This document shows, in pieces, positions 1 through 64,000 of a stretch of DNA of 64,000 nucleotides (positions are counted from its first letter, which is position 1; each line of letters starts with the position of its first letter). The notes under the pieces were generated by a model, which did not search any database, was not told the DNA's origin, and saw only the letters and a list, made by a program, of their open reading frames with translations. A program made the position numbers and the translations under genes. Source of the DNA: Tetraselmis striata (taxonomy: Eukaryota > Chlorophyta > Chlorodendrophyceae > Chlorodendrales > Chlorodendraceae); the NCBI GenBank assembly GCA_006384855.1, contig VCJN01001730.1, forward strand, positions 248,001-312,000. The letters run 5' to 3'.

Positions 1-59
1 CGACCGAGGCATCCCCTCCCAGTCTAGAGCGACCCCTGCGCGACGTCGACGAGCCTCGC

Positions 60-641
60 ATGTGGACCCTGACCGACGACACCGCCCGCGGCCTCGCGGA
101 GAAGCGGAGTCAGGTAGCGTACGACGAGTATCTACATCTAGGCGGCTATGCCTTCTTCGGTAGCTGCGCCAACGAGGCGATGCGCGGCGCTATGGAGTCG
201 CTTTCGACCGAGTCTTCTGCGGCGGAAAGCATGGCTGCGGCTCTTGCCGAGCTCCGAGTCTGCTACCGCGCCCACTTGGCGACGGAGGGGGCCACCCTTT
301 CCCGATTGGGCTACCTCCATCTCGCCAAGAACGGACCGACGGCTACGGAAGCGGACCGAGTCTTCGCCGAGCTCGACCGCGCCAAGTTCTGCACCGCAAG
401 GCGCATCGCCGGGTCCGGGAAACTCGAACAACTCCGCCGAGCGTTCGACGACAAGACCCTCGAGATCAGCCTCTCCGCAGCGGGCAAGGCCCGTGCGGCG
501 GCCGCGTTCGCCAAGGCCACCCCCGACAAGCCCAACCCCACCGAGTCCGCAGAGAGGCACAAGCAACGTGAGCAACCCGCGGCAGCGCGGAAGGCCGCAG
601 CGACGGCCGCACCAGCCGACAAGGCTAAGGTCACCACGTGA
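60..641 (+). CDS. First ORF of the DIRS-like element, gag position, function unrecognised
   Basis: This is an open frame of 193 codons starting at ATG 60 (MWTLTDD). I do not recognise a domain. The middle is helical and Ala/Glu/Leu-rich, and the last 45 residues are rich in Ala, Lys and Pro, a basic tail that would suit nucleic-acid binding. It sits upstream of the reverse transcriptase in the same orientation, which is where DIRS-like elements keep their gag-like ORF. That position is the only functional argument. A cysteine-containing stretch follows at about 775-830 in another frame, but it does not match a CCHC zinc knuckle well enough to claim one. The start is uncertain because the element may continue left of base 1. 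Confidence 0.4.
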   Translation: MWTLTDDTARGLAEKRSQVAYDEYLHLGGYAFFGSCANEAMRGAMESLSTESSAAESMAAALAELRVCYRAHLATEGATLSRLGYLHLAKNGPTATEADRVFAELDRAKFCTARRIAGSGKLEQLRRAFDDKTLEISLSAAGKARAAAAFAKATPDKPNPTESAERHKQREQPAAARKAAATAAPADKAKVTT

Positions 642-883
642 TGGTGTGGCCCGCCGCGCCGACTCATGTACGCCTATCTCCCTCTACATGCGACACCGCG
701 TTTGGAGAAGATGGCGCGATTGGGAGAGCAACGTCGCGAGCGGACAAGTCATGAGTTGGATCCCCCAAGGAGTCCGGATCTGCTTCAAGAGCGGGCAACG
801 CCCTCGACCATGCAACCACGGCGTATGTATGCGCGCCGCCACGAAACCCCTAAATACCCTAAACCCCAAAACAACTACACTTC

Positions 884-2160
884 ATGGCTACGGAACTACC
901 ACGCTTCTTGGCTATCCGCGCGTGGGAGCGGGTACGATGCAACAAGTGGGTGTCCCGGATGTTTCTAGTCCCCAAGCCCGGCACCAACAAGTGGCGCCTC
1001 ATCATCGACCTACGGGAGCTAAACAAGTGGTGCAAGACCCTCAAGATGTCCTACGAGAAGCTCAATCACTACCTGCTGCACCTGGCACGCGCAGGCGACT
1101 GGTTCGTTTCGATGGACCTGGCCGATGGCTACTACGCCCTCGGGATTCGGGAGAAGGGCCGAGAGTTCTTCACCGTGAACTACCGGGGGGAGTTGTGGCG
1201 ATTGGCGTGCCTACATATGGGCTGGACCGGCTCGTCGTACTACTTCTGCAAGTTGACAACGGCCTTTACGGACGGCCATGAAGCGAGACCCATCCTCACC
1301 CCCCTCGAACCGGTCCAAGCATACTCGCCGCTTCCTCCGCAACACTCGTTGGCGGGGCGAGCGGCTCCTACCCTACATGGACGACTTGCTTTTACTTGCG
1401 GACTCCCGCGAAACAGGCCTTGGAGCTGCGCGTCCGTCCTACCCTGCTGGACCCCCTCGGCCTGCTGCGCAACCCCAACAAGGGAGTCTGGGAGCCCACC
1501 CAAGTCGGCCCGCACTTGGGGCTCATCGTCGACCTGCAGCGCGGCGAGTTCCGCGCCCCCGAGGAGAAGCTCCTCGCGTTGGCCAAGGCCGCCCGCTCGC
1601 TCTCGGCCCGGCACATGGCGTCTTGCAGGGAAGGCTCAGTTTCTATACCTGGCAATCGCGCCGGCCCGCTTCTTCTTTCGAGAACTGCACTGCGTCCTCG
1701 TAGCCCGGCAGGGCTAGGGCAGGCGCTTCAAGATGACGAACTTGCTGCACCGCGATCCGGAATGGTGGATCCAAGTACTACATGCGCAGCACAACGGTCG
1801 CTCTATGTACAAACCCGTCGAGACCGCTTATCTACACACGGCCTCTAGCTCGTATGGAATGGGGGCTGTATTGAACAACAACAACGCGTCCCATGCGCGC
1901 GGCTTCCGGTTCGAGGACGACCGCGCACATCACATCACGTGAAAGGAGCTTCGCGCGGTACGTCACGCGGACGATCGGTCATGCCGCAGCTCCGAGGACC
2001 GCGCGTCTTGCTGCACGCAGACAACACGGCCGTGGTGGCAGCCCTGCTCAACCTTACCTCTCGGTCGCCAGTCATTATGGAGGAGTTCCGCAAGCTATGG
2101 CATCTCCTGGACATCCACAACATCTTCATCATGCCCCGGTACATCCGTGACCAACGTTTG
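884..2160 (+). pseudogene. Reverse transcriptase-RNase H of the DIRS-like element, frameshifted
   Basis: Reverse transcriptase motifs appear in order. RLIIDLRELNKW is near 990-1030, DWFVSMDLADGYY near 1100-1135 (with the first catalytic Asp), and the LPYMDDLLLLAD box near 1370-1400, which has shifted to another frame. A thumb-like stretch (GPHLGLIVDLQRGEF) lies near 1510-1555 in a third frame. RNase H pieces follow: SSYGMGAVLN near 1845-1875, then ADNTAVVAALLN near 2020-2055 and FIMPRYIRD near 2125-2150. Each piece fits the family, but at least three frame changes separate them, so this is a pseudogene. The RT type is that of DIRS/gypsy relatives, not LINEs. Confidence 0.75.
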
Positions 2161-2865
2161 GGCGGACCGCCTCAGCAGGGAGCTGGACGACGCCGACTGG
2201 TAGCTCAATTCGTGGGTTTTTGCGTACCTGCGGCGCTTGTGGGGCCGCCACACCATCGACAGATTTCCGTCGATGGAAAATGCGCAACTTCCACGGTAAA
2301 ATCCCCTCTGCCGCGACCCACGCTGCGAAGCGGGGGATTCTCTTCATTTGCCAGACGAATTGTGGCGCAAGGAATGCAATTATTGGAATCCCATGTCGGA
2401 CGATTTGGCGGAGAAAGTGCGACAGTCGGGCGCAACCGCCACGGTAATCGCGCCGCAATGGCCATGACGACAATGGTATTAGTTGTTGCAAGACCTCGCC
2501 ACCGAGACGATCCTCGACCCGCCTACCCGCGCCCTCTTCTTTCGACGGCGGGGAACGGGCGAGGGTTGGACGGCCCGGCAGGAGCGTCGTGGCCTTTCTG
2601 CTATCACGCTTGCCTTGTTGGCCTCCGCCGTGGGTCGCTAGGCCGGTCCCTGGCCGAACATCTGTCGCTGCAGTACGGTGTACAATACCCGGGCCGCCCG
2701 CCTCACGCGCGGCGCGCTCGCTACCAGCTTGCCGTGCGCCGCCCCGGCTTTGGAGCGCCCTGGACGGCGGCCGAGGTCCGGGCCAGGTTGGGGACCGACG
2801 ACATTGGTCAATCGGGTTGCTTACAGGTTCATTGACTGCCGGCACCTAACGCAATTACGAACGAC

Positions 2866-3840
2866 AGCGGCATGCGCACTTTCGCTACGTTTCGCGAGCA
2901 GGAGGGCTTACGCCCGCTGCAGGCTACTACCAGCACGATCGTCCACAATACATGGCTGGACCTGCTTGGTACCGTCGGCGCGGAGTCCCTTCAGCAGTAC
3001 TTCTCGTTCATCAACAAGTGCTTCCGCGACCACTAGCGCAAGCCGCCCGCCCTCGGCAAAATGGTGGCCGACGCGCGCTGCGGCATCGATCGCACACCGC
3101 ATCGAGGCTTGGCCATCCAGGAGCGACCAGAGGAAGAGGACGCCCGCGTCGCCTTGCCCGCACCCGTCGCGGCTAACATCATGGACGCCGCGCTTGAACT
3201 TCGGCGGACATTGGTATGGGAATTCGCTAATGTCGCGGACATTTGCGCCTTCAGAGCCGCGCTCGCGACGATAACGTCATACGTCTTCGTATGCCGTGCG
3301 CAGTTCGGCATTATAAGTTGCGAGATCGGTGATTCGGTGATGGACTGGCCATCCGGAAGCATTCTGTTGTACGTCCGTAAGCAGAAGGGCGACAAGCGTG
3401 CTAGGGCTTCCGCTAAGCCCCTCTTGGACCTGACCATCGCAGAATCCCGGACCTCGCTGATATTTTAGATTGGTACACCACAAGTCGCGAATCCTACTGC
3501 CGCCGTTACTACGGCGCCGGCCCGCTGGCCAAGTTTTGGAGCTTCTCCCCTATGAAGCCTTCCGCCACTTGCTCAGTTTCAGCCACTCTCACCGAGTGGT
3601 TCCGGGACGCCTACCTGGCGGCGGGCGTCCGACCGCCCCCCACGCCCCCCCTTCCCCACCCCCCGGTTTCCAGTGGACATCGCACAGGTTGCGCAAGGGC
3701 GCGGCCTCAGCGGCGAGCTGCACCGGTGTCCCCTTGCCGGCCATCAAGCACATATGGGCGATTGGTCGAAGACCGGCGAGGTGGTTACACGGAAGTACAT
3801 CGACACGGCCATGCGCCCGACTCCCGCGGCCTGGCGGTTC
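2866..3840 (+). pseudogene. Tyrosine recombinase (integrase) of the DIRS-like element, frameshifted
   Basis: The N-terminal SAM-like/core-binding part reads TWLDLLGTVGAESLQQYFSF near 2955-3015 and ends in a stop at 3034. The catalytic half continues at 3061-3468 in another frame. Next come WFRDAYLAAGVRPPP near 3600-3645, SHRLRKGAASAA near 3680-3715 (the HxxR motif of tyrosine recombinases), and in a third frame GDWSKTGEVVTRKYID near 3755-3800, where the Tyr should be the nucleophile. DIRS elements use such an enzyme to insert a circular DNA intermediate without target duplication. Several stops and frame changes make this copy inactive. Confidence 0.72.
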
Positions 3841-3905
3841 TTCGTCTGGCTCATCCCCGGCCGCTGCACTAAGCTACATGTGCCAGCCTTTGGCTTTCGT
3901 CCCTG

Positions 3906-5690
3906 GCAAATCGTGCCCCCTTGGGTAAATGGTCAGATGTAGTCATCTAGAGGATTACAATACATTAGCTATGTTGTACTGCGCACGACCCCCCACGGTC
4001 GGCGCACGGACTAGGGTCTGCGGCCCGCATCAGCACCACGACCTGAGGGATCCACCCTTGGGCACCGGCACTCCCTGCTTTGCGCTCGCCTCAACCGGCT
4101 CGCGCACTCACCCACCCTCAACCATCTTTCTGCGCTGGGAGACACCCAAGCCAAGCATGTGGTTCATGTCGTAGCCTTCAATGTAAGCGACCTGACATTC
4201 TTGGCAAATCGTGCCCCCGTGGGTAAGTGTACAATGTAGCTAGGATATGCCTTAGTAATTTTGTACATAACCTCATTGATGGTCCGCACTAGCATTGCGC
4301 GCGCGCACTACCAGTCACCGCAACGCATGCCTAGATGCGTGCGGGGCCCAGGCGGGTCTGGTCACTCCCCTCAAACCAGCCACTCTCCCCGCTTCACGCT
4401 CCCTCCCACAGTCCCCGGCTCGCGCCGGGACCCGCACACTGTAGGGGCGCACAATAGGTTATGGGACCTCTACTAGGGAGAGTGCTTTGACGCTATACCT
4501 CGCAGGAAGCCCATCTCGGCGAGAAGCCGGGAAGCCCGGACGTAAAACTGATATCACCGCAGCCGGAACGGGTCTATCTCGACACTAAAGCAACAATTGC
4601 ACGTCGCACTCACGGTGCAATGTCGCTTCAAGGTTCGCGCACCTTCAGCGAAATAAGCGCACACCCGGAAGCTTGCTACCATGACGCAAGCGACCACCAT
4701 GTACGAGCTTGCCAGCTACCAAGATGCCAACGACCGCCGCGTACTGCAATTCCCGCCCGAACTCACAGATTCTCTGCTTGGCCGATCGGAAACTTCGGGC
4801 AACGCTCTTCGACCAGCCAGAAATTCGTATATCTACTCTCGGACCCTGGGAGCCCCATCACCACGGACGGACGATAACATGGGCAACAACATGGGTGTCG
4901 GCTACCATGTGACGCCAGCTACCGCGCCGTTGCGCGCTGTCATGTGCACTGCTCTCACTGTTGTGCCCGCTGGGCTCGACCAACGAGAAATTCGTATGCG
5001 AAGCTCGACCCTCGAACGCCGAGGACAAGTAGCCAACCGCGACTTAAGTGCGCTCGACGGCCAGCCAGCGCGGTCATACTCCCTAGAGGGCCAGCCCCGA
5101 CCCACGCCGAGGTCAGGGCATTGCGGGCTGCCTCTCTAGGCTAGCGACTAGCCCCATCAACTCTTCTACAAATTAAGCTCGGCACACCAGCTCAGGCCAG
5201 GCGGGAGCTCATCATTTCCGGAGAAACGTCGCTCGACTCAAGTCACTCGACGCCGTCCGGCTAAAGCCCACACGGTTAGACTCCTTGAGGGCCAGCCCCG
5301 ATCCACGCCAAAGTCAGGGCATGGCAGGCTGCCTCTCTAGGCTAGCAACTAGCGTCGGCAACCGCACCCGCTGCCTGATGGAGCATGATGCCCTAGCGAC
5401 ATTGGGGGGGGGGGGGGGGGGGGGGGGAGGGAGTGGTGCCGACATCAGTGTTGGTACAATAGTGCATATGTACAATTTACTAGGGTATGCCTTAGTACTT
5501 TTGTACATATCCTCATTGATGGTCCGCACTAGCAAAGCGCCCGCGCACCAGGCACCGCAACGCCTGCCTAGATGTGTGCGGCGCACATGCGGGCATGGTC
5601 ACTTCTCTGTAACATGCCACTCTCCCCGCTTCACGCTTCTCCTCACAGTCCCGCCCGGCTCGCGCCGGGACCCGCACATAGCGAATTGGT
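3906..5690 (+). repeat. Nested direct repeats of the DIRS-like element (split direct repeats)
   Basis: Three repeat pairs interleave here. A block of about 225-245 bp at roughly 4,220-4,450 recurs at 5,465-5,685 with clear similarity (shared core TCATTGATGGTCCGCACTAG). A motif beginning GGCAAATCGTGCCCCC occurs at about 3,906 and again at about 4,204. A unit of about 68 bp at 5,083-5,151 (GGCTGCCTCTCTAGGCTAGC) recurs at 5,283-5,351. A G-rich run of more than 20 bases starts at 5,403. Non-coding direct repeats downstream of the recombinase are characteristic of PAT-type DIRS elements. The short open frames in this interval look like chance. Confidence 0.6.
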
Positions 5691-5720
5691 AGGGGAGTTG
5701 CGCACAACGGGGCGGCTCAA

Positions 5721-6845
5721 AAGTACTCCGCCCATCCCGAGCCCCCAATAAGGCGCGCGTGCACGAGCGGGTGGGTGTTCACCGGTCACGATGGCGTTGC
5801 CATCGGGTAACGGTATGGGTGGTGGAAATAAGGCGGGCGCGGGAGAGAGCATGGCGGGCGTGGGCGCGAGCGGCGATGCACGTCGTCGCGCGCCACCAAA
5901 CGACGAGGAAAGCTGGCTAGAAGAGGCGAATGGCGAATGGCGGGGCCACTTAGGGATAATAGTACTATTTTGTACCTCGTGTACCTTGTGCCTAGTACTA
6001 AGCGGTTGGATAGGCGCTGTAAATAACAGCATAAGTAGAGCTCTCGGCAAGTAACATAATCTGCGTCTGCGGACGACTACCGGACGTGTATCGTTCTGAA
6101 CCGCAGATGTGATATATCTCGCCATAGCTGCCAGTGGTGAAGACGGTCCCGCTGTCGCGCAAGGCAGAGCGTCCGTGGCGCACATCGTACCCATACCGGG
6201 ATATTGCGCGCGAACTATTTATGTACGAGAATCCTATATACTGGCCGCGCGCGACGAGTAGTCTAGCAGATAGCAAATTCCCTCACCCACCCAAAGCTGC
6301 ACATAGCACGCTCGCCGCCAGTGCGCGAGGCCATCATTGCGCATCACGCCCACCCTCGGAGCGCGGCTCTCATTCCCGTCGGAGTGGCGGAGTTGCAACG
6401 GCTTCTAATGCCGGGATTTCGGTCGATGACTTTGGCTAGCATGTGGGCTCCATTAACATAGCGACTATGATGTCTTACATGACGAGTGCCACGGACAGAC
6501 ATGTCTAGGGCTGCCATGCCCGAAGTCGACGAACGCCGGGAGGCTCCGGTCGAGCAGGGTGCTCCACGCACTCCGGCACAACAATAAATGTGAGCCTAAT
6601 TTGCCGACTTCCGATCCTAATGAGCGTACTGTCCCAGCCGTGGACGGTCTCCCGGATGATTTTTGTTCGTGGTTTGTACCTGATGATGCTGATTCCTAGC
6701 TTAGTTGTAACTTGTTTTACTTTATTTGTGCTAGTTCCGCTAATTCGCAAAAAAACATCTTTGGCGGCTTAGCAATAAATGGTTGTGTTCTGTATATGTT
6801 TTACTATTACCCAGACGTTAGCTCCGCTGATCTTGCTGACTCTCG
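5721..6845. other. Intergenic stretch, no gene recognised
   Basis: Open frames on both strands overlap each other and show no family motif. The best plus frame (5791-6054) has one hydrophobic stretch near its end but no similarity I recognise. Base composition drops from GC-rich to AT-richer after about 6,560. I see no splice-supported gene. Confidence 0.4.
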
Positions 6846-6925
6846 GTACACACTGCGGCTACATACAGTTGTGTACTCTGTCACAGTAGTGCCGCCTCGA
6901 CAGGCGGGCACAGCGGTGAAAACTG
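6846..6925 (+). repeat. About 75-bp dispersed repeat, copy 1
   Basis: The segment from GGTACACAC to GCGGTGAAAAC recurs at 8,625-8,700 in the same orientation. Shared words include AGTTGTGTAC, AGTGCCGC and GACAGGCGGGCAC. The flanking sequences do not match well, so these may be remnants of two long terminal repeats or of a shorter dispersed element. Confidence 0.5.
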
Positions 6926-7024
6926 AGCATTTTCAGATATTGTGGATGTAGTTGTACGCAGCTTGCGGAGTACAGCTGAAGACCGGTGTCTGCAAATGCC
7001 GGTTTTCATTGTTGTCGGCCCGCC

Positions 7025-7031
7025 TATATAA
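7025..7031 (+). promoter_or_regulatory. TATA box
   Basis: TATATAA in a GC-rich setting, about 210 bp upstream of the ATG at 7,237. It is the best match to a core promoter in this region. It could belong to a retroelement terminal repeat, since the repeated segment at 6,846-6,925 lies just upstream. Confidence 0.4.
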
Positions 7032-7236
7032 GGCGGCCGCTACTGGGGTAGCATTCATCATTCTCTCGTGTCATACCGGCACGGTCTACTACTTCCAACA
7101 TACCCGCCTTCGGGTGATCTGAATTGTATTCTGCAGGTCGGCCATCGACCAGCGCATAGCAGCAACGGAGCGCGCCCCCGGACGAGCAGCCCACCCAACC
7201 CCTGCACCTACAGCCACAGCCCCAGCGGCAACTGCC

Positions 7237-7802
7237 ATGACTGGAGCGCAGGCGGACGAGGAGGAGGAAGAACTCGAACTCAACTACGAGGAGAACGACA
7301 TCGCCATGGAGGTGGACACTGCCCATCGTGCAGCAGGAGAGACACCAGGTATGGCTGACATATCCCTCGATTCCCCCCACGCTCAACAATGCACAGTACA
7401 TTCCGTGAGGGCACACCCGATGGCACCACAGAACGACTGGCAGAACTCCACCACCTCACCACCGCAACCACAGAGCTTCTTGCACAGTCCTCTTCTGCCA
7501 GTCAACCCGCAATAGCCGCCGAACTGGTCAGCCTCACAGCGTAGTCACCCCAGCTGCGCAACCCACAGCGCCTCTCCATCCAGCTGGAACACCACCCCCG
7601 CCAGCCCCCCCAGCAGGCAAGGGCAAGGCAACCACATCAGCCAAACATAAGAAGAAGCAACCCAGGGGCCGTAGCCGCTCGGACGGCGCCACCCGCAACC
7701 GCAGCAGGAGCAAGCCACGCCTCTCTGGCACCCGCGGCTCAGACAGCGAGTGGGAAAGGGACGATGATGAAGCGCACCTGTCTAGCAGGTCGCATAAGTA
7801 AG
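7237..7802 (+). CDS. Putative acidic-then-basic protein, two frames, function unknown
   Basis: The ORF starting at ATG 7,237 opens with a strongly acidic segment (GAQADEEEEELELNYEEND) and runs to 7,515. In another plus frame, from about 7,502 to a TAA at 7,800-7,802, the translation becomes Pro/Ala-rich and then very basic and Arg/Ser-rich (KHKKKQPRGRSRSDG, NRSRSKPRLSG), ending in an acidic patch (SEWERDDDEAH). Such composition is unlikely by chance, so I take the two as parts of one gene joined by an intron or split by a frameshift. A gag-like retroelement protein or an RS-type nuclear protein are both possible. No catalytic domain is visible. Confidence 0.35.
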
Positions 7803-8624
7803 ATGCTGCGCGAGCCACCGCAGCAACAACCAAGCCATCTGACTCAAGAACACCGCCCACAACTAACCCTGTGCCCGGTGCAGCTCATATATCAACACAC
7901 ACCCAGAAATCCACCACACACACAAAACACCCACCGCTGATTCCCACAACCACCACATGCAACACCTACCCAATTACATGTCGGAGGGCATCGCAGCCCC
8001 CACCAATCATACTAGCCGGCTCAGCGAAGGGTAAATACTGAGCACCACATAGCTATTCCGGTCAGGCCCCTTCCCCCATCTCACCTTGGTAGCTGCAGGC
8101 GGGACGCTTCGGCTGCCTAAGCTTGCATGCTGAGCTCTGAATGAGATAGGCATGACTTAGGTAGGGACAGCAGGGGGGCGCTGCTGTCCTAGCTTCAGCC
8201 CACTGGAAGGAGGAAGGGCTTGGGCACACTCGAGGAAGGCCGATATCTATCTTGAGTTGTAATTATTACACCTAGTGTTCCCTATCATGGTCAGAGATAG
8301 CAGGTCCTAAGAACACCTCAGTATGGGCCAGTGAATGCAGCAGACTAGCAGTTGTAATCAATTTCAATTTCAATCTCTGCAAGTCGACACTGATTGTTGC
8401 TTTGATGATGATTCTGCGCGGTGAATTTACGATGCTTGCTACTGTGGTGTGGGATTTGATTGGCACTGCTTTGACTGAATGGGCTGAATGTTTTGGATTT
8501 GCCGTTTGGTTCGAGTGGTGGATTATTGCCGGGCACTGCTGGCCTGGAGACTAATACGCGGTGGCTTGTGGCAGCGGTTTCCGGTTTCTTTCATTTCATG
8601 TAACTGATACCCCTTGTGACCAAA
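7803..8624. other. Non-coding stretch, no gene recognised
   Basis: The stretch is CA-rich at first (ACACACACCC around 7,895-7,925), then AT-richer. Only short frames with no motif occur on either strand. I see no RNA gene. Confidence 0.4.
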
Positions 8625-8700
8625 CCGGTACACACCAACACAGTTGTGTACCGTGTCAATAAGTGCCGCTTTGACAGGCGGGCACGGCGGTGAAAACAAC
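8625..8700 (+). repeat. About 75-bp dispersed repeat, copy 2
   Basis: Partner of the segment at 6,846-6,925, in the same orientation. It ends in GGCGGTGAAAAC. Confidence 0.5.
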
Positions 8701-8825
8701 TTGTGATGGCCCAACAGAAGCCGCTTTAAAGCGACCCGGAACCCGCAACCCACACGCAACCCGAAACCCCAAAACTGTAGCGACTACTCGCATGATGAAT
8801 CACAAAAGGCCAGTAGTAATAAATA

Positions 8826-9022
8826 TAGTTACATGAGCTAGCTGCAAAAGTCGATCTGAAAATCACCCGAAAAGGCAGTACAGGAAACGTCCTATAGCAA
8901 TTGCGAGGTGGAAATAGCACCAGAAGAGGGGGCGGAATGACCACGGTCAGACGCATCAAACTTGGCCGTCTGCACTCCGGCAGAGAGAATACCGCCCAAG
9001 GTGCCATCCACGCAAGGTGAGA
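8826..9022 (-). repeat. Truncated 3' end of the 53-kb retroelement family
   Basis: This 197-bp segment aligns without large gaps to 52,911-53,110. Both begin TTACATGAGCTAGC, share CGGCAGAGAGAAT and GCACGCAAG, and end near GAGAC. In the other copy the segment spans the last codons and 3' end of a long minus-strand ORF, so this copy is a 5'-truncated or decayed relative on the same strand. Confidence 0.6.
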
Positions 9023-9064
9023 CAAAAAGTAGTAATAAATCCTCCGCTATCGAGAGTACCTCGT

Positions 9065-9195
9065 ACTGTACAAGTATTAGTGTTAATTACAAAAAGGGCA
9101 GTAACAAATCCACCTACTACAAAAAGTAGTACTAGAAAATCAACACAGCAAGCCGCCTAAAAGCGGCCCGCATCCCGCATGAGGCGGCATGGATG
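9065..9195. repeat. Dispersed repeat shared with 50.7-50.9 kb and 63.3 kb
   Basis: AATTACAAAAAGGGCAGTAA followed by AAATCCACCT and TCAACACAGCAAGCCGCC recurs at 50,707-50,925, where a 99-bp inverted repeat splits it. The first half recurs on the opposite strand at about 63,290-63,365. The copy here is uninterrupted and serves as the empty-site comparison. Confidence 0.55.
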
Positions 9196-10874
9196 AGCGA
9201 TGCGCACACGCTTCAGAGTCCGGGCCACGCGTGCACGTGTGTGTGTGGGTGATCCTCGGACGTGCTGTGCGGCTTCAACAACGGGATGGTAGACGAATCT
9301 GCGCCGTCTGATGAGGCAGCGAGCGCGCTCTCGAGCGGCCACCAAGGACATGACCCCGAGGAAATCTCTTGCGAGCAAGGCCCCCATGGTGAGCCCGCCG
9401 GGTGGTGCACCGAGTGCCCGCCCGCAATGAGAGGGCACCCCGATCCGCGGCCAAGCATGCGATACCGCGCATTGTGCGGCGCACCCCCTTGCTCACCTCA
9501 CCCACTGTGCCGAAGACCATGCCCGTGTACTCCGACATATCCAGGATGTCTCGAAAAGGACCCTTCTGTCCGGGCTCCGTGTTGTGCCACGCTGCATCCC
9601 GTGCAGCCAACCCCCGTTGTATGTCGCCCAACAGGGAGCGCTCAAACCGATCCACAGCCGTGGCCCGGGGCACTGCAATGTACTTGCTCCGTACCGCATA
9701 GTCTTGAACTCCAGCAGCGTGGACTTCAAGCTCCGGGGATCATAGCTCCCGGTCACGACGTGGAACGCCGGAAGGGAGAGCTCTGCGTCTGGCACTAGGT
9801 CCGTGAGTTCATCCAGGGGTACGGTGTTGCCGAGAGGCACTGCCTGCGGGAACAAGTCATCCACCTCCCGCTATACAACGAAACCTAGGTCGTGAACACA
9901 GTGATCGCGGAAGGCATCTGCGATAGCGTCGTGTTGTACACGCCAGTGAGCGTCTCCAGGCGCCTGGAGGTTCATGAGCGCGTCGCCGTATAGGTCAACA
10001 GTGACGGGGTTGTGCTCCGTCGAGGGCAAAATGATCTGGCTCCCAACCACCGGGGCCAAGCACGGGCTAGGCAGAAAGAAGTACCCGGCAGCGACCTCCC
10101 GCAGCTCATGCGGAGTCATGACCGTCCGCGCGGTGGGGATGGCCACTGTCCACATGCCTGACGCCGAGTCGAGCTGGTTGAATAAGATCCGTTCCCTACA
10201 TGTGACAGGGAGAGCGCAAACCTCATTTCGAAGCCGAGAGTTGCTGGCATGATCTAGAAATGCCGTCAGCTCCTATTGCGAGCCCGACGCAGCCTCCACG
10301 TCCCGCTCCATCACGCGCGCATCCGCGTGCGCGCGTCGCCGAGATGGCCAACAGTAGCCGCTTGGAGGCGGCCCCACGCCTCGCGCATCTCCGCGACGTA
10401 GCTGTCCGACCCATGAGCATCGTTGAGGAAGTGGTCATACCGGCGGGCGGCCAGTTGCGTTGAAGCTGCCTCGGCCAAGTACGGACCCGAGCTGTGGGTC
10501 AAAGAAACCATGGGTGGGGTGTTGATGCCGGAGTTCCTAGTCAGGAACCTTGGGAGGATGGCATTCATGTAGCCGTTAAAGCGGCATCACGAACGGTAGC
10601 CATGCGGCAGATATGCCAGCTCCCTTCAACCGAGTGGGGAGGTGAAGCGTGCTGCGCGCCTTACTTTGGCCACTGCATCCTCGCTCAAGGTAGCCACCTC
10701 CGCTGCCATGGGGTCGGGGTCGTGCAAAAGCTCCGCCAGGAAATCGGTAACCACCGGATTGGTGTCGGTGCCGTACGTGGAGGGATCAAAAGAGACCCCT
10801 AGCACCCGTTCGACCGCCGCGAGGAAGGTGGCATCCACCGCCTCCGCAAAGGCCTCCACCTCGGACGAAGACAT
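9157..10874 (-). pseudogene. Degenerate minus-strand ORF, gag-like, of a retroelement
   Basis: Reading right to left, ATG 10,874 opens 82 codons (MSSSEVEAFAEAVDATFLAA) with good codon character, then hits stops near 10,626 and 10,585. The same frame resumes at 10,568-10,311 with a helical segment (SDSYVAEMREAWGRLQAA). It then continues in another frame at 10,155-9,871 and 9,864-9,493, with shorter pieces to 9,157. The pieces follow one another on one strand with little overlap, so I read one broken gene of about 1.6 kb. I recognise no enzyme domain; a structural gag-like protein is a guess from its position upstream of the retroelement 3' end at 8,826-9,022. A LINE has inserted just upstream. 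Confidence 0.35.
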
Positions 10875-10973
10875 TAAGTACTGGTATCAGTAGAGTAACG
10901 GTAAAAAATGGGTTTTGGGTACACGGGGTGACGGGCCGGGGTAGAGTCGGGCGAAGGCAAAGTAATCCTTACT

Positions 10974-10985
10974 ACCATGTACCCG
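10974..10985. repeat. Target-site duplication, left copy, of the LINE
   Basis: ACCATGTACCCG here is repeated exactly at 15,933-15,944, directly after the element's poly(A) run. Confidence 0.8.
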
Positions 10986-13900
10986 GCACTTCTCACTTCT
11001 CAGCCGCTTTTTCCCTGTGTTAAGCGAAGTACTGCCGTTAAGTACTCGCGACGCCGTCCGCTCCGCCGAGCCGACCGCCCGTCAGCCCGTCAGCCCGCCA
11101 GCCCCCCAGCGCCAGCCAGTCAGCCAGCCAGCCGATCATCAGCACTCCAACGGCCCTCCTTCGGGACTAGCCGCGCAGCTTTGCGGGTTTTACCGGTTGT
11201 CGCGGTTGCGTGTGTCGGCGAGGATCCCGCGATCGGTCGCGCGGTTAGGGGACTAACCGACTAAGTTATTGCTTGCGTCGAGCGCCCCCCCCCCCCCCCC
11301 CCCCCCCCCGCCCCGCCGACAGGTCGGAGGACAGAAAAGGCCAGGACAGGACGCCACGAGGACGGGACAGGATTCTTGGTGCAACCCGGCTCCGTTTCGC
11401 AGGCAAGATTGCCCCAGCCCGCCCGCCCGCCCTCCCGCGGTCAAACCGGCAGGCCTTAGCGCCCCCATCGCGTAAAAACTAGTCCCTAACCGAGCGGTAT
11501 CCGCCCCTTGCTGTCGGCCCTGTCCGGCCGGCGACTCGGGGATCCGTAACCCTTGTACCTCGCGCTAGGGAATGTTTGCCAGGACCCTACCGCATTACCG
11601 AGTTTTCCCGCCTGGTATAACATAACCGTAGCTCCGGTAGGGTTGGCCCCGATATGGGCAACCGCGCGCCACCGGGTGCAGCCGTCATAGTGACGGGGGT
11701 TCGCCCTTGGACGGTTGGGCACTTGGCTGAGGGCGCTGGGGCGTCCCTGCGTCGTGTGTGTTGTTGGGGGGACCCGTCGCCACTACCTGCCTTTTGGAGC
11801 CGCGTCGATCGGGCGTTTAATGGCCGGCCCTCGGCCATTCCGAAGATCGATCGTGTGTTGCAGCGGGATGGGCTAGTGCGCTTTGATGTGTATTATACCC
11901 AAGGGCAGGGTGCGCATGTCCGCGAGCGTTTACAACGTTTTGCATGCCGGTGGGGTTGGTACTTGCGGGAACACCGCTCGTACTGGGATCGCCACGCCGC
12001 CCGCCCTCCCCCTCCCTCCCACCCCTTGCCCTTTCCCCTCCCTCCCATGCCCGCCCACCTGTGCGTTGCGACGCTTAATGTGAATGGGTTGTCTTCTAAG
12101 GTGGAGGATGTTGGCGCGTTGCTGATCGAGCGATCTGTAGATGTTCTGCTCATTCAGGAGACCACGGTTAGGGCGACCGATATGCGAGTGCGTTTTAACG
12201 GGTACTCTGACTACTATTCGTTCGGGGACCGCGTTGCATCGGAACGTGGGTGTTGTGTATTAGTCCGGTCGCCGTACCGGGCGCGGGCAGTCGGCGCGCC
12301 CCACCCATGTTGGACCTGTGTCCGGGTGGGGGGAGGTTGCAGTGACTCCGCGGCCACTATATTTATCTCGGCCTATTTGCCCACCGGCTCACAGGGGGAA
12401 CCGTATCGGGACCGCCTGCGCGAAGAGTTGGCGCGGCTTCGGACGAGTTATCCGAGGGATATGATTGTGGTGGGGGGGGATTGGAACATGGATGAAAGGG
12501 AGTTGACGGCTCTACTCAGGCGTTGGCGGTGCCTTCCCGGCGGTAAGCCCATGTGGCCGCGGGATGCATCGGCGCGCGAACGGGGTACTTGCCGGAGGGG
12601 CAGCTGCCGCGTTCTCGACCACTTCATCGCATGGCCTCCCACCATAGGCCCTCCCCCCCCTCTCTCGCCCTCGGCATGGGTGGACTACTCTTGGGACACC
12701 TCCGATCACTTCCCTGTCCTGTCTTCTTTCCCCGTGGGCGCCATCCGTGAGGATGCCTGTCCACCTCCCCTGCATGAACGCCTGTCTGCAAGGTCCATTC
12801 CCAAACCGGCCCACGGTGACTCTCCCTCTGAATGGCCCAAGCCGTTCCACGATTTTGTCACCGCTAATCCGTTCGCGGTGCTCACCCCTCTAGATGACCC
12901 ACCTGTAGACGGCGGGCCCTCGGGAGGGGGGGGATCCCTAGACACCGGCGCCGACCACTTTATCCAGGCAATATGGTCGGCGGCGCGTGGGGTAGGGGCT
13001 GTTACCAAGCCCATGCGTCGTGGCCTAGGGCCGCCGCTCCAACGGTCTATCCTAGGTGCGATTAATCGTCGGCGCATGGCCTTTATGGCGTGCCGGGGGA
13101 CTAGGGGCCCTCGGGATGCCGCTCTAGCGTCGGCACATTATGCTGCTGCACGGCATAGGGTCCGGACACTAGTACGTAATAACCGCCGCCGCCAGAGGGA
13201 GCGGGCCGTGCTAAAAGCGGTTCAGGATTTTAAGAAGGGTGGTGGGAGACGGGAGTTCTGGAAGTGGGCGCGCTCTCTCCGTAAGGGGCAGGGTTCATTC
13301 GAGGGCGCGAACGACCAGCCAGTACGCGATTCGGTATCGGGGGTACTTCATACCGAGCCGGGCGAAATCAATGCGTGCTGGGCGCGGCACTATCGGGAGC
13401 TGCTGCGTGACCCCCACCCCCTAGCACAACGGGTGGCGATATACCGTGCGGCGTGGGAACACCGACACGGTACATCCCCACCCATTGCCCCCGCACTAAA
13501 CGGGATTAATGGGCATATAGCATGGGAGGAACTAGTCAAGGCTCTTAGGCGTTTAAAAAATAATAAGGCCCAGGGGCAGGATGGGATCACTGCAGAGGCT
13601 TTAAAATTGGCGATATACGCCCCGAATAGCCATTTTGGCAAGGCATTGCTGGCCTTAATTAACGGGATATGGACTAAGAACTATATCCCCCAGCAGTGGC
13701 GTAGCTCGGCCATAGTATCGGTGCCCAAGAAAGGCGACGCGACCGTTATGGACAATTATAGGGGTATTTCGATTATGGGTGCCGCTATGAAACTCCTTAT
13801 GACCATCATTTCCCAACGCTTGCAAGACGTCTGCCAAGCTAAAGGGACAATCCGCCGTTGGCAAGCGGGTTTTATGCGGAATGAGGAGGGCCCCATGCAA

Positions 13901-15932
13901 GTCGCCAGCTTGTTCGATATCGCGGCTCGTCGCCAAGCGGCAGGTCTACCCACGTACGCGGGTTTTATTGACTTTAGGAAGGCATATGACACCGTACCTC
14001 ATGAGCTTTTATTCCTAAAACTACAAGCCATAGGAGTTTCGGGTCATATGCTTACCTTCATTAAAACTTTATACAGGGATAGTATGGTACGGGTCAAGAC
14101 AAGGGTGGCCCCGGGAACACTATAAGACCCCATACCCATAGATAGAGCGTGGCCTCCGACAGGGATGCCCCGCTTCCCCCATCCTATTTAACATATTTAT
14201 TAACGATATATTCGATGGGGTAGAACATCTAGGATGTGATGTTCCAGGGTGCACTGACACATTAGCGGCAAGGCAACCACTAAGGGTGCCAGGTCAGTTA
14301 TACGCGGACGACGCTGTTGGTATCACAGGCTCGTTCGATAACCTGCATGCCATGTTCGCCCACTTCTCGCAGTGGGCGGAGGATCATTTTATGGGGTTTG
14401 GGGTACTTAAGTGTGGGGTGATGGCATTAGGCCGATATTCCGACGAGACCGCGTTACGCGAACAAGCTGCCCGATGGCAGCTTGGGGGGGAACGGGTACC
14501 GGTTGTAAATGAATATAGGTACTTGGGTACGGTCATTAAGTCGGATTTAGGTATGCAACACATAGTAGACGACCGGGTTAAGAAGGGTAAACGCGCTATT
14601 GAGGCGCTCGATTCGGTATTAGTCGGTGGACGGGACATAATCCCTATTAATGTGCGTGTGTCGGTTTTTAAAACCTGTGTACTGCCGGTTTTAACTTATG
14701 GGTGTGAAGTATGGGGCATGGATAGAACTAGCGGCGCAAATAAATTACAAACTGTACTCAATCAGTGCTTGCGTTGCCTCATTGGGGTAGGTAAAAACTC
14801 CCCTGGGGTAGCCACTGCACCGATGATGCGGGAATTGGATATTGCGCCCATAGAGGCTACGGCCGCTGCGGCACGGGCTCGGGCGTTCCTTAAAGCATCC
14901 GACTTGAATACATGTATAACCCATTTAGTAGATCAGCCAAGTCGGGCGCGCCCTAACACGTGGACGTCGGGGACTGTGCGGTGGTTAGATCGACTAGCTA
15001 GGGCGAACGTTAGGCTAGCTGAGGGGGCGCACCTTCCACTTGAGTGGAGGTCACTAGCCGCGCGCGATGCCGCTAAACTAGTAAAGGCATCGGTGTGGGC
15101 GCGTTACGAATCGTCGGTATCGTTAGCACGCAATAACACCTGGGGTATATATGTCCAGGCGTCCTATGCGTCAAACCCGTTGCCACAGTACGGTGTGGGT
15201 GTCCCCGCGGGGGTTGTGGCCGGGTTGCACATTATGATACAATTACGCACCCGAGTATTTCCCACTGCCCGCCGATTGGCCCGGATTCATGCCATGCCTG
15301 AGCGGTTCCTTGAACACTGCCCTGCATGTGGCGGAGGTGAATCTGAGACTATCGAACATATGTTGGTGGAGTGCCCGCGGTGGGGGTATCACCGTCATAA
15401 TTTTGGGTTGTTAGTTCCGGAGTTCAGGGATTTTATTAGTAGTCAGGTTAGTGCGTCAACACCTGAGGACTTAACTGCCTTTATTTTGGGCGGGGTCCCC
15501 CCCTCCCTTCACGGCGCCCTGGATTTTACTGGGAATGGGGAATTTTTCCAGCTATGGCGTCAGGCCCTCCCTCACATTGCCTTTTTTGTTGCACATGTAT
15601 CGCACTCCCGAAATGCTTTGCTCCGCGGGTTGGGGCTTGCCCCAACTCGCATTACTCGAATGGGCCGACGCCCAAACGGGTAGGGCGGACCTTTCGTGGT
15701 CAGTGCCGGGTATTTTGATGGCAGTGTTTTAGACGGTGATCCAACAGTGTTGGAAATTCCGTCACTGGCTTTTAATTAGTCTTGCGAAATGCTTCGGCAA
15801 TTTGCTTGATGACTATAACGGAGCGTCGCCTACCCAGGGCTTTCCGTAACTGGATTGCTGCCTAAACGGCCGTCGTAGAGACGCTGCAAGGGTTTCACTG
15901 GTGCCAGTCCTGTCCCGGGGGCGAAAAAAAAA
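10986..15932 (+). mobile_element. Near-complete non-LTR retrotransposon (LINE)
   Basis: The element is bounded by an exact 12-bp target-site duplication and ends in an A run at 15,924-15,933. Its length of about 4.95 kb suits a full-length LINE. The 5' leader (10,986-11,653) contains CAGCC-type short repeats at 11,080-11,140 and a C run of about 28 starting at 11,284. The body codes for an APE-type endonuclease, a reverse transcriptase and a C-terminal zinc finger. The 3' UTR runs from 15,684. The intact duplication and tail suggest a fairly recent insertion, although the RT frame is broken. I would place it among L1-like elements of green algae, but the clade needs a tree. Confidence 0.85.
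11654..15683 (+). pseudogene. LINE polyprotein: endonuclease, reverse transcriptase, zinc finger; one stop plus one frameshift
   Basis: The first frame (ATG 11,654 to stop 14,125) has an N-terminal region, then an endonuclease from about 12,060: ATLNVNGLSS, LLIQETTV, VVGGDWNMDE and SDHFPVLSSF are its Asn, Glu, Asp/Asn and Asp-His motifs. The RT follows: NNKAQGQDGITAEAL, VPKKGD with NYRGISIM, and FIDFRKAYDTVPH. A TAA at 14,123-14,125 ends the frame. The RT continues in the +1 frame from about 14,142 (RGLRQGCPASPILFNIFIND), with the catalytic YADD near 14,300, and ends at TAG 15,681-15,683. Near 15,315-15,385 a CPAC...HMLVEC zinc finger matches the family's C-terminal finger. Both lesions lie within about 20 bp, between two conserved RT blocks. 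Confidence 0.82.
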
Positions 15933-15944
15933 ACCATGTACCCG
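15933..15944. repeat. Target-site duplication, right copy, of the LINE
   Basis: ACCATGTACCCG follows the poly(A) run directly and matches 10,974-10,985 exactly. Confidence 0.8.
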
Positions 15945-17045
15945 TACGGGCGGCAGGCATCCTTACCGCCTATACTCATCAATAGTTATTGTCGGATCGG
16001 AGATCAACGCTCTTTCCTCATACAGGTACCCAGGTACGAGTATCGATTACGTGGACGATTGACCGTGCCATCGGCATCAGCATCGTCAGCCGCGCGCCCC
16101 GCCGCCGCCACTGACTGTCGTCAGCACCATCGAGGGCGCCGCTCGGAGGTTCCCCCACTGTCATCACCGGCGGTCAGGTACACCACACCCCGCCGCAACC
16201 TCCGCCCAGCGACACGCTCTGCACGGTGCCAGGCGCTTACTGAATAGCGATATCCAGGATCACGGTCCCTACCTCGGGGTTCCGCCACAAGCGCGCTCCG
16301 CCGGCCCTGCATTGGGTGTCGGAGGTGCGATGCCGCTCGGTGATGATGGTGTCGGAGCGCGCTCACCCGCCCAGTAGCATACTTTCCGCGTATGCATATA
16401 TTTTCTCCCGGGCGTCACCGAGACAGCGACGCCGACGGCGCTCGGAACGCAACAGCCACGCCTCCTTGCACTCATTTCCCCTCCCGTTCCACCGTGATGG
16501 CAGCGATCAATGCGCTCCAGATTGCTTCGTGTTCCTGGATCACACGTCCGCTAGTGGTTTGCTTGGCGGTGCGCCGCGATAGTGGTGGGGGGCCCGGGGG
16601 GGGGGGAGGGGGGGGGGGGGGGGTGCCCTAAGACCAAAAAGCCCAACTTGCCCTCCTTCGTCATCGGCGAGATCCCACGCGCTGCGCGAAGCCCATCGGC
16701 GGTCCTACACTCCATGCCTCGCTCGTGTTCCCCCTGTCGCCCTTTGGCATCCCTCCTCCAGCGACCCACCCGGGTAGCGCTGCACACGTCAAGCGAATGA
16801 ACCAGCCGGGGCCACCCCTCCCCAACAGCCGTCCGAAGCCGCTCCCCCCCCTCGCCTACTCACCCGCCCTCCGCTGCACCATGCCACACGCGGACGCCCG
16901 CCTCTGCGCGGAGTTACCTCTCCCTGTGACTGTTCTCCTTCTCACCGCCCGCTCACCAAGAGCCTCGCAACTGCGCTTTGCCAACAGGGGACGGGCGGCT
17001 GCTCCTAGCGTAAGAGGGGGCGGAGGCGGAGAAGAGACGCCGCCA
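15945..17045. other. Intergenic region and probable promoter of the ligase gene
   Basis: No coding region is supported. A G run interrupted by single bases occupies 16,586-16,623. Open frames on both strands overlap and lack motifs. The last 300 bp are pyrimidine-rich and should contain the promoter and 5' UTR of the downstream gene. In-frame ATGs at 16,797 and 16,881 would extend that protein if the first exon starts earlier. Confidence 0.4.
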
Positions 17046-20000
17046 ATGCTCTTGGGCGGCCCAATGGTGCCGCTGGCAAGCGCCAGGTCTGCAGTGGGCG
17101 TCTGCCTGCGGCTTCCTGCCCAGCCTGCCATCAGGCTGCACAGCAACAGCCGCCCCGCGCTGCCCGGCCCGCGCCGCACCGTCCCCCGCAGCGCCCGCCG
17201 GGTGGCCGTCCAGGCCAGCCAGGCCGACTCTAACGACAGAAGCGCCTCCAGCCCCGACAGCCAGCTCACACGCGACGATGTCCTGGCGATGAAACTGAGG
17301 GAGCTGCGCATGAATCTGGACGCGCGCGGCCTGGACACTACAGGCCTCAAGGCGCGCCCGCATCCATCCGGCTCGCCCAGGCACACGGCTGCGCTTGGAT
17401 CAACCTGGCCGGCGCCGCAATAAAGCCCTTCCCCACCCCTTTCGACCGTGCAGAGAGACATGCAGGAGACGCTGCTCGAGTACCTGGAGCGTGATGGGGG
17501 CGTTGCGGAGGGTTACCGGCTAGAGGAGGTGGACGGCGACGAGAGCGAGTGGACCGTCCCAGGGCCGGGGCACCCCTACCAGGGGCTCACCACCGCGCAG
17601 CTGCACTCTCGCCTGTCGCTGCTGTCTGTCAAGGTACAGCGGCAGGGGCGGCCGAGAGCTCCTCACCTGCTTCTGAGCAACGTCGGCTCGGGGCCAGGGC
17701 TTGGGGGGCAGGAGAGGGGAGACGGCAATGGCGGGCCGCTGGAGGCTCGCGCCGCTGGGTCGGTGCTTGTAGCTGGGCGGATGGGCGGATGAGCCGGGCG
17801 CGTGGGTGCTAGTAGGCGCTTGCGGAGGGGCCCAAAAGTTCGAGCGCCGTGCAGATGCCTGATGGCGCAGCTTGGCTGCCCGCGCAGGCTCTGTCGGACC
17901 GCGTCACCGCGCTTGGCGTGTCCAAGCCCGGCCCGATGCCCAAGGCGCAGCTGGTGGCGCTGCTGGCAACGGTGAGGCTTGCCCCTCACCCCCCTCCCCT
18001 GGCCCAATCATGCCTGCGCCGCATGCCGTGCATGGAAGTAGCTGCTGCATGGGCTGAACAAGCTGTCTGCTGAGTGGGGCGCCGCTTGCTGTGGGGTTTA
18101 TCCTCCTGCCTTAAACTCCGCTTGCCCTTCCCCTGTGGCCCTACAGCTGGTGACGGGGCCCAACACAACGGCAGTCGCGCAGAGCGTGGAGCAGCAGATC
18201 CGTGAGGTGGAGCCGGCACGAAGGGGGCGCCCGCCTTCCGCCACGAACCCTGCCTCCGCGCTGAGCATCAGCCCCAGCATCACAGCTTCGGAGCTCCGCG
18301 ACGTGCAACCCCACCCGGCACAGTCTGGTCCTTCTCTTGCCGCCTGACCCAGCCCGCACATCCGCTGAGGGACAGGCGCGTGATTGAACCGACAAGCCCT
18401 CCCCCCCCCGCGCCCCCCCCCCCCCCCCCCCGGCGATGGTGTGCAGGAGCTATCCAAGCTCGGCATGGCCACCACGGGCACCAAGGCGATGCTGCGCGAG
18501 CGGCTGGAGGGCGCGCTGCAGGCGATGGCGCAGGCGGGTGTGCCCGTCAACCGCAACGACCCCTCCACCTGGTCGCTGCTGGAGCTGTCCAGCTGGCTGC
18601 GTTCCAAGGGCGTCGCGCCGCAGGGCAGCCGCCAGGAGCTAGTAGCCTGCGTGCAGGCGGGAATGGAGGCGGAGTCCCAGGCGCGCAATCCCCCCCCCCC
18701 CCCCCCCCCCCCCTCCCCCCCTTTCCCTTCTTGCTTGCCTGGCCCTTGCCATCCCATGCTGTATTGCCTTGCCGCTGACACCCTCCCCACCACCACACAC
18801 ACACACACACCGCGGCGACCTCTTCTTCCTGACGGGCAGGGGCTCAACGTTGCCTCAGCTCTGGATCCAAGCCAGTCAGGCTTCACCGAGGTCGAGAAGG
18901 TACGCCACCTTGCTCGGGGCTACCTACCCAGCGGGCATTGCATTCCAGCCCATCACCGTACTTCTCACTATCTCGCATACCCTCTGCTGGGTTGACGTGC
19001 CTCTTTGAGAGGGGGAGGGGAGGGATGAGCGCGCGCAGGTGTGTGTGTGTGTGTGTGTGTGGGGGGGGGGGGCTCTGTTTGTATGTGGAGAAGGGGGGGG
19101 GGTGCTGCCAGCACGTGCCATCCTTCATGTTGCCCTCGCAGATAGTCATGCCGCTGGTTAGTTCTCCTTCAAGCATTGGCCACGCCTGGAAGGCATGTAG
19201 GTCGCTTCAGATTTCGCCGGTTTGTGTTCAGGCAGCTTTAGAAAGGGCATAAGCCCCCCCCCCCCCCCCCCCCCCCTCTGCGCGAGAAGGCAGCCTGGGA
19301 TTCACACCCTCACCCCGGCCCTCACCTGCTGGTGCTGCCGTCCGACTCACCGCCGGGAGCCCCCTCCCCCAAATGAACTGTTCTCAGAATCTGGAAGGAC
19401 TCACCGTGGGGGAGCTCAAGGAGGCCCTCCGGGAGCGCTCCCTCGTCCTCAGCGGCGCTAAGGCGGATCTGGTTGATCGGCTCCGGGTGCGCCCCCGCCT
19501 GCCTGGTGGGAGAGTCTGGGAACACCAGTCCGAGCCCCTCACGGTCTGCTCGTACGCCTGGTTTTGCCGGGACAAGGCGCCCCTAACGTGCATCCGGGCA
19601 GGGGCGTGCACAAGCGGGGCGTGCTTCATGCTCCGTGCTGCCTGCGACCCGGTACATTTGCATTTTTGCTTGTTTGGGGGGGGGGGAGGGGGGGGGGGGG
19701 GGGGTTGAGCCGCCACAAGCTCATGCCATTGCTGGGCTTCTTGGGCCGACAGTGGCACGCAACTGTAGACCTAAAGGACAAGAGAGCTGACAGGGCCGTT
19801 GGCTGATGCTTCCCAGGTGGCGCTTGCGAATGAGCGGGTGTCTGCGGGGATGGCGAACGGAGAAGCGTCTGGAAAAGATGCGGAAGAGGAAGATAGCTCT
19901 GCCTGGAGCGAGCTGTTCCCCTGGACGCCCGACCACATCAACATGATGAGCGTGCGTATCCCCTTCTGCCCCCTCCCAGTACAACGGTGCCCCCACCTGG

Positions 20001-23000
20001 TGGAGAGCATCATGCGCCCCTCCACCTACTGCCATCCGTGCCTTAAATGCTCTGAAATAGTGGAGGTCTGCTCGGGCTCTGCATGCAAAGCTTGGTAGCC
20101 ATGCGCTCCCAATTGTGTGGCTTATCGCTGTGCACCCCACGTCGCGGGCAGGTGGAGGAGCTGCGCGAGGGGCTGGTGTACTTTGGTCTGAACGCGAGCG
20201 GGGAGCGCTCCGAGCTGGAGGAGCGCCTGTGGCCCATCCTGCAGAAGGAGGCCACGGAGTACTCCAAGAGGATGGAGATGTCAGGCAGCAGCACCGCGCT
20301 GGACGCCTCGTGGGGCAGCTTCCAGGCGGGCGAGCAGGGGCTGCCGGTGCTGCTGGAGGATCCGACGGTGGTGGCGCTGGTGTGCGGCGGGCCCTCCGCG
20401 GAGAGCGGCGTCAGCCTCACCAGTGCCCGGACGTGCGCTCCCACCACATGTCCCCCTCACTCAAGCGCCCCACGCTCATTCGCGTGCCCGCACTTATGCG
20501 CATGCCCATCAGTCCTTCGCCTCGGGATGCTGCGAGTCCCCCGCCGATTGCATCAGAGCTGGGATGTCATGACATGCCACACCACATCCGCACCCGCCGC
20601 CACAGGCTGCTCACCCCCCCCCCCCCCCCCCCCTCTCCCTCCCCTGGCGCCTCTTGCCACCAGCGTGATGGACCAGCTCCAGACGGCCAGCCGCAGCCGC
20701 AGCGCGCAGGACGAGGTGGAGGGTGATGAGGAGGGCGGAGATGGTGCCGACGACAGCCTGGGACGCGGCATTCATGTGCACGTGTACTACATCGACGCGA
20801 GCCTGGTGGCGTGGCAGGTCACCGCGGCGCAGCTCTACTCCCACTCGCCGCGCGACTTTGACTACAAGCTGGCCTCGGGCGAGCTGCAGCCCGTGAGCGG
20901 CCCGTACGCCGACTTGGCGGAGCTGGCGGCGCACCTGAAGGGCGGCGCGAGCGTGGTGTTCCCGGTGGTGCACGGCCGTTGGGGCGAGGACGGGGGACTG
21001 GCTCGGCTGCTGGAGGCGGCGGACGTGCCGTTTGTTGGGACTCCGGCGTTTGCGGCGGAGGGCGCCTTCAACAAGGTGACGCTGGCCTGCCACACATTGT
21101 ATGTGCGCAATGGGGCGAGTATAAAGAGGGTTCTTTCCATCTCATACTGCAAAGCCGCGAGAGCCCCCCCCCCCCCCCCCCCCCCCCCGCCCCCGCGCCA
21201 TGGAGCATAGCCTCTGCTTCATGCAGACTTTCTTATCAAGCGATGTCTACGATGAATGTCATGATTTGCTTAGAGGGAGGCATGCCCCACGGTTGTGTAT
21301 CGCCATGCTCTGTTGGCGACTCGCCGCTGCCAGCAAGCATGCCTCAACTCATGCCGCACGTGCTCATGCAGGCCAGCGCTAGTCAGAAGCTGCTGCATTT
21401 GGGCTACCCGCAGCTTCCGCTGCTGTCGCTCACCATTGCCGGCAACGCCGGAGCCATGCTGTCCGAGTGGGCCGCCGAGGAGCAGCTGGACGCGGAGGGC
21501 ACCTACGTGGTCAAGCCCGCCAAGTCCGGGAGCAGCATCGGCGTCTCGCTGGCGCAGGGCCTGGAGGAGGCCGCCCACATCGCCTCCAAGCTGCTGGCTG
21601 GTAGGCTTGATCACCTGCACTGTCGCCGCAGCGAACACACCCTTACCTCCTCCCCCCTCCGCCAAATGTCATTGCCAGTGCTATCGTGACCGCAATGAGG
21701 CATATCGGCTGATGTCCTCTATACACAAGTCCCTCGCGTTATCAAGCAATAAATGCTGCCTTTATAAATCACATGTATGTGGAGCAGTACGGTTGACTGC
21801 ATGCGCAGAGTGGCATTGAGCGCAGTGTTGGGCCCATCCGCTGGTCGAGCTCATTCCCTGCTGCGCGGACTCGGTGTCAATGTCCTACAGCGTTTATGTA
21901 TTCCGGGTGCCAACGCACCTATGAGAACCCTGATTATAGGCCTCGAATTGGCCTTGCATGCCACCTATCAGGACATTTGTTCCACGTCCGCTACAGTTTC
22001 GTCTACATTTGACCTCTGACACGCAGGGCAGGCGCTCATTTTCAGTATGCTTATTACCGCGCCGGCTCCCGTCCATCTGCTGGTGCTTGTAATATAGCAA
22101 TGCATAAATACCCACCTGGGCATCGCGGACACTGTCAGCGCCTGATCATCGCGCTGGCCTTGTGGTGACAGGGGGCGGCCACGAGCAGGTGGTGGTGCAG
22201 CCGTACCTCAACGACGCGCTCGAGTTCTCCGTCTGCGTCATCGACACGCCCGGCGGCCCCGTCGCCCTGCCGCCCACCGAGGTCTGCCCTACTGTTCATG
22301 CCTCCTGCTGCTGCGGGTGGCTGCGCGCCACCTAAGCTTCCCTGGAGGCTCTCTGAGGCGGGTCCTCCGCTTTGGATGGCTGTGCCGGTGATGTTGGGCA
22401 GAGCAGGAGCAATAAAGCCAGTGGGCCCTGGGCGCATGCCAACATGGCGGGACTGACTGCGCATGTGTGCTTGCCGCTGGCACAGATCGAGCTGATGCCG
22501 CATGAGGATGACGCATGGGAGGCGGAGGAGCTGCGGCGGCGCTTCCATCAGCACACCGGTATGTACAGCGCGGAGGAGCTGCCGGTGGACTTTTACCTGG
22601 AGGAGGCCACACAGCCGGCGAAGCTGCCCAAGCCGCCGCGCCTGTTTGACTACCGCCGCAAGTACCTGCCCAGCACGCAGGTGCAGAGCCACACGCCAGC
22701 CCGCTGCGCGCGCGAGACCCTCAACGCCATTCGCTTCGCCGCCACCAAGCTCTTCCTTGACTTCGGGCTGCGCGACTTTGCGCGCATCGACGGCTGGGTC
22801 ATGCCCAACGGCAGCGTGTGGGCGCCGCAGCGCGTGCGTCCCAACCCCGCGGACATCACACTCAACGAGCTCTTCACGGTGAAGGGGGTGGACAACTTCG
22901 AGCGTATTTACCGCCCGGGCGAAGAGGACACAGAGGCGGCCGCCGCCGCGCAGGCGCAGGCGCTGGAGGCCGTCGCCGACTTGGACGACACGGACGCCAC

Positions 23001-26000
23001 CGCCCTGTGCCAGTCCAAGTACGGCACCGTCATCTTCTCTGACATCAATCTCACCAGCGGCATGGAGCAGGCTAGTTTCCTTTTCCAACAGGTGGCCGCC
23101 TCACCACCCCCACCCCCTCGCTGCGCCGTGCGCCAGCTGCAAACTGACGTCCCACACCCCCCAAACCCTGCCCTCTCACCTCGGGACCAGCTCTTGCATG
23201 TCCCGCAGGGGGGGGGGGGGGGGGGGGTCAAAAAACCTAGGGGGACATAATGATGGGCCTTCTGGTTTCGTCACCATCAGCTTCATAAGAACCTTTACAA
23301 TATGCTTTAAGTGCCACGTTGACTTCCTCCACCAGCATCGGCGTACGTGCGGCATGTATACCCAGCGGTGGCACTCCGGGTGCCAACGCTCCTATTAGAA
23401 AGCTTATAAAATGCCTTAAAGAATATTACAAGCTTCAAAGAACCCCAATTCAAACCTACAAGAACGTTCTCTATAGTTCCGCTGCAGTTTTGTCCATAAT
23501 CCACCTATGACATTCGTCGCAGGTTCCTAATCGCAGTGTTCTTATTACCGCGCCGGCACCCGTATATGATAGGAGAACAATGAGTACGCAGATAGAGGAA
23601 CGAATAGCTCCCATCCGTCTGCTAGCGCCAGGGAAATGCATGCCTCGCTTGTTGTCTGCAGACTGCGCAGTCAGGTGCGACAGCTTGGTTTTCTTACCCG
23701 GACCTGCGTGTGCACCGAACCAGGCGGCCTCCGTTGGGATCAACCACGCCACCCTGCTGCGGCACCTGTACAACATGGCGGCCTCCCGCGCGGGGCTGCC
23801 GGAGCTGCCGAGCCCGCAGGAGATGAAGAGCGTGGTGAGCTCCCTCGCGGCTGACCCCTTTGAGCGCCACGACCTGGAGGGCGCCAAGGCGGCGGACGTC
23901 TGCGACGACGACGGCAAGACCTACTCCTACTCGCCGCCCACGGACCTCGGCTGGGACGCCTTCCGAACCCGGCTGGAGAAGGGCACCGAGACCATTGGCC
24001 TGCCGTTGAACCAGTTCCTGATGGACGACGACCCGCGCAGTGCGCCCCCCCGCCCCACTTCACTGAGGAGTGCTTGAAATTGCACGGGCTGCGCACCCAG
24101 GACGTCGCACCCGTCTAGTGGCCGCCAGAGCTGCTGAATTGGGGCGGTATATTCCCGGCTCGATTATGCATGCTGCGGTCCTCAAGCCCTGGGCCATGGG
24201 ATTTATTCGCAATTTATCCAGTTAGTTTTCCTGCGACGTGGCCGGCATGTGATTTGCTCACGTTTCAATGCGGGCAGACATGCGCGCACCTTAAGTCACC
24301 TACTGCCGGGGTTTTACTGGCATCGTGTGATGAACACCAGGATGGCTCGGACTATCAATGGAAAAACGAATCCGCTCTGGCACCGGCCGAGTATATGCAG
24401 GATTCGCAATGCAGCTATGGGTGCCGACACAACTATAAGACCCTTATTATAAACCGGAAACTGGGCTTGCATGCAAACTATACGAACACCCACTATAGTT
24501 CCGCGATGGTTTTGTCTGACTATGGCCTCGGGCAAGTGGGGCTGCTTGTTATTCGCAGTGCTTTTAGTACCGCGCCAGCCCCTGTTCGGCATTGCGGCCA
24601 TACAAACCCCCCCCCCCCCCCCCCCCCCCTTTCCCCTGGAGTCAGCAGCATTGGAGCACTCAGGCAGCTCACCCCCGCTTGCGACGCCTCTGACCTGGTT
24701 GTCGATGTGTGACTGTCCCCGGGCGTGTGCCTATTATGGCGCGGCCTCCCTGCAGACACGGCGGCACTGGGCACCGGCGCCCCCAGCTTCCAGGACTTTC
24801 CGCTCAGCTGGACCATCCACCCAAAGTACGCCAACCCCGACATCAAGCAAGGGCGCATGCAGCTGCGGCGCTACTCGCACGAGTACCCCGAACCTGCGGA
24901 CAAGACGGGCTTCCAGCGCGTGTACGTCCTGATGGGCGGGGAGACCAGCGAGCGCCAGGTGCGCCGCGCCTCTGACGTCCTGCTAAATGTGCAGCGGGGG
25001 GGGGGGGGGGGGGGGGGGGGGGCTAAGCCATGCACGGGGCTGCTCGCCATGCTACAGGTGAGCCTCATGAGCGGCATAAACGTGTGGCTCACCCTGCAAG
25101 GCTGCCCCGACGTCATCGCGGAGCCCTTTGTGATCACGCCCAACATGGGCATGGAGGACGAGCGCAAGCGGCGGAACGCCATCCGGGAGCGCCTGCTCTA
25201 CTACGAGCAGCTCGGCCTGGACGAGGTGTGTGACTGTGTCTATTCATCTGCCCAGCCCCCGCAGTCTGCGGCGAGAGAATGCCATGCCGTGCCATGCCAT
25301 GATATCTTTGATTAAACCGGCAGTGATTGAGCCATTACGGTCGCCGCGTGGTGATGACATTCGTGATGCATCACGATTATCATGGCTCCAAATTAACCCC
25401 ATTTTGGTGTAGTTGTCCCCGGGGATGCTTGTTGCTCGGGCGGGCTGATCTTCGCTATGTCGGGTGTCACCCAAACGCACATCGATGCGGTTGGAGCTGA
25501 CGCCCCATCACCTGGCCGCGATGCCGCAGACGGAGCTTCGCCTGCCGGAGCTGGCGGCGCACCTGGATGACCCCGCGGTGCGAGGGGCCGAGGCGCAGTA
25601 TCTGCACGAGATGATGGAGGAGGCGGACGAGGATTACCCTGAGATCCCCGTGGACTTTGTGGAGAGCACGCGCGAGCCGCACACGGGCGACATGGGCGCG
25701 GACCTGGGTCTGGACTACCTGAACTGCCCGCGGCCGGTGCAGCAGGCCATGGGAGACCGGAACCTGTGGGCGGTCCCGCCGCACCTGATGCTGCGGCACA
25801 CCGTGGAGGAGATCCATGACGCATGCAAGGTTACCGGCACTGCGGGATGGGCGGGCAATGCTGTCCACACTCTAGGCACATCCTGCTACAGTCGCAGCCT
25901 CTCTCCCTCGGGAAGACGGGGTTAGGGGGTTGAGGGGATGACATTCGATGTACCCGGCATGCTGATCGACCACCCGGCGTATATTGTAGCGTCATACTGC

Positions 26001-29000
26001 CGTCATCCCCCAAGCCGCAGCGATACAGAAATACTCTAAAAAAGTACCGCATTCAGGTAGACGCAATGCAGGCCCGCTATACCTTGATGATACATAACCG
26101 AGCATCAACAGTAGCGACTATCGCGCTGGTTAGCAACATGTTGGTGCGCGATGAAAGGTTTAGGTTACATGATACTTTGGCTGTTCCGCCGTGGCGCCGT
26201 GCGCTCAACCGGGATGCAGGAGTGCGTCAAGGGGTAACATCCACCATGTCCTTAGTTTTGGAGAGTAGCGCCCGCATGGACTGCTCCCTCTTGACTTTCT
26301 CTCAACATCTTTGGCTTGATACCCGGGGCGCGGTTTGTATGCAAATCCCAGAGCCAGCGTGTTTGTACCATTGGCAGGTGCACGCTGCTGCCGCCGGTTC
26401 CGATAGACTCGGCCCCCGAGATACTATTTTGCCTTGTCTGCAACGCAGTGTCCCGGAGCCAGGATGGTGTAGTGGGGGGAAGGGGGGGGGGGGGGGGGGG
26501 GGGGGCTGACATGAGTGTCTGTGCGCTTGGGTACGGCCCTGCAGAACGCCAACAGCCTGGCGACCCAGCCAGACGACGACAAGGACCCGGTGCTGCTGGC
26601 GCAGAGCATGTGCCGCGCGGCGACGCAGCGCGAGGCGGCGGACGCGGGCCTCACGGGCGTGGCGAGCGCCTGGAATGCGCTGTCGCCGTACGATGACCCG
26701 CCGGGCGCGCACCTTATGAACATGGAGCAGTTTGCCGACATGGCGCGCCTCAACAACGCCGTCGTGTTTGTAGCCACGCACGGCGGCTGCGGCGAGAACG
26801 GGGAGCTGCAGGCAACCGCCCTCCCCGCCTCTGTCATGCCTTCCCATGCGACCCATCCGCTCGTGGATGATGGGGCGCGGCCTGTCATCTTTGCGAACCC
26901 GCCTGCCGATCGACCGCCGTGCAGCAATGCAATGGAGGGGGCCAAATCGCCCCGGTTTGCTACGCGTGACTGGACCGTGTAGAGCTCTACTGACAGGTCA
27001 GAAGGGGCATGTTACGTCAGCGCAGAAACAACCAACACAGCGTTCCGCACGGTCTGGAATCGGAGCATCGAAGCGCTCGCAGTCCCTTGAGTTGATTTGG
27101 ATCGAACAGGGCCAAATTTGTCCCATGGCGCAGTGGGCGTAGCGGGATTCGCCCCCCAAATTTAGCGTTTTTGGTGGATGGGTGTATTGTCTTTGTTTCC
27201 GAGCCAGCAGCGCGCGGTCGTTTGCAATTCCGAGGCGTATGGTTTCGGAGCAAGGAGCGCACCTGGGCATTTCCTACTCGATTACGCCTACGGGTAAAGT
27301 GAAGCAACAAGCGATCATGTCAACCTCTGACGTGCTCGCATGCGCTGTTGTACACCTGCACGGCGGTAAACAAAGTGGCCCTTAAAAAAAGTGACCGATA
27401 GCCTCATTTTTGGCCACCGCCGTAGCGCGAAGAGAATGAGCAAGTGAATTCTGGCGTTTGAGGCAGCCGCCACCGGGTTGTAGCGGGCGCCCCCATGTGG
27501 CGCTGCCTCCGCAGCCCGCTGACTCCGCCGCCCCTTCCCTCCCTTTCCCCCATGCGCAGGCTTTTCTGGAGGAGCACGACGTGCTCTTCACCGGCTCCAA
27601 GAACCTCTGCAGCGAGATCTGCATCGACAAGGTTCAGACCGCGCACGCGCTCATGGCGCTGGAGCCCAAGGTGGGCGCTCCTCCCCCCCCCCCCCCCCCC
27701 GCCTTGCCCCCCCCCCCCCCCCCCCCCCGCTCCGGCTCAGCAGGCTCGCGGTCCGTGTTCCCTCTCCCTTTGCGGGCCCTCTGTCTGCCCTGGCGGCGAG
27801 CACACCGGGTGCCCCCATCGACCGGGGCTGCTGGCTCCAGCACGTGTAAGCTCGGATCCCGCCGTCGAGGCCAAGCCGGTCGAACCGTGCACTCGTACAT
27901 GAAGGCAGCAGCGCTGGGACGGAATCCCTGATCCTTATAACCGCCAATCACTGGACACTCCAACTTGGAGGAGCCTAGGGACCTGCGCCCACGCCGTTAT
28001 TGGGCGGCCAAGCTTGGTGGCTGGGTCGTCCCAGATCACAGAGATCCCTTGCTCAATTGTCTGGATTGGGATCGCGCATACATTCCGGCGTCCTTTCGGC
28101 AGCGGCGGCTGCAAAGCAGCTGAATGCACGAGGCATCCGGCGGCCGCCTCTGTGCGTGCTCGGGGCGGTATAAGTTGGCTGTGGGAAGGGAGTGAGTGCG
28201 TCGCCAGATGCGTGTCAGCCAATGCGCGCCTTGTCCCTCCTGACTGGGGCCAGAGAAAGCACCACAGAGCACGCCAGGGGCCCCCTTGCCGCCTGCGCCG
28301 CGCTGAGCCCCCACCCCGTCACCGGCAGGGCATCTCCTCCGCGCCCAAGGAGATTGTGGACCTGGAGGCGATGCGGATGGACCCGGAGGAAGAGTACACG
28401 CGCCTCCTGGAGCTGCTGCCGCCGACCCAGTCCATCTGCATCAAGCCCGTGGCGGACGGCTGCTCCACTGGTGCCCCCCCCCTCCCCCCCAAATCAACAG
28501 TGTGAGCATTGCTTTCCTGACACTGGAGGGTCAGGATATTGTGGAAACAGCCTCGTCGCCGGACCTGCGAAGCGGGCAATCGATCCCGTAGGGGGACGGT
28601 GCGCAGTGTGCCACGCGTGCGTCGTGCGATCGGCAGGCGGAAACCCAACCAGGTTGCCGCGGGCAAAGTTGAAGGCAGGGAAGCTCAGGACAACGCACCG
28701 CGGATGGCACTCAGCAGGAAGCACCGCCACCCTCTCAGCGGCACACAGGGGGGGCATGTGGGTATTATGTCGGTGTGTGGAGGCGCTGTACAATCAGCAC
28801 GCAAACGGCGCCCAAAAGTCGTGCCGCCCAAGAATAGGGGAACCCTAGTTCTAACCCCCCCCCTCTCACCCCCCCCCCCCCCCCCCTCGCGCACGCCTTG
28901 AAAGCCCACCCTCACAGACCATCCCCACCAACACTGACACCAACAACGGTACGGCCAGTGCGCCGTAGACAACGGGGTTGATTGCGGGATGCGGGCGAGT

Positions 29001-29710
29001 GTAGTGGAGCAATGGCCGGATTAGTTGGGGGAACCTGCAGGAATGTTGTTTTGGAGAAGCGTTGCAGGGGAGGCCACTACAGGGAGTTGCGTTGGGGGGG
29101 AAGGGGGGGGGGGGGGGATGTCCGTACCGTGTCAGCCCCGTGCAGCGGCGCTGTTCCTACCCCTCGCCCCCTGTACCACAATCAGCCCTCGGCAGTGCTC
29201 CGCCCCGCTTCCCGCATCACCTCAATTAGCCCCTCCCCCCCCCCCCCCCCCCCCTTCCTTACGCGCATTGGCGCAGGCGTCGCCAAGATCTCGTCGGCGG
29301 ACGACTTTGTGGCCTACGCGGACGCCTTCCTGGCCAAGGAGCCGGTGCTGAGGGCCGGCAGCCTGTCCGGGCAGAGCTGCGACATCGAGATGCCCCTCTC
29401 CGGCACCGGGCAGCTGATGGCAAGCGCCCGCTTCTTTCCGGCGTCCCGACTCTCAGCCGCTTGGCCCAAAGTTCACAACTGTTGTTGCCGCACCCCTGCT
29501 TTGGTGGATGTGTGTGCGCGCGCGCCCGCTCTTGTTCTGGTCGCACGTCAAGTCCATGGTCAGAAGCCACCAACACACATCAGCAGTAGCTATGCCAATA
29601 ATGATAGGATGCCATATTGTACACTTCTCCATAAATGGCCATATTCTTCGTTCCTGTACTGTTGTAGGTCTGTGTGCCCTTCTCCACATGCTGCTGCTGC
29701 TGCTGCTGGG

Positions 29711-29751
<41 letters not shown>

Positions 29752-32700
29752 ATAGGTCGCCTCAGAGATGGTTATCGATGTAGAGCTGCACACACTCACA
29801 CAGGAGACACGTGGTCAATGAGGCTGCTACGCGTGTACATTACACTCCTCACGCCACGATGACATGCCCGGCACTGCGGCAGTGTGGGTCCTTCCCTGCC
29901 CAGGCGGGCCAAACGCCCTCTTGACTCTTGCGCGCTGACCCCCCGCCTTCACTGTCGGCTCCGCGCGGCGCCGCAGGTGGAGCCCTTTGTGGACACCGAC
30001 CCCATCACCATCCGCAAGAGCGCCTCCGGTGAGGGGGCCTGCCCAGCCGGGAACCCGGGGGGGGGGGGGGGGGGGGGGGGCGTTGTGAGCCCGCAATGGT
30101 GCCGCAGCTGCCCCCAAGGCCAAGTGCGCATGCCCGGACCAGGACCACTGTGCTGCGGATGCTGACGCAGCTATAGATAAGGAGGCCTTGTCATCAGCCT
30201 CAAACTGGGTTGCATGTGACCTGCAGGACCATTCGCTGAGGTGCCGCCACAGTTTCGTTTACATTTGACCTCTGGCAGGTTTCAGGGGCAAGTTCTTATT
30301 CGCAGCGTCCACATCACCACGCCGGCACCCGTAGGCAGTGTTACCCATCGACCGTCACGCCCGTAGCGACGGTCTGTCATGTGCGATACGGTCGGCCCTG
30401 TGCGCGTGCATGTGGCCCGGCAGTGCCATGGATGTCCGACGGGGCGTGCGGGTGGCTGAGCGGCGCCCCTTTGCTGCGGCGGTGTGCGGCTCGGCAGGCG
30501 CGGACGAGGTGGAGTGGGCGGGCAACAGCCGGTGGGTGGAGGTCACGGTGGGCATCATCGGCGAGGAGGGCGCCATGCACGCGCTCACGCCCTCCGTCGT
30601 CGTCTGCGAGCGCGGGGACGTGCTCACGCTGGAGGAGAAGTTTGAGGTGCGCGGCCCCACCAGCGCCCGCATGCGCGTGGCGGACGAGGTACACCGGCAC
30701 GGGCGGTGCATCCGCAGTGTTGTGCACGTTGGTCGGCATTGGTCGACCGCTGCTCCCAACCATTCCGGCTAACAGCGGAGAGGTTGTAGCATGTCGGGTC
30801 GTCCGCTATTCAAGGCGGTACGCACATGACCGGGGGGGGGGGGGGGGGGGGGGGCACGAGCGACATCATCCTGCTCTGATCGAGGCGGCGTCCGGCGAGT
30901 CGACGCCCTCATTGCGGAGGGGGCCCTCCTGTAGCAGAGAGAGGGGGGGGGGGGGGGAGATAGCTTCCGCCCTCGCAGCCGCATCCGCTCGCCGGCCCGC
31001 CCAGGCTCGGGGGCCTGGGTCCGTTTCGCCAGCCCGTTGAGTGGCTGTCGATGTTCGCTGACTGTGGTGTGGTGGGGACGAGCCGCCGGGTACTGCAGGG
31101 ACACTGACCCCCCCCCCCCCCCCCCCACCCACCCCCTTCCTTTTCTGGTCGTCCCGCAGAGCGGAGTGGGGACGAACCTGACGCCGCCGCCAGCGAGCAT
31201 CGTGACGCCTGAGGTGGGTATGGAATGCGCCAGGCCGGTGTGCCACGAGGGCGAGAGACGAGAGGGCGAAGGGGGAGGAGAGGGGGGTTTGTTTACTGCT
31301 AAATTGTACGGGGAGGAAGGGGCGGGCCCAGCCGATTTTAGTGTCGTACATCAACTGGCAGCGCGACACAGCATTGTTCGGCTCGGGTTACTCGGGGTGA
31401 GTCGCGTGCGTGCCAATGCGGGGAAACATGGCACAGCCCCGCTCCGAAGTCGCCCGTGCGCACAGCTTCCCCCGACGCGCCATGTGTCCACGTGTGGGGG
31501 ATCTCCAGCACGCGACATGCGGAGGGCTCTGTCTGCACCCCAAATCTGTGGCTTCGCCTCATTGTCTTTGACTGCAGTGCTTGGGCTTTGAAGGTTCTCC
31601 CCCCCCCCCCCCCCCCCCCCAGCCCCTTCTCCATAACTCCAAGCGCCCCGATTCTATCGGGGCTGATACTGCGAGACGATGCAGAGCGAGCCATCCGCGC
31701 AAGAAGGGGGGGGGGGGGGGGGGGGGGGGGGAGGTAGATGTCAGAGTTCTGGCACAGGTGTGCACTTTCGTGCAGTCGCTGACCATATCTGACCTAAGAG
31801 TGGATGCCAAGTGCATCCAGATGCCGGGCGCAGCATCTGGATCTCCCCCCCAGCTCCCTGCCATCCCCATCGCCTCCCTCCTCAGATGATGCTGAGCCCC
31901 TCTTCACCCCCCCCCCCCCCTTTCTTTACGGGGGCGCAGGCGCTGAAGGGCGCCCGGCAGCGCTGCGAGCTGGTGGCGGATGTGCTGGGGCTGTCGGGGG
32001 TGGCGCGCATCGATGCCTTCATGCACGTGGACACCGGCGAGATCGTGGTCATCGAGGTGGGGAGGCAGCTGCAGCCCCCATACAATACTCCCCCCCACCC
32101 ACCCCCCGGCCTGCCCTCCTCGCAGTCCTGGTCCCCGTGGAGCCCCCCCCCGTTGTGCCATGACGCGCTCAGCCTGAACCTCATGAGACGCTGAGACCCC
32201 CCCCCCCCCCCCCCCCCCTCCCCCCCCGGGGGCCTGCCCCTGCCCCTTCCCCGGCCCATGCGCCCCCACCCGTGCGCAGGTGAACACTGTTCCGGCGTTT
32301 ACGCCGCACACCGTCCTGCTCCACCAGGCGCTGCAGGAGGACCCGCCGATGTACCCCCAGGTGCCCTCCTCCCTCTCCTCTGTATGCCCCCGCGGCGCTC
32401 TCTCCAGGAGTTGGTCTTCCACTTCTGCCGCCGCGGCGCCGTCCCTGCTCGCCCCCAGCCTCTGCCGCCGCCGCTGACCGGCCCCCGCCCCGTCCCTCAT
32501 TCCCCGGGCGCGCAGGACCTGTTCCGCACCGTGGTGGAGCTCGCGCTGCTGCCGCCGGTGGAGGCAAACCTGGCCGGCATGGACGGCCGCGACGACACCT
32601 TCCTGGAGGACGACACCTGGTGCGGCCGCGGCCATGACGGAGACGGGCAGTCATATTGCGTCGTGAGAGGGGCTAGATTTGTGTGATGCACCAGGAGTGA

Positions 32701-32897
32701 TCTCGACCGCTTGCCCCCCCCCCCCCCCCCCCGCCCGCAGGTACGACGACGTGTACGAGGACGATGGCCAGGTGGACCTAGGCAGCGGCGGCGGCGGCAG
32801 CGGCTGGGGATGGGACGAGTCCTCTGGCGATGAGGGGCAGGGCTGGTCTGACACGCCGGAGGAGGCCGAGCCCGCGAGCAATGACGGAGGCTGGTAG
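17046..32897 (+). CDS. DDL: Plastid-targeted SAP-array / tandem D-alanine-D-alanine ligase fusion, 28 exons
   Basis: The ligase joins two D-Ala (ATP-dependent) for plastid peptidoglycan. Exons: 17046-17351, 17454-17633, 17888-17971, 18147-18302, 18447-18680, 18840-18899, 19388-19486, 19817-19951, 20152-20432, 20664-21075, 21372-21600, 22172-22281, 22486-23091, 23724-24039, 24756-24988, 25058-25225, 25497-25829, 26545-26811, 27560-27670, 28329-28470, 29277-29419, 29977-30028, 30498-30646, 31160-31213, 31940-32056, 32280-32360, 32516-32619, 32741-32897. All joins keep phase, giving about 1,770 residues. The N-terminus is Arg/Ser/Ala-rich and ends near RRVAVQA, a typical algal transit-peptide end. 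SAP-like motifs follow, then two ATP-grasp units as in land-plant DDL. The start is uncertain (16,797, 16,881, 17,046 or 17,064). Exon 23 may extend to 30,688. The 25497 acceptor is weak. A 15-bp microexon at 19142-19156 is possible. Exons 1, 5, 18 and 21 end at GC donors. Confidence 0.85.
17265..20270 (+). other. Array of about six SAP-like motifs at the N-terminus of the ligase gene (exons 1-9)
   Basis: After splicing, the helix-turn-helix SAP pattern (LxxxLxxxGLxxxGxKxxLxxRL) recurs. Motif 1 spans exons 1-2 (LRELRMNLDARGLDTTGLK). Motif 2 spans exons 2-3 (ALSDRVTALGVSK, then KAQLVALL). Motif 3 spans exons 4-5 (ELRD joined to ELSKLGMATTGTKAMLRERL). Motif 4 is in exon 5 (LSSWLRSKGVAPQGSRQEL). 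Motif 5 is in exon 7 (LKEALRERSLVLSGAKADL), and motif 6 spans exons 8-9 (VEELREGLVYFGLNASGERS). Motifs 3 and 6 become continuous only after intron removal, which supports the gene model. SAP domains bind DNA and occur in plastid-nucleoid and nuclear proteins. Motifs 1, 2 and 4 are diverged. That they bind DNA here is inference. Confidence 0.7.
19040..19060 (+). repeat. (GT)n microsatellite in intron 6 of the ligase gene
   Basis: About ten GT repeats, followed directly by a G run. Confidence 0.9.
21904..22071 (+). mobile_element. MITE-like element, copy A (ligase intron 11)
   Basis: The 168-bp copy starts CGGGTGCCAACGC and ends GCGCCGGCTCCCG. These are inverted repeats of each other with a few mismatches. 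The core carries TCTACATTTGACCTCTGAC. No clear target duplication is visible. Confidence 0.6.
23377..23562 (+). mobile_element. MITE-like element, copy B (ligase intron 13)
   Basis: Starts CGGGTGCCAACGC and ends TTATTACCGCGCCGGCACCCG region-wise as in the other copies. Its termini are the best-preserved pair: 13-bp inverted repeats differing at two positions. Confidence 0.65.
24418..24582 (+). mobile_element. MITE-like element, copy C (ligase intron 14)
   Basis: Starts TGGGTGCCGACAC, has GGGCTTGCATGCAA in the middle, and ends with GTACCGCGCCAGCCCC. More diverged than copies A and B. Confidence 0.55.
29707..29750 (+). repeat. (TG)n microsatellite in intron 21 of the ligase gene
   Basis: About twenty alternating T and G dinucleotides with one C interruption, preceded by CTG repeats. 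Confidence 0.9.
30157..30331 (+). mobile_element. MITE-like element, copy D (ligase intron 22)
   Basis: Starts CGGATGCTGACGC, contains TTTACATTTGACCTCTGGCA and ends CACGCCGGCACCCG. Confidence 0.55.
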
Positions 32898-33028
32898 GCG
32901 CCGCGGGGAGCCGCACCGTGCTGGTGACCTCCGGGCGCTGTGGATCGCTCCATGTGCAGCGCCTCTTCCGGTCGGTGGAAGGACTAGCTCGCGGCTGCTG
33001 TGGGTGTCAGCCAGGCGGCGGTCCAATG

Positions 33029-33033
33029 TGTAA
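33029..33033 (+). terminator. TGTAA polyadenylation signal of the ligase gene
   Basis: TGTAA lies 132 bp after the stop codon. It is the usual signal of chlorophycean green algae. Confidence 0.5.
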
Positions 33034-33251
33034 TCGCAGCGTGGGGCTGAGGATGAGTGCTTGTGTCGTTGGGCGAGACATGTTTCCGGTGCATAAGGTA
33101 TTTCAGGCGCACCGACCATGGGTGGATGCAACCCGGTGCGACGACCGTGCTCTCACCGCCTCAAGAACGATGAGGACTGCTGGCGGCACCGGCTAGGCAT
33201 TGATAATGGATAATACTGAACAATAACAAATAATCTTGCTGTTACTTACTA

Positions 33252-33416
33252 CGGGTGCTGACGCACACTGTAAGAGTTGGTGTTTTACGACTCGAACTGG
33301 GCTTGCATGCAATAAGCTATGAGGGGATGGTTCCGTTGTAGGCTCATCTACGGTTGACCTCTGTCAGGTATATGGCAGGTTCTTATTCACAGTGTTCTTA
33401 TGACCGCACCGGCATT
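33252..33416 (+). mobile_element. MITE-like element, copy E (between ligase and methyltransferase genes)
   Basis: Starts CGGGTGCTGACGC, contains GGGCTTGCATGCAATA and GTTGACCTCTGTCAGG, and ends near GACCGCACCGGCA. Confidence 0.55.
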
Positions 33417-33419
33417 TGA

Positions 33420-33949
33420 TTGGTACTGGTGGAAAGCATCACAATAGTTGAAAACCCCAGCATGAATGTAATACTATATATATTCGGTCATGCACATACG
33501 TACACCCGTGCGGGTGCCGCGCGGCACTTGCAAACTTAGATTTCGGGGCTGAGACTTCTGTGGAGAGGTATAGTAAGAAAACGTACGCGCGGCGCGGCGG
33601 GGCTGCGGGGCAGATATACACAGGTACAATACTATTTATGGTATTTGACGATGGAATGTAGTCTGATATGATAGGACGGAATGTATTTAACGATGGAAGT
33701 AAATAACGGACTTCCATCGATATGATAATAGATGGAATATATTTGACGATGGAATGTTGTCGCTAAACGGGTGCGCACGCTGCTACGACCGCTGCTGACG
33801 AACTCCGCCGCGCGCCGTCGCGCTGCTAGTCGCTAGTAGCGTACCAGCCGGCACCTGAACGAGTACCGATAGTATTTAATTTTAGCGTTACACACCCAGG
33901 AACCTGTATAAGTATTAAGACAAAAGTACCCAGGGGGAGATGTAAAATA
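33420..33949. other. AT-rich intergenic stretch with GATGGAA repeats; probable methyltransferase promoter
   Basis: Between 33,640 and 33,760 the word TTTGACGATGGAATG and its variants occur several times. GATGGAAGT and ACTTCCATC form a short inverted pair. TATAAG at 33,908-33,913 is the closest core-promoter match upstream of ATG 33,950. No gene is seen. Confidence 0.45.
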
Positions 33950-35149
33950 ATGCTGAAGCACCGTCGTCGGCATCACCTGCTGCGCGCGTCGCCTCACGGC
34001 TCACCCATATTAATCGCTACGGCTCGCTTCGGCTCGCTTTACACATCCCGAAGACACCGCCCCAGCTCACATCAGCACTGTCACAGCGCGCGGCCTCATC
34101 CCCGGACGTCCGATAGCGCAATGATGTCGGACGCCCGCGTGCGGTCGTCGGCCGCGCGCACTGGCTTCACGACCTTGGTGATGTGCGTGGTGGCATTCCT
34201 CGCGGGCAGCTTGTGGGAGAAAGCGGCCAGCGGTGCGCTGCAGCGGCGTGACACAGCGGCCACCGTGGCGGCAGCGCTGGCGTCGCAGCGTGCGGAGCTT
34301 TTGCAGCAGCAGGCGAAGACGACGGCGGAGGCGGCGACCGAGACGATGAGCCACACGAAGCTTCAGCAACAGGTCGCCGCGGTCCCCGCCCCGGCGCAGG
34401 CGGTCCCCCGGGCCGCGCTGACGGCATCCCTCGAAGCCGGCGACAGCCGGCACCGCCAGCAGCTGGTGTCTATCATCGACGTGTGCGACTTCCCCCGTCC
34501 CTCGCCCGCGGTGGGGCACTACGACGCGGCCTACTTCGGGTGGCAGGTGAAGGAGAATATGAACAACGTGGGATGGCAGCGGGCGCGGCTAAAGCCCAGC
34601 CTGGAGGCGGCGCCGCGGGCGGCGGTGTTCGAGGTGGGCTGCAGCGGGGGATACACCCTGGCCAGCATCGCCGCCGGCAGCAAGCACTGCTACGAGGTCA
34701 ACGACGTCGCGGTGGCGCATGCGCAGCAGAAGCACCCGGACATCCACATGTACAAGCGCTGGGCGGACGTCCCGGACGACGCCATCGACTACGCGTACAG
34801 CTTCGACAGCTTCGAGCACCACGTCAGCCCGCTGGACAACCTGATGTGCCTGTACTCAAAGATGCGGCGCGGCGGCACGGTGCACATCGAGGTGCCGTTC
34901 GAGCACGGCAGTTTCGGCGGCTCGTCGCCCAACGTGTATGGCCGTCGGTGGCGGCCGAACGACCCCAACAACCACCTCTTCACGTGGAGCCCGCTGGTGC
35001 TGGGCAACTTTGTCCAGGCGGCGGGCTTCCGCGTCTCGGCGTGCCGCGACGGTGAGGAGATGTGGAACACGTGGAGGGCGGAGAGGCGGCAGGCGGCGCC
35101 GGGTCCGCGCGAGAAGCTGGCCGTTTGGTGCTTGGGCGTGAAGGACTAG
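33950..35149 (+). CDS. Single-exon, membrane-anchored SAM-dependent methyltransferase-like protein
   Basis: The frame has 399 codons and no intron, unlike its neighbours. A hydrophobic segment (TTLVMCVVAFLAGSLW) near residues 75-90 is followed by an Ala/Gln-rich, probably coiled stalk, a type II Golgi/ER-like layout. The catalytic region follows. AVFEVGCSGGYTLASIAAG (about 225-245) is the glycine-rich SAM loop, and IDYAYSFDSFEHHVSPLDNL (about 285-305) fits motif IV of class I methyltransferases. A C-terminal stretch has HLFTWSPLVLGNFVQAAGF, typical of the methyltransferase-11 type. The substrate is unknown; sugar or lipid O-methylation is only a guess. I use the first in-frame ATG. ATG 34,121 would give a shorter N-terminus placing the anchor about 17 residues in and is equally plausible. 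Confidence 0.8.
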   Translation: MLKHRRRHHLLRASPHGSPILIATARFGSLYTSRRHRPSSHQHCHSARPHPRTSDSAMMSDARVRSSAARTGFTTLVMCVVAFLAGSLWEKAASGALQRRDTAATVAAALASQRAELLQQQAKTTAEAATETMSHTKLQQQVAAVPAPAQAVPRAALTASLEAGDSRHRQQLVSIIDVCDFPRPSPAVGHYDAAYFGWQVKENMNNVGWQRARLKPSLEAAPRAAVFEVGCSGGYTLASIAAGSKHCYEVNDVAVAHAQQKHPDIHMYKRWADVPDDAIDYAYSFDSFEHHVSPLDNLMCLYSKMRRGGTVHIEVPFEHGSFGGSSPNVYGRRWRPNDPNNHLFTWSPLVLGNFVQAAGFRVSACRDGEEMWNTWRAERRQAAPGPREKLAVWCLGVKD

Positions 35150-37262
35150 CAGGGCGCGGCCCGGCCAAACAGGCAGGGAGCTAAACAGTGAGCAGGGGCG
35201 TGCTGACAAACGTTAAAGAGTGTGCAATTGTTACACTTGAGCCGCAACTGGGTGCAATGCACTGGGGCTGCTTCAGAGGTCTGCAGCTTCACTGGGATAG
35301 ACAACTCCCTTCGTGTGTCTGACTAAGTAACTGCTCGCGCCATTTACTAGAAAGCCAGCGACACGCCGACTGCAGCTAGCCAATGCCGACTGCAAGAACG
35401 CATGATGTTCTCATGGAATTATAAATTGTACCGCAGCGACCGGCGCAGGCGTCGTGGGCTGCATGGATACGTCCGGCCCCTGAAAGCGACCCCTTATAGC
35501 CCATCTGGGGATATTCTCTCCGTGTAATATTGTCAGGCGCATGCACGCTACTCTGAATAAGCTATCCATCGATCATTAAGGCGCCCACGGATGCCTGCGG
35601 TCCCAGCCTAAGTTGGTGTATGTCCGTGTAGACTCCTGACATGCAGGGAGCTGGTACGCACAAACCTTCACCTGGATGCAATCCGGGTGGCAGTCAGAGT
35701 GCGATAGCATCCCAGCACCACTGCATTCCGCTGTTTCAGCAAATGTGTGTCTCCGTCACAACTCCCACGAGGTCGTGCAACCAACGTGCAGATGGGGATT
35801 CGCAGGCTAGCCGCAGGAGACAACTCACAGCCCCAGAGTTGGCTCACTGGAAATGCGCCTGCTCCATGCAATTGCTGCGCGGCGCCACAATCAAGACCAT
35901 AGACAGGCCCGGGGCAAAGATTGTATTCAAGCCCACCCCGCTGTGTTCATAGTCATACATACAGGATACAGTATGGTAGATGTTGTTAGTGACCTTGACA
36001 ATACCATTTCATACCTAAGGTGGCGCTGACCGCCGCGATCCAGCCAGGCCTCCTTGCTGTTGACAGCATTTACTCTTCTGCAATGGCTGCCAATGGGTAA
36101 AACAGGCAGGGTGCGTCAATCACACTGCCGTCACGCGCCCATCAAGCGAGCTACCTAGCTGCACACTGGGTCTCCGAAGTTACAGCTGCCTTCCCGCTTC
36201 CCAAACAGGCGACTCTTTGGCCACAGTGAGTGCAAATGCAGCGAGACAGGTAAGCTGCATGACACAATCAGGGGTGTTGCAGCCGGCCGGGGGACTTGAG
36301 TTGTCATGCTCTGCATGATCGTTGAAAGGCGTGCGCAGGCAGCATGATGGGCAGTCCGGCCGGAGGGTTGTGTTCCGCATGTTGAGGTGTGCTAACAAAT
36401 GCACGAATTCACGACAAATGCCACTGAGTATTCACCGCTTACCTACACACCTAGCAACACGAGGCACCCGTGCTCTATTGTATGCGAAATCATAATTAGA
36501 ATACTCTGTGTGCTGAGATATTATTGGGACAGTATATGGTATGGTATGGTGTGGTCAAATCCGCTTGCCACCTTGCCACCATCAGATGCCTGGCGGGGGT
36601 AGCTAAAGGGCGTCGTCCAGCCCCTATTGGGTGCCTCGCTGCAGCCCTGAGGTCAGTACATATTGATATGGGCAAGACTACACGAGTATGACACGAGCAC
36701 GACCAACATCAGCGCAGCGGGGAAGGATCCATGCGTGCTGACACAATGTGCGTCTGACGAGCATGGTGATCCTGACACCTCCATCCGGTGGTAGTGCAGA
36801 CCAGCACATAATTATTCCTCCGAACCAAATTTTACAGCGAGCCAAACTGGCTGTCGTGTCCCACGCACATGCGGCAGTGTCGAGGTGTGGCTTATGGTCA
36901 CTCACATCCCTGGTGTGGACGGGGTGCTGCGCATAGACTACATTTCTGAGGCATTTATCATGTGTGCGCATGGCGATCTTGCCACACACCACACAGCGAG
37001 CCAATAAACCTATGCATCAGACGTGATGGGGGGGGGGGGGGGGAATGGAGATGCAGGAGGCATTGGCCGACAGTCAGCGGAGAGAAAGGCGTCAGAATAC
37101 GCAGCTAACGGCGGGCCCTCAGAACAACTGAGCTTGGGCGGTAGACCGGCAAGTTGACACATTGTGATTCATTCTCAATTTTATCAATCTCGGTCGGTCG
37201 TCTCGGAATTTCATCAACCCTATCGAACGAAGGCTTCAGTTTGTAGGCGGTAACACACCTAC
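35150..37262. other. Intergenic region, no gene recognised
   Basis: The first 400 bp are probably the methyltransferase 3' UTR. Frames on both strands are short and without motif. A G run of about 16 starts at 37,027, and a TATGG repeat lies at about 36,534-36,552. Confidence 0.45.
35523..35527 (+). terminator. TGTAA polyadenylation signal of the methyltransferase gene
   Basis: TGTAA lies about 375 bp after the stop codon and is the first clear match downstream. Confidence 0.4.
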
Positions 37263-37530
37263 TCACTCCTCTGCGAGAATCCTGGCATATTCTTCCTCAC
37301 CAAGTACAAAAATCAGGTGCTGCTTCAAGTGATGCAGCGGGTGGGTTGATGCAATCTGCCGGCACGGCAGCTTGTGCCCTGACCGCCAATGGCTCCTTTG
37401 GCAATCTACGGAGCAGTAGACCACATTGTGGCAGCCGGAACACACCCTCTGCTGGACTGCAAGCAACGGGGGCGCACTGCGCCCCCCCCCCCGCTCCCCC
37501 CGCTGCATGTCGGCTGCCCCGCAACGGGCT
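37263..37530 (-). CDS. C-terminal MYND-type zinc finger, partial gene
   Basis: On the minus strand, CSGCHNVVYCSVDCQRSHW followed by GHKLPC gives the second half of a MYND finger: C-x2-C, YC-x3-C, then H-x3-C. The first Cys pair is only half visible (one Cys in AARCGAAD about 25 residues upstream), so either an intron interrupts this part or the finger is damaged. The chain ends LGEEEYARILAEE with TGA at 37,263-37,265. MYND fingers bind proline-rich partners and occur in SMYD methyltransferases and many algal proteins of unknown role. No upstream domain could be joined to it. Confidence 0.5.
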
Positions 37531-38899
37531 GCCCGGACCCAGGGCCATGTGCGCCGTCTCCATCGATACCGAGGCCACGAGCCGTCAGTTGGGCCAACGA
37601 CGATTAGAGCTCGAGCAGTATTGTAGACTGAGAATGCATGTCTGCTTGACGAGATTCGAGCATCGGCTCGGCGACGGGGTCTTCACCATCTAGCAAGGTG
37701 ACGCACGTACGTACGGATGAGAATAACACACACGGATGGTGAGCCGGGTGTGGTCTTTAAACAATCTGTGACCTTGCCCGCAACAGGTTACGGGACAGTT
37801 AATCGCTGTAGTGACACTGGAAGATGGCGGCAGGCTCAGCTGTTGCGGCTGCTGGTTTTATTTTGTCTACTCGTGCTACCTACTGCACACGAAGGGGCGC
37901 AGCGACGGGTTAGCGACTAACTCGTAACCCGTACCACTTAACATCGAACGTAGCCGGAAAAGCGGTTTGGGAAGGAGGAAACCCCATAAACTAATATAGA
38001 CAACAACGGGCGAGTGCAGGGGGCGCGGATGATGATATGGCGCTGCTATGGAGAAGGAGCTAACAATGTCGCGACTACTCGGTGCGATGCTGCGACCCAA
38101 TAATCTGAGCCCCACCGGGCGACACTAGTACTTAAGGTAATTGTGGAAGAACTCTATAGTCGCTATGAACTACACGTACGGGCCCCGCGGCCCGGCGCTA
38201 AGAGGGTTCTGCTTAAATGTAGGCTTTTTCCTTCCCCAGTACTTTCCGTGCATTCTCTTTATTGAGATATCAAGCTCGAAAATAAAGGGTGCCGATTGGG
38301 CTTGGATGTCATCATCCGATATTGTAGAGCTTGAATACCCGTCTGAACCGGGCCGAGGACCACACCACAGGACTGTACGAGGTACTGTCCCAACACTCTT
38401 GACGCTCTCCCTGTAACCAAAAAGATAAGTACTACACGTACTGGTATGAGTACCGTCAGGCATGAGGGGGCGTATCGCAGGAGTCATGGCCGTTCTCGCT
38501 TTCGGCGACGACCCGCACGACCGACTAGTCGTATGAGACGAGCAGCAGCAGCAGCACCCAGTATACCCCCCCCCCCCCCCCCCCACTCCCCCCTCTACCC
38601 CCTCGGGGGCAGCTCCCTCCATTTGCAGGAGAGGCCAGCCGTCACGGCGCGCCCTCGGGCTACAGCCCCGTGGCTCGCTGTCGGTGATAAACGCCGCTAG
38701 CGCCGAGCACGACAGCGGCGGCAGCAGCGCTCTCGTCACCGGCTTACCGCAGCCGTCCGACTGCCCGGCTACCCGCACCGCGGGGGGCGCGAACCCCAGG
38801 CAGCGCACAGAGACGCGGTCGGGCGAGGCCTTGGAGCAGTTGGATCAGGGAGGGGCGCAAGCGGGCGGGAACGGCAGCCGGCCGCTAACTCGCGACACA
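37531..38899. other. Region between the MYND fragment and the kinase gene
   Basis: No certain gene. A long minus frame at 38,170-38,808 contains a Cys run from a GCA repeat and shows no domain. CAGCAG repeats lie near 38,540 and a C run at about 38,569-38,584. The frame of the kinase gene is open upstream to 38,684, so an earlier non-ATG or spliced start cannot be excluded. Confidence 0.4.
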
Positions 38900-41366
38900 A
38901 TGACGAAGGAGCGAGTGAGTCCCCCCCCCCCCCCCCCCCCCCCAAACACACACACAGTTCAGGGTATATATACCTTGTCCCCCCCCCCCCCCCCCCCTCG
39001 CCCGCGCCTCCCGAAAAGGGACAGGAAAATCCCTTGCGCGCGCCCGCTTCTCTCGCCGTCTTTGCGCGGCACGGTCGGAGGCCATGGCCGGAGGGGCACC
39101 GGTGAGCCGACACGGGCCGCGGCTGACCCTGCCGTCGGCGCGATCCTGTGGGATGATGGCTCTTTCGCCGCTGCCGCTCTCTTTGGCCTATGCGGCCGGT
39201 GATGTGGCGTTTCTAATAACCCACCCTCCCCCCCCCCCCCGCCCCCCCCCCCCCCCCCCAAAAGGACGTGTCGGATAAATATGAAGTACGGGAGCAAATC
39301 GGCAAAGGGGCCTTTGGCGCGGCGATGCTGGTCATCAACCGCGAGGATAAGCAGGAGTACGAAACCCCTCCCCCCCTCCCGCCCCATGGTGGTCAGACCC
39401 CAGGCAGTAAACCCCAAGATGTGCTCATGTGGATCTTTCCTATCCTCTCTGCTCGCCTTGTTGCTTGGCAGGTACGTCATGAAGCGGGTGCGGCTTGCGC
39501 GGCAGACGGACTGGCAACGCAAGGCGTCCTTCCAGGAAATGGAGCTGGTGAGGCGACAGGCAGCGGCTAGGGTATGCATGCACGCAGGCGCAGCGTGGAG
39601 CAAAGCTATCTGACTGAGCTGCGACCCGCCCCCACCTTCCCCCCGGTGCGCTGCAGGTGGGCTCGCTGCAGCACCCCTTCATTGTGCCGCACGTGGAGAG
39701 CTGGGTGGACCGCGGGCACACCATCAACACGGTGTACCACTACTGCTCCGCGGGGGACCTGGGCACGCTGCTGCAGAGGACGCAGCGCCAGGGCAAGAAG
39801 TTCTCGGAGGAGCAGCTGAAGACGTGGCTGTGCCAGGTGCCCTCCCCGCCCCTGTGCCTCGCCGTAACACTGCCCCCCCCCCCCCCCCCCCCCCTCTCCT
39901 TCAACGCCTCGCATCATTTCTGACATGTTGCTGCCCCCACTTCCTACCGTCACCCCCCACCTCCCCTTCCCCCCCACCCCACTTCCCGGTGTAGTCCCTG
40001 CTGGCGCTGGACTACATGCACAAGAAAAACGTGCTGCACCGGGACATCAAAAGCACCAACCTGTTCATCACCGAGGAGGCACGCTGCCGCTCATCCGCCA
40101 GCCCGCCTGCCATGCGCACCTCCCCCACAGCCTCGCTCAGTGTCCCACCTAAAGGCGCGGCATGCTGCCCGTCTGGTACGTGCAGGGCAACATCATGATC
40201 GGCGACTTTGGGCTGGCGACCTTCCGCGACGGCGGCGACGAGGACGACCAGTCCATTGTGGGCACGCCGCACTACATGTCCCCCGAGCTACTGTCCAAGA
40301 AAAACTACAGCTTCAAGGCGGACATCTGGTGAGGCGGGCCCTGAAAGGGGGGGCGGGGGGGGGGGGTTCCAGATGAGATGGGCCTGAGGAGGGCAGGGAC
40401 GGGTGAGGGTGTGGAAGGGCCAGGTGGAGGCGGCCGGCGCGTCATGGCGGCAGCATGACATGGCAGCCTGGGCGCGCTTCTGAGAGCCGGCTGGCTGTGC
40501 CGCGTGGCTGCCCAGGTCGCTGGGGTGCGTCATGTACGAGCTCACCGCGCAGAGGCCCGCCTTCACAGCCTTCAACCTGCAGGGTGCCCCCCCCCCCCCC
40601 CCCCTTCCCCCAACACCCCACCCCCCGCGCGCGCCTTCTGCCCCCTCTGAGCCCTGCAACCTCTGCCGCCCCTCGCCCCTTCTGCCCTCCTGAGCAGCCC
40701 CCCCCCCCCCCCCCCCCCCCCCCTTGCGGCGCGTGCGCAGGGCTGATCCGCAAGATTAAGACCAGCAAGCTGGTTCCCATCACCAGCGGCTACTCGGACG
40801 GGTACCTCAGTATCCTGAAAAGGTGAACACACACGAAAGGATGCATACACATGCGTATGTGCATGCGTCTACTCCGACGTGACTGTGATTGTGTGAGAGG
40901 GGGGGGGGGGGGGGGGAGGGGGGGGGGGGGGGGGGGGGGGGGTAGACAGTTGTACAAGTACGCGGATCCAAGTACAGCGAAGTTGGTATCTGAACGTTGC
41001 GTGCATGTGACATCTTGCGAACATCGAAAATGCTCGAGCATCCCTGCGTGTAGATCCGCCGAAATGCCTGTGCGAGCTGTTCCATTTGCGAAGCAACAAC
41101 ATCCGTCATCTGGTAGCTCGCTGCATGTGAGGGGGTGGCCAGGCTGGCGTGGGTTGGTCAGGAATCAGGAGGGGTGGGCTCGATCGGCATAGGAGATGCT
41201 GCGCTTGAGAGGCGCCCGGCTTACGTTCGTGCTGGGCTGGCGTCGCAGCATGCTACGGAAGAAGCCCAGCCAGCGGCCGTCGGCGGACGAGCTGCTGCGG
41301 AGCCCCGCGCTGTACGGCACCCTGCTGGCGACGCTCAAGACGGCGGTGGAGATCCAGCCGGGAGTG
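38900..41366 (+). other. Kinase domain of the NEK-CAP-Gly protein (exons 1-9)
   Basis: YEVREQIGKGAFGAAMLV is the P-loop. The spliced EYVMKRVRLARQ supplies the ATP-site Lys. YCSAGDLGTLLQ is the hinge, LHRDIKSTNLFIT the catalytic loop, MIGDFGLAT the DFG and VGTPHYMSPELL the activation segment end, in the wording typical of NEKs. WSLGCVMYELTAQRPAF and KSMLRKKPSQRPSADELL close the fold. HRD, DFG, Lys and the APE-equivalent Glu are all present, so activity is expected. The catalytic and DFG loops are on different exons, separated by a GC-AG intron. Confidence 0.88.
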
Positions 41367-44300
41367 GTGCGCCCAGGGGCATAGCCCCCTTCCGCGGGGC
41401 TCCCCTCTTGTGCCCTATCATGCTCAGACTCCCCAACTATGTGAGGCGCTGCTGCTGAGGGCCTTGTGGGCGGCGGCAGGCGCTGCCGGAGGTGGCGGGG
41501 TCGGCAGAGGAGGCGGCGATGGCGGCAGTGAAACAGCGCCTGGAGGAGGAGGAGGAGGAGGAGAGTCAGAGCAACGAGTACAGCGGGGCGTCGGAGGACG
41601 GCGAGGGGGCGAGCTCCCATGTCGAAGCGGTGGCAGAGGAGCTGGCGCGGAAGGTAGTGGGGCGGAAGGGGGCTTTAGCTTTGGCGATCTGTACATATCA
41701 TCTCGTGTCATATGCACATAGCTCTGAGATGGGTGACATTGGGCTGTCTGCCTGGCTGTAACCTCTCATGACCCCCGCGTCGTCCCCGCAGATCAACATG
41801 GGCGACTTGAACATGGACTCGCCAGTGGAGGAGCCGCTGCCCAAGAAGGCAAGGCCGCCGTCGCTGCTGTTGCTGCAGCGCCCTCACCCCCCGCCCCCCC
41901 CCCCCCTCCCAACCTTTCCCAACCCAGCCAATGCCTGGTGCTCCATTGGTATCGAGTTGACCCTCTTAAGACCCTAACGAAGCCCGTTGGGGCCGGCCCC
42001 CATCTGGCTTGGCTCCCCCCTCGGTGGCTAAGTGATGCGCCTGTCTGTCCCCCCTGGCAGCAGGCGGCGCCCCCGCGCTCCGTGTCGCCCAACCCGATGG
42101 CGCGGCGCTCGCCCCGCGGCGCCTCCCCCACCAGCCCAGGCCGCGCGGCGCGGAAGGCGTCCCCGCAGCCCGCGCGAGGCGCTTCGCCGCAGCCCGCGCG
42201 CGCCGCAGACCCGCCGGCGCGGCAGCCGTGGGGGCGCGCGTCGCCGCGAGCTGTCACCCCACCGCGCACCGCGTGGGGCAATGTGAGCCTCCCCCCCTCC
42301 TCCCCGCCCGGCCCCGGCCACGGCCCCCTTCTCACCCAACATCTGCGGTAACTGGGTGGGTGAGTGGGTGACTCCCGCTCCTGATGGGGAGGAATGGTGT
42401 GGTGGTAACGGAGGGGGTCGCGCTTTGTAGGTCTGAAGCCGAGCCTGCGGATTTCCAGCAGTTGACATGCATGGTAGTTGACATGCACGCATGTGTACGG
42501 GCCCAAATATTTCAGCTTGTGTACTCGTGCCATCGATGGATATGTTTTAAATTGAGGTGTTGTGGTTTGATAGACATACAGAACACATGTCCCCCCCCCC
42601 CCCCCCCCCCTCCGCCACCACCACACACAAGTCCATCATTTATCCACGGTGTCCATCCGCTCATATAAGGGCAGTGTCTCCCATGAGCGGCAAGTATCAG
42701 AGGCTGCGCAATGTTGTACTGTGTGGTGCGCCGGCTTGACGCTCGCTGTACTACCTGTGACAGTGAAGCAGCCGGATGACCTCCGCAGCATGCAGCCGCA
42801 GCGCGCCGCTCTCTCACTCCACAGCCCCCCCCCCCCCCCCCCCCCCACACACACACACCACCACCACTCCGCTTGACCGCCTGGACTGTCAGGACCCGCC
42901 GCAGCCGGAGCGCCGGAGCCCCAGGCACTCCCGGCCCACCACGCCCCCCCGGCAGGGCGCCACAGACGGCGACCGCATCTTTGCGCAGAAGCCGTCGGGT
43001 CTCAGCCCCCGCGTCGCCAGCAGCAGCGGCCTCACAGCCGCTCGGTGCCAGGTGGGCAGCATAGCCCCCCCCCCCCCCTGCGTACCAAAGACGCTGCACA
43101 CCGCGCTGCGCAGGCGCTCCTTGCCGGCGAACAGACGGATGTGCTGGTGCATGCACAACCCTGCGCATCTTTTCCCGGCACCACCAAATGAGGCGCACTC
43201 AGAGACGTTCCCCCCAGTGCTCCATCCGCACTGCTGCGTTTCCGTGCAAGTTGTTTTTCCCCATCAAAACACATACGTACATGCGGCGGGCGATGTGGTA
43301 CTGAGAACACTGCGAATGAGAGCCTGCCCTCCCTCCCCCTGTTGGAGGTCAAATGTAGACAAATGTATAGCAGAGCTGCATCGAATGTTCTGATTGGTTG
43401 CATGTACCCCAATCTGAGGCTTATCATAACGTTTTCATAGGCGCGTCGTCATCCGTACGTACATTCAAACATATGCACACACATAATCATGCGGGCATGG
43501 CACGAGAGGCACCATGAGTCAGTGTTTTCGTTCCCGCTGACCCCCTCAACCCCCCTCTCCGCTGGCTGTCCCTGTGCCGGCCGCCAGAGCCTGGAGGGCG
43601 TCGTCGCGCTCGCCAGCCGGCTGCACAGCGCTGGCCGCCTCGCGGAGCTGGGCTACTTGCTGGCCGCGACCGCCGCGCAGGTGCCCCCCCGCCCCCCTCC
43701 GGCTATAACCCTCTCTGGCTGACCACAACATGGAATGGTGCGTGCTGTACCAAGCGGAACGGAAACATGAGGAAGCCATGCGACCCGGTGCGGCTCATCG
43801 CTCCCCCCCCGCCCCCCTGCGGGAGCAGGGCAACGTGGGCGGCTGCGTGGACCCGCACACCGCGGCGGAGCGCGCGATGAGCCACCCGTACGAAACCGCC
43901 TCCCCGGAGGGCGCGCCCTTCCAGCTGGGCGACCAGGTACAGCTCGGGGGCAGCCGCGGGCAATAACCGGCATTGACATCCACCAACCCCCAAACCCCAC
44001 AATTCAATCCCGCACAGCCTCAATCAGTCACGCATTGATTATTGTGTCACAAAACTGGGGATGCCCGACGATGCAGCACCGTTGCCTACCTCCACATATG
44101 GAAACCCGTGATTTTGTGCTTTAAAGGCCCGCGCTATTTCACCATCACGGTGTAGCCGCACTTCACCCTCGTCTGTATTTCGGCCCTGGATCTCGTTCGG
44201 ATTGGCCGTTGAGGCTTTCATCCCAGTCAAAGCTCAACCTCCAGCACTACACATCGGAAAAAATCGAATTCTGATTAGGAAACCCCGAATGCCGGCGACA

Positions 44301-45716
44301 CTGACTGCCACGAGAGCAGCGCTTTTTGTCATACAACATGAAGGCTCCAATACAATGCCGATCGCCCCGCAATCCGGCGCCTTTCCTGCCCACCCCCCCC
44401 CCCCCCCCTTGGGCCTTGACTGAGCGCGTGCCGCGGGCGCCTGGCCAGGTGATTGTGGGCAACCGGCGGCGCCTTCGCGGCACAATACGCTACTATGGCC
44501 CCACGCTGTTTGCGGAGGGGGAGTGGGTGGGCATGGAGCTGGAGGTGCCAGAGGGCAAGAACGACGGCACGGTGAAGGTGCGACGAATGATGCCTCCATT
44601 AGCTGTCCCGTAGTCTCGATGCTTGTTGCCTCTCCGTTTAGGATTTTAACCCTAAAACCACAACCCTGCCCCTCCCATCTGTCTACCCGGGTCTGTCCTC
44701 TTCATTTAGGGCTCAAACCCTAGAACCGCAACCCTGCCCCTCCCCTCTGTCTACCCGGGTCTGTCCTCTTCATTTAGGGCTCAAACCCTAGAACCACAAC
44801 CTTGCCCCTCCTGTGTGCACCTTAGCCTACCGGGGTCTGTCCTCTTCCTTTAGGGCTGAAACCCTAGACCCGCAACCCTGCCCCTCCCCTGTGCATATTA
44901 CCCTACCGGGGTCTGTCCTCTTCATTTAGGGCTCAAACCCTAGAACCACAACCCTGCCCCTCCCCTGTGCATGTTAGCCTACCGGGGTCTGTCCTCTTCC
45001 TTTCGGGCTCAAACCCTTGAACCGCAACCCTACCCCTCCCCTGTGCATGTTACCCCGGCGGGGTCTGTCCTCTTCATTTAGGGCTCAAACCCTTGAACCA
45101 CAACCCTGCCCCTCCCATGTGCATGTTACCTTACCGGGGTCTGCCTCTTCATTTAGGGCTCAAACCCTAGAACCACAACCCTGCCCCTCCCATGTGCATG
45201 TTACCTTACCGGGGTCTGCCTCTTCATTTAGGGCTCAAACCCTAGAACCACAACCCTGCCCCTCCCATGTGCATGTTACCTTACCGGGGTCTGCCTCTTC
45301 ATTTAGGGCTCAAACCCTAGAACCACAACCTTGCCCCTCCCATGTGCATGTTACCCTACCGGGGTCTGTCCTCTCCATTTAGGGCTCAAACCCTTGAACC
45401 ACAACCCTGCCCCTCCCTTCTTCCTGTTGCGAGTACTCCCAATAAGCTAGTCATGTCAGTCTTCCATTTTAGTTTGAACCGTACAACCGCTACCTTGCAT
45501 TGCCACGATGCATGCCAGCCTGGCGGCACCCACGTTCTTCCCCTTCCAGAGGGTGCGGGCAGTCCTGGGGGCGGTAAAGGGCGCAGCATGTGACTGAGCA
45601 GTTGACCCCCCCCCCCCCCCCCCCCACCGTCGTGGCAGGGCATCCACTACTTTGAGTGCAAGCCAAATTGCGGCCTGTTTGTTAAGGCGTCCATCCTCCG
45701 GGCAGAGGAGCAGTGA
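38900..45716 (+). CDS. NEK-family protein kinase fused to a C-terminal CAP-Gly domain, 17 exons
   Basis: Exons: 38900-38914, 39265-39356, 39472-39547, 39657-39836, 39995-40078, 40186-40328, 40516-40583, 40741-40822, 41249-41366, 41480-41653, 41792-41848, 42061-42282, 42893-43051, 43588-43680, 43829-43936, 44449-44577, 45639-45716. The total is 1,878 bases, 625 residues plus stop, all in phase. Residues 1-285 are a NEK-type kinase with every catalytic motif. Residues 285-345 are acidic with a Glu run. Residues 345-510 are basic and rich in Ser-Pro and Thr-Pro, as in microtubule-binding linkers. The last 70 residues are a CAP-Gly domain, a microtubule plus-end and tubulin-tail binder. NEKs control mitosis and cilia, so a microtubule-attached kinase is the likely role. 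The donors of exons 5 and 11 are GC. Confidence 0.87.
43278..43452 (-). mobile_element. MITE-like element, copy F, reversed (kinase intron 13)
   Basis: On the plus strand it contains GGAGGTCAAATGTAGAC, the reverse complement of the family core, and GAGAACACTGCGAATGAG from the family's 3' part. The ends are diverged, so the boundaries are approximate. Confidence 0.5.
44449..45716 (+). other. CAP-Gly domain of the NEK-CAP-Gly protein (exons 16-17)
   Basis: Exon 16 reads RRRLRGTIRYYGPTLFAEGE, then WVGMELEVPEGKNDGTVK. After a 1,061-bp intron, exon 17 reads GIHYFECKPNCGLFVKASIL. The GKNDGT signature that binds the EEY/F tail of tubulin or EB proteins is intact, as is YFEC..NCGLFV. The stop follows five residues later, so the domain is C-terminal. 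Confidence 0.9.
44634..45425 (+). repeat. Intronic minisatellite of about 75-bp units with telomere-like CCCTAAA/AACCCTAG words
   Basis: About ten to eleven units fill most of the intron between the two CAP-Gly exons. Each contains TTTAGGGCTCAAACCCTAGA, then ACCGCAACCCTGCCCCTCC and TACCGGGGTCTG. Spacing between successive GGGCTCAAACCC words is mostly 74-79 bp (68 for one), and the last units are nearly identical, so the array has been homogenised at its 3' end. It is open in one plus frame only because 75 is a multiple of three. Confidence 0.85.
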
Positions 45717-45760
45717 TTGGGGCCAGGCCTGGGCTGCTGGCCGCTGGAGGATGGCCCCCA

Positions 45761-45765
45761 TGTAA
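45761..45765 (+). terminator. TGTAA polyadenylation signal of the kinase gene
   Basis: TGTAA lies 44 bp after the stop codon. Confidence 0.5.
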
Positions 45766-46127
45766 GGGGCGGCGCAGCGGGCCATCTCAGCGTGCCGGCC
45801 TGCCGAGTCCAGGCGTACACTTCATGGTCCCTTGGTTGCCTGCATGCACTGGCCCACCATGCAGTGGCAGCTGCGCCCGCCGAGGCGTCACGGCATTGGA
45901 ATGCAGCTAGTCGTACATGCGCGCACCGCGGTAGAGTCTGTGTCCTGACCCTTTAAAAGAATAATAAACCGCGCGGTCCATCGCAAGCATGCCGCCATCA
46001 CTCCACCTGAGCCTGTGAGCATGATCCCCGGCGCACCACGCCTGCATGGCTCCCTCCGAACAACAAATTCGAGGATGCAATTTCCAACCGACACCTTGAC
46101 TTGAGTATGCGGTTGGCTGTGGTCACG

Positions 46128-46280
46128 CGGGTGCCGACGCGGTGCTAAGAACACAGCGACTAGGAGCCTGCCCTGCCCTGCCAGAGGTCAAATGTAGGCG
46201 AAGCTATAGCGGAACAACAGCGAACCTCGTTATAGGTTGTCTGCAAGCCCAATTGTTTGAGGCTTACACACCTGCGGCCA
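46128..46280 (-). mobile_element. MITE-like element, copy G, reversed (downstream of the kinase gene)
   Basis: Opens with CGGGTGCCGACGCGGTGCTA and contains AGAGGTCAAATGTAGGC and GCAAGCCCA, the reverse complement of the family. The far end is diverged. Confidence 0.55.
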
Positions 46281-47408
46281 AAAGTAACAGAACAAATATA
46301 TTTGCTTCTGTGGCAGGGTATCATGCATATTTCCTCAGCAAGTATGCAGGCGCTCGCGAGTCATATCGCTTGTTGCGCTTGCGGCGCATGACTTCGCAGC
46401 CCGGAATGCGTTCGTAGGACAAAAACTCGGTCCCGAATCCCACCATGTGGATGTTTGCCATGGTCGCGCGTGGCAGCGAATTTCCCATATTTTCAATGTT
46501 GAAATCCATTTATCCTGGCCAATTGGCAGAAGGATTGGCGCCGGTCACCGCATAACATGTTCACCACGAGTGTATTTACGTGCCACTGTGGGGAATGGCT
46601 AAAATGACCACGAGCGGGCGCGTGCCGGTGCCACGCAAACCGCACCGGTCCCGCCACCGTCGCGTGCTGGTACACAAAATTGCAGAATTGCTGACGCAAT
46701 CGACCGCCTCTTCAACGGCGGCATTTGGCACCGTCCATTCGCAGCGTCGAAGGGCTTCACGTGGACGCCCCACATGCGTGAGGGCTTTGCCACCGGGCTA
46801 GATTCACGGCCGTGCCACACTGCCAATGAATATGTACCAGTCGACGAGGCGGTATTGCACCTACATACGTCCACATATATACTGGGCATTCTCACCTAGT
46901 GACACGCCACCGCCACGTGGCCCAACCTCTATAATACTTGCGCATGTAGGCATGTTGTACCATCATGTTCTCTTGCTATGGTGCCGTGCGCGTCGTCGCA
47001 TCGCTACGGACGGAGGCATGCCGCGATCCCCAACATTAAATCCAATAAACAGAACATAAGAACGGGTGACGACGCGGGATGGGCGTGCTACCGCCGGAAT
47101 TTGCGGAATCTCAGCATGAGTGTGCCACTTCGGGGAAGATGGCATGAACTTGCATGAGAGGCCATGGCCGCGGAAATGAATGTTCATACGGTATACATAA
47201 AACATTCACGGTGGTGGAGATAAGGAGCGCCCCGACGAGGTCTGCCATGTGACGCCGAAAACGCGAAACATTCAATTCATGCCGTACACGCCACCGAATA
47301 CTCTCCGAAAATTGCTCGGTTATTGCGCTTTGCTTTGGGCACCGATTCGTATGTGTTTTGGAGTTTTGCCGGGGGGTTCACAGCAAAAACATCCGTAGCT
47401 CCTAACCC

Positions 47409-47741
47409 TCATCTCTCCGCCTCGAGGTATGACATGACATGCACTTCATGGGGTTCGAACCGCCCCATAATATGGGGCAGCGTTCTATCCAACCCGGAGA
47501 GAATTCCGTGCCCTGACCTGTAGGTAGTCACAGATATATACCGCACTGGGCGGTGCGGCCCCGTACTACGGATGCGCACGCCATACTGTGCTACCAACTG
47601 AAATCGTGCACCCGTACTTTGAGCCGCACCTGTAATAGGGGTTGTGAAAGCAGAGTCAACACCCACAGTCATTAGGTCTATTCCCGTAGATCCGGCAGTA
47701 GTAATCACATTCAACAAGCATTGTATCATTGGGCGATACAA
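47409..47741 (-). CDS. Uncharacterised minus-strand ORF of about 110 codons
   Basis: The frame is rich in Thr, Gly, Ser and Val (VITTAGSTGIDLMTVGVDS, then TTPITGAAQSTGARFQLV). Its codon usage is less GC-biased than the neighbouring genes. It opens at a TTG codon, so the true start may lie in an unseen exon. I do not recognise the family. The beta-rich, polar character would fit a structural or secreted protein, but that is only an impression. Confidence 0.25.
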   Translation of the reverse strand: MYRPMIQCLLNVITTAGSTGIDLMTVGVDSAFTTPITGAAQSTGARFQLVAQYGVRIRSTGPHRPVRYISVTTYRSGHGILSGLDRTLPHIMGRFEPHEVHVMSYLEAER

Positions 47742-48061
47742 GGCACTCCTGTTGACTTCCGCTGTCTCATCTTCTCACCATGGCGGACAGCCGACAGCGA
47801 AAGAGGACCCGTGCAGGATGATGCGCAGTAGAGACAGACCCGAAGCATTGCGGCTTGGGTCGAGCCGTGCCATCTACATGCGATCAGCCGCGGATCATCT
47901 GCGCGCATCTCCGCCTAGCGATGTTCCACAACGGAGCTCTCCCTCCCTCCCTCTGTGGCCAGGCCTGGAATCCTGGATCAGCCGTAACTTCTAAGGGGCA
48001 CCTACAGAGCCTCTGAGCCAATGTGTAACCTGCCAGTTCAGCTGGGTCTGGGCTGGGGCCA

Positions 48062-50423
48062 TCATCGCTTTTTCCATGGCGCCCCCGCAACGAGCACTTT
48101 CCGGATGTCATGGAGCACGCCTGCAAGGGTAGAGGGAGCACATTGCGCAGGTCAGCCCGTGCCTGTAATTTGCGCCGCACTCCTCAGGCTGCATGGGAAT
48201 GCGACCAGTTGCGCCCGCACCATTGGTCGCCATTATGTCTGGCACCCTGATGTCGTCCGCATGCAAGACACTGCCTGGCGCGTCGGGCTGCTCCTCGATC
48301 CAGAAGCGGATGAAGTTGCCGTCCAGCACTGGAATGGCGATCCCATCCCACAGAGTCCCGGTGAGGTACGTGCCGACGGAAACATGCTGCATCGCCACCT
48401 TCCCCAGGTCCAGCGCTGATAGCTTCCGCGAATCCGCCAGGATCGTGTCAAACGCCGCGTTCCGCGGGGCGAAGACGGTGAGCAGCGCGTCGCCGCTCCC
48501 CGGCGCCGCATCCAGCCTGATGCCCTGTGACAGCGAGCTGAAGAACGAAAACCTGGGCATCCCTTCGATGAGCTGGCGCAGGCTCATGGTGGCGGGAGAC
48601 ATCACAACGTCGATGACGTGGAGCACGCCGTTCCTCGCCATCACATCCGCCTTGACGACCGTAGCCTTGCCTCCGGCGCCATGCGCCAGTCGCATGTCGG
48701 CGGAGGACCGGTCCACGCCTATTTTCAAGTCTGAGACACTCGTCACGATGTCGCCGGACGCCAGGGAGCCCGACAAAAGAAACTGCAAACACAGCGGTGT
48801 AGACGTTAACTCGGTGCCTGATGGCATATACGTCACCACAGGTCGTCTTTTCTACACCCAGAAAGCAGAGGGATGCGAGGCAGGTGCGCCTCAAGGCCAA
48901 TTAGCGCAACGCACCCCGCTGGCGATGTGGTACTTGAGCAAGTCTATCATCGGGACTGGGAAGTCCGACGGCGCATTCTGGAAAGCCGCATTCCTGGGCG
49001 CGAAGACCGTCACGGGCCCCTTGCCCCTCAGAGCGTTGGTCAGGCGGCTGCGGTCCATGGCTGTCAGGAAATGATCGAGCCCAAGGGCGGTCGCCTGGGC
49101 CAGCAGGTCCAGTTCAGGCGGGATGAGCACGCGGTCAATGACGTGCAGCACCCCGTTGGTGGCCCTGACGTCGGCAACGATGACAAACGCTTTCCGCGAG
49201 TCTCCATGGACAAGCTTCACGCCCTCGGAGGCGTCCACCCCCAGCTGCAGCTCGGCCAACGTGTCGAGCACCATCCCATCTCTCAAAACGGTCTCCCCGC
49301 CGTCACTGCCCCCGACGATGGCCTGCCGTGCAAGAGGGGCGTGTCATCACGTGGGATCTCGGACACCGCGACGTCAGGGTGTTGGAGAGTGCGGGCGACT
49401 TACGACATGTAAACACGCAAGGTCGATACCATGTCGCTGTGCCAAACAGCCCCGTGCCGTGCAGTGCCGAGTTCTCCGACGATTCGGCATGTCAAGTGAC
49501 GAGCAACTACTACCTCCGCGCAACCGACTTCCCCGACATCCACACACCCCCTTATTGCATGGCTGATTCGGGTCAGGGCGAGGCAAAGCCCGCGCAAGCA
49601 CGCTCTTCTCACAGAATATACAAGGCTTACTCCTGACGACGCATCAGAAAGCGATCTGCGTGCGACAGTTCGCTTCGTCGTCGGCCGCTCGACTCGTACG
49701 AGTACGAGTACTGCGGTCGAAGCCAGGGGGAAGCGGGGACTATCTCCGTGTCAGGAAGGCGGTGGGGGGGGGAAGGAGGGGGGGGGGGGGGGGGGGGGGA
49801 CTGGTCGGAAACCTGACGGATACTCCCCTTGCACAAACCTCACACTACACAGCGCGCAGCGTCAGGGCTCCGTCAGGGTACCGATCGGGACGATCAAGGT
49901 TGAAGGGAGATAAATTAAGCAATACCCTGTGGTGCTAACTGCTGAGTGCTGTGCGCGGAGCGACAGGCTCAAACTCCGGGCCGGACTACGGAGTGAAACG
50001 GAAAAGATGCAGTGCGGTAGCTGGAAGAGCATCTACCTGCCCGGTGACAGCGTGATAGCGAAGCAGCTCCTGTAGTTTTTGAGGGTTAAGCACGTCTGTG
50101 ACGTTCCGGCCCAGCTCCGTAAACAGCCGCCTGAACGCCTCGTCCGTTGGGGCAAACAGAGTGAGCCCGGCGGCATCGGCCTCGCGCCGGAGCAGCTCCA
50201 GAAGACCCGCCTGTCGGAGAACGGAGGACAGGATATGGTGCTCCTCGCTACTTGCAAGCAGCTGTGCGAGGCTGCTGGTGCTGGACTTGCCAGCCCTGTC
50301 CTGGAGTACGCTCGGCGCGACCGGAGTCGTGGCGAGCAACAGGCCACAGAGGAACGCCGACAGACGTGCTGCGGTGGGACGAAACCCTAAGACCCTCAAC
50401 TGACAAACAGTCATGATCTGCAT
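48062..50423 (-). CDS. Secreted protein with three fasciclin (FAS1) domains, four exons
   Basis: Exons on the minus strand: 50423-50037, 49322-48915, 48782-48221, 48120-48062, giving 1,416 bases, 471 residues plus stop, in phase. The N-terminus (LSAFLCGLLLATTPVAPS) is a signal peptide; ATG 50,414 is an alternative start. FAS1 domain 1 spans exons 1-2 (LTLFAPTDEAFRRL, LRYHAVTGQ, then NGVLHVIDRVLIPP). Domain 2 spans exons 2-3 (VTVFAPRNAAF, LLKYHIASG, NGVLHVIDVVMSP). Domain 3 spans exons 3-4 (LLTVFAPRNAAFDTIL; MATNG joined to VLHDIRKVLV). Each domain keeps the H1 (TVFAP.N.AF) and H2 boxes, and every intron interrupts a domain rather than separating domains. FAS1 proteins mediate adhesion in the extracellular matrix or wall. 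No GPI signal is visible, so it is probably soluble. Confidence 0.85.
49762..49800. repeat. G-rich run in intron 1 of the FAS1 gene
   Basis: A near-continuous G run on the plus strand, hence a C run in the transcript. Confidence 0.9.
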
Positions 50424-50706
50424 GTCTGCCACCCCACTTCGCTGAGCCTCGTAGAGCTATTTGCGAGCCTGCAGAAGACTTTGGCGTCACGGCAGAGCTC
50501 TTGCGGCGCAGCAGCAAAGAGGGGACCAGTGTCGGTTGCTGTTGGAGACCTGGCGACTCGCGACCACCACTCGTCACATTTACCACTCGACTCCGCCGAA
50601 ACAGCGGCCATGGCAAACGTGGCGACTCCCCACTCGCGACTCGTCGCTACCTACAGGGGTACCTGTACCAGTACCTGTAGTTTGCTACCGAGTGCCGACT
50701 GATGTG

Positions 50707-50925
50707 AATTACAAAAAGGGCAGTAAGAAATCCACCTCCTACTGCTGCTAAGGGTCGAAGGATAGAAGACGCTTGCGTAACGCGTAGCGCTAAATACTCG
50801 CACCAGAATACTCGCACCAGAACGCCAGCGTCTTCTATCCTTCGACCCTACAAGTAGGACCAAAAAATCAACACAGCAAGCCGCCTAAAAGCGGCCGCCC
50901 GCATCCCGCGTGAGGCCGAGTACTA
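50707..50925. repeat. Dispersed repeat copy split by a 99-bp inverted repeat
   Basis: Outside 50,751-50,849 the sequence follows the uninterrupted copy at 9,065-9,195 (AATTACAAAAAGGGCAGTAA, AAATCCACCT, TCAACACAGCAAGCCGCC). Confidence 0.55.
50751..50849. mobile_element. 99-bp perfect inverted-repeat (MITE-like) insertion
   Basis: The arms at 50,751-50,773 and 50,827-50,849 are exact 23-bp reverse complements, beginning AGGGTCGAAGGATAGAAGAC. The 53-bp centre holds a tandem pair of ATACTCGCACCAGA. Comparison with the copy at 9.1 kb shows that this block is extra. No clean target duplication is visible; the flanks are GCTA on the left and ACAA on the right. Confidence 0.65.
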
Positions 50926-50929
50926 CCGA

Positions 50930-52060
50930 CTGGTATGGCCACCCGTACAAGCGTACCTGCTGTGCCGGGCTTGCTAAAAATGGCGCGACGGGATTATATA
51001 GGCTTCTTAACTAACGTAGCACTTCATAAATAAGCGTAAAATCTTAGCCTAAATTGTAGTGCGCACATGTTAAAACCATGATGTGAAATGTGTCGGAGGG
51101 AGATTGTCGAAGTGATGGCAGAGTGGCACTGTCATCACTGATGGAAGGAGAGTCGGCGAGAGTCGGCGTGCATGCGTCGAATCACGTCGAGTGCCAGCAA
51201 GCGAGATGCAAACTGGGAAGGCAAAGGGCTGCTATGAGCCGTGGGCGATGGACGAAAGGTAGTCGCTGTCGCCGTGGTGATGGCTGAGTGGCACTGTCAC
51301 GAGAGAGAAAGGGTGAGTCGGAATATTTCTAGAAAAGCAGTTGACTGAATTACAAGGAGCCGAGGCTGGCAATTTATACCAGCCGGCTAGGTGTCAATCA
51401 GGAAGGACACCTCTCCGTCTAAGAAGGCCAACCGGCAAAGATGCCTAGGTGCCATGCTTTGATAACAGCTGGGTGCCGTACTTCTGCCATACGGTCCAAA
51501 TTAGGCACAGGTACGGCAGCCAGTTGTTCGCTGAAAAATGCGGATTTCACAGAGAGAAAAAGCGGATTCTGGGTACCGAGGTACCCTGGGTCCAACAAAA
51601 GGTATTGCCCGTGATAGCAAATAAGCCTAAAATCCCTAAAATCCTAAACCAAAACCTCGGTACGTACCCACGTAGAACATTCGTTCATTAAACATGTTAT
51701 GTTGTTCACTTGTGAAAGTTGCCTTTTTTTTGAGCCATTTTGCACGAAATTCTCAAAACGCATGTTTTGGAGGCACAATTGCACAAAATCCCCTTGGTTG
51801 CACTCGATTTCACTATTTACACGTTTCACCCGCGCAAAACGTGCAAAATTGGGCATGCGCAGAGCGGATGCGAGGAAAAACCTAAGTCAGGACGCGCGCC
51901 ACCCCATCAATTTATTGCGTTTGACGTCGTATGATCGTGGGGCAAGCGTGCGAGGGGAAATACTTGAAGTGTCTAATTGTTACAGTGCTCAAATCGCATT
52001 GTCTAATGGGCACGAGTAGCCAACACTCGCACCCCCCCCCTCCCGCCCCCCACAAAGGCC
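50930..52060. other. Repeat-rich intergenic region, no gene recognised
   Basis: GTGATGGCNGAGTGGCACTGTCA occurs twice (about 51,112 and 51,279), with nearby doublets of GAGTCGGC. The part at 51,700-51,900 is AT-richer. Short frames on both strands lack motifs. Confidence 0.4.
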
Positions 52061-52061
52061 C

Positions 52062-52513
52062 CTACAGATAAGTACGTACAACACCACTGTCTATCATCAT
52101 ATTATTGTCAACATGTCCAAAACGCACTTCTTCTCGTCTGCATTGAAGCGGTTGTCGTTGAGCAAAGTGGCAAACAAGTTGCTTGCATTTGGTGAAACGC
52201 TTGGCATTCGGAATCTTCACATGCGGAAACAATTGAAGCCACGCTCGGCGGAAGGAGGAAATTGATGCGTGCTTCCCTAAATCAATTGGGGACACAATGA
52301 AAGTTAGTGTATGTTGCCGATTGAAGTCAAATACCCATTACTAGGACCCGCGGAAAGGAAGCACTCACTGTTACGATCCTTGCAGTCGGCAACATACATC
52401 AAGTTGTACACTCGGGACTTCCTCATCCAGCATGCATGGCAACTAGCATTGCGCTTGCCCGCCAGACACGGTTTAGTATGTATGCTCAAGCCTGCCGCTA
52501 GCGTAGGTATCAT
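52062..52513 (-). pseudogene. Fragment resembling a DNA-transposon transposase
   Basis: On the minus strand, HASISSFRRAWLQLFPHVKI followed by FTKCKQLVCHFA fits a pattern common upstream of the catalytic core in algal and protist DDE-type transposases, a 'Phe..Trp...FP' helix then a CxxC-like pair. A second minus frame, 52,513-52,304, follows in another register. No DDE residues are seen and the frame ends at 52,062. The family assignment is tentative. Confidence 0.35.
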
Positions 52514-52789
52514 AACAAATTCACCTACTGTCGTACCTCGAACTATGGTAGGTACTACCAGTCGCTAAGTAACTATATATTTACAGCATTAGCTAGCAGC
52601 AGAAGGCGATATCAGAAAATCACCATAAAAAGTCGCTAAGTAACCGAACCCAGCATCATTACCCATGCATACTCGTACAGTGCTCGACATTAACAATAGC
52701 GCGACAGTACTTGCTATATATAGCCGCGATGCCGCCAGTACTACTGTAGTAGTATAACACTTGTAGTAGTATAATAATGTAGTCGCTCG

Positions 52790-52885
52790 TACAGGCCAGG
52801 CCAGGCCAGGACAGGGCAGAACGCCACGAGGTGCATCCAGGAGACCAGGACCCGCTCCGCAGGCAAGATAGCCCCCGACCGCGGT
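52790..52885 (+). repeat. Segment similar to the LINE 5' leader
   Basis: GGCCAGGACAGG, ACGCCACGAGG and CGCAGGCAAGAT occur in the same order as at 11,330-11,415. This may be a fragment of another copy of the same LINE family or a repeat that both share. Confidence 0.45.
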
Positions 52886-52910
52886 AAGGATTACCCGGTA
52901 CCAGAAATTA

Positions 52911-53110
52911 ATTACATGAGCTAGCAGCAGAAGGCGATATCGGAAATCACCAAAACAAAAGGCAATAAGAAAGGTCCTCTACATCGACTGCGGGGTGGAA
53001 GCAGTAACATGAGAAGACACAGAGTGGGCACGAGCACACGCATCAGACTTGGCCATCTGCACACCGGCAGAGAGAATGCCGCCCAGGGTACCATGCACGC
53101 AAGCCGAGAC
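52911..53110 (-). repeat. Retroelement 3'-end module, second copy
   Basis: Aligns with 8,826-9,022; the start TTACATGAGCTAGC also occurs at about 63,264. It covers the last codons and 3' end of the minus-strand ORF that follows. Confidence 0.6.
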
Positions 53111-54253
53111 CCGCTGCAACAGCCCCCGCCGTGTGCGCGACAGGTGACGGCGGAACTCAGCAGGTTGGCCGGCGACAAAGTTCCGAAGTGCCTGAACGGA
53201 TTGACCACGAAGAAAGCAAGAGGTCGGGGAGGAAGGACCGCCAGGGAAGTTGCGCACAGCCAACAGCACCGCGAAGATGTAGACCACAGTCAAAGCGGAC
53301 TTCCCGAGTCGGCCGCGGTCCTCAACCACAAAAGGGTAGTACCGGTGAACACCCTGCACTGGGGCGGAAGACGCCCGGTCCGCTGCCAACTTAGCATGCT
53401 CCGCCTCGGTCGCCGCGATTCCCGGGATGCACCAGCGGGGGTCGTTGCTCCAAGTGGGGGTCGTGGAGGACACGCACGCGAAGTCGATCATGTAATCGCA
53501 CGCTGCCCCTCCCCACCCCGCCAGCGTCAGGTCCGACGGCCGCGAGCGGTCCGCTGGGCGCAGCCCACTCGTCTCAAGGGTCAAGTCGCCGGCTCCCGAG
53601 CGGTCCCGGTCAAGCACCGCCCCCGCATCAATTGCCACAGATGCCCACAGATTCTTCAAAGCGGTATGCATGCGGTGCTTGTAGTTCGCTACGGGGCATA
53701 TGGGTAGATGATCCACGATGAAATCCGCAGCGCTCCGGTTCGAGCCATCCGTAGAGCGAAGCCATAAGGGATCAATACCACACGTTGGGCCAGGGCAAGT
53801 GACAAGCGCGGAACCTCCGCGCGGGCAAAGGCCCAGTACCCGCGCAGCGGCGGCCGCATAAGCAGCATGGGGAATCTTGCGGGCGGACTCGTGATCCGAC
53901 TGGAAAAGCGATAGGGAGCCCGGCCCGCACGCGCTGTACAGGCGCAGGGTATCTAGTCGCGAGGCCGTTGCACCAGTACGTTGGAAGCTGAGATCGAGGG
54001 CCACGAAGTCACGCAAGCGAATCGCACGGCTGAGGTGGCGTTGGACAACCATGGTCGTGGGTTGATCATCGGAGGTCGCACCCGAACCCGTACCCGAGGG
54101 CGGAGCAGTAGAACCTGGCAGCGATTCTGGGAGGGAAACAGTGGCTGCTGACGGAGGGTGTGCCACTAATTCGCCCGGCGACGGTATCTTCAGAGCTACA
54201 AAAGCGCATGTAGTAACGGTATTGGCAGTACTCGTACCACCGATAGGAAGCAA
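52979..54253 (-). CDS. C-terminal region of a retroelement polyprotein
   Basis: This is an uninterrupted minus frame of about 424 codons. The N-terminal 60 residues are Ser/Pro/Gly-rich. Beyond that, LRDFVALDLSFQR, a Cys/His stretch (CPRGGSALVTCPGPTCG), CDYMIDFACVSSTTPTW, then YYPFVVEDRGRLGKSAL and LSRTRRGLLQRVSACVHGTL appear in an order I associate with the region after the reverse transcriptase in several protist and algal retroelements. The Asp of DYMIDF and the Glu of FVVEDRG could be part of a restriction-like nuclease site, but a Lys at the expected spacing is not obvious. No RT is present here, so the element is 5'-truncated. The element family is repeated at 8.8 kb. Confidence 0.5.
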   Translation of the reverse strand: MLPIGGTSTANTVTTCAFVALKIPSPGELVAHPPSAATVSLPESLPGSTAPPSGTGSGATSDDQPTTMVVQRHLSRAIRLRDFVALDLSFQRTGATASRLDTLRLYSACGPGSLSLFQSDHESARKIPHAAYAAAAARVLGLCPRGGSALVTCPGPTCGIDPLWLRSTDGSNRSAADFIVDHLPICPVANYKHRMHTALKNLWASVAIDAGAVLDRDRSGAGDLTLETSGLRPADRSRPSDLTLAGWGGAACDYMIDFACVSSTTPTWSNDPRWCIPGIAATEAEHAKLAADRASSAPVQGVHRYYPFVVEDRGRLGKSALTVVYIFAVLLAVRNFPGGPSSPTSCFLRGQSVQALRNFVAGQPAEFRRHLSRTRRGLLQRVSACVHGTLGGILSAGVQMAKSDACARAHSVSSHVTASTPQSM

Positions 54254-54992
54254 TTGCTGGGCAGCAGAGGCGGCCTCACTAGTACCAACTCAAAGAGGAG
54301 TGGCCGTAAAAGGAGATGTGGTGACGCGCAATCCTCCGCTAGTGCTCGTACCCGTACGGGTCGTAGTACCAGCTGCTGGCGGATCCGATGCAGCGGTGGT
54401 CGTAGCATTACTGACCGTAACACTGTGAGATTCAGATGTGACGTAAATGTGCCCTACTGGTGACGAACGACGACATACGGGGACGATACGGGACGGACGA
54501 GGGACGTGGATTTCATACCCAGTAGCGACGACTATCGCGCGCGACCTGTAAAGTACTATATGAATTTCTCGTTTCCATAATTTCATCAAATTGATATGCG
54601 CACGCGGGCTCGCGTGTCGCCCGCCGACGCGGAGTACCCGGGCTAAGTACAGGCGGCTGCAAGTACTCGCTGCACATCGCTGCACATCGCCGCGGTGTGC
54701 CGCGATGTGCGGCACGACGGGCGGAGGTGTGGGCGGATGTAGGTGGTACGGTAGGTGGTAGGCGGTAGGTGGTGTTCGTAGGTGCGCGTTTTAATGCAGC
54801 CGCCCTAACTGCTGATGATTGTGTAACGCCCCAGCACGCGCATGAAGTACGGGGTCGCCTCACGGTCACCGCCGCTCACCGTTGAATCAAGCGCGGACAG
54901 CCGCGCACTCGCATCTGTGTTGCCTGCCGGTGGTGGGTTACATCCACCCCAACTCTCAACCCCCCCCCCGCCCCCCGCGCGCGGCAGCAGGC
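54254..54992. other. Non-coding stretch between retroelement remnant and zinc-finger ORF
   Basis: Contains ACACTGTGAGATTCAGATGTG at about 54,420 (also found, reversed, near 62,925), a GGTAGGTGGTA repeat at 54,740-54,775, and a short C run at 54,960. No gene is recognised. Confidence 0.4.
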
Positions 54993-56466
54993 ATGCCGGC
55001 AAAGGGATGGATAGCGAGTGTGTCGAAGGATGGCGTGTACACATGCAAGCACTGCCACGGCATCGTGACGGGTAGTAGTGAAAGGACGGCGCGAGAGCGG
55101 CACTTCCGGAAATACCCGAACTGTAGCCACTCGTTGAAGCGTGCGGCTAAGTTGCGCCGCAAGGCCGCCTTATCACAAGCAGCACCAGCAGGGGCGGCAG
55201 CAGCAGCAGCAGCAACAGCAGCAACAAGCGCGGCAGCAGGAGTAGCTGCAGCCGTCGGAAACGGCCCGCGGGCGCCGGTCTCGGACGACGGCGGCTCGAA
55301 GGTGGACGATGTGATGGGCGTGGGGGAGGACCCCGTTGGCGAAGACGGTATGGACATCGACGCGCCTGCGTGGCCGCCGGCGGGCGTCGAACCCGCGATG
55401 AGGGCGTGATATGGAAAGGCGATCCCGGCGACTTCTACATGAAGGTCATCGCCAAGAAGTTCCGGGGAGTATGGCACTACGGCGTGATAACCGGCGTCGT
55501 TACCGAGTGGGTGTTGGAGGACTACGGCGGGGCGACCCAGTGGCGCGCTGTTTTCGAGGACGGTGACATTGTGGACCTTCTGCGTTCAGAGGTGAGTGGG
55601 CCCGGCCTGCGTGCTGGTGGCACCACTCAACTGCGGTTGTATGGAATCACACGCACCCGCCCGGTCGGCGTGGCAGGTTGTGGAGGCTATGGCGGCTGCC
55701 CAGGAGCACCCCCCTGTGGATGCGGACGGGGATGCTCGCTTGGTAACCGTCCATCAAGGCGATGACTTGTCCAGTGAATCACGCACCTTGCCCGGCGTGC
55801 GTTCAACACAACCCGGCTGGCGGAGGCCAAGCAGAACACTGGCTGCCATGGCGTGTGCCATGTGCATGTGGTCCTGGGCTATGTCAGCATGATCAACCTC
55901 TTCCCCCTCGCGCCGTTCCACCTGTTTTTTTTTGGCTTGGGAAGGGACTTATGGAGGAAATTTGTCACCGTGCAGGGCCACATTGGATTCCGAGCTATGA
56001 AGCAGGAAGACCGGCGCCAGGCTTTAGTCCCGATACCCAGCAACTTTGAACGCGGGTTGCGCCCTTCGTTTGCAGTGTCCAAGAATCGAAAGGTAACCCC
56101 CCCCCCACCCCCCCCGGGCGTGGGCGTGGGCGTGGGCGTGGGCGTGACGGCATTCCCCTCCATGACTGCAGGGTCAGGCAAGGTGACGGTGCAGTCCGGC
56201 TGGGTCATGGAGGACTGCTTGCACCACATGGAAACGTTTTCCATTCTTAACGCCGGTCCGCTGCTCGAGGAGGCCCGGGTGAAGGCGATCATGACCGAGA
56301 AGGAGCTTCGCGTCCCTAGGCGGTGCTTGGGCACATGTACAAGCGCATGCAAGGAGCTGCGTGGTTCGTCACGCGGTGGGGGTTGCAGAATGTGGTGACG
56401 GAGGAGGACGGCCCCGAGCGCAAGGCGCAGGTGGACGCGCTCACTAGGGAGGGGAGGACTCGATAC
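54993..56466 (+). CDS. Putative zinc-finger / Tudor-like protein, frame broken, function unknown
   Basis: ATG 54,993 opens a frame with GVYTCKHCHGIV and HFRKYPNC, giving a C-x2-C...H-x5-C arrangement like BED-type fingers of transposase-derived proteins. An Ala run from GCA repeats follows (55,190-55,255). After a shift of frame near 55,400, GVWHYGVITGVVTEW and WRAVFEDGDIVDLLRSE look like a Tudor/PWWP-like chromatin-reader fold. A third piece, 55,853-56,330 (FERGLRPSFAVSKNRK, WVMEDCLHHMETFSIL), and a fourth in another frame at 56,323-56,466 continue on the same strand. Introns or frameshifts must join them. It may be a decaying transposase-like gene. The coding frame runs straight into the minisatellite. 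Confidence 0.4.
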
Positions 56467-57478
56467 CCCGCGCGGCGCCAAGGCGCGGCGGCCGGGGCAG
56501 CGCGGCGCCAAGGCGCGGCGGCCGGGGCAGCGCGGCGCCAAGGCGCGGCGGCCGGGGCAGCGCGGCGCCAAGGCGCGGCGGCCGGGGCAGCGCGGCGCCA
56601 AGGCGCGGCGGCCGGGGCAGCGCGGCGCCAAGACAGCGGCGGCCGGGGCAGCGCGGCGCCAAGACAGCGGCGGCCGGGGCAGCGCGGCGCCAAGACAGCG
56701 GCGGCCGGGGCAGCGCGGCGCCAAGACAGCGGCGGCCGGGGCAGCGCGGCGCCAAGACAGCGGCGGCCGGGGCAGCGCGGCGCCAAGACAGCGGCGGCCG
56801 GGGCAGCGCGGCGCCAAGGCGCGGCGGCCGGGGCAGCGCGGCGCCAAGGCGCGGCGGCCGGGGCAGCGCGGCGCCAAGGCGCGGCGGCCGGGGCAGCGCG
56901 GCGCCAAGGCGCGGCGGCCGGGGCAGCGCGGCGCCAAGGCGCGGCGGCCGGGGCAGCGCGGCGCCAAGACAGCGGCGGCCGGGGCAGCGCGGCGCCAAGG
57001 CGCGGCGGCCGGGGCAGCGCGGCGCCAAGGCGCGGCGGCCGGGGCAGCGCGGCGCCAAGGCGCGGCGGCCGGGGCAGCGCGGCGCCAAGGCGCGGCGGCC
57101 GGGGCAGCGCGGCGCCAAGACAGCGGCGGCCGGGGCAGCGCGGCGCCAAGACAGCGGCGGCCGGGGCAGCGCGGCGCCAAGGCGCGGCGGCCGGGGCAGC
57201 GCGGCGCCAAGGCGCGGCGGCCGGGGCAGCGCGGCGCCAAGACAGCGGCGGCCGGGGCAGCGCGGCGCCAAGACAGCGGCGGCCGGGGCAGCGCGGCGCC
57301 AAGACAGCGGCGGCCGGGGCAGCGCGGCGCCAAGACAGCGGCGGCCGGGGCAGCGCGGCGCCAAGGCGCGGCGGCCGGGGCAGCGCGGCGCCAAGGCGCG
57401 GCGGCCGGGGCAGCGCGGCGCCAAGGCGCGGCGGCCGGGGCAGCGCGGCGCCAAGGCGCGGCGGCCGGGGCAGCGCGG
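56467..57478 (+). repeat. Two-variant minisatellite, about 33 units of 30 or 31 bp
   Basis: Unit A is 30 bp and carries GGCGCCAAGGCGCGG. Unit B is 31 bp and carries GGCGCCAAGACAGCGG. Both end in CGGCCGGGGCAGCGC. Reading along the array I count A5 B6 A5 B1 A4 B2 A2 B4 A4, 20 A and 13 B. Units within each type are identical. Several plus and minus frames are open throughout because neither unit contains a stop in those registers, so the long Ala/Arg/Pro frames here are not evidence of coding. The array ends abruptly at CGCGGCTTTAAGACAGCG. Confidence 0.9.
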
Positions 57479-58242
57479 CTTTAAGACAGCGCATACAGCG
57501 GAATCGGCGGAAAGGGATGCATTACAAGCTGTGGACGGCAGCCGCTGAAAACTATGCGGTCATGCCGCAACAACCCCAGCACTGGCTTCTGGATACCTCT
57601 GATCTGGCTGACGGCGGCGGGCTGCGGGATGCAGGGCCGCATGACTGAGGTGGCGGTGCTGGTGAGCCCGCAGAGTCTGCATGCGGCGGAGGCGGCGCAG
57701 CCGCATAGGCACTAGACAATGCTCTGAAGCGAGCCCCAATTGTCTGCCCAGCGCCTGCCCCAATGTAACGCACCAGCTTGGCAGCAATTGGCAGCTCTTT
57801 TGCCCCCCCCCTCCACCCCACAGACACACTACCAATACCAGTTTCTCATCCCGGCGGGCAGTTGATGCGTATACCCAGGCTTGTGCGTACGCAGTGCGGG
57901 GGGGGGGGGGGGGGGGGGGGGCGGGGGGGAATCACTATAGCTAAGCTAGTGATGTGAGATATGAGTGCAGCAACAGATATTGTGCAAGATATAATACGAT
58001 GGCATGCAAGCGGGTCCCCGCTCTTCCACAATCATTGGCCCTGCTCCCTCTTGCCCCGCCCCCGGTGCCCTTTAGCTGCTCTCAGCATCCCGAGTGGGAT
58101 GGGCGGGGCAGCGGTTGCTACCGAGTGAGGCGTAGCATCGTTTGCAGTGGCAACGCAGCCTTTCCGGTGTGACGCCGCCTGGATGTAACCCAGCAGTACG
58201 CGCAAAGTGCAAGTGCAAGCTGCTGATGGCGGGGATCCCGCG

Positions 58243-58276
<34 letters not shown>

Positions 58277-58453
58277 CGGCTGTGGGATAGGCGCGGCAGC
58301 GGTTGCTACAGAGTGAGGCGTCGCATTGTTTGCAGTAGCAACGCAGCCTTTCCGGTTGCATAGTGTGACGCAGCCTGGATGTAACCCAGCAGTACGCGCA
58401 AAGTGCAAGTGTTACACGTCCGTGTGCCCCACCCAATGACATTGCGCCCGACC
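57479..58453. other. Intergenic region with a G-tract-separated duplication
   Basis: A segment of about 125 bp at 58,094-58,220 (GGCAGCGGTTGCTAC, GCAACGCAGCCTTTCCGG, ACCCAGCAGTACGCGCAAAG) is repeated at 58,285-58,413 in the same orientation. A G run of about 30 lies between the copies. Another G run starts at 57,898. No gene is recognised. Confidence 0.6.
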
Positions 58454-59155
58454 TCACTGACGGCATGTCTCGCTCTCCTTCAGCTCCTGGGCCGTCCGCC
58501 GCCTCACCCTGCGCACCCTACCAGCCGCGCGTGCCTTCTCGGAAGCCTCACACACGGCGGCGCGAGTCGCGTCGTGGAACGCGTCCCTGACATGGCGGAA
58601 CTCCGCCCTCTTCGTGGCCGTGGTCGGGCAGGGGACTGCCCGCTGATGGGTCGCCATGCATGGGTACTTGGGGCCGCACAAAGCCGGGGTGCCGTCGCAG
58701 CAACACTCCCAGTCCGTCCGTTGGCCGCAGTCCACGCATGACGGGCGTCCGGCCAGGACACGCACATGATAGTGCATGTGGCCGCCTCCCGCCACTGCTC
58801 GTAGTGCTCCGGTCAACATGGCGACGAGCAAGTCGGCATGTCCCGCAGGTGGCTGCGGGGCGGGTGGCGCGAGCGCAGCCTCGCTCGCCTCGACAACCCC
58901 CTCAGCCCGATCAGTCGCCTCGACCACGGCCTCCTCTGCCTCCTGACGCGGCGCACCAGGCGCATCATCGTCGCCTGGCAGGGCGTCCCCCCCCGCAACG
59001 GCGCCGTCGGCGGTGGCCGACGCCGTCGTGGCGGGGTGTTGTGAGGAGGTGGCCCTAGACATAGGTGGGGCCGGCACCGCCATGTGTTGCTCCACATGCG
59101 GTGCGGTTCCTGACGCGACAGCTCCGTCGCACCAGTACCGGCGCCGGCACCCCAC
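58454..59155 (-). CDS. Protein with a PiggyBac-like C-terminal Cys-rich domain
   Basis: The minus frame of about 233 codons is Ala/Glu/Pro-rich for its first 140 residues, then reads RPSCVDCGQRTDWECCCDG and ALCGPKYPCMATH. The C-x2-C, C-C, LC, C-x3-H order resembles the Cys-rich domain that ends PiggyBac-family transposases, where it binds the element's terminal repeats. It is followed by a basic helix (EKARAAGRVRRVRRR) and a stop at 58,454-58,456. No DDD catalytic domain is seen upstream in this frame, so either an unseen exon carries it or only the tail remains. A free zinc-ribbon protein is the alternative. Confidence 0.4.
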   Translation of the reverse strand: MGCRRRYWCDGAVASGTAPHVEQHMAVPAPPMSRATSSQHPATTASATADGAVAGGDALPGDDDAPGAPRQEAEEAVVEATDRAEGVVEASEAALAPPAPQPPAGHADLLVAMLTGALRAVAGGGHMHYHVRVLAGRPSCVDCGQRTDWECCCDGTPALCGPKYPCMATHQRAVPCPTTATKRAEFRHVRDAFHDATRAAVCEASEKARAAGRVRRVRRRTAQELKESETCRQ

Positions 59156-59349
59156 GCACGCCTGCTGGGCTTACCACCAACCGGCATGTTTCCTTTGGGA
59201 GGCGGTTCATCCGCGTCGGAGGTGAGCGGCGGTGCCTGTGTGGGTGTGGATACTGCCCGGCCATTAGGGCTCCCGCCGCCTGTCGCTCCGCCGACCCACG
59301 CCGCGGCGTGTGCTGCGCCCCGCATAGTCGCCTCGAATATAATATACAT

Positions 59350-59686
59350 GACGCGGGGACGGGGGGGGATTCGTGCGTTTCGTATGTCGGCGGAAAGGCG
59401 TGCGAAGCTGCGGCTGGCGAAGGTGGTGGAAGTAAGCGTGGCGGCGTCGGCGGCGTATTACCGTGCGTGCATGCGTGCGCAACCCCGCGGCAGCAAGCGC
59501 CGGACTCGGCGTGTGCCAGCGGCAGAGCTGCGAAGCCATGGACACGGTACGGGATGCCAAGTCTGGCTAAGCAACTGCCGAGGCTGGCGGCTTAACCCCC
59601 ATGTCCGGCGGTTGAGGGACGGAAAGTGCGTAGAAGTTGATCGGGAAAGCGGGCATATAAGCCTGGCTGTGCTAGGTTCCTATTAA
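59350..59686 (+). CDS. Small basic ORF, function unknown
   Basis: ATG 59,350 follows an AT-rich TATAATATAC stretch. The frame begins MTRGRGGIRAFRMSAERRAK and is rich in Arg, Lys and Ala, with several short helices (KLRLAKVVEVSVAASAAYY). It ends at TAA 59,684-59,686. No known domain is seen. It diverges from the minus-strand Cys-rich gene across a shared promoter-like gap, and codon character is moderate. A chance frame remains possible. Confidence 0.25.
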
Positions 59687-59814
59687 GTAATGACGGTTTG
59701 TGCTAAGTAATTCTTAGGGGTAGACCATGCAGCGCAGGTAGGGGGCGGTATAAATGAGGCCGGGCACATATACTGCTCCACGAAACGACACTGTCGCACG
59801 TGTAGTTGAATAGA

Positions 59815-59957
59815 CGCCCCCCCCCCCCCCCCCCCCCGCCGGGTCGGCCCGCCGACCCGCCACGGCATGTAATATTTGTCATGCATCGCTGGGGTATGTG
59901 TGAGTGGATGCCCCGCCGCCACATCCCCCCCCCCACCCCCCCCCCCCCCCCCCCCCA
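59815..59957. repeat. Two C runs flanking a short unique segment
   Basis: C runs at about 59,817-59,837 and 59,927-59,956, the second broken by single A bases. Confidence 0.8.
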
Positions 59958-60069
59958 TTTACACTTGTGCACTCATAAAGTTTGGGCTGGTTTCGGAGCA
60001 ATACATGTACGTATGTATATACATACAATGGAACGTAGGACCTGCGCGGAAAGAGGGGGGGCTGGCGGA

Positions 60070-61205
60070 ATGCGTTGGGGGTGCGTAGAGTAGCGTGTTG
60101 GTGAGATTCGGGGTGCATCGGACGCCGGATGCCCATCCACCCAGCGTAAAAGACGCCTACGTAATATTCACACTATATATATTCACACGCAAATGTGTGA
60201 AAACCGGACATTCCGTGCGTGCCGGATGGGTGGGAATACGGCGTCCGATGCAGCCAAAACCCCAGCAACACGCTATTCTGTGCACCGCCAATGCACTCCG
60301 CCAGCACCGCCTCATTCTCTGTCGATTTCGAAAACGCCTTCACATTACCCACCGGTAATTGCAATTGCCACCGTGTAATGTTGTCACGATGTGCGCACAC
60401 AACAACACTTACTACCGGTTCCGACGCGGATGGAGGCGGGGCTTGCGGAGTGAGTTGGGGGTGCGTAGAGTAGCGTGCTGCAAATAATTGGGGTGCATCG
60501 GACGCCGGATGCCCACCCACCCGGCGTAAAAGACGCGTAATATTCACACTTTATTAACACACAAATGTGTGAAAACCGGACATTCCGTGCCGGATGGGTG
60601 GGAATACGGCGTCCGATGCAGCCAAAACCCCAGCAACACGCTATTCTGTGCACCGCCAATGCACTCCGCCAGCACCGCCACATTCTCTGTCGATTTCGAA
60701 AACGCCTTCACATTGTCCACCGCTAATTGCAATTGCCGTGTAATGTTGTCACGATGTGCGCACACAACAACACTTACTACCGGTTCCGACGCGGATGGAG
60801 GCGAGGCTTGCGGAGTGCGTTGGGGGTGCGTAGAGTAGCGTGCTGCAAATAATTGGGGTGCATCGGACGCCGGATGCCCATCCACCCGGCGTAAAAGACG
60901 CGTAATATTCACACTGCTTTATTAACACACAAATGTGTGAAAACCGGACATTCCGTGCCGGATGGGTGGGAATACGGCGTCCGATGCAGCCAAAACCCCA
61001 GCAACACGCTATTCTGTGCACCGCCAATGCACTCCGCCAGCACCGCCTCATTCTCTGTCGATTTCGAAAACGCCTTCACATTATCCACCGCTAATAATTG
61101 CAATTGCCACCGTTTAATGTTGTCACGATGTGCGCACACAACAACACTTACTACCGGTTCCGACGCGGATGGAGGCGAGGCTTGCGGAGTGCACTTGCGG
61201 TGCAC
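60070..61205. repeat. Tandem satellite, three units of about 370 bp, each with a long inverted repeat
   Basis: The word GTGTGAAAACCGGACATTCC recurs at about 60,194, 60,566 and 60,934, so the period is 372 and 368 bp. The units are more than 95 percent alike by eye. Each holds GCATCGGACGCCGGATGCCC and, about 100 bp on, GGGAATACGGCGTCCGATGC, which are reverse complements with few mismatches. A smaller palindrome (CACACAAATGTGTG) sits between them. Minus-strand frames of about 100 to 125 codons repeat with the units; I regard them as a by-product. Confidence 0.85.
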
Positions 61206-61599
61206 AGACTAGCGGGAGACTAGACCCATTGTCGCTTATTTACAAGCACGGGCGGTGCTGCCAGACCTGATCGTCTACGGCCGATATAATATTCACACTA
61301 TATTAACATCGGTGCACACCGCCGCACACCGCCGCACACCGCTGCGCGCGCACATTCGTCGCACACATTATCCCGGATTCACTCGCCGTATCCATTACGC
61401 CGTGCTACTTCAACAATAAACATTGCGAAATTACACCGACACAATGCCGCACCGACTAGCTCTTGACAATACGTGCATATAAATAGTAGTGGCGCGCTGC
61501 TCCTCGCCTCCGATGTGTCGTTGACTGCTGCGGAAGGCGGTCGTCGACTGGGTGTTAGTTTCTCCACCTCGGCCGCCCCCCCCCCCCCCCCCCCGCCCC

Positions 61600-61922
61600 C
61601 CCCCCCCCCCCCCCCTTCACCGCTCACAGCGCCATGGCCGACCTCGCCCCCCCGGGCAAAAGTGGGCGGCGAGCCTTGTTGTCTCGCGTGTCCGCGCCGC
61701 CGGCATCGAGGAGGACGAGAAAGACATGAGGAAACCCGTGACAAGGTGGGCGCGCAACAAAACACTCCATCCTCCGCATTAGCACGCACCCACTCGTGGC
61801 TAACTTGTGCCGCGCGCAGGTTCGTCCGGGAGCGCCGTAAGGCCCACCTCAACGCCAAGGCTTCCACAGTGCCAGCGGCGCAACTCGTGGTGGCCGAGGA
61901 GGCCGCATCCTCAGCCGCTTAA
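61600..61922 (+). CDS. Small basic protein, at least two exons, function unknown
   Basis: A frame ending KDMRKPVTR at 61,745 can be spliced (donor GTGGGC at 61,746, acceptor GCGCAG ending 61,819) to FVRERRKAHLNAKAS, which runs to TAA 61,920-61,922. The junction restores phase, and both sides are basic and helical. The start is unclear because a double C run (61,577-61,614) lies upstream. I do not recognise the family. Confidence 0.35.
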
Positions 61923-61940
61923 AGGCGAAACGATTGTGGC

Positions 61941-62222
61941 TTGTTGTGGGTGTCTGGGCACAGGGGGCGTCCCGACGCCAAGGTAAGGAAGCTCATGGCG
62001 GCGTCGTCGACGGCACAGCCTCCCGGGGTGGTGAAGACACTGACGGATGACAAGAAGCGGAAGAGGCCAGTGAAGAAACGCCGAGGTAAGAAACTGACGG
62101 TCGCGGAGTCGGAGGCGGAGTCGGAGGCGCAGGCGGAGGCGGAGGCGGAGGCGGAGGCGGAGGCAGCGAGATCGTCGAAGCGGAGGGTCCCCCGGGCACG
62201 CAAGAACAAGAACAAGCAGTAG
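61941..62222 (+). CDS. Lys/Arg-rich protein segment with Glu-Ala repeat, function unknown
   Basis: The frame has DDKKRKRPVKKRRGKKL, a strong nuclear-localisation type sequence, then about ten Glu-Ala dipeptides coded by GAGGCG repeats, then SSKRRVPRARKNKNKQ and a stop. Such charge-block tails occur in chromatin proteins. It may be a further exon of the small basic gene just upstream, since AAGGTAAGG at 61,979-61,987 is a good donor. The first codon is not ATG, which also points to an exon rather than a free ORF. Confidence 0.35.
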   Translation: MLWVSGHRGRPDAKVRKLMAASSTAQPPGVVKTLTDDKKRKRPVKKRRGKKLTVAESEAESEAQAEAEAEAEAEAARSSKRRVPRARKNKNKQ

Positions 62223-62234
62223 CCCCCGCCCCCT

Positions 62235-62352
62235 TTACCCCCCCCCCCCCCCCCCCCCACAGGCGGGAGCGGCTGGCGGCGAGGGGGGGCGGGGGGGGGC
62301 GGGGCGGGCGTGGTCCCCCCGCCCCCGCACCCCCCCCCCCCCCCCCCCCCCG
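62235..62352. repeat. C- and G-rich homopolymer cluster
   Basis: C runs at about 62,239-62,258 and 62,330-62,351 flank a G-rich block (62,282-62,306). Confidence 0.85.
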
Positions 62353-62639
62353 GGCCACATCCCCCGATGGCAGCTGTCGCGAATATTGTAATTCAATCAT
62401 TCTTCGGCAAACCGCTGCCTGCCCCCGCCCTCCCCCTCGCGAATATTTATGTAACGTGAGCACTCTTTGGCAAAACATGGCAGCCAAACCGCCCATCTGA
62501 TGACCTTTGATCGGACGGCTGGCAGGCCCGATCAGCTGTACTAGTACTGCAAATTCCCCAGTGTTACCAAATACGTACGGCTGCGATTTGCGCTCCCATG
62601 TACTAATAGTCGTACTTATCCACAGGACGACTAGGGTTC

Positions 62640-62770
62640 GTGCCCGGGTACCGGGTACCGGGTACTACATCCCCGGTACCGGCGTCATAAATATATCGCG
62701 TACTACCCGGTACTACACGGACAACCTTGTACCTTGTACGTCAGTGCCATGTACGCTTCACCGGGCTGGT
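62640..62770. repeat. GGTACC-rich short palindromic repeats
   Basis: CGGGTAC occurs repeatedly from 62,644 (GGGTACCGGGTACCGGGTAC), then CCGGTACC, ACCCGGTACT and CCTTGTACCTTGTAC. The region can pair with itself in several registers. No gene is seen. Confidence 0.6.
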
Positions 62771-62934
62771 ACGACTACCAGAATGATGACAAAAAGGATT
62801 TATCGCCCGCCGGCAATAACGCCGGATGTACTCGCACGTAACTGGATGGACGTGCCGCCACCAGCAGCAGCCTTCACGGATAAATAATAGTCGCTAGTAG
62901 TAGTGCTTCGTCACCTGTATGTCACATCTGAATC

Positions 62935-63207
62935 TCACAGTGTAAGTAACTCGAAGATCTCGTGGGCGTGCCCATACGCCGCGCGTGCGCGCCGCACATC
63001 TTCTTGCGGTAACGTGGTTAGGGCCCGTACAGTCTCGTACACGCGGCGCATCTCACGCGCCCATGGCAAAGCACTCGTAGCCACGGACGACACCTCGGCG
63101 CGGACCGCCTCGTATAAGGGGCCAAGGGCGGGCCGGTACTCCCGTACCAACTTTGGCAGGACAACCGATTGCGCGGAATAAAAAGATTTCGGTACCAGAA
63201 ATAGCAT
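62935..63207 (-). CDS. Small ORF of 90 codons, function unknown
   Basis: A genuine ATG at 63,207 opens MLFLVPKSFYSAQSVVLPKL and the frame runs to TGA with balanced codon use. The rest is helical and rich in Ala, Arg, Glu and Val (LYEAVRAEVSSVATSALPW). No family is recognised. Upstream lies GGTACCAGAAAT, shared with 52,893, and at its stop lies the motif ACTGTGAGATTCAGATGTGAC shared with about 54,421. It therefore probably belongs to a retroelement family also present at 53-54 kb. Confidence 0.35.
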   Translation of the reverse strand: MLFLVPKSFYSAQSVVLPKLVREYRPALGPLYEAVRAEVSSVATSALPWAREMRRVYETVRALTTLPQEDVRRARAAYGHAHEIFELLTL

Positions 63208-63370
63208 AATAAATAATATACTCGCCAGCTACGGGCGGTAGTAGCAGCGACTACTAATAGTTACATGAGCTAGCTGCAAAGGGCACTAGCGACTACTGGT
63301 ACTACTTTTCTAGTACTACTTTTTGCAGCAGGTGGATTTGTTACTGTCCTTTTTGTAATTCACACCTGTA
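63193..63370. repeat. Retroelement terminal module, third copy, and reversed copy of the 9.1-kb repeat
   Basis: GGTACCAGAAAT and TTACATGAGCTAGC match 52,893-52,925. The part 63,290-63,365 is the reverse complement of 9,068-9,125 (TAGTACTACTTTTTG, GGTGGATTTGTTACTG). Confidence 0.5.
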
Positions 63371-63840
63371 CTGGTAGGGACGGCTCGCGAGGTCATACCA
63401 TGTACTGATCGAGTACACGCGGTCATCGTCGTGCCACCTGCGTGCGCGGGGGCTGTCTTCAGATACCTGCGTCTCGTCCGTCTACAGGTATTTGCAGTTT
63501 CGCACAACTAGCGGCATTGACGACAACCAGCAGCGGCCTGCTCAGACGCAAGCACTGTTATGGGCATGTTCTCTCGGAGCTTAGGGGCTCGGGTGCCGTC
63601 GGGGTCGCGATGGGCAGTTGCAACTTTGTGATGGCGGGTCCAGCGGACGCTACTACGCGAGCGCGCGGCATAGAATGATATGTATATAACGCTGTATATA
63701 ACGCTGTGTATGTAACGTAGTTGTGTGTGACGACGCAACTACGATCGGGTGGCTCGGTCGCGCAATTTGTTCATCCACAGGTGTGTATCTGTTTATCTGT
63801 TCATTGCGTATGTGGTGTGGTATGATGTGCAACACAACCC
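63371..63840. other. Intergenic stretch, no gene recognised
   Basis: Short frames lack motifs. TGTATATAACGC is repeated at 63,680-63,705. Confidence 0.4.
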
Positions 63841-63846
63841 CCTCGA

Positions 63847-63885
63847 GTCACCATGCGTCCATCCACAGCATGGACGCATGGCGAC
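63847..63885. repeat. Near-perfect hairpin of 16-bp arms
   Basis: CCATGCGTCCAT (63,851-63,862) and ATGGACGCATGG (63,870-63,881) are exact reverse complements around a 7-base loop. GTC and GAC extend the stem after one mismatch. Confidence 0.7.
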
Positions 63886-64000
63886 TGTGGAGGGAAACGA
63901 ATACCAAATCCGTATACCATGTTCGATACGAAAGGAGCTCCTTACCTCAAAGCGAATATACTCGTTGATGTACTCAGTTATTTTTTTATGTGCCATGCGT

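Follow-up and report, generated by a model that had tools for sequence, protein, structure and literature searches.

A predicted Tetraselmis striata gene that joins an array of SAP-type motifs to a tandem D-alanine–D-alanine ligase

Introduction

The D-alanine–D-alanine ligase (Ddl) of land plants, as described for Arabidopsis and Physcomitrium, carries two Ddl units on a single chain and is placed in the context of plastid peptidoglycan; the same account describes this arrangement as present 'throughout the whole plant lineage' (PMC9954125). DDL is also listed as part of the moss peptidoglycan pathway (PMC9434261). Retention of that pathway is described as patchy (PMC4815162, PMC10784329), and in Ostreococcus and Bathycoccus only DDL and MURE are reported to have been kept from it (PMC4815162).

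SAP motifs are small modules of two helices joined by an extended loop, found mostly in proteins that handle DNA or RNA; many members of the family, though not all, bind nucleic acid. One enzyme of the peptidoglycan pathway has been linked to a SAP motif inside plastids. Land-plant MurE, as PAP11, is described as contacting the SAP motif of PAP1 (PAP1/pTAC3) in the plastid RNA polymerase, where it positions the motif at the channel through which DNA enters (PMC12681378, citing primary work), and cross-links between PAP1 and MurE have been reported (PMC9456514).

Here we describe a predicted gene of Tetraselmis striata in which an array of SAP-type motifs precedes a tandem Ddl. The predicted protein has two Ddl units in one chain, as does land-plant-type DDL, and differs from it by the SAP array in front of unit 1, a feature not mentioned for the plant proteins in the account with which it was compared by description (PMC9954125). 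Each unit has the two lobes of the bacterial D-alanine–D-alanine ligase (TIGR01205, PF01820/PF07478) and most of its active-site motifs; the tandem arrangement, long insertions, SAP array and scores below the curated NCBIfam cut-offs set the predicted protein apart. The likeness to PAP1/pTAC3 and PAP11/MurE in the plastid-encoded RNA polymerase would be that of a Mur-pathway enzyme found with SAP motifs in plastids; that case, however, involves two proteins, one SAP domain and MurE, and the Tetraselmis gene a single chain, several motifs and Ddl (as described in PMC12681378 and PMC9456514). We found no report of a Ddl joined to SAP motifs in the open-licence literature, which does not prove that none exists. 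Judged from its sequence, the tandem Ddl is of a known kind, and its fusion to a SAP array appears to be a new architecture.

Results

Gene model

The Tetraselmis striata assembly comprises 224,097,584 bases in 2903 contigs. The window analysed here is a stretch of 64,000 nucleotides (C1399:248001-312000), and all coordinates below are positions within it, on the + strand. The predicted gene extends from 17046 to 32897 (+) and consists of 28 exons and 27 introns, with splice signals read on the + strand: 23 of the introns are of the GT-AG type and four (introns 1, 5, 18 and 21) are GC-AG. The spliced product is a single open frame of 1765 amino acids, with its stop codon at 32895-32897. The same exon count and ends were obtained as in the preliminary description, which had proposed one 28-exon gene. 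A putative 15-base exon near 19142 was omitted from the model.

We scored the coding character of the front part of the gene with exons 10-28 of the same gene as the training set for codon usage. Exons 1-9 gave in-frame scores of -0.06 to +0.75 (below zero in exon 6 only); 50 chunks taken from the first nine introns averaged -0.79, and the highest of them scored -0.18. In exon 7, one reverse frame outscored the frame of the model (0.61 versus 0.27). Runs of C/G of length 10 or more were present in 17 of the 27 introns and in none of the 28 exons. Splice junctions within the array were ranked against alternatives that keep the frame, using a SAP profile whose seven source segments come from other genes of the same genome. 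Junction 4/5 ranked first of 26, junction 2/3 second of 91, and junction 1/2 second of 44, the single better-ranked alternative to the last being a 2-base shift that retains motif 1; junction 8/9 tied for second of 61, with a score of 4.7 against a median of 3.7 that offers little discrimination. Codon bias, the placement of C/G runs and the splice signals together support exons 1-9. A DNA search with positions 17000-21100, in which 40 of 139 candidates were scored, found no second (allelic) copy; the only full-length match was the query itself, and the other 56 of 57 matches were 30-70 bases long.

N-terminus

The first 58 residues of the predicted protein (17046..17219) have the composition of a transit peptide, with nine Arg, no Asp or Glu, and the end RRVAVQAS. 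Ends of the VxA type are typical of green-algal transit peptides. The chloroplast-type transit peptide proposed earlier is consistent with this plastid-like N-terminus, a judgement made from composition, and the protein may be imported into the plastid.

SAP-motif array

The whole spliced protein matched the Pfam SAP family (PF02037) with 103.5 bits over four stretches, above the curated cut-off (gathering score 23.9 bits), and a profile search of the spliced N-terminus, which had been put forward as a check, returned a significant array. Scored singly, three of the six motifs (1, 3 and 5) exceed 23.9 bits. Motif 1 (residues 78-114; 17277..17489) spans the GC-AG intron 1 and scores 30.7 bits when spliced and 16.5 bits unspliced (first half); motif 3 (residues 231-266; 18267..18518) spans intron 4 and scores 40.2 bits; motif 5 (residues 341-373; 19388..19486), in exon 7, scores 37.5 bits and is detected unspliced in a genome scan. 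Motif 6 (residues 412-448; 19931..20241), which spans intron 8, falls just under the cut-off at 23.2 bits. The SAP-like motif 4 (residues 280-316; 18558..18668), within exon 5, scores 14.9 bits as SAP and 24.5 bits as Ish1, a family related to SAP that outscores it here. The SAP-like motif 2 (residues 156-190; 17613..17971) is degenerate, spans intron 2 and was recognized by eye; it has no Pfam match and is also unreported by the profile from the same genome. Motifs 4 and 5 are thus contained in single exons, and motifs 1, 2, 3 and 6 span introns.

Unspliced reading frames gave SAP scores of 35.6 bits for the raw ORF 18384-18992 (motifs 3-4) and 33.1 bits for the raw ORF 19253-19705 (motif 5). 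The raw ORF 20056-21207 gave no reported SAP; recognition of motif 6 therefore depends on the exon 8/9 junction.

With the profile from the same genome the array scored 39.2 bits, and none of 2000 shuffles exceeded 7.4 bits. The preliminary description had named SAP scores no better than those of random helical repeats as a refuting result; this comparison, made against residue shuffles, did not refute the array. Among single motifs, motif 5 (25.2) and motif 1 (7.7) exceeded the best shuffled domain (6.3), and motifs 3 (3.8), 6 (1.4) and 4 (-1.8) fell below it. When PDB sequences were searched with the array as query, three proteins appeared at E values of 1 or less: MKL1, E1B-55kDa-associated protein 5 and Hcc-1 (E values between 0.0017 and 0.0095), the entries of the last two being titled SAP domains. 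We conclude from these matches that the array of SAP-type motifs is genuine, with three sound motifs, two weak ones and one doubtful one. The preliminary description had counted about six: the array stands, and 'six' is generous in that motif 2 has no profile match.

Single-sequence AlphaFold2 models were made of two exon pieces, exon 5 and exon 9. The model of exon 5 contains helices 44-53 and 62-77 with a loop over motif 4 (block pLDDT 81-94), and a Foldseek search with it gave 34 matches that included the SAP domains 1zrj (0.8 Å over 36 columns), 2do1 (1.4 Å over 39) and 2do5, none of the 34 having an E value below 0.001. In the exon 9 model a helix (2-11), a loop and a second helix (21-44) were predicted at a mean pLDDT of 65.7; Foldseek found no match for this piece, which carries motif 6.

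The array (residues 59-487) is acidic, with a pI of 4.73 and a net charge of -22, and its six motifs, taken one by one, range from -5 to +3. By comparison, two solved SAP domains have net charges of +1 and +2, and three motifs of this type in another gene of the same genome range from +1 to +3. The charge calculated for the array speaks against simple or direct DNA binding, and the DNA binding and coupling to the plastid nucleoid that had been suggested for it gain no support beyond inference.

The genome holds a second SAP gene, on contig C1202 (with a near-copy on C422), in which three SAP motifs score 100.3 bits. It shares with the SAP-Ddl gene a SAP array and a start that is plastid-like by eye, and differs from it in that no Ddl was found and in having a basic KKRGRRKK stretch. 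It also shows a sub-threshold KOW match and PDB matches to uL24c and NusG (E 0.05-0.07).

Ddl units

Two ATP-grasp ligase units follow the array, identified by Pfam, NCBIfam and PDB matches and by reading of the active sites: unit 1 at residues 488-992 (20359..23807) and unit 2 at residues 1120-1694 (24905..32560). Behind them is a C-terminal tail of 71 residues, acidic and Gly-rich in composition, with the stop codon (32561..32897). The Pfam lobe families PF01820 and PF07478 scored 107.8 bits (cut-off 34.6) and 96.3 bits (cut-off 24), with the N and C lobes both covered in each unit, and the PDB matches of the two units (37 distinct sequences for unit 1 and 35 for unit 2) are Ddls or related D-Ala-D-Lac/Van ligases. 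These results agree with the earlier reading of two complete Ddl units. The units are 26% identical to each other, and PF01820 was matched only in this gene in a genome-wide scan. Among the best 25 NCBIfam models listed per unit, neither unit reached a curated cut-off; the best were TIGR01205 for unit 1 (134 versus 245.65 required) and NF002378 for unit 2 (110 versus 243 required), the NCBIfam Ddl models being made for bacteria and archaea.

As a reference for the active sites we used eight usable loci of ten bacterial ones, drawn from 121 pattern matches in a collection of genome contigs; L057 (no Ddl frame picked) and L055 (wrong frame) were left out, and L061 is incomplete. No relatives were found in a viral-contig collection. 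Unit 1 keeps HG..GEDG, K, GSSIG, KY, ARID and Asn, with a metal-ligand Glu changed to Asp once. Unit 2 keeps HG..GENG, K, ARID and the metal-ligand Asp, Glu and Asn, with GCS in place of GSS/GST and KF in place of the KY found in all eight bacterial loci. A change from Tyr to Phe at this KY position occurs in D-Ala-D-Lac ligases. In the favoured reading at least one of the two units would be active.

Peptidoglycan pathway in the same genome

At the level of exons, best NCBIfam matches were found for MurA (C1001), MurB (C897), MurC (C2722; C104 carries a near-identical copy), MurD (C1484; C2044 gave a second match), MurE (C347), MurG (C407) and MraY (C1027). All of these Mur and MraY matches are pieces, and none is at the curated NCBIfam cut-off. 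A putative bifunctional penicillin-binding protein (PBP) on C448 has its transglycosylase in three pieces and a transpeptidase piece of 27.3 bits (cut-off 22.1) in a scan of the locus; the genome-level scan for the PBP transpeptidase matched only on two bacterial-looking contigs. MurE, MurA and the PBP are each present as several pieces, as expected of spliced genes, and MurB and MurG were each seen as one exon. A search with the MurF model gave matches confined to the MurE and MurC genes; MurF could hide in short exons.

Several candidates were set aside. PBP matches on C57, C2280 and C145 look bacterial (long ORFs, and no C/G runs in the loci examined), the MurG candidate L051 is not MurG-like and has PssE as its best match (L053 is MurG-like), and the MurA candidate on C1108 is AroA-like instead.

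Since MurA, B, C, D, E, G and MraY co-occur with a split bifunctional PBP that has both domains, the Ddl appears to stand in a peptidoglycan setting, as had been supposed from the gene itself.

Discussion

The SAP-Ddl architecture is confirmed as real at the sequence level. We read the gene as encoding a plastid-imported tandem Ddl whose SAP array serves as a tether at the nucleoid or transcription machinery, and give this reading as a whole a probability of about 0.45. A nuclear gene of a probably green alga would here produce a fusion protein destined for the plastid. Its back two thirds, the tandem ligase, would most likely supply D-Ala-D-Ala for plastid peptidoglycan, and its front third would most likely serve as a docking arm or tether that anchors the enzyme to the plastid nucleoid or the plastid transcription machinery, with binding to partner proteins contributing no less than direct contact with DNA. 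Counting for this explanation are the single open frame of 28 exons, the SAP scores and PDB matches of the array, the coding scores and placement of C/G runs, the PDB matches of the Ddl units, the exon-level matches to the pathway, the second gene with three SAP motifs, the precedent of MurE/PAP11 with the SAP motif of PAP1, and that of the fused Ddl pair; counting against it are the acidic array, the unmatched motif 2, the weak motif 4, the finding that singly only motifs 1 and 5 exceed shuffles with the profile from the same genome, the failure to find MurF, and Ddl scores below the NCBIfam cut-offs among the models listed. That the fusion ties wall-precursor synthesis to the plastid nucleoid or RNA polymerase in such a way that plastid DNA places or times peptidoglycan synthesis, and hence plastid division, is a suggestion by analogy that we regard as rather unlikely.

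One alternative is that the model has merged two adjacent genes, or has run a SAP gene on into a Ddl gene: the frame also survives in 20 other single-intron joins between exons 7 and 9, the exon 7-9 stretch is closed when unspliced, and the raw ORF of exons 9 and 10 has no reported SAP. Exon 9 (20152..20432), however, is one open exon that by itself holds 30 of the 37 residues of motif 6 together with the start of the Ddl fold (the best Dala_Dala_lig_N stretch begins at residue 492), and the model frame of exons 7, 8 and 9 scores as coding. TGTAA, the green-algal poly(A) signal, does not occur on the + strand from 17046 to 22088, and one copy lies 132 bases past the stop codon; this is a weak argument, because one would expect about three copies over 5 kb. 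On exon 9 content, coding score and C/G runs we rejected a misjoined gene model, and consider a merger very improbable.

A single gene could still carry an array that has nothing to do with DNA, acting as a protein-protein scaffold for self-association or for an assembly of Mur enzymes at the inner envelope. The acidity of the array, with motifs that are near-neutral or acidic, and the drift of motifs 2, 4 and 6 from the SAP profile make this possible; yet the SAP consensus is kept in the three strongest motifs, and the PDB matches of the array (E of 1 or less) are all, by name, nuclear proteins that handle DNA or RNA. We rate this reading somewhat less probable than the tether. A further alternative turns on the enzyme, in that the Ddl may wholly or partly have left wall synthesis for plastid gene expression, by analogy with land-plant MurE as PAP11 (described in PMC12681378 and PMC9456514). 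The failure to find MurF, the substitutions in both Ddl active sites, and the reported reduction of the pathway to DDL and MURE in Ostreococcus and Bathycoccus (PMC4815162) would fit such a change, but the rest of the pathway is matched at exon level, including a PBP with both domains, and most catalytic residues are retained in both units, and we consider it improbable.

The reading of a tethered, plastid-imported tandem Ddl touches on the question of why plants and algae retain parts of the peptidoglycan pathway, and of the roles that these may have besides wall synthesis. Land-plant MurE is described as having turned into a component of the plastid RNA polymerase (PMC12681378), and DDL as being kept with little else of the pathway in some prasinophytes (PMC4815162). 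A Ddl with a SAP array of its own would concretely connect plastid nucleic acid with the wall pathway, in a genome that appears to hold most of the latter.

The introns of the SAP-Ddl gene (17046–32897, plus strand), which encodes a SAP-motif array fused to tandem D-Ala-D-Ala ligase units, carry uninterrupted runs of C or G, 10–27 nucleotides in length, in 17 of 27 cases, versus none of its 28 exons; 62 such runs are present across the whole window. The proportion of GC donors is also high (4 of 27 introns: 1, 5, 18 and 21); for Micromonas CCMP1545, 26% GC donors have been reported (PMC4815162). Four of the five diverged copies of a dispersed repeat lie within introns 11, 13, 14 and 22 (at 22028, 23519, 24541 and 30288, respectively), with the fifth at 33375 in the 3′ flank; the repeat may represent an element resembling an introner or a MITE. 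Directly downstream of this intron-rich gene is an intronless ORF of 342 amino acids (34121–35149, plus strand) containing a methyltransferase domain (Methyltransf_23, 39.5 bits).

Elsewhere in the assembly, contigs C57, C2280, C145, C710 and C1131 are probably bacterial, because their ORFs are long and intronless and C/G runs are absent from the loci examined.

A three-SAP gene is located at C1202:38296–38718 (minus strand; locus L045), with its SAP motifs scoring 100.3 bits. Its N-terminus appears plastid-like by eye. The gene also has a basic stretch, and further downstream KOW is matched below threshold; it may encode a plastid protein of the NusG-like or nucleoid type. Contig C422 contains similar matches.

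MurF was not found genome-wide, although exons of MurA–E, MurG, MraY and PBP were. Within the second Ddl unit of the fusion, exon 23 (30498–30688) encodes KF where all eight usable bacterial Ddls keep the KY motif, a substitution that may alter second-substrate preference.
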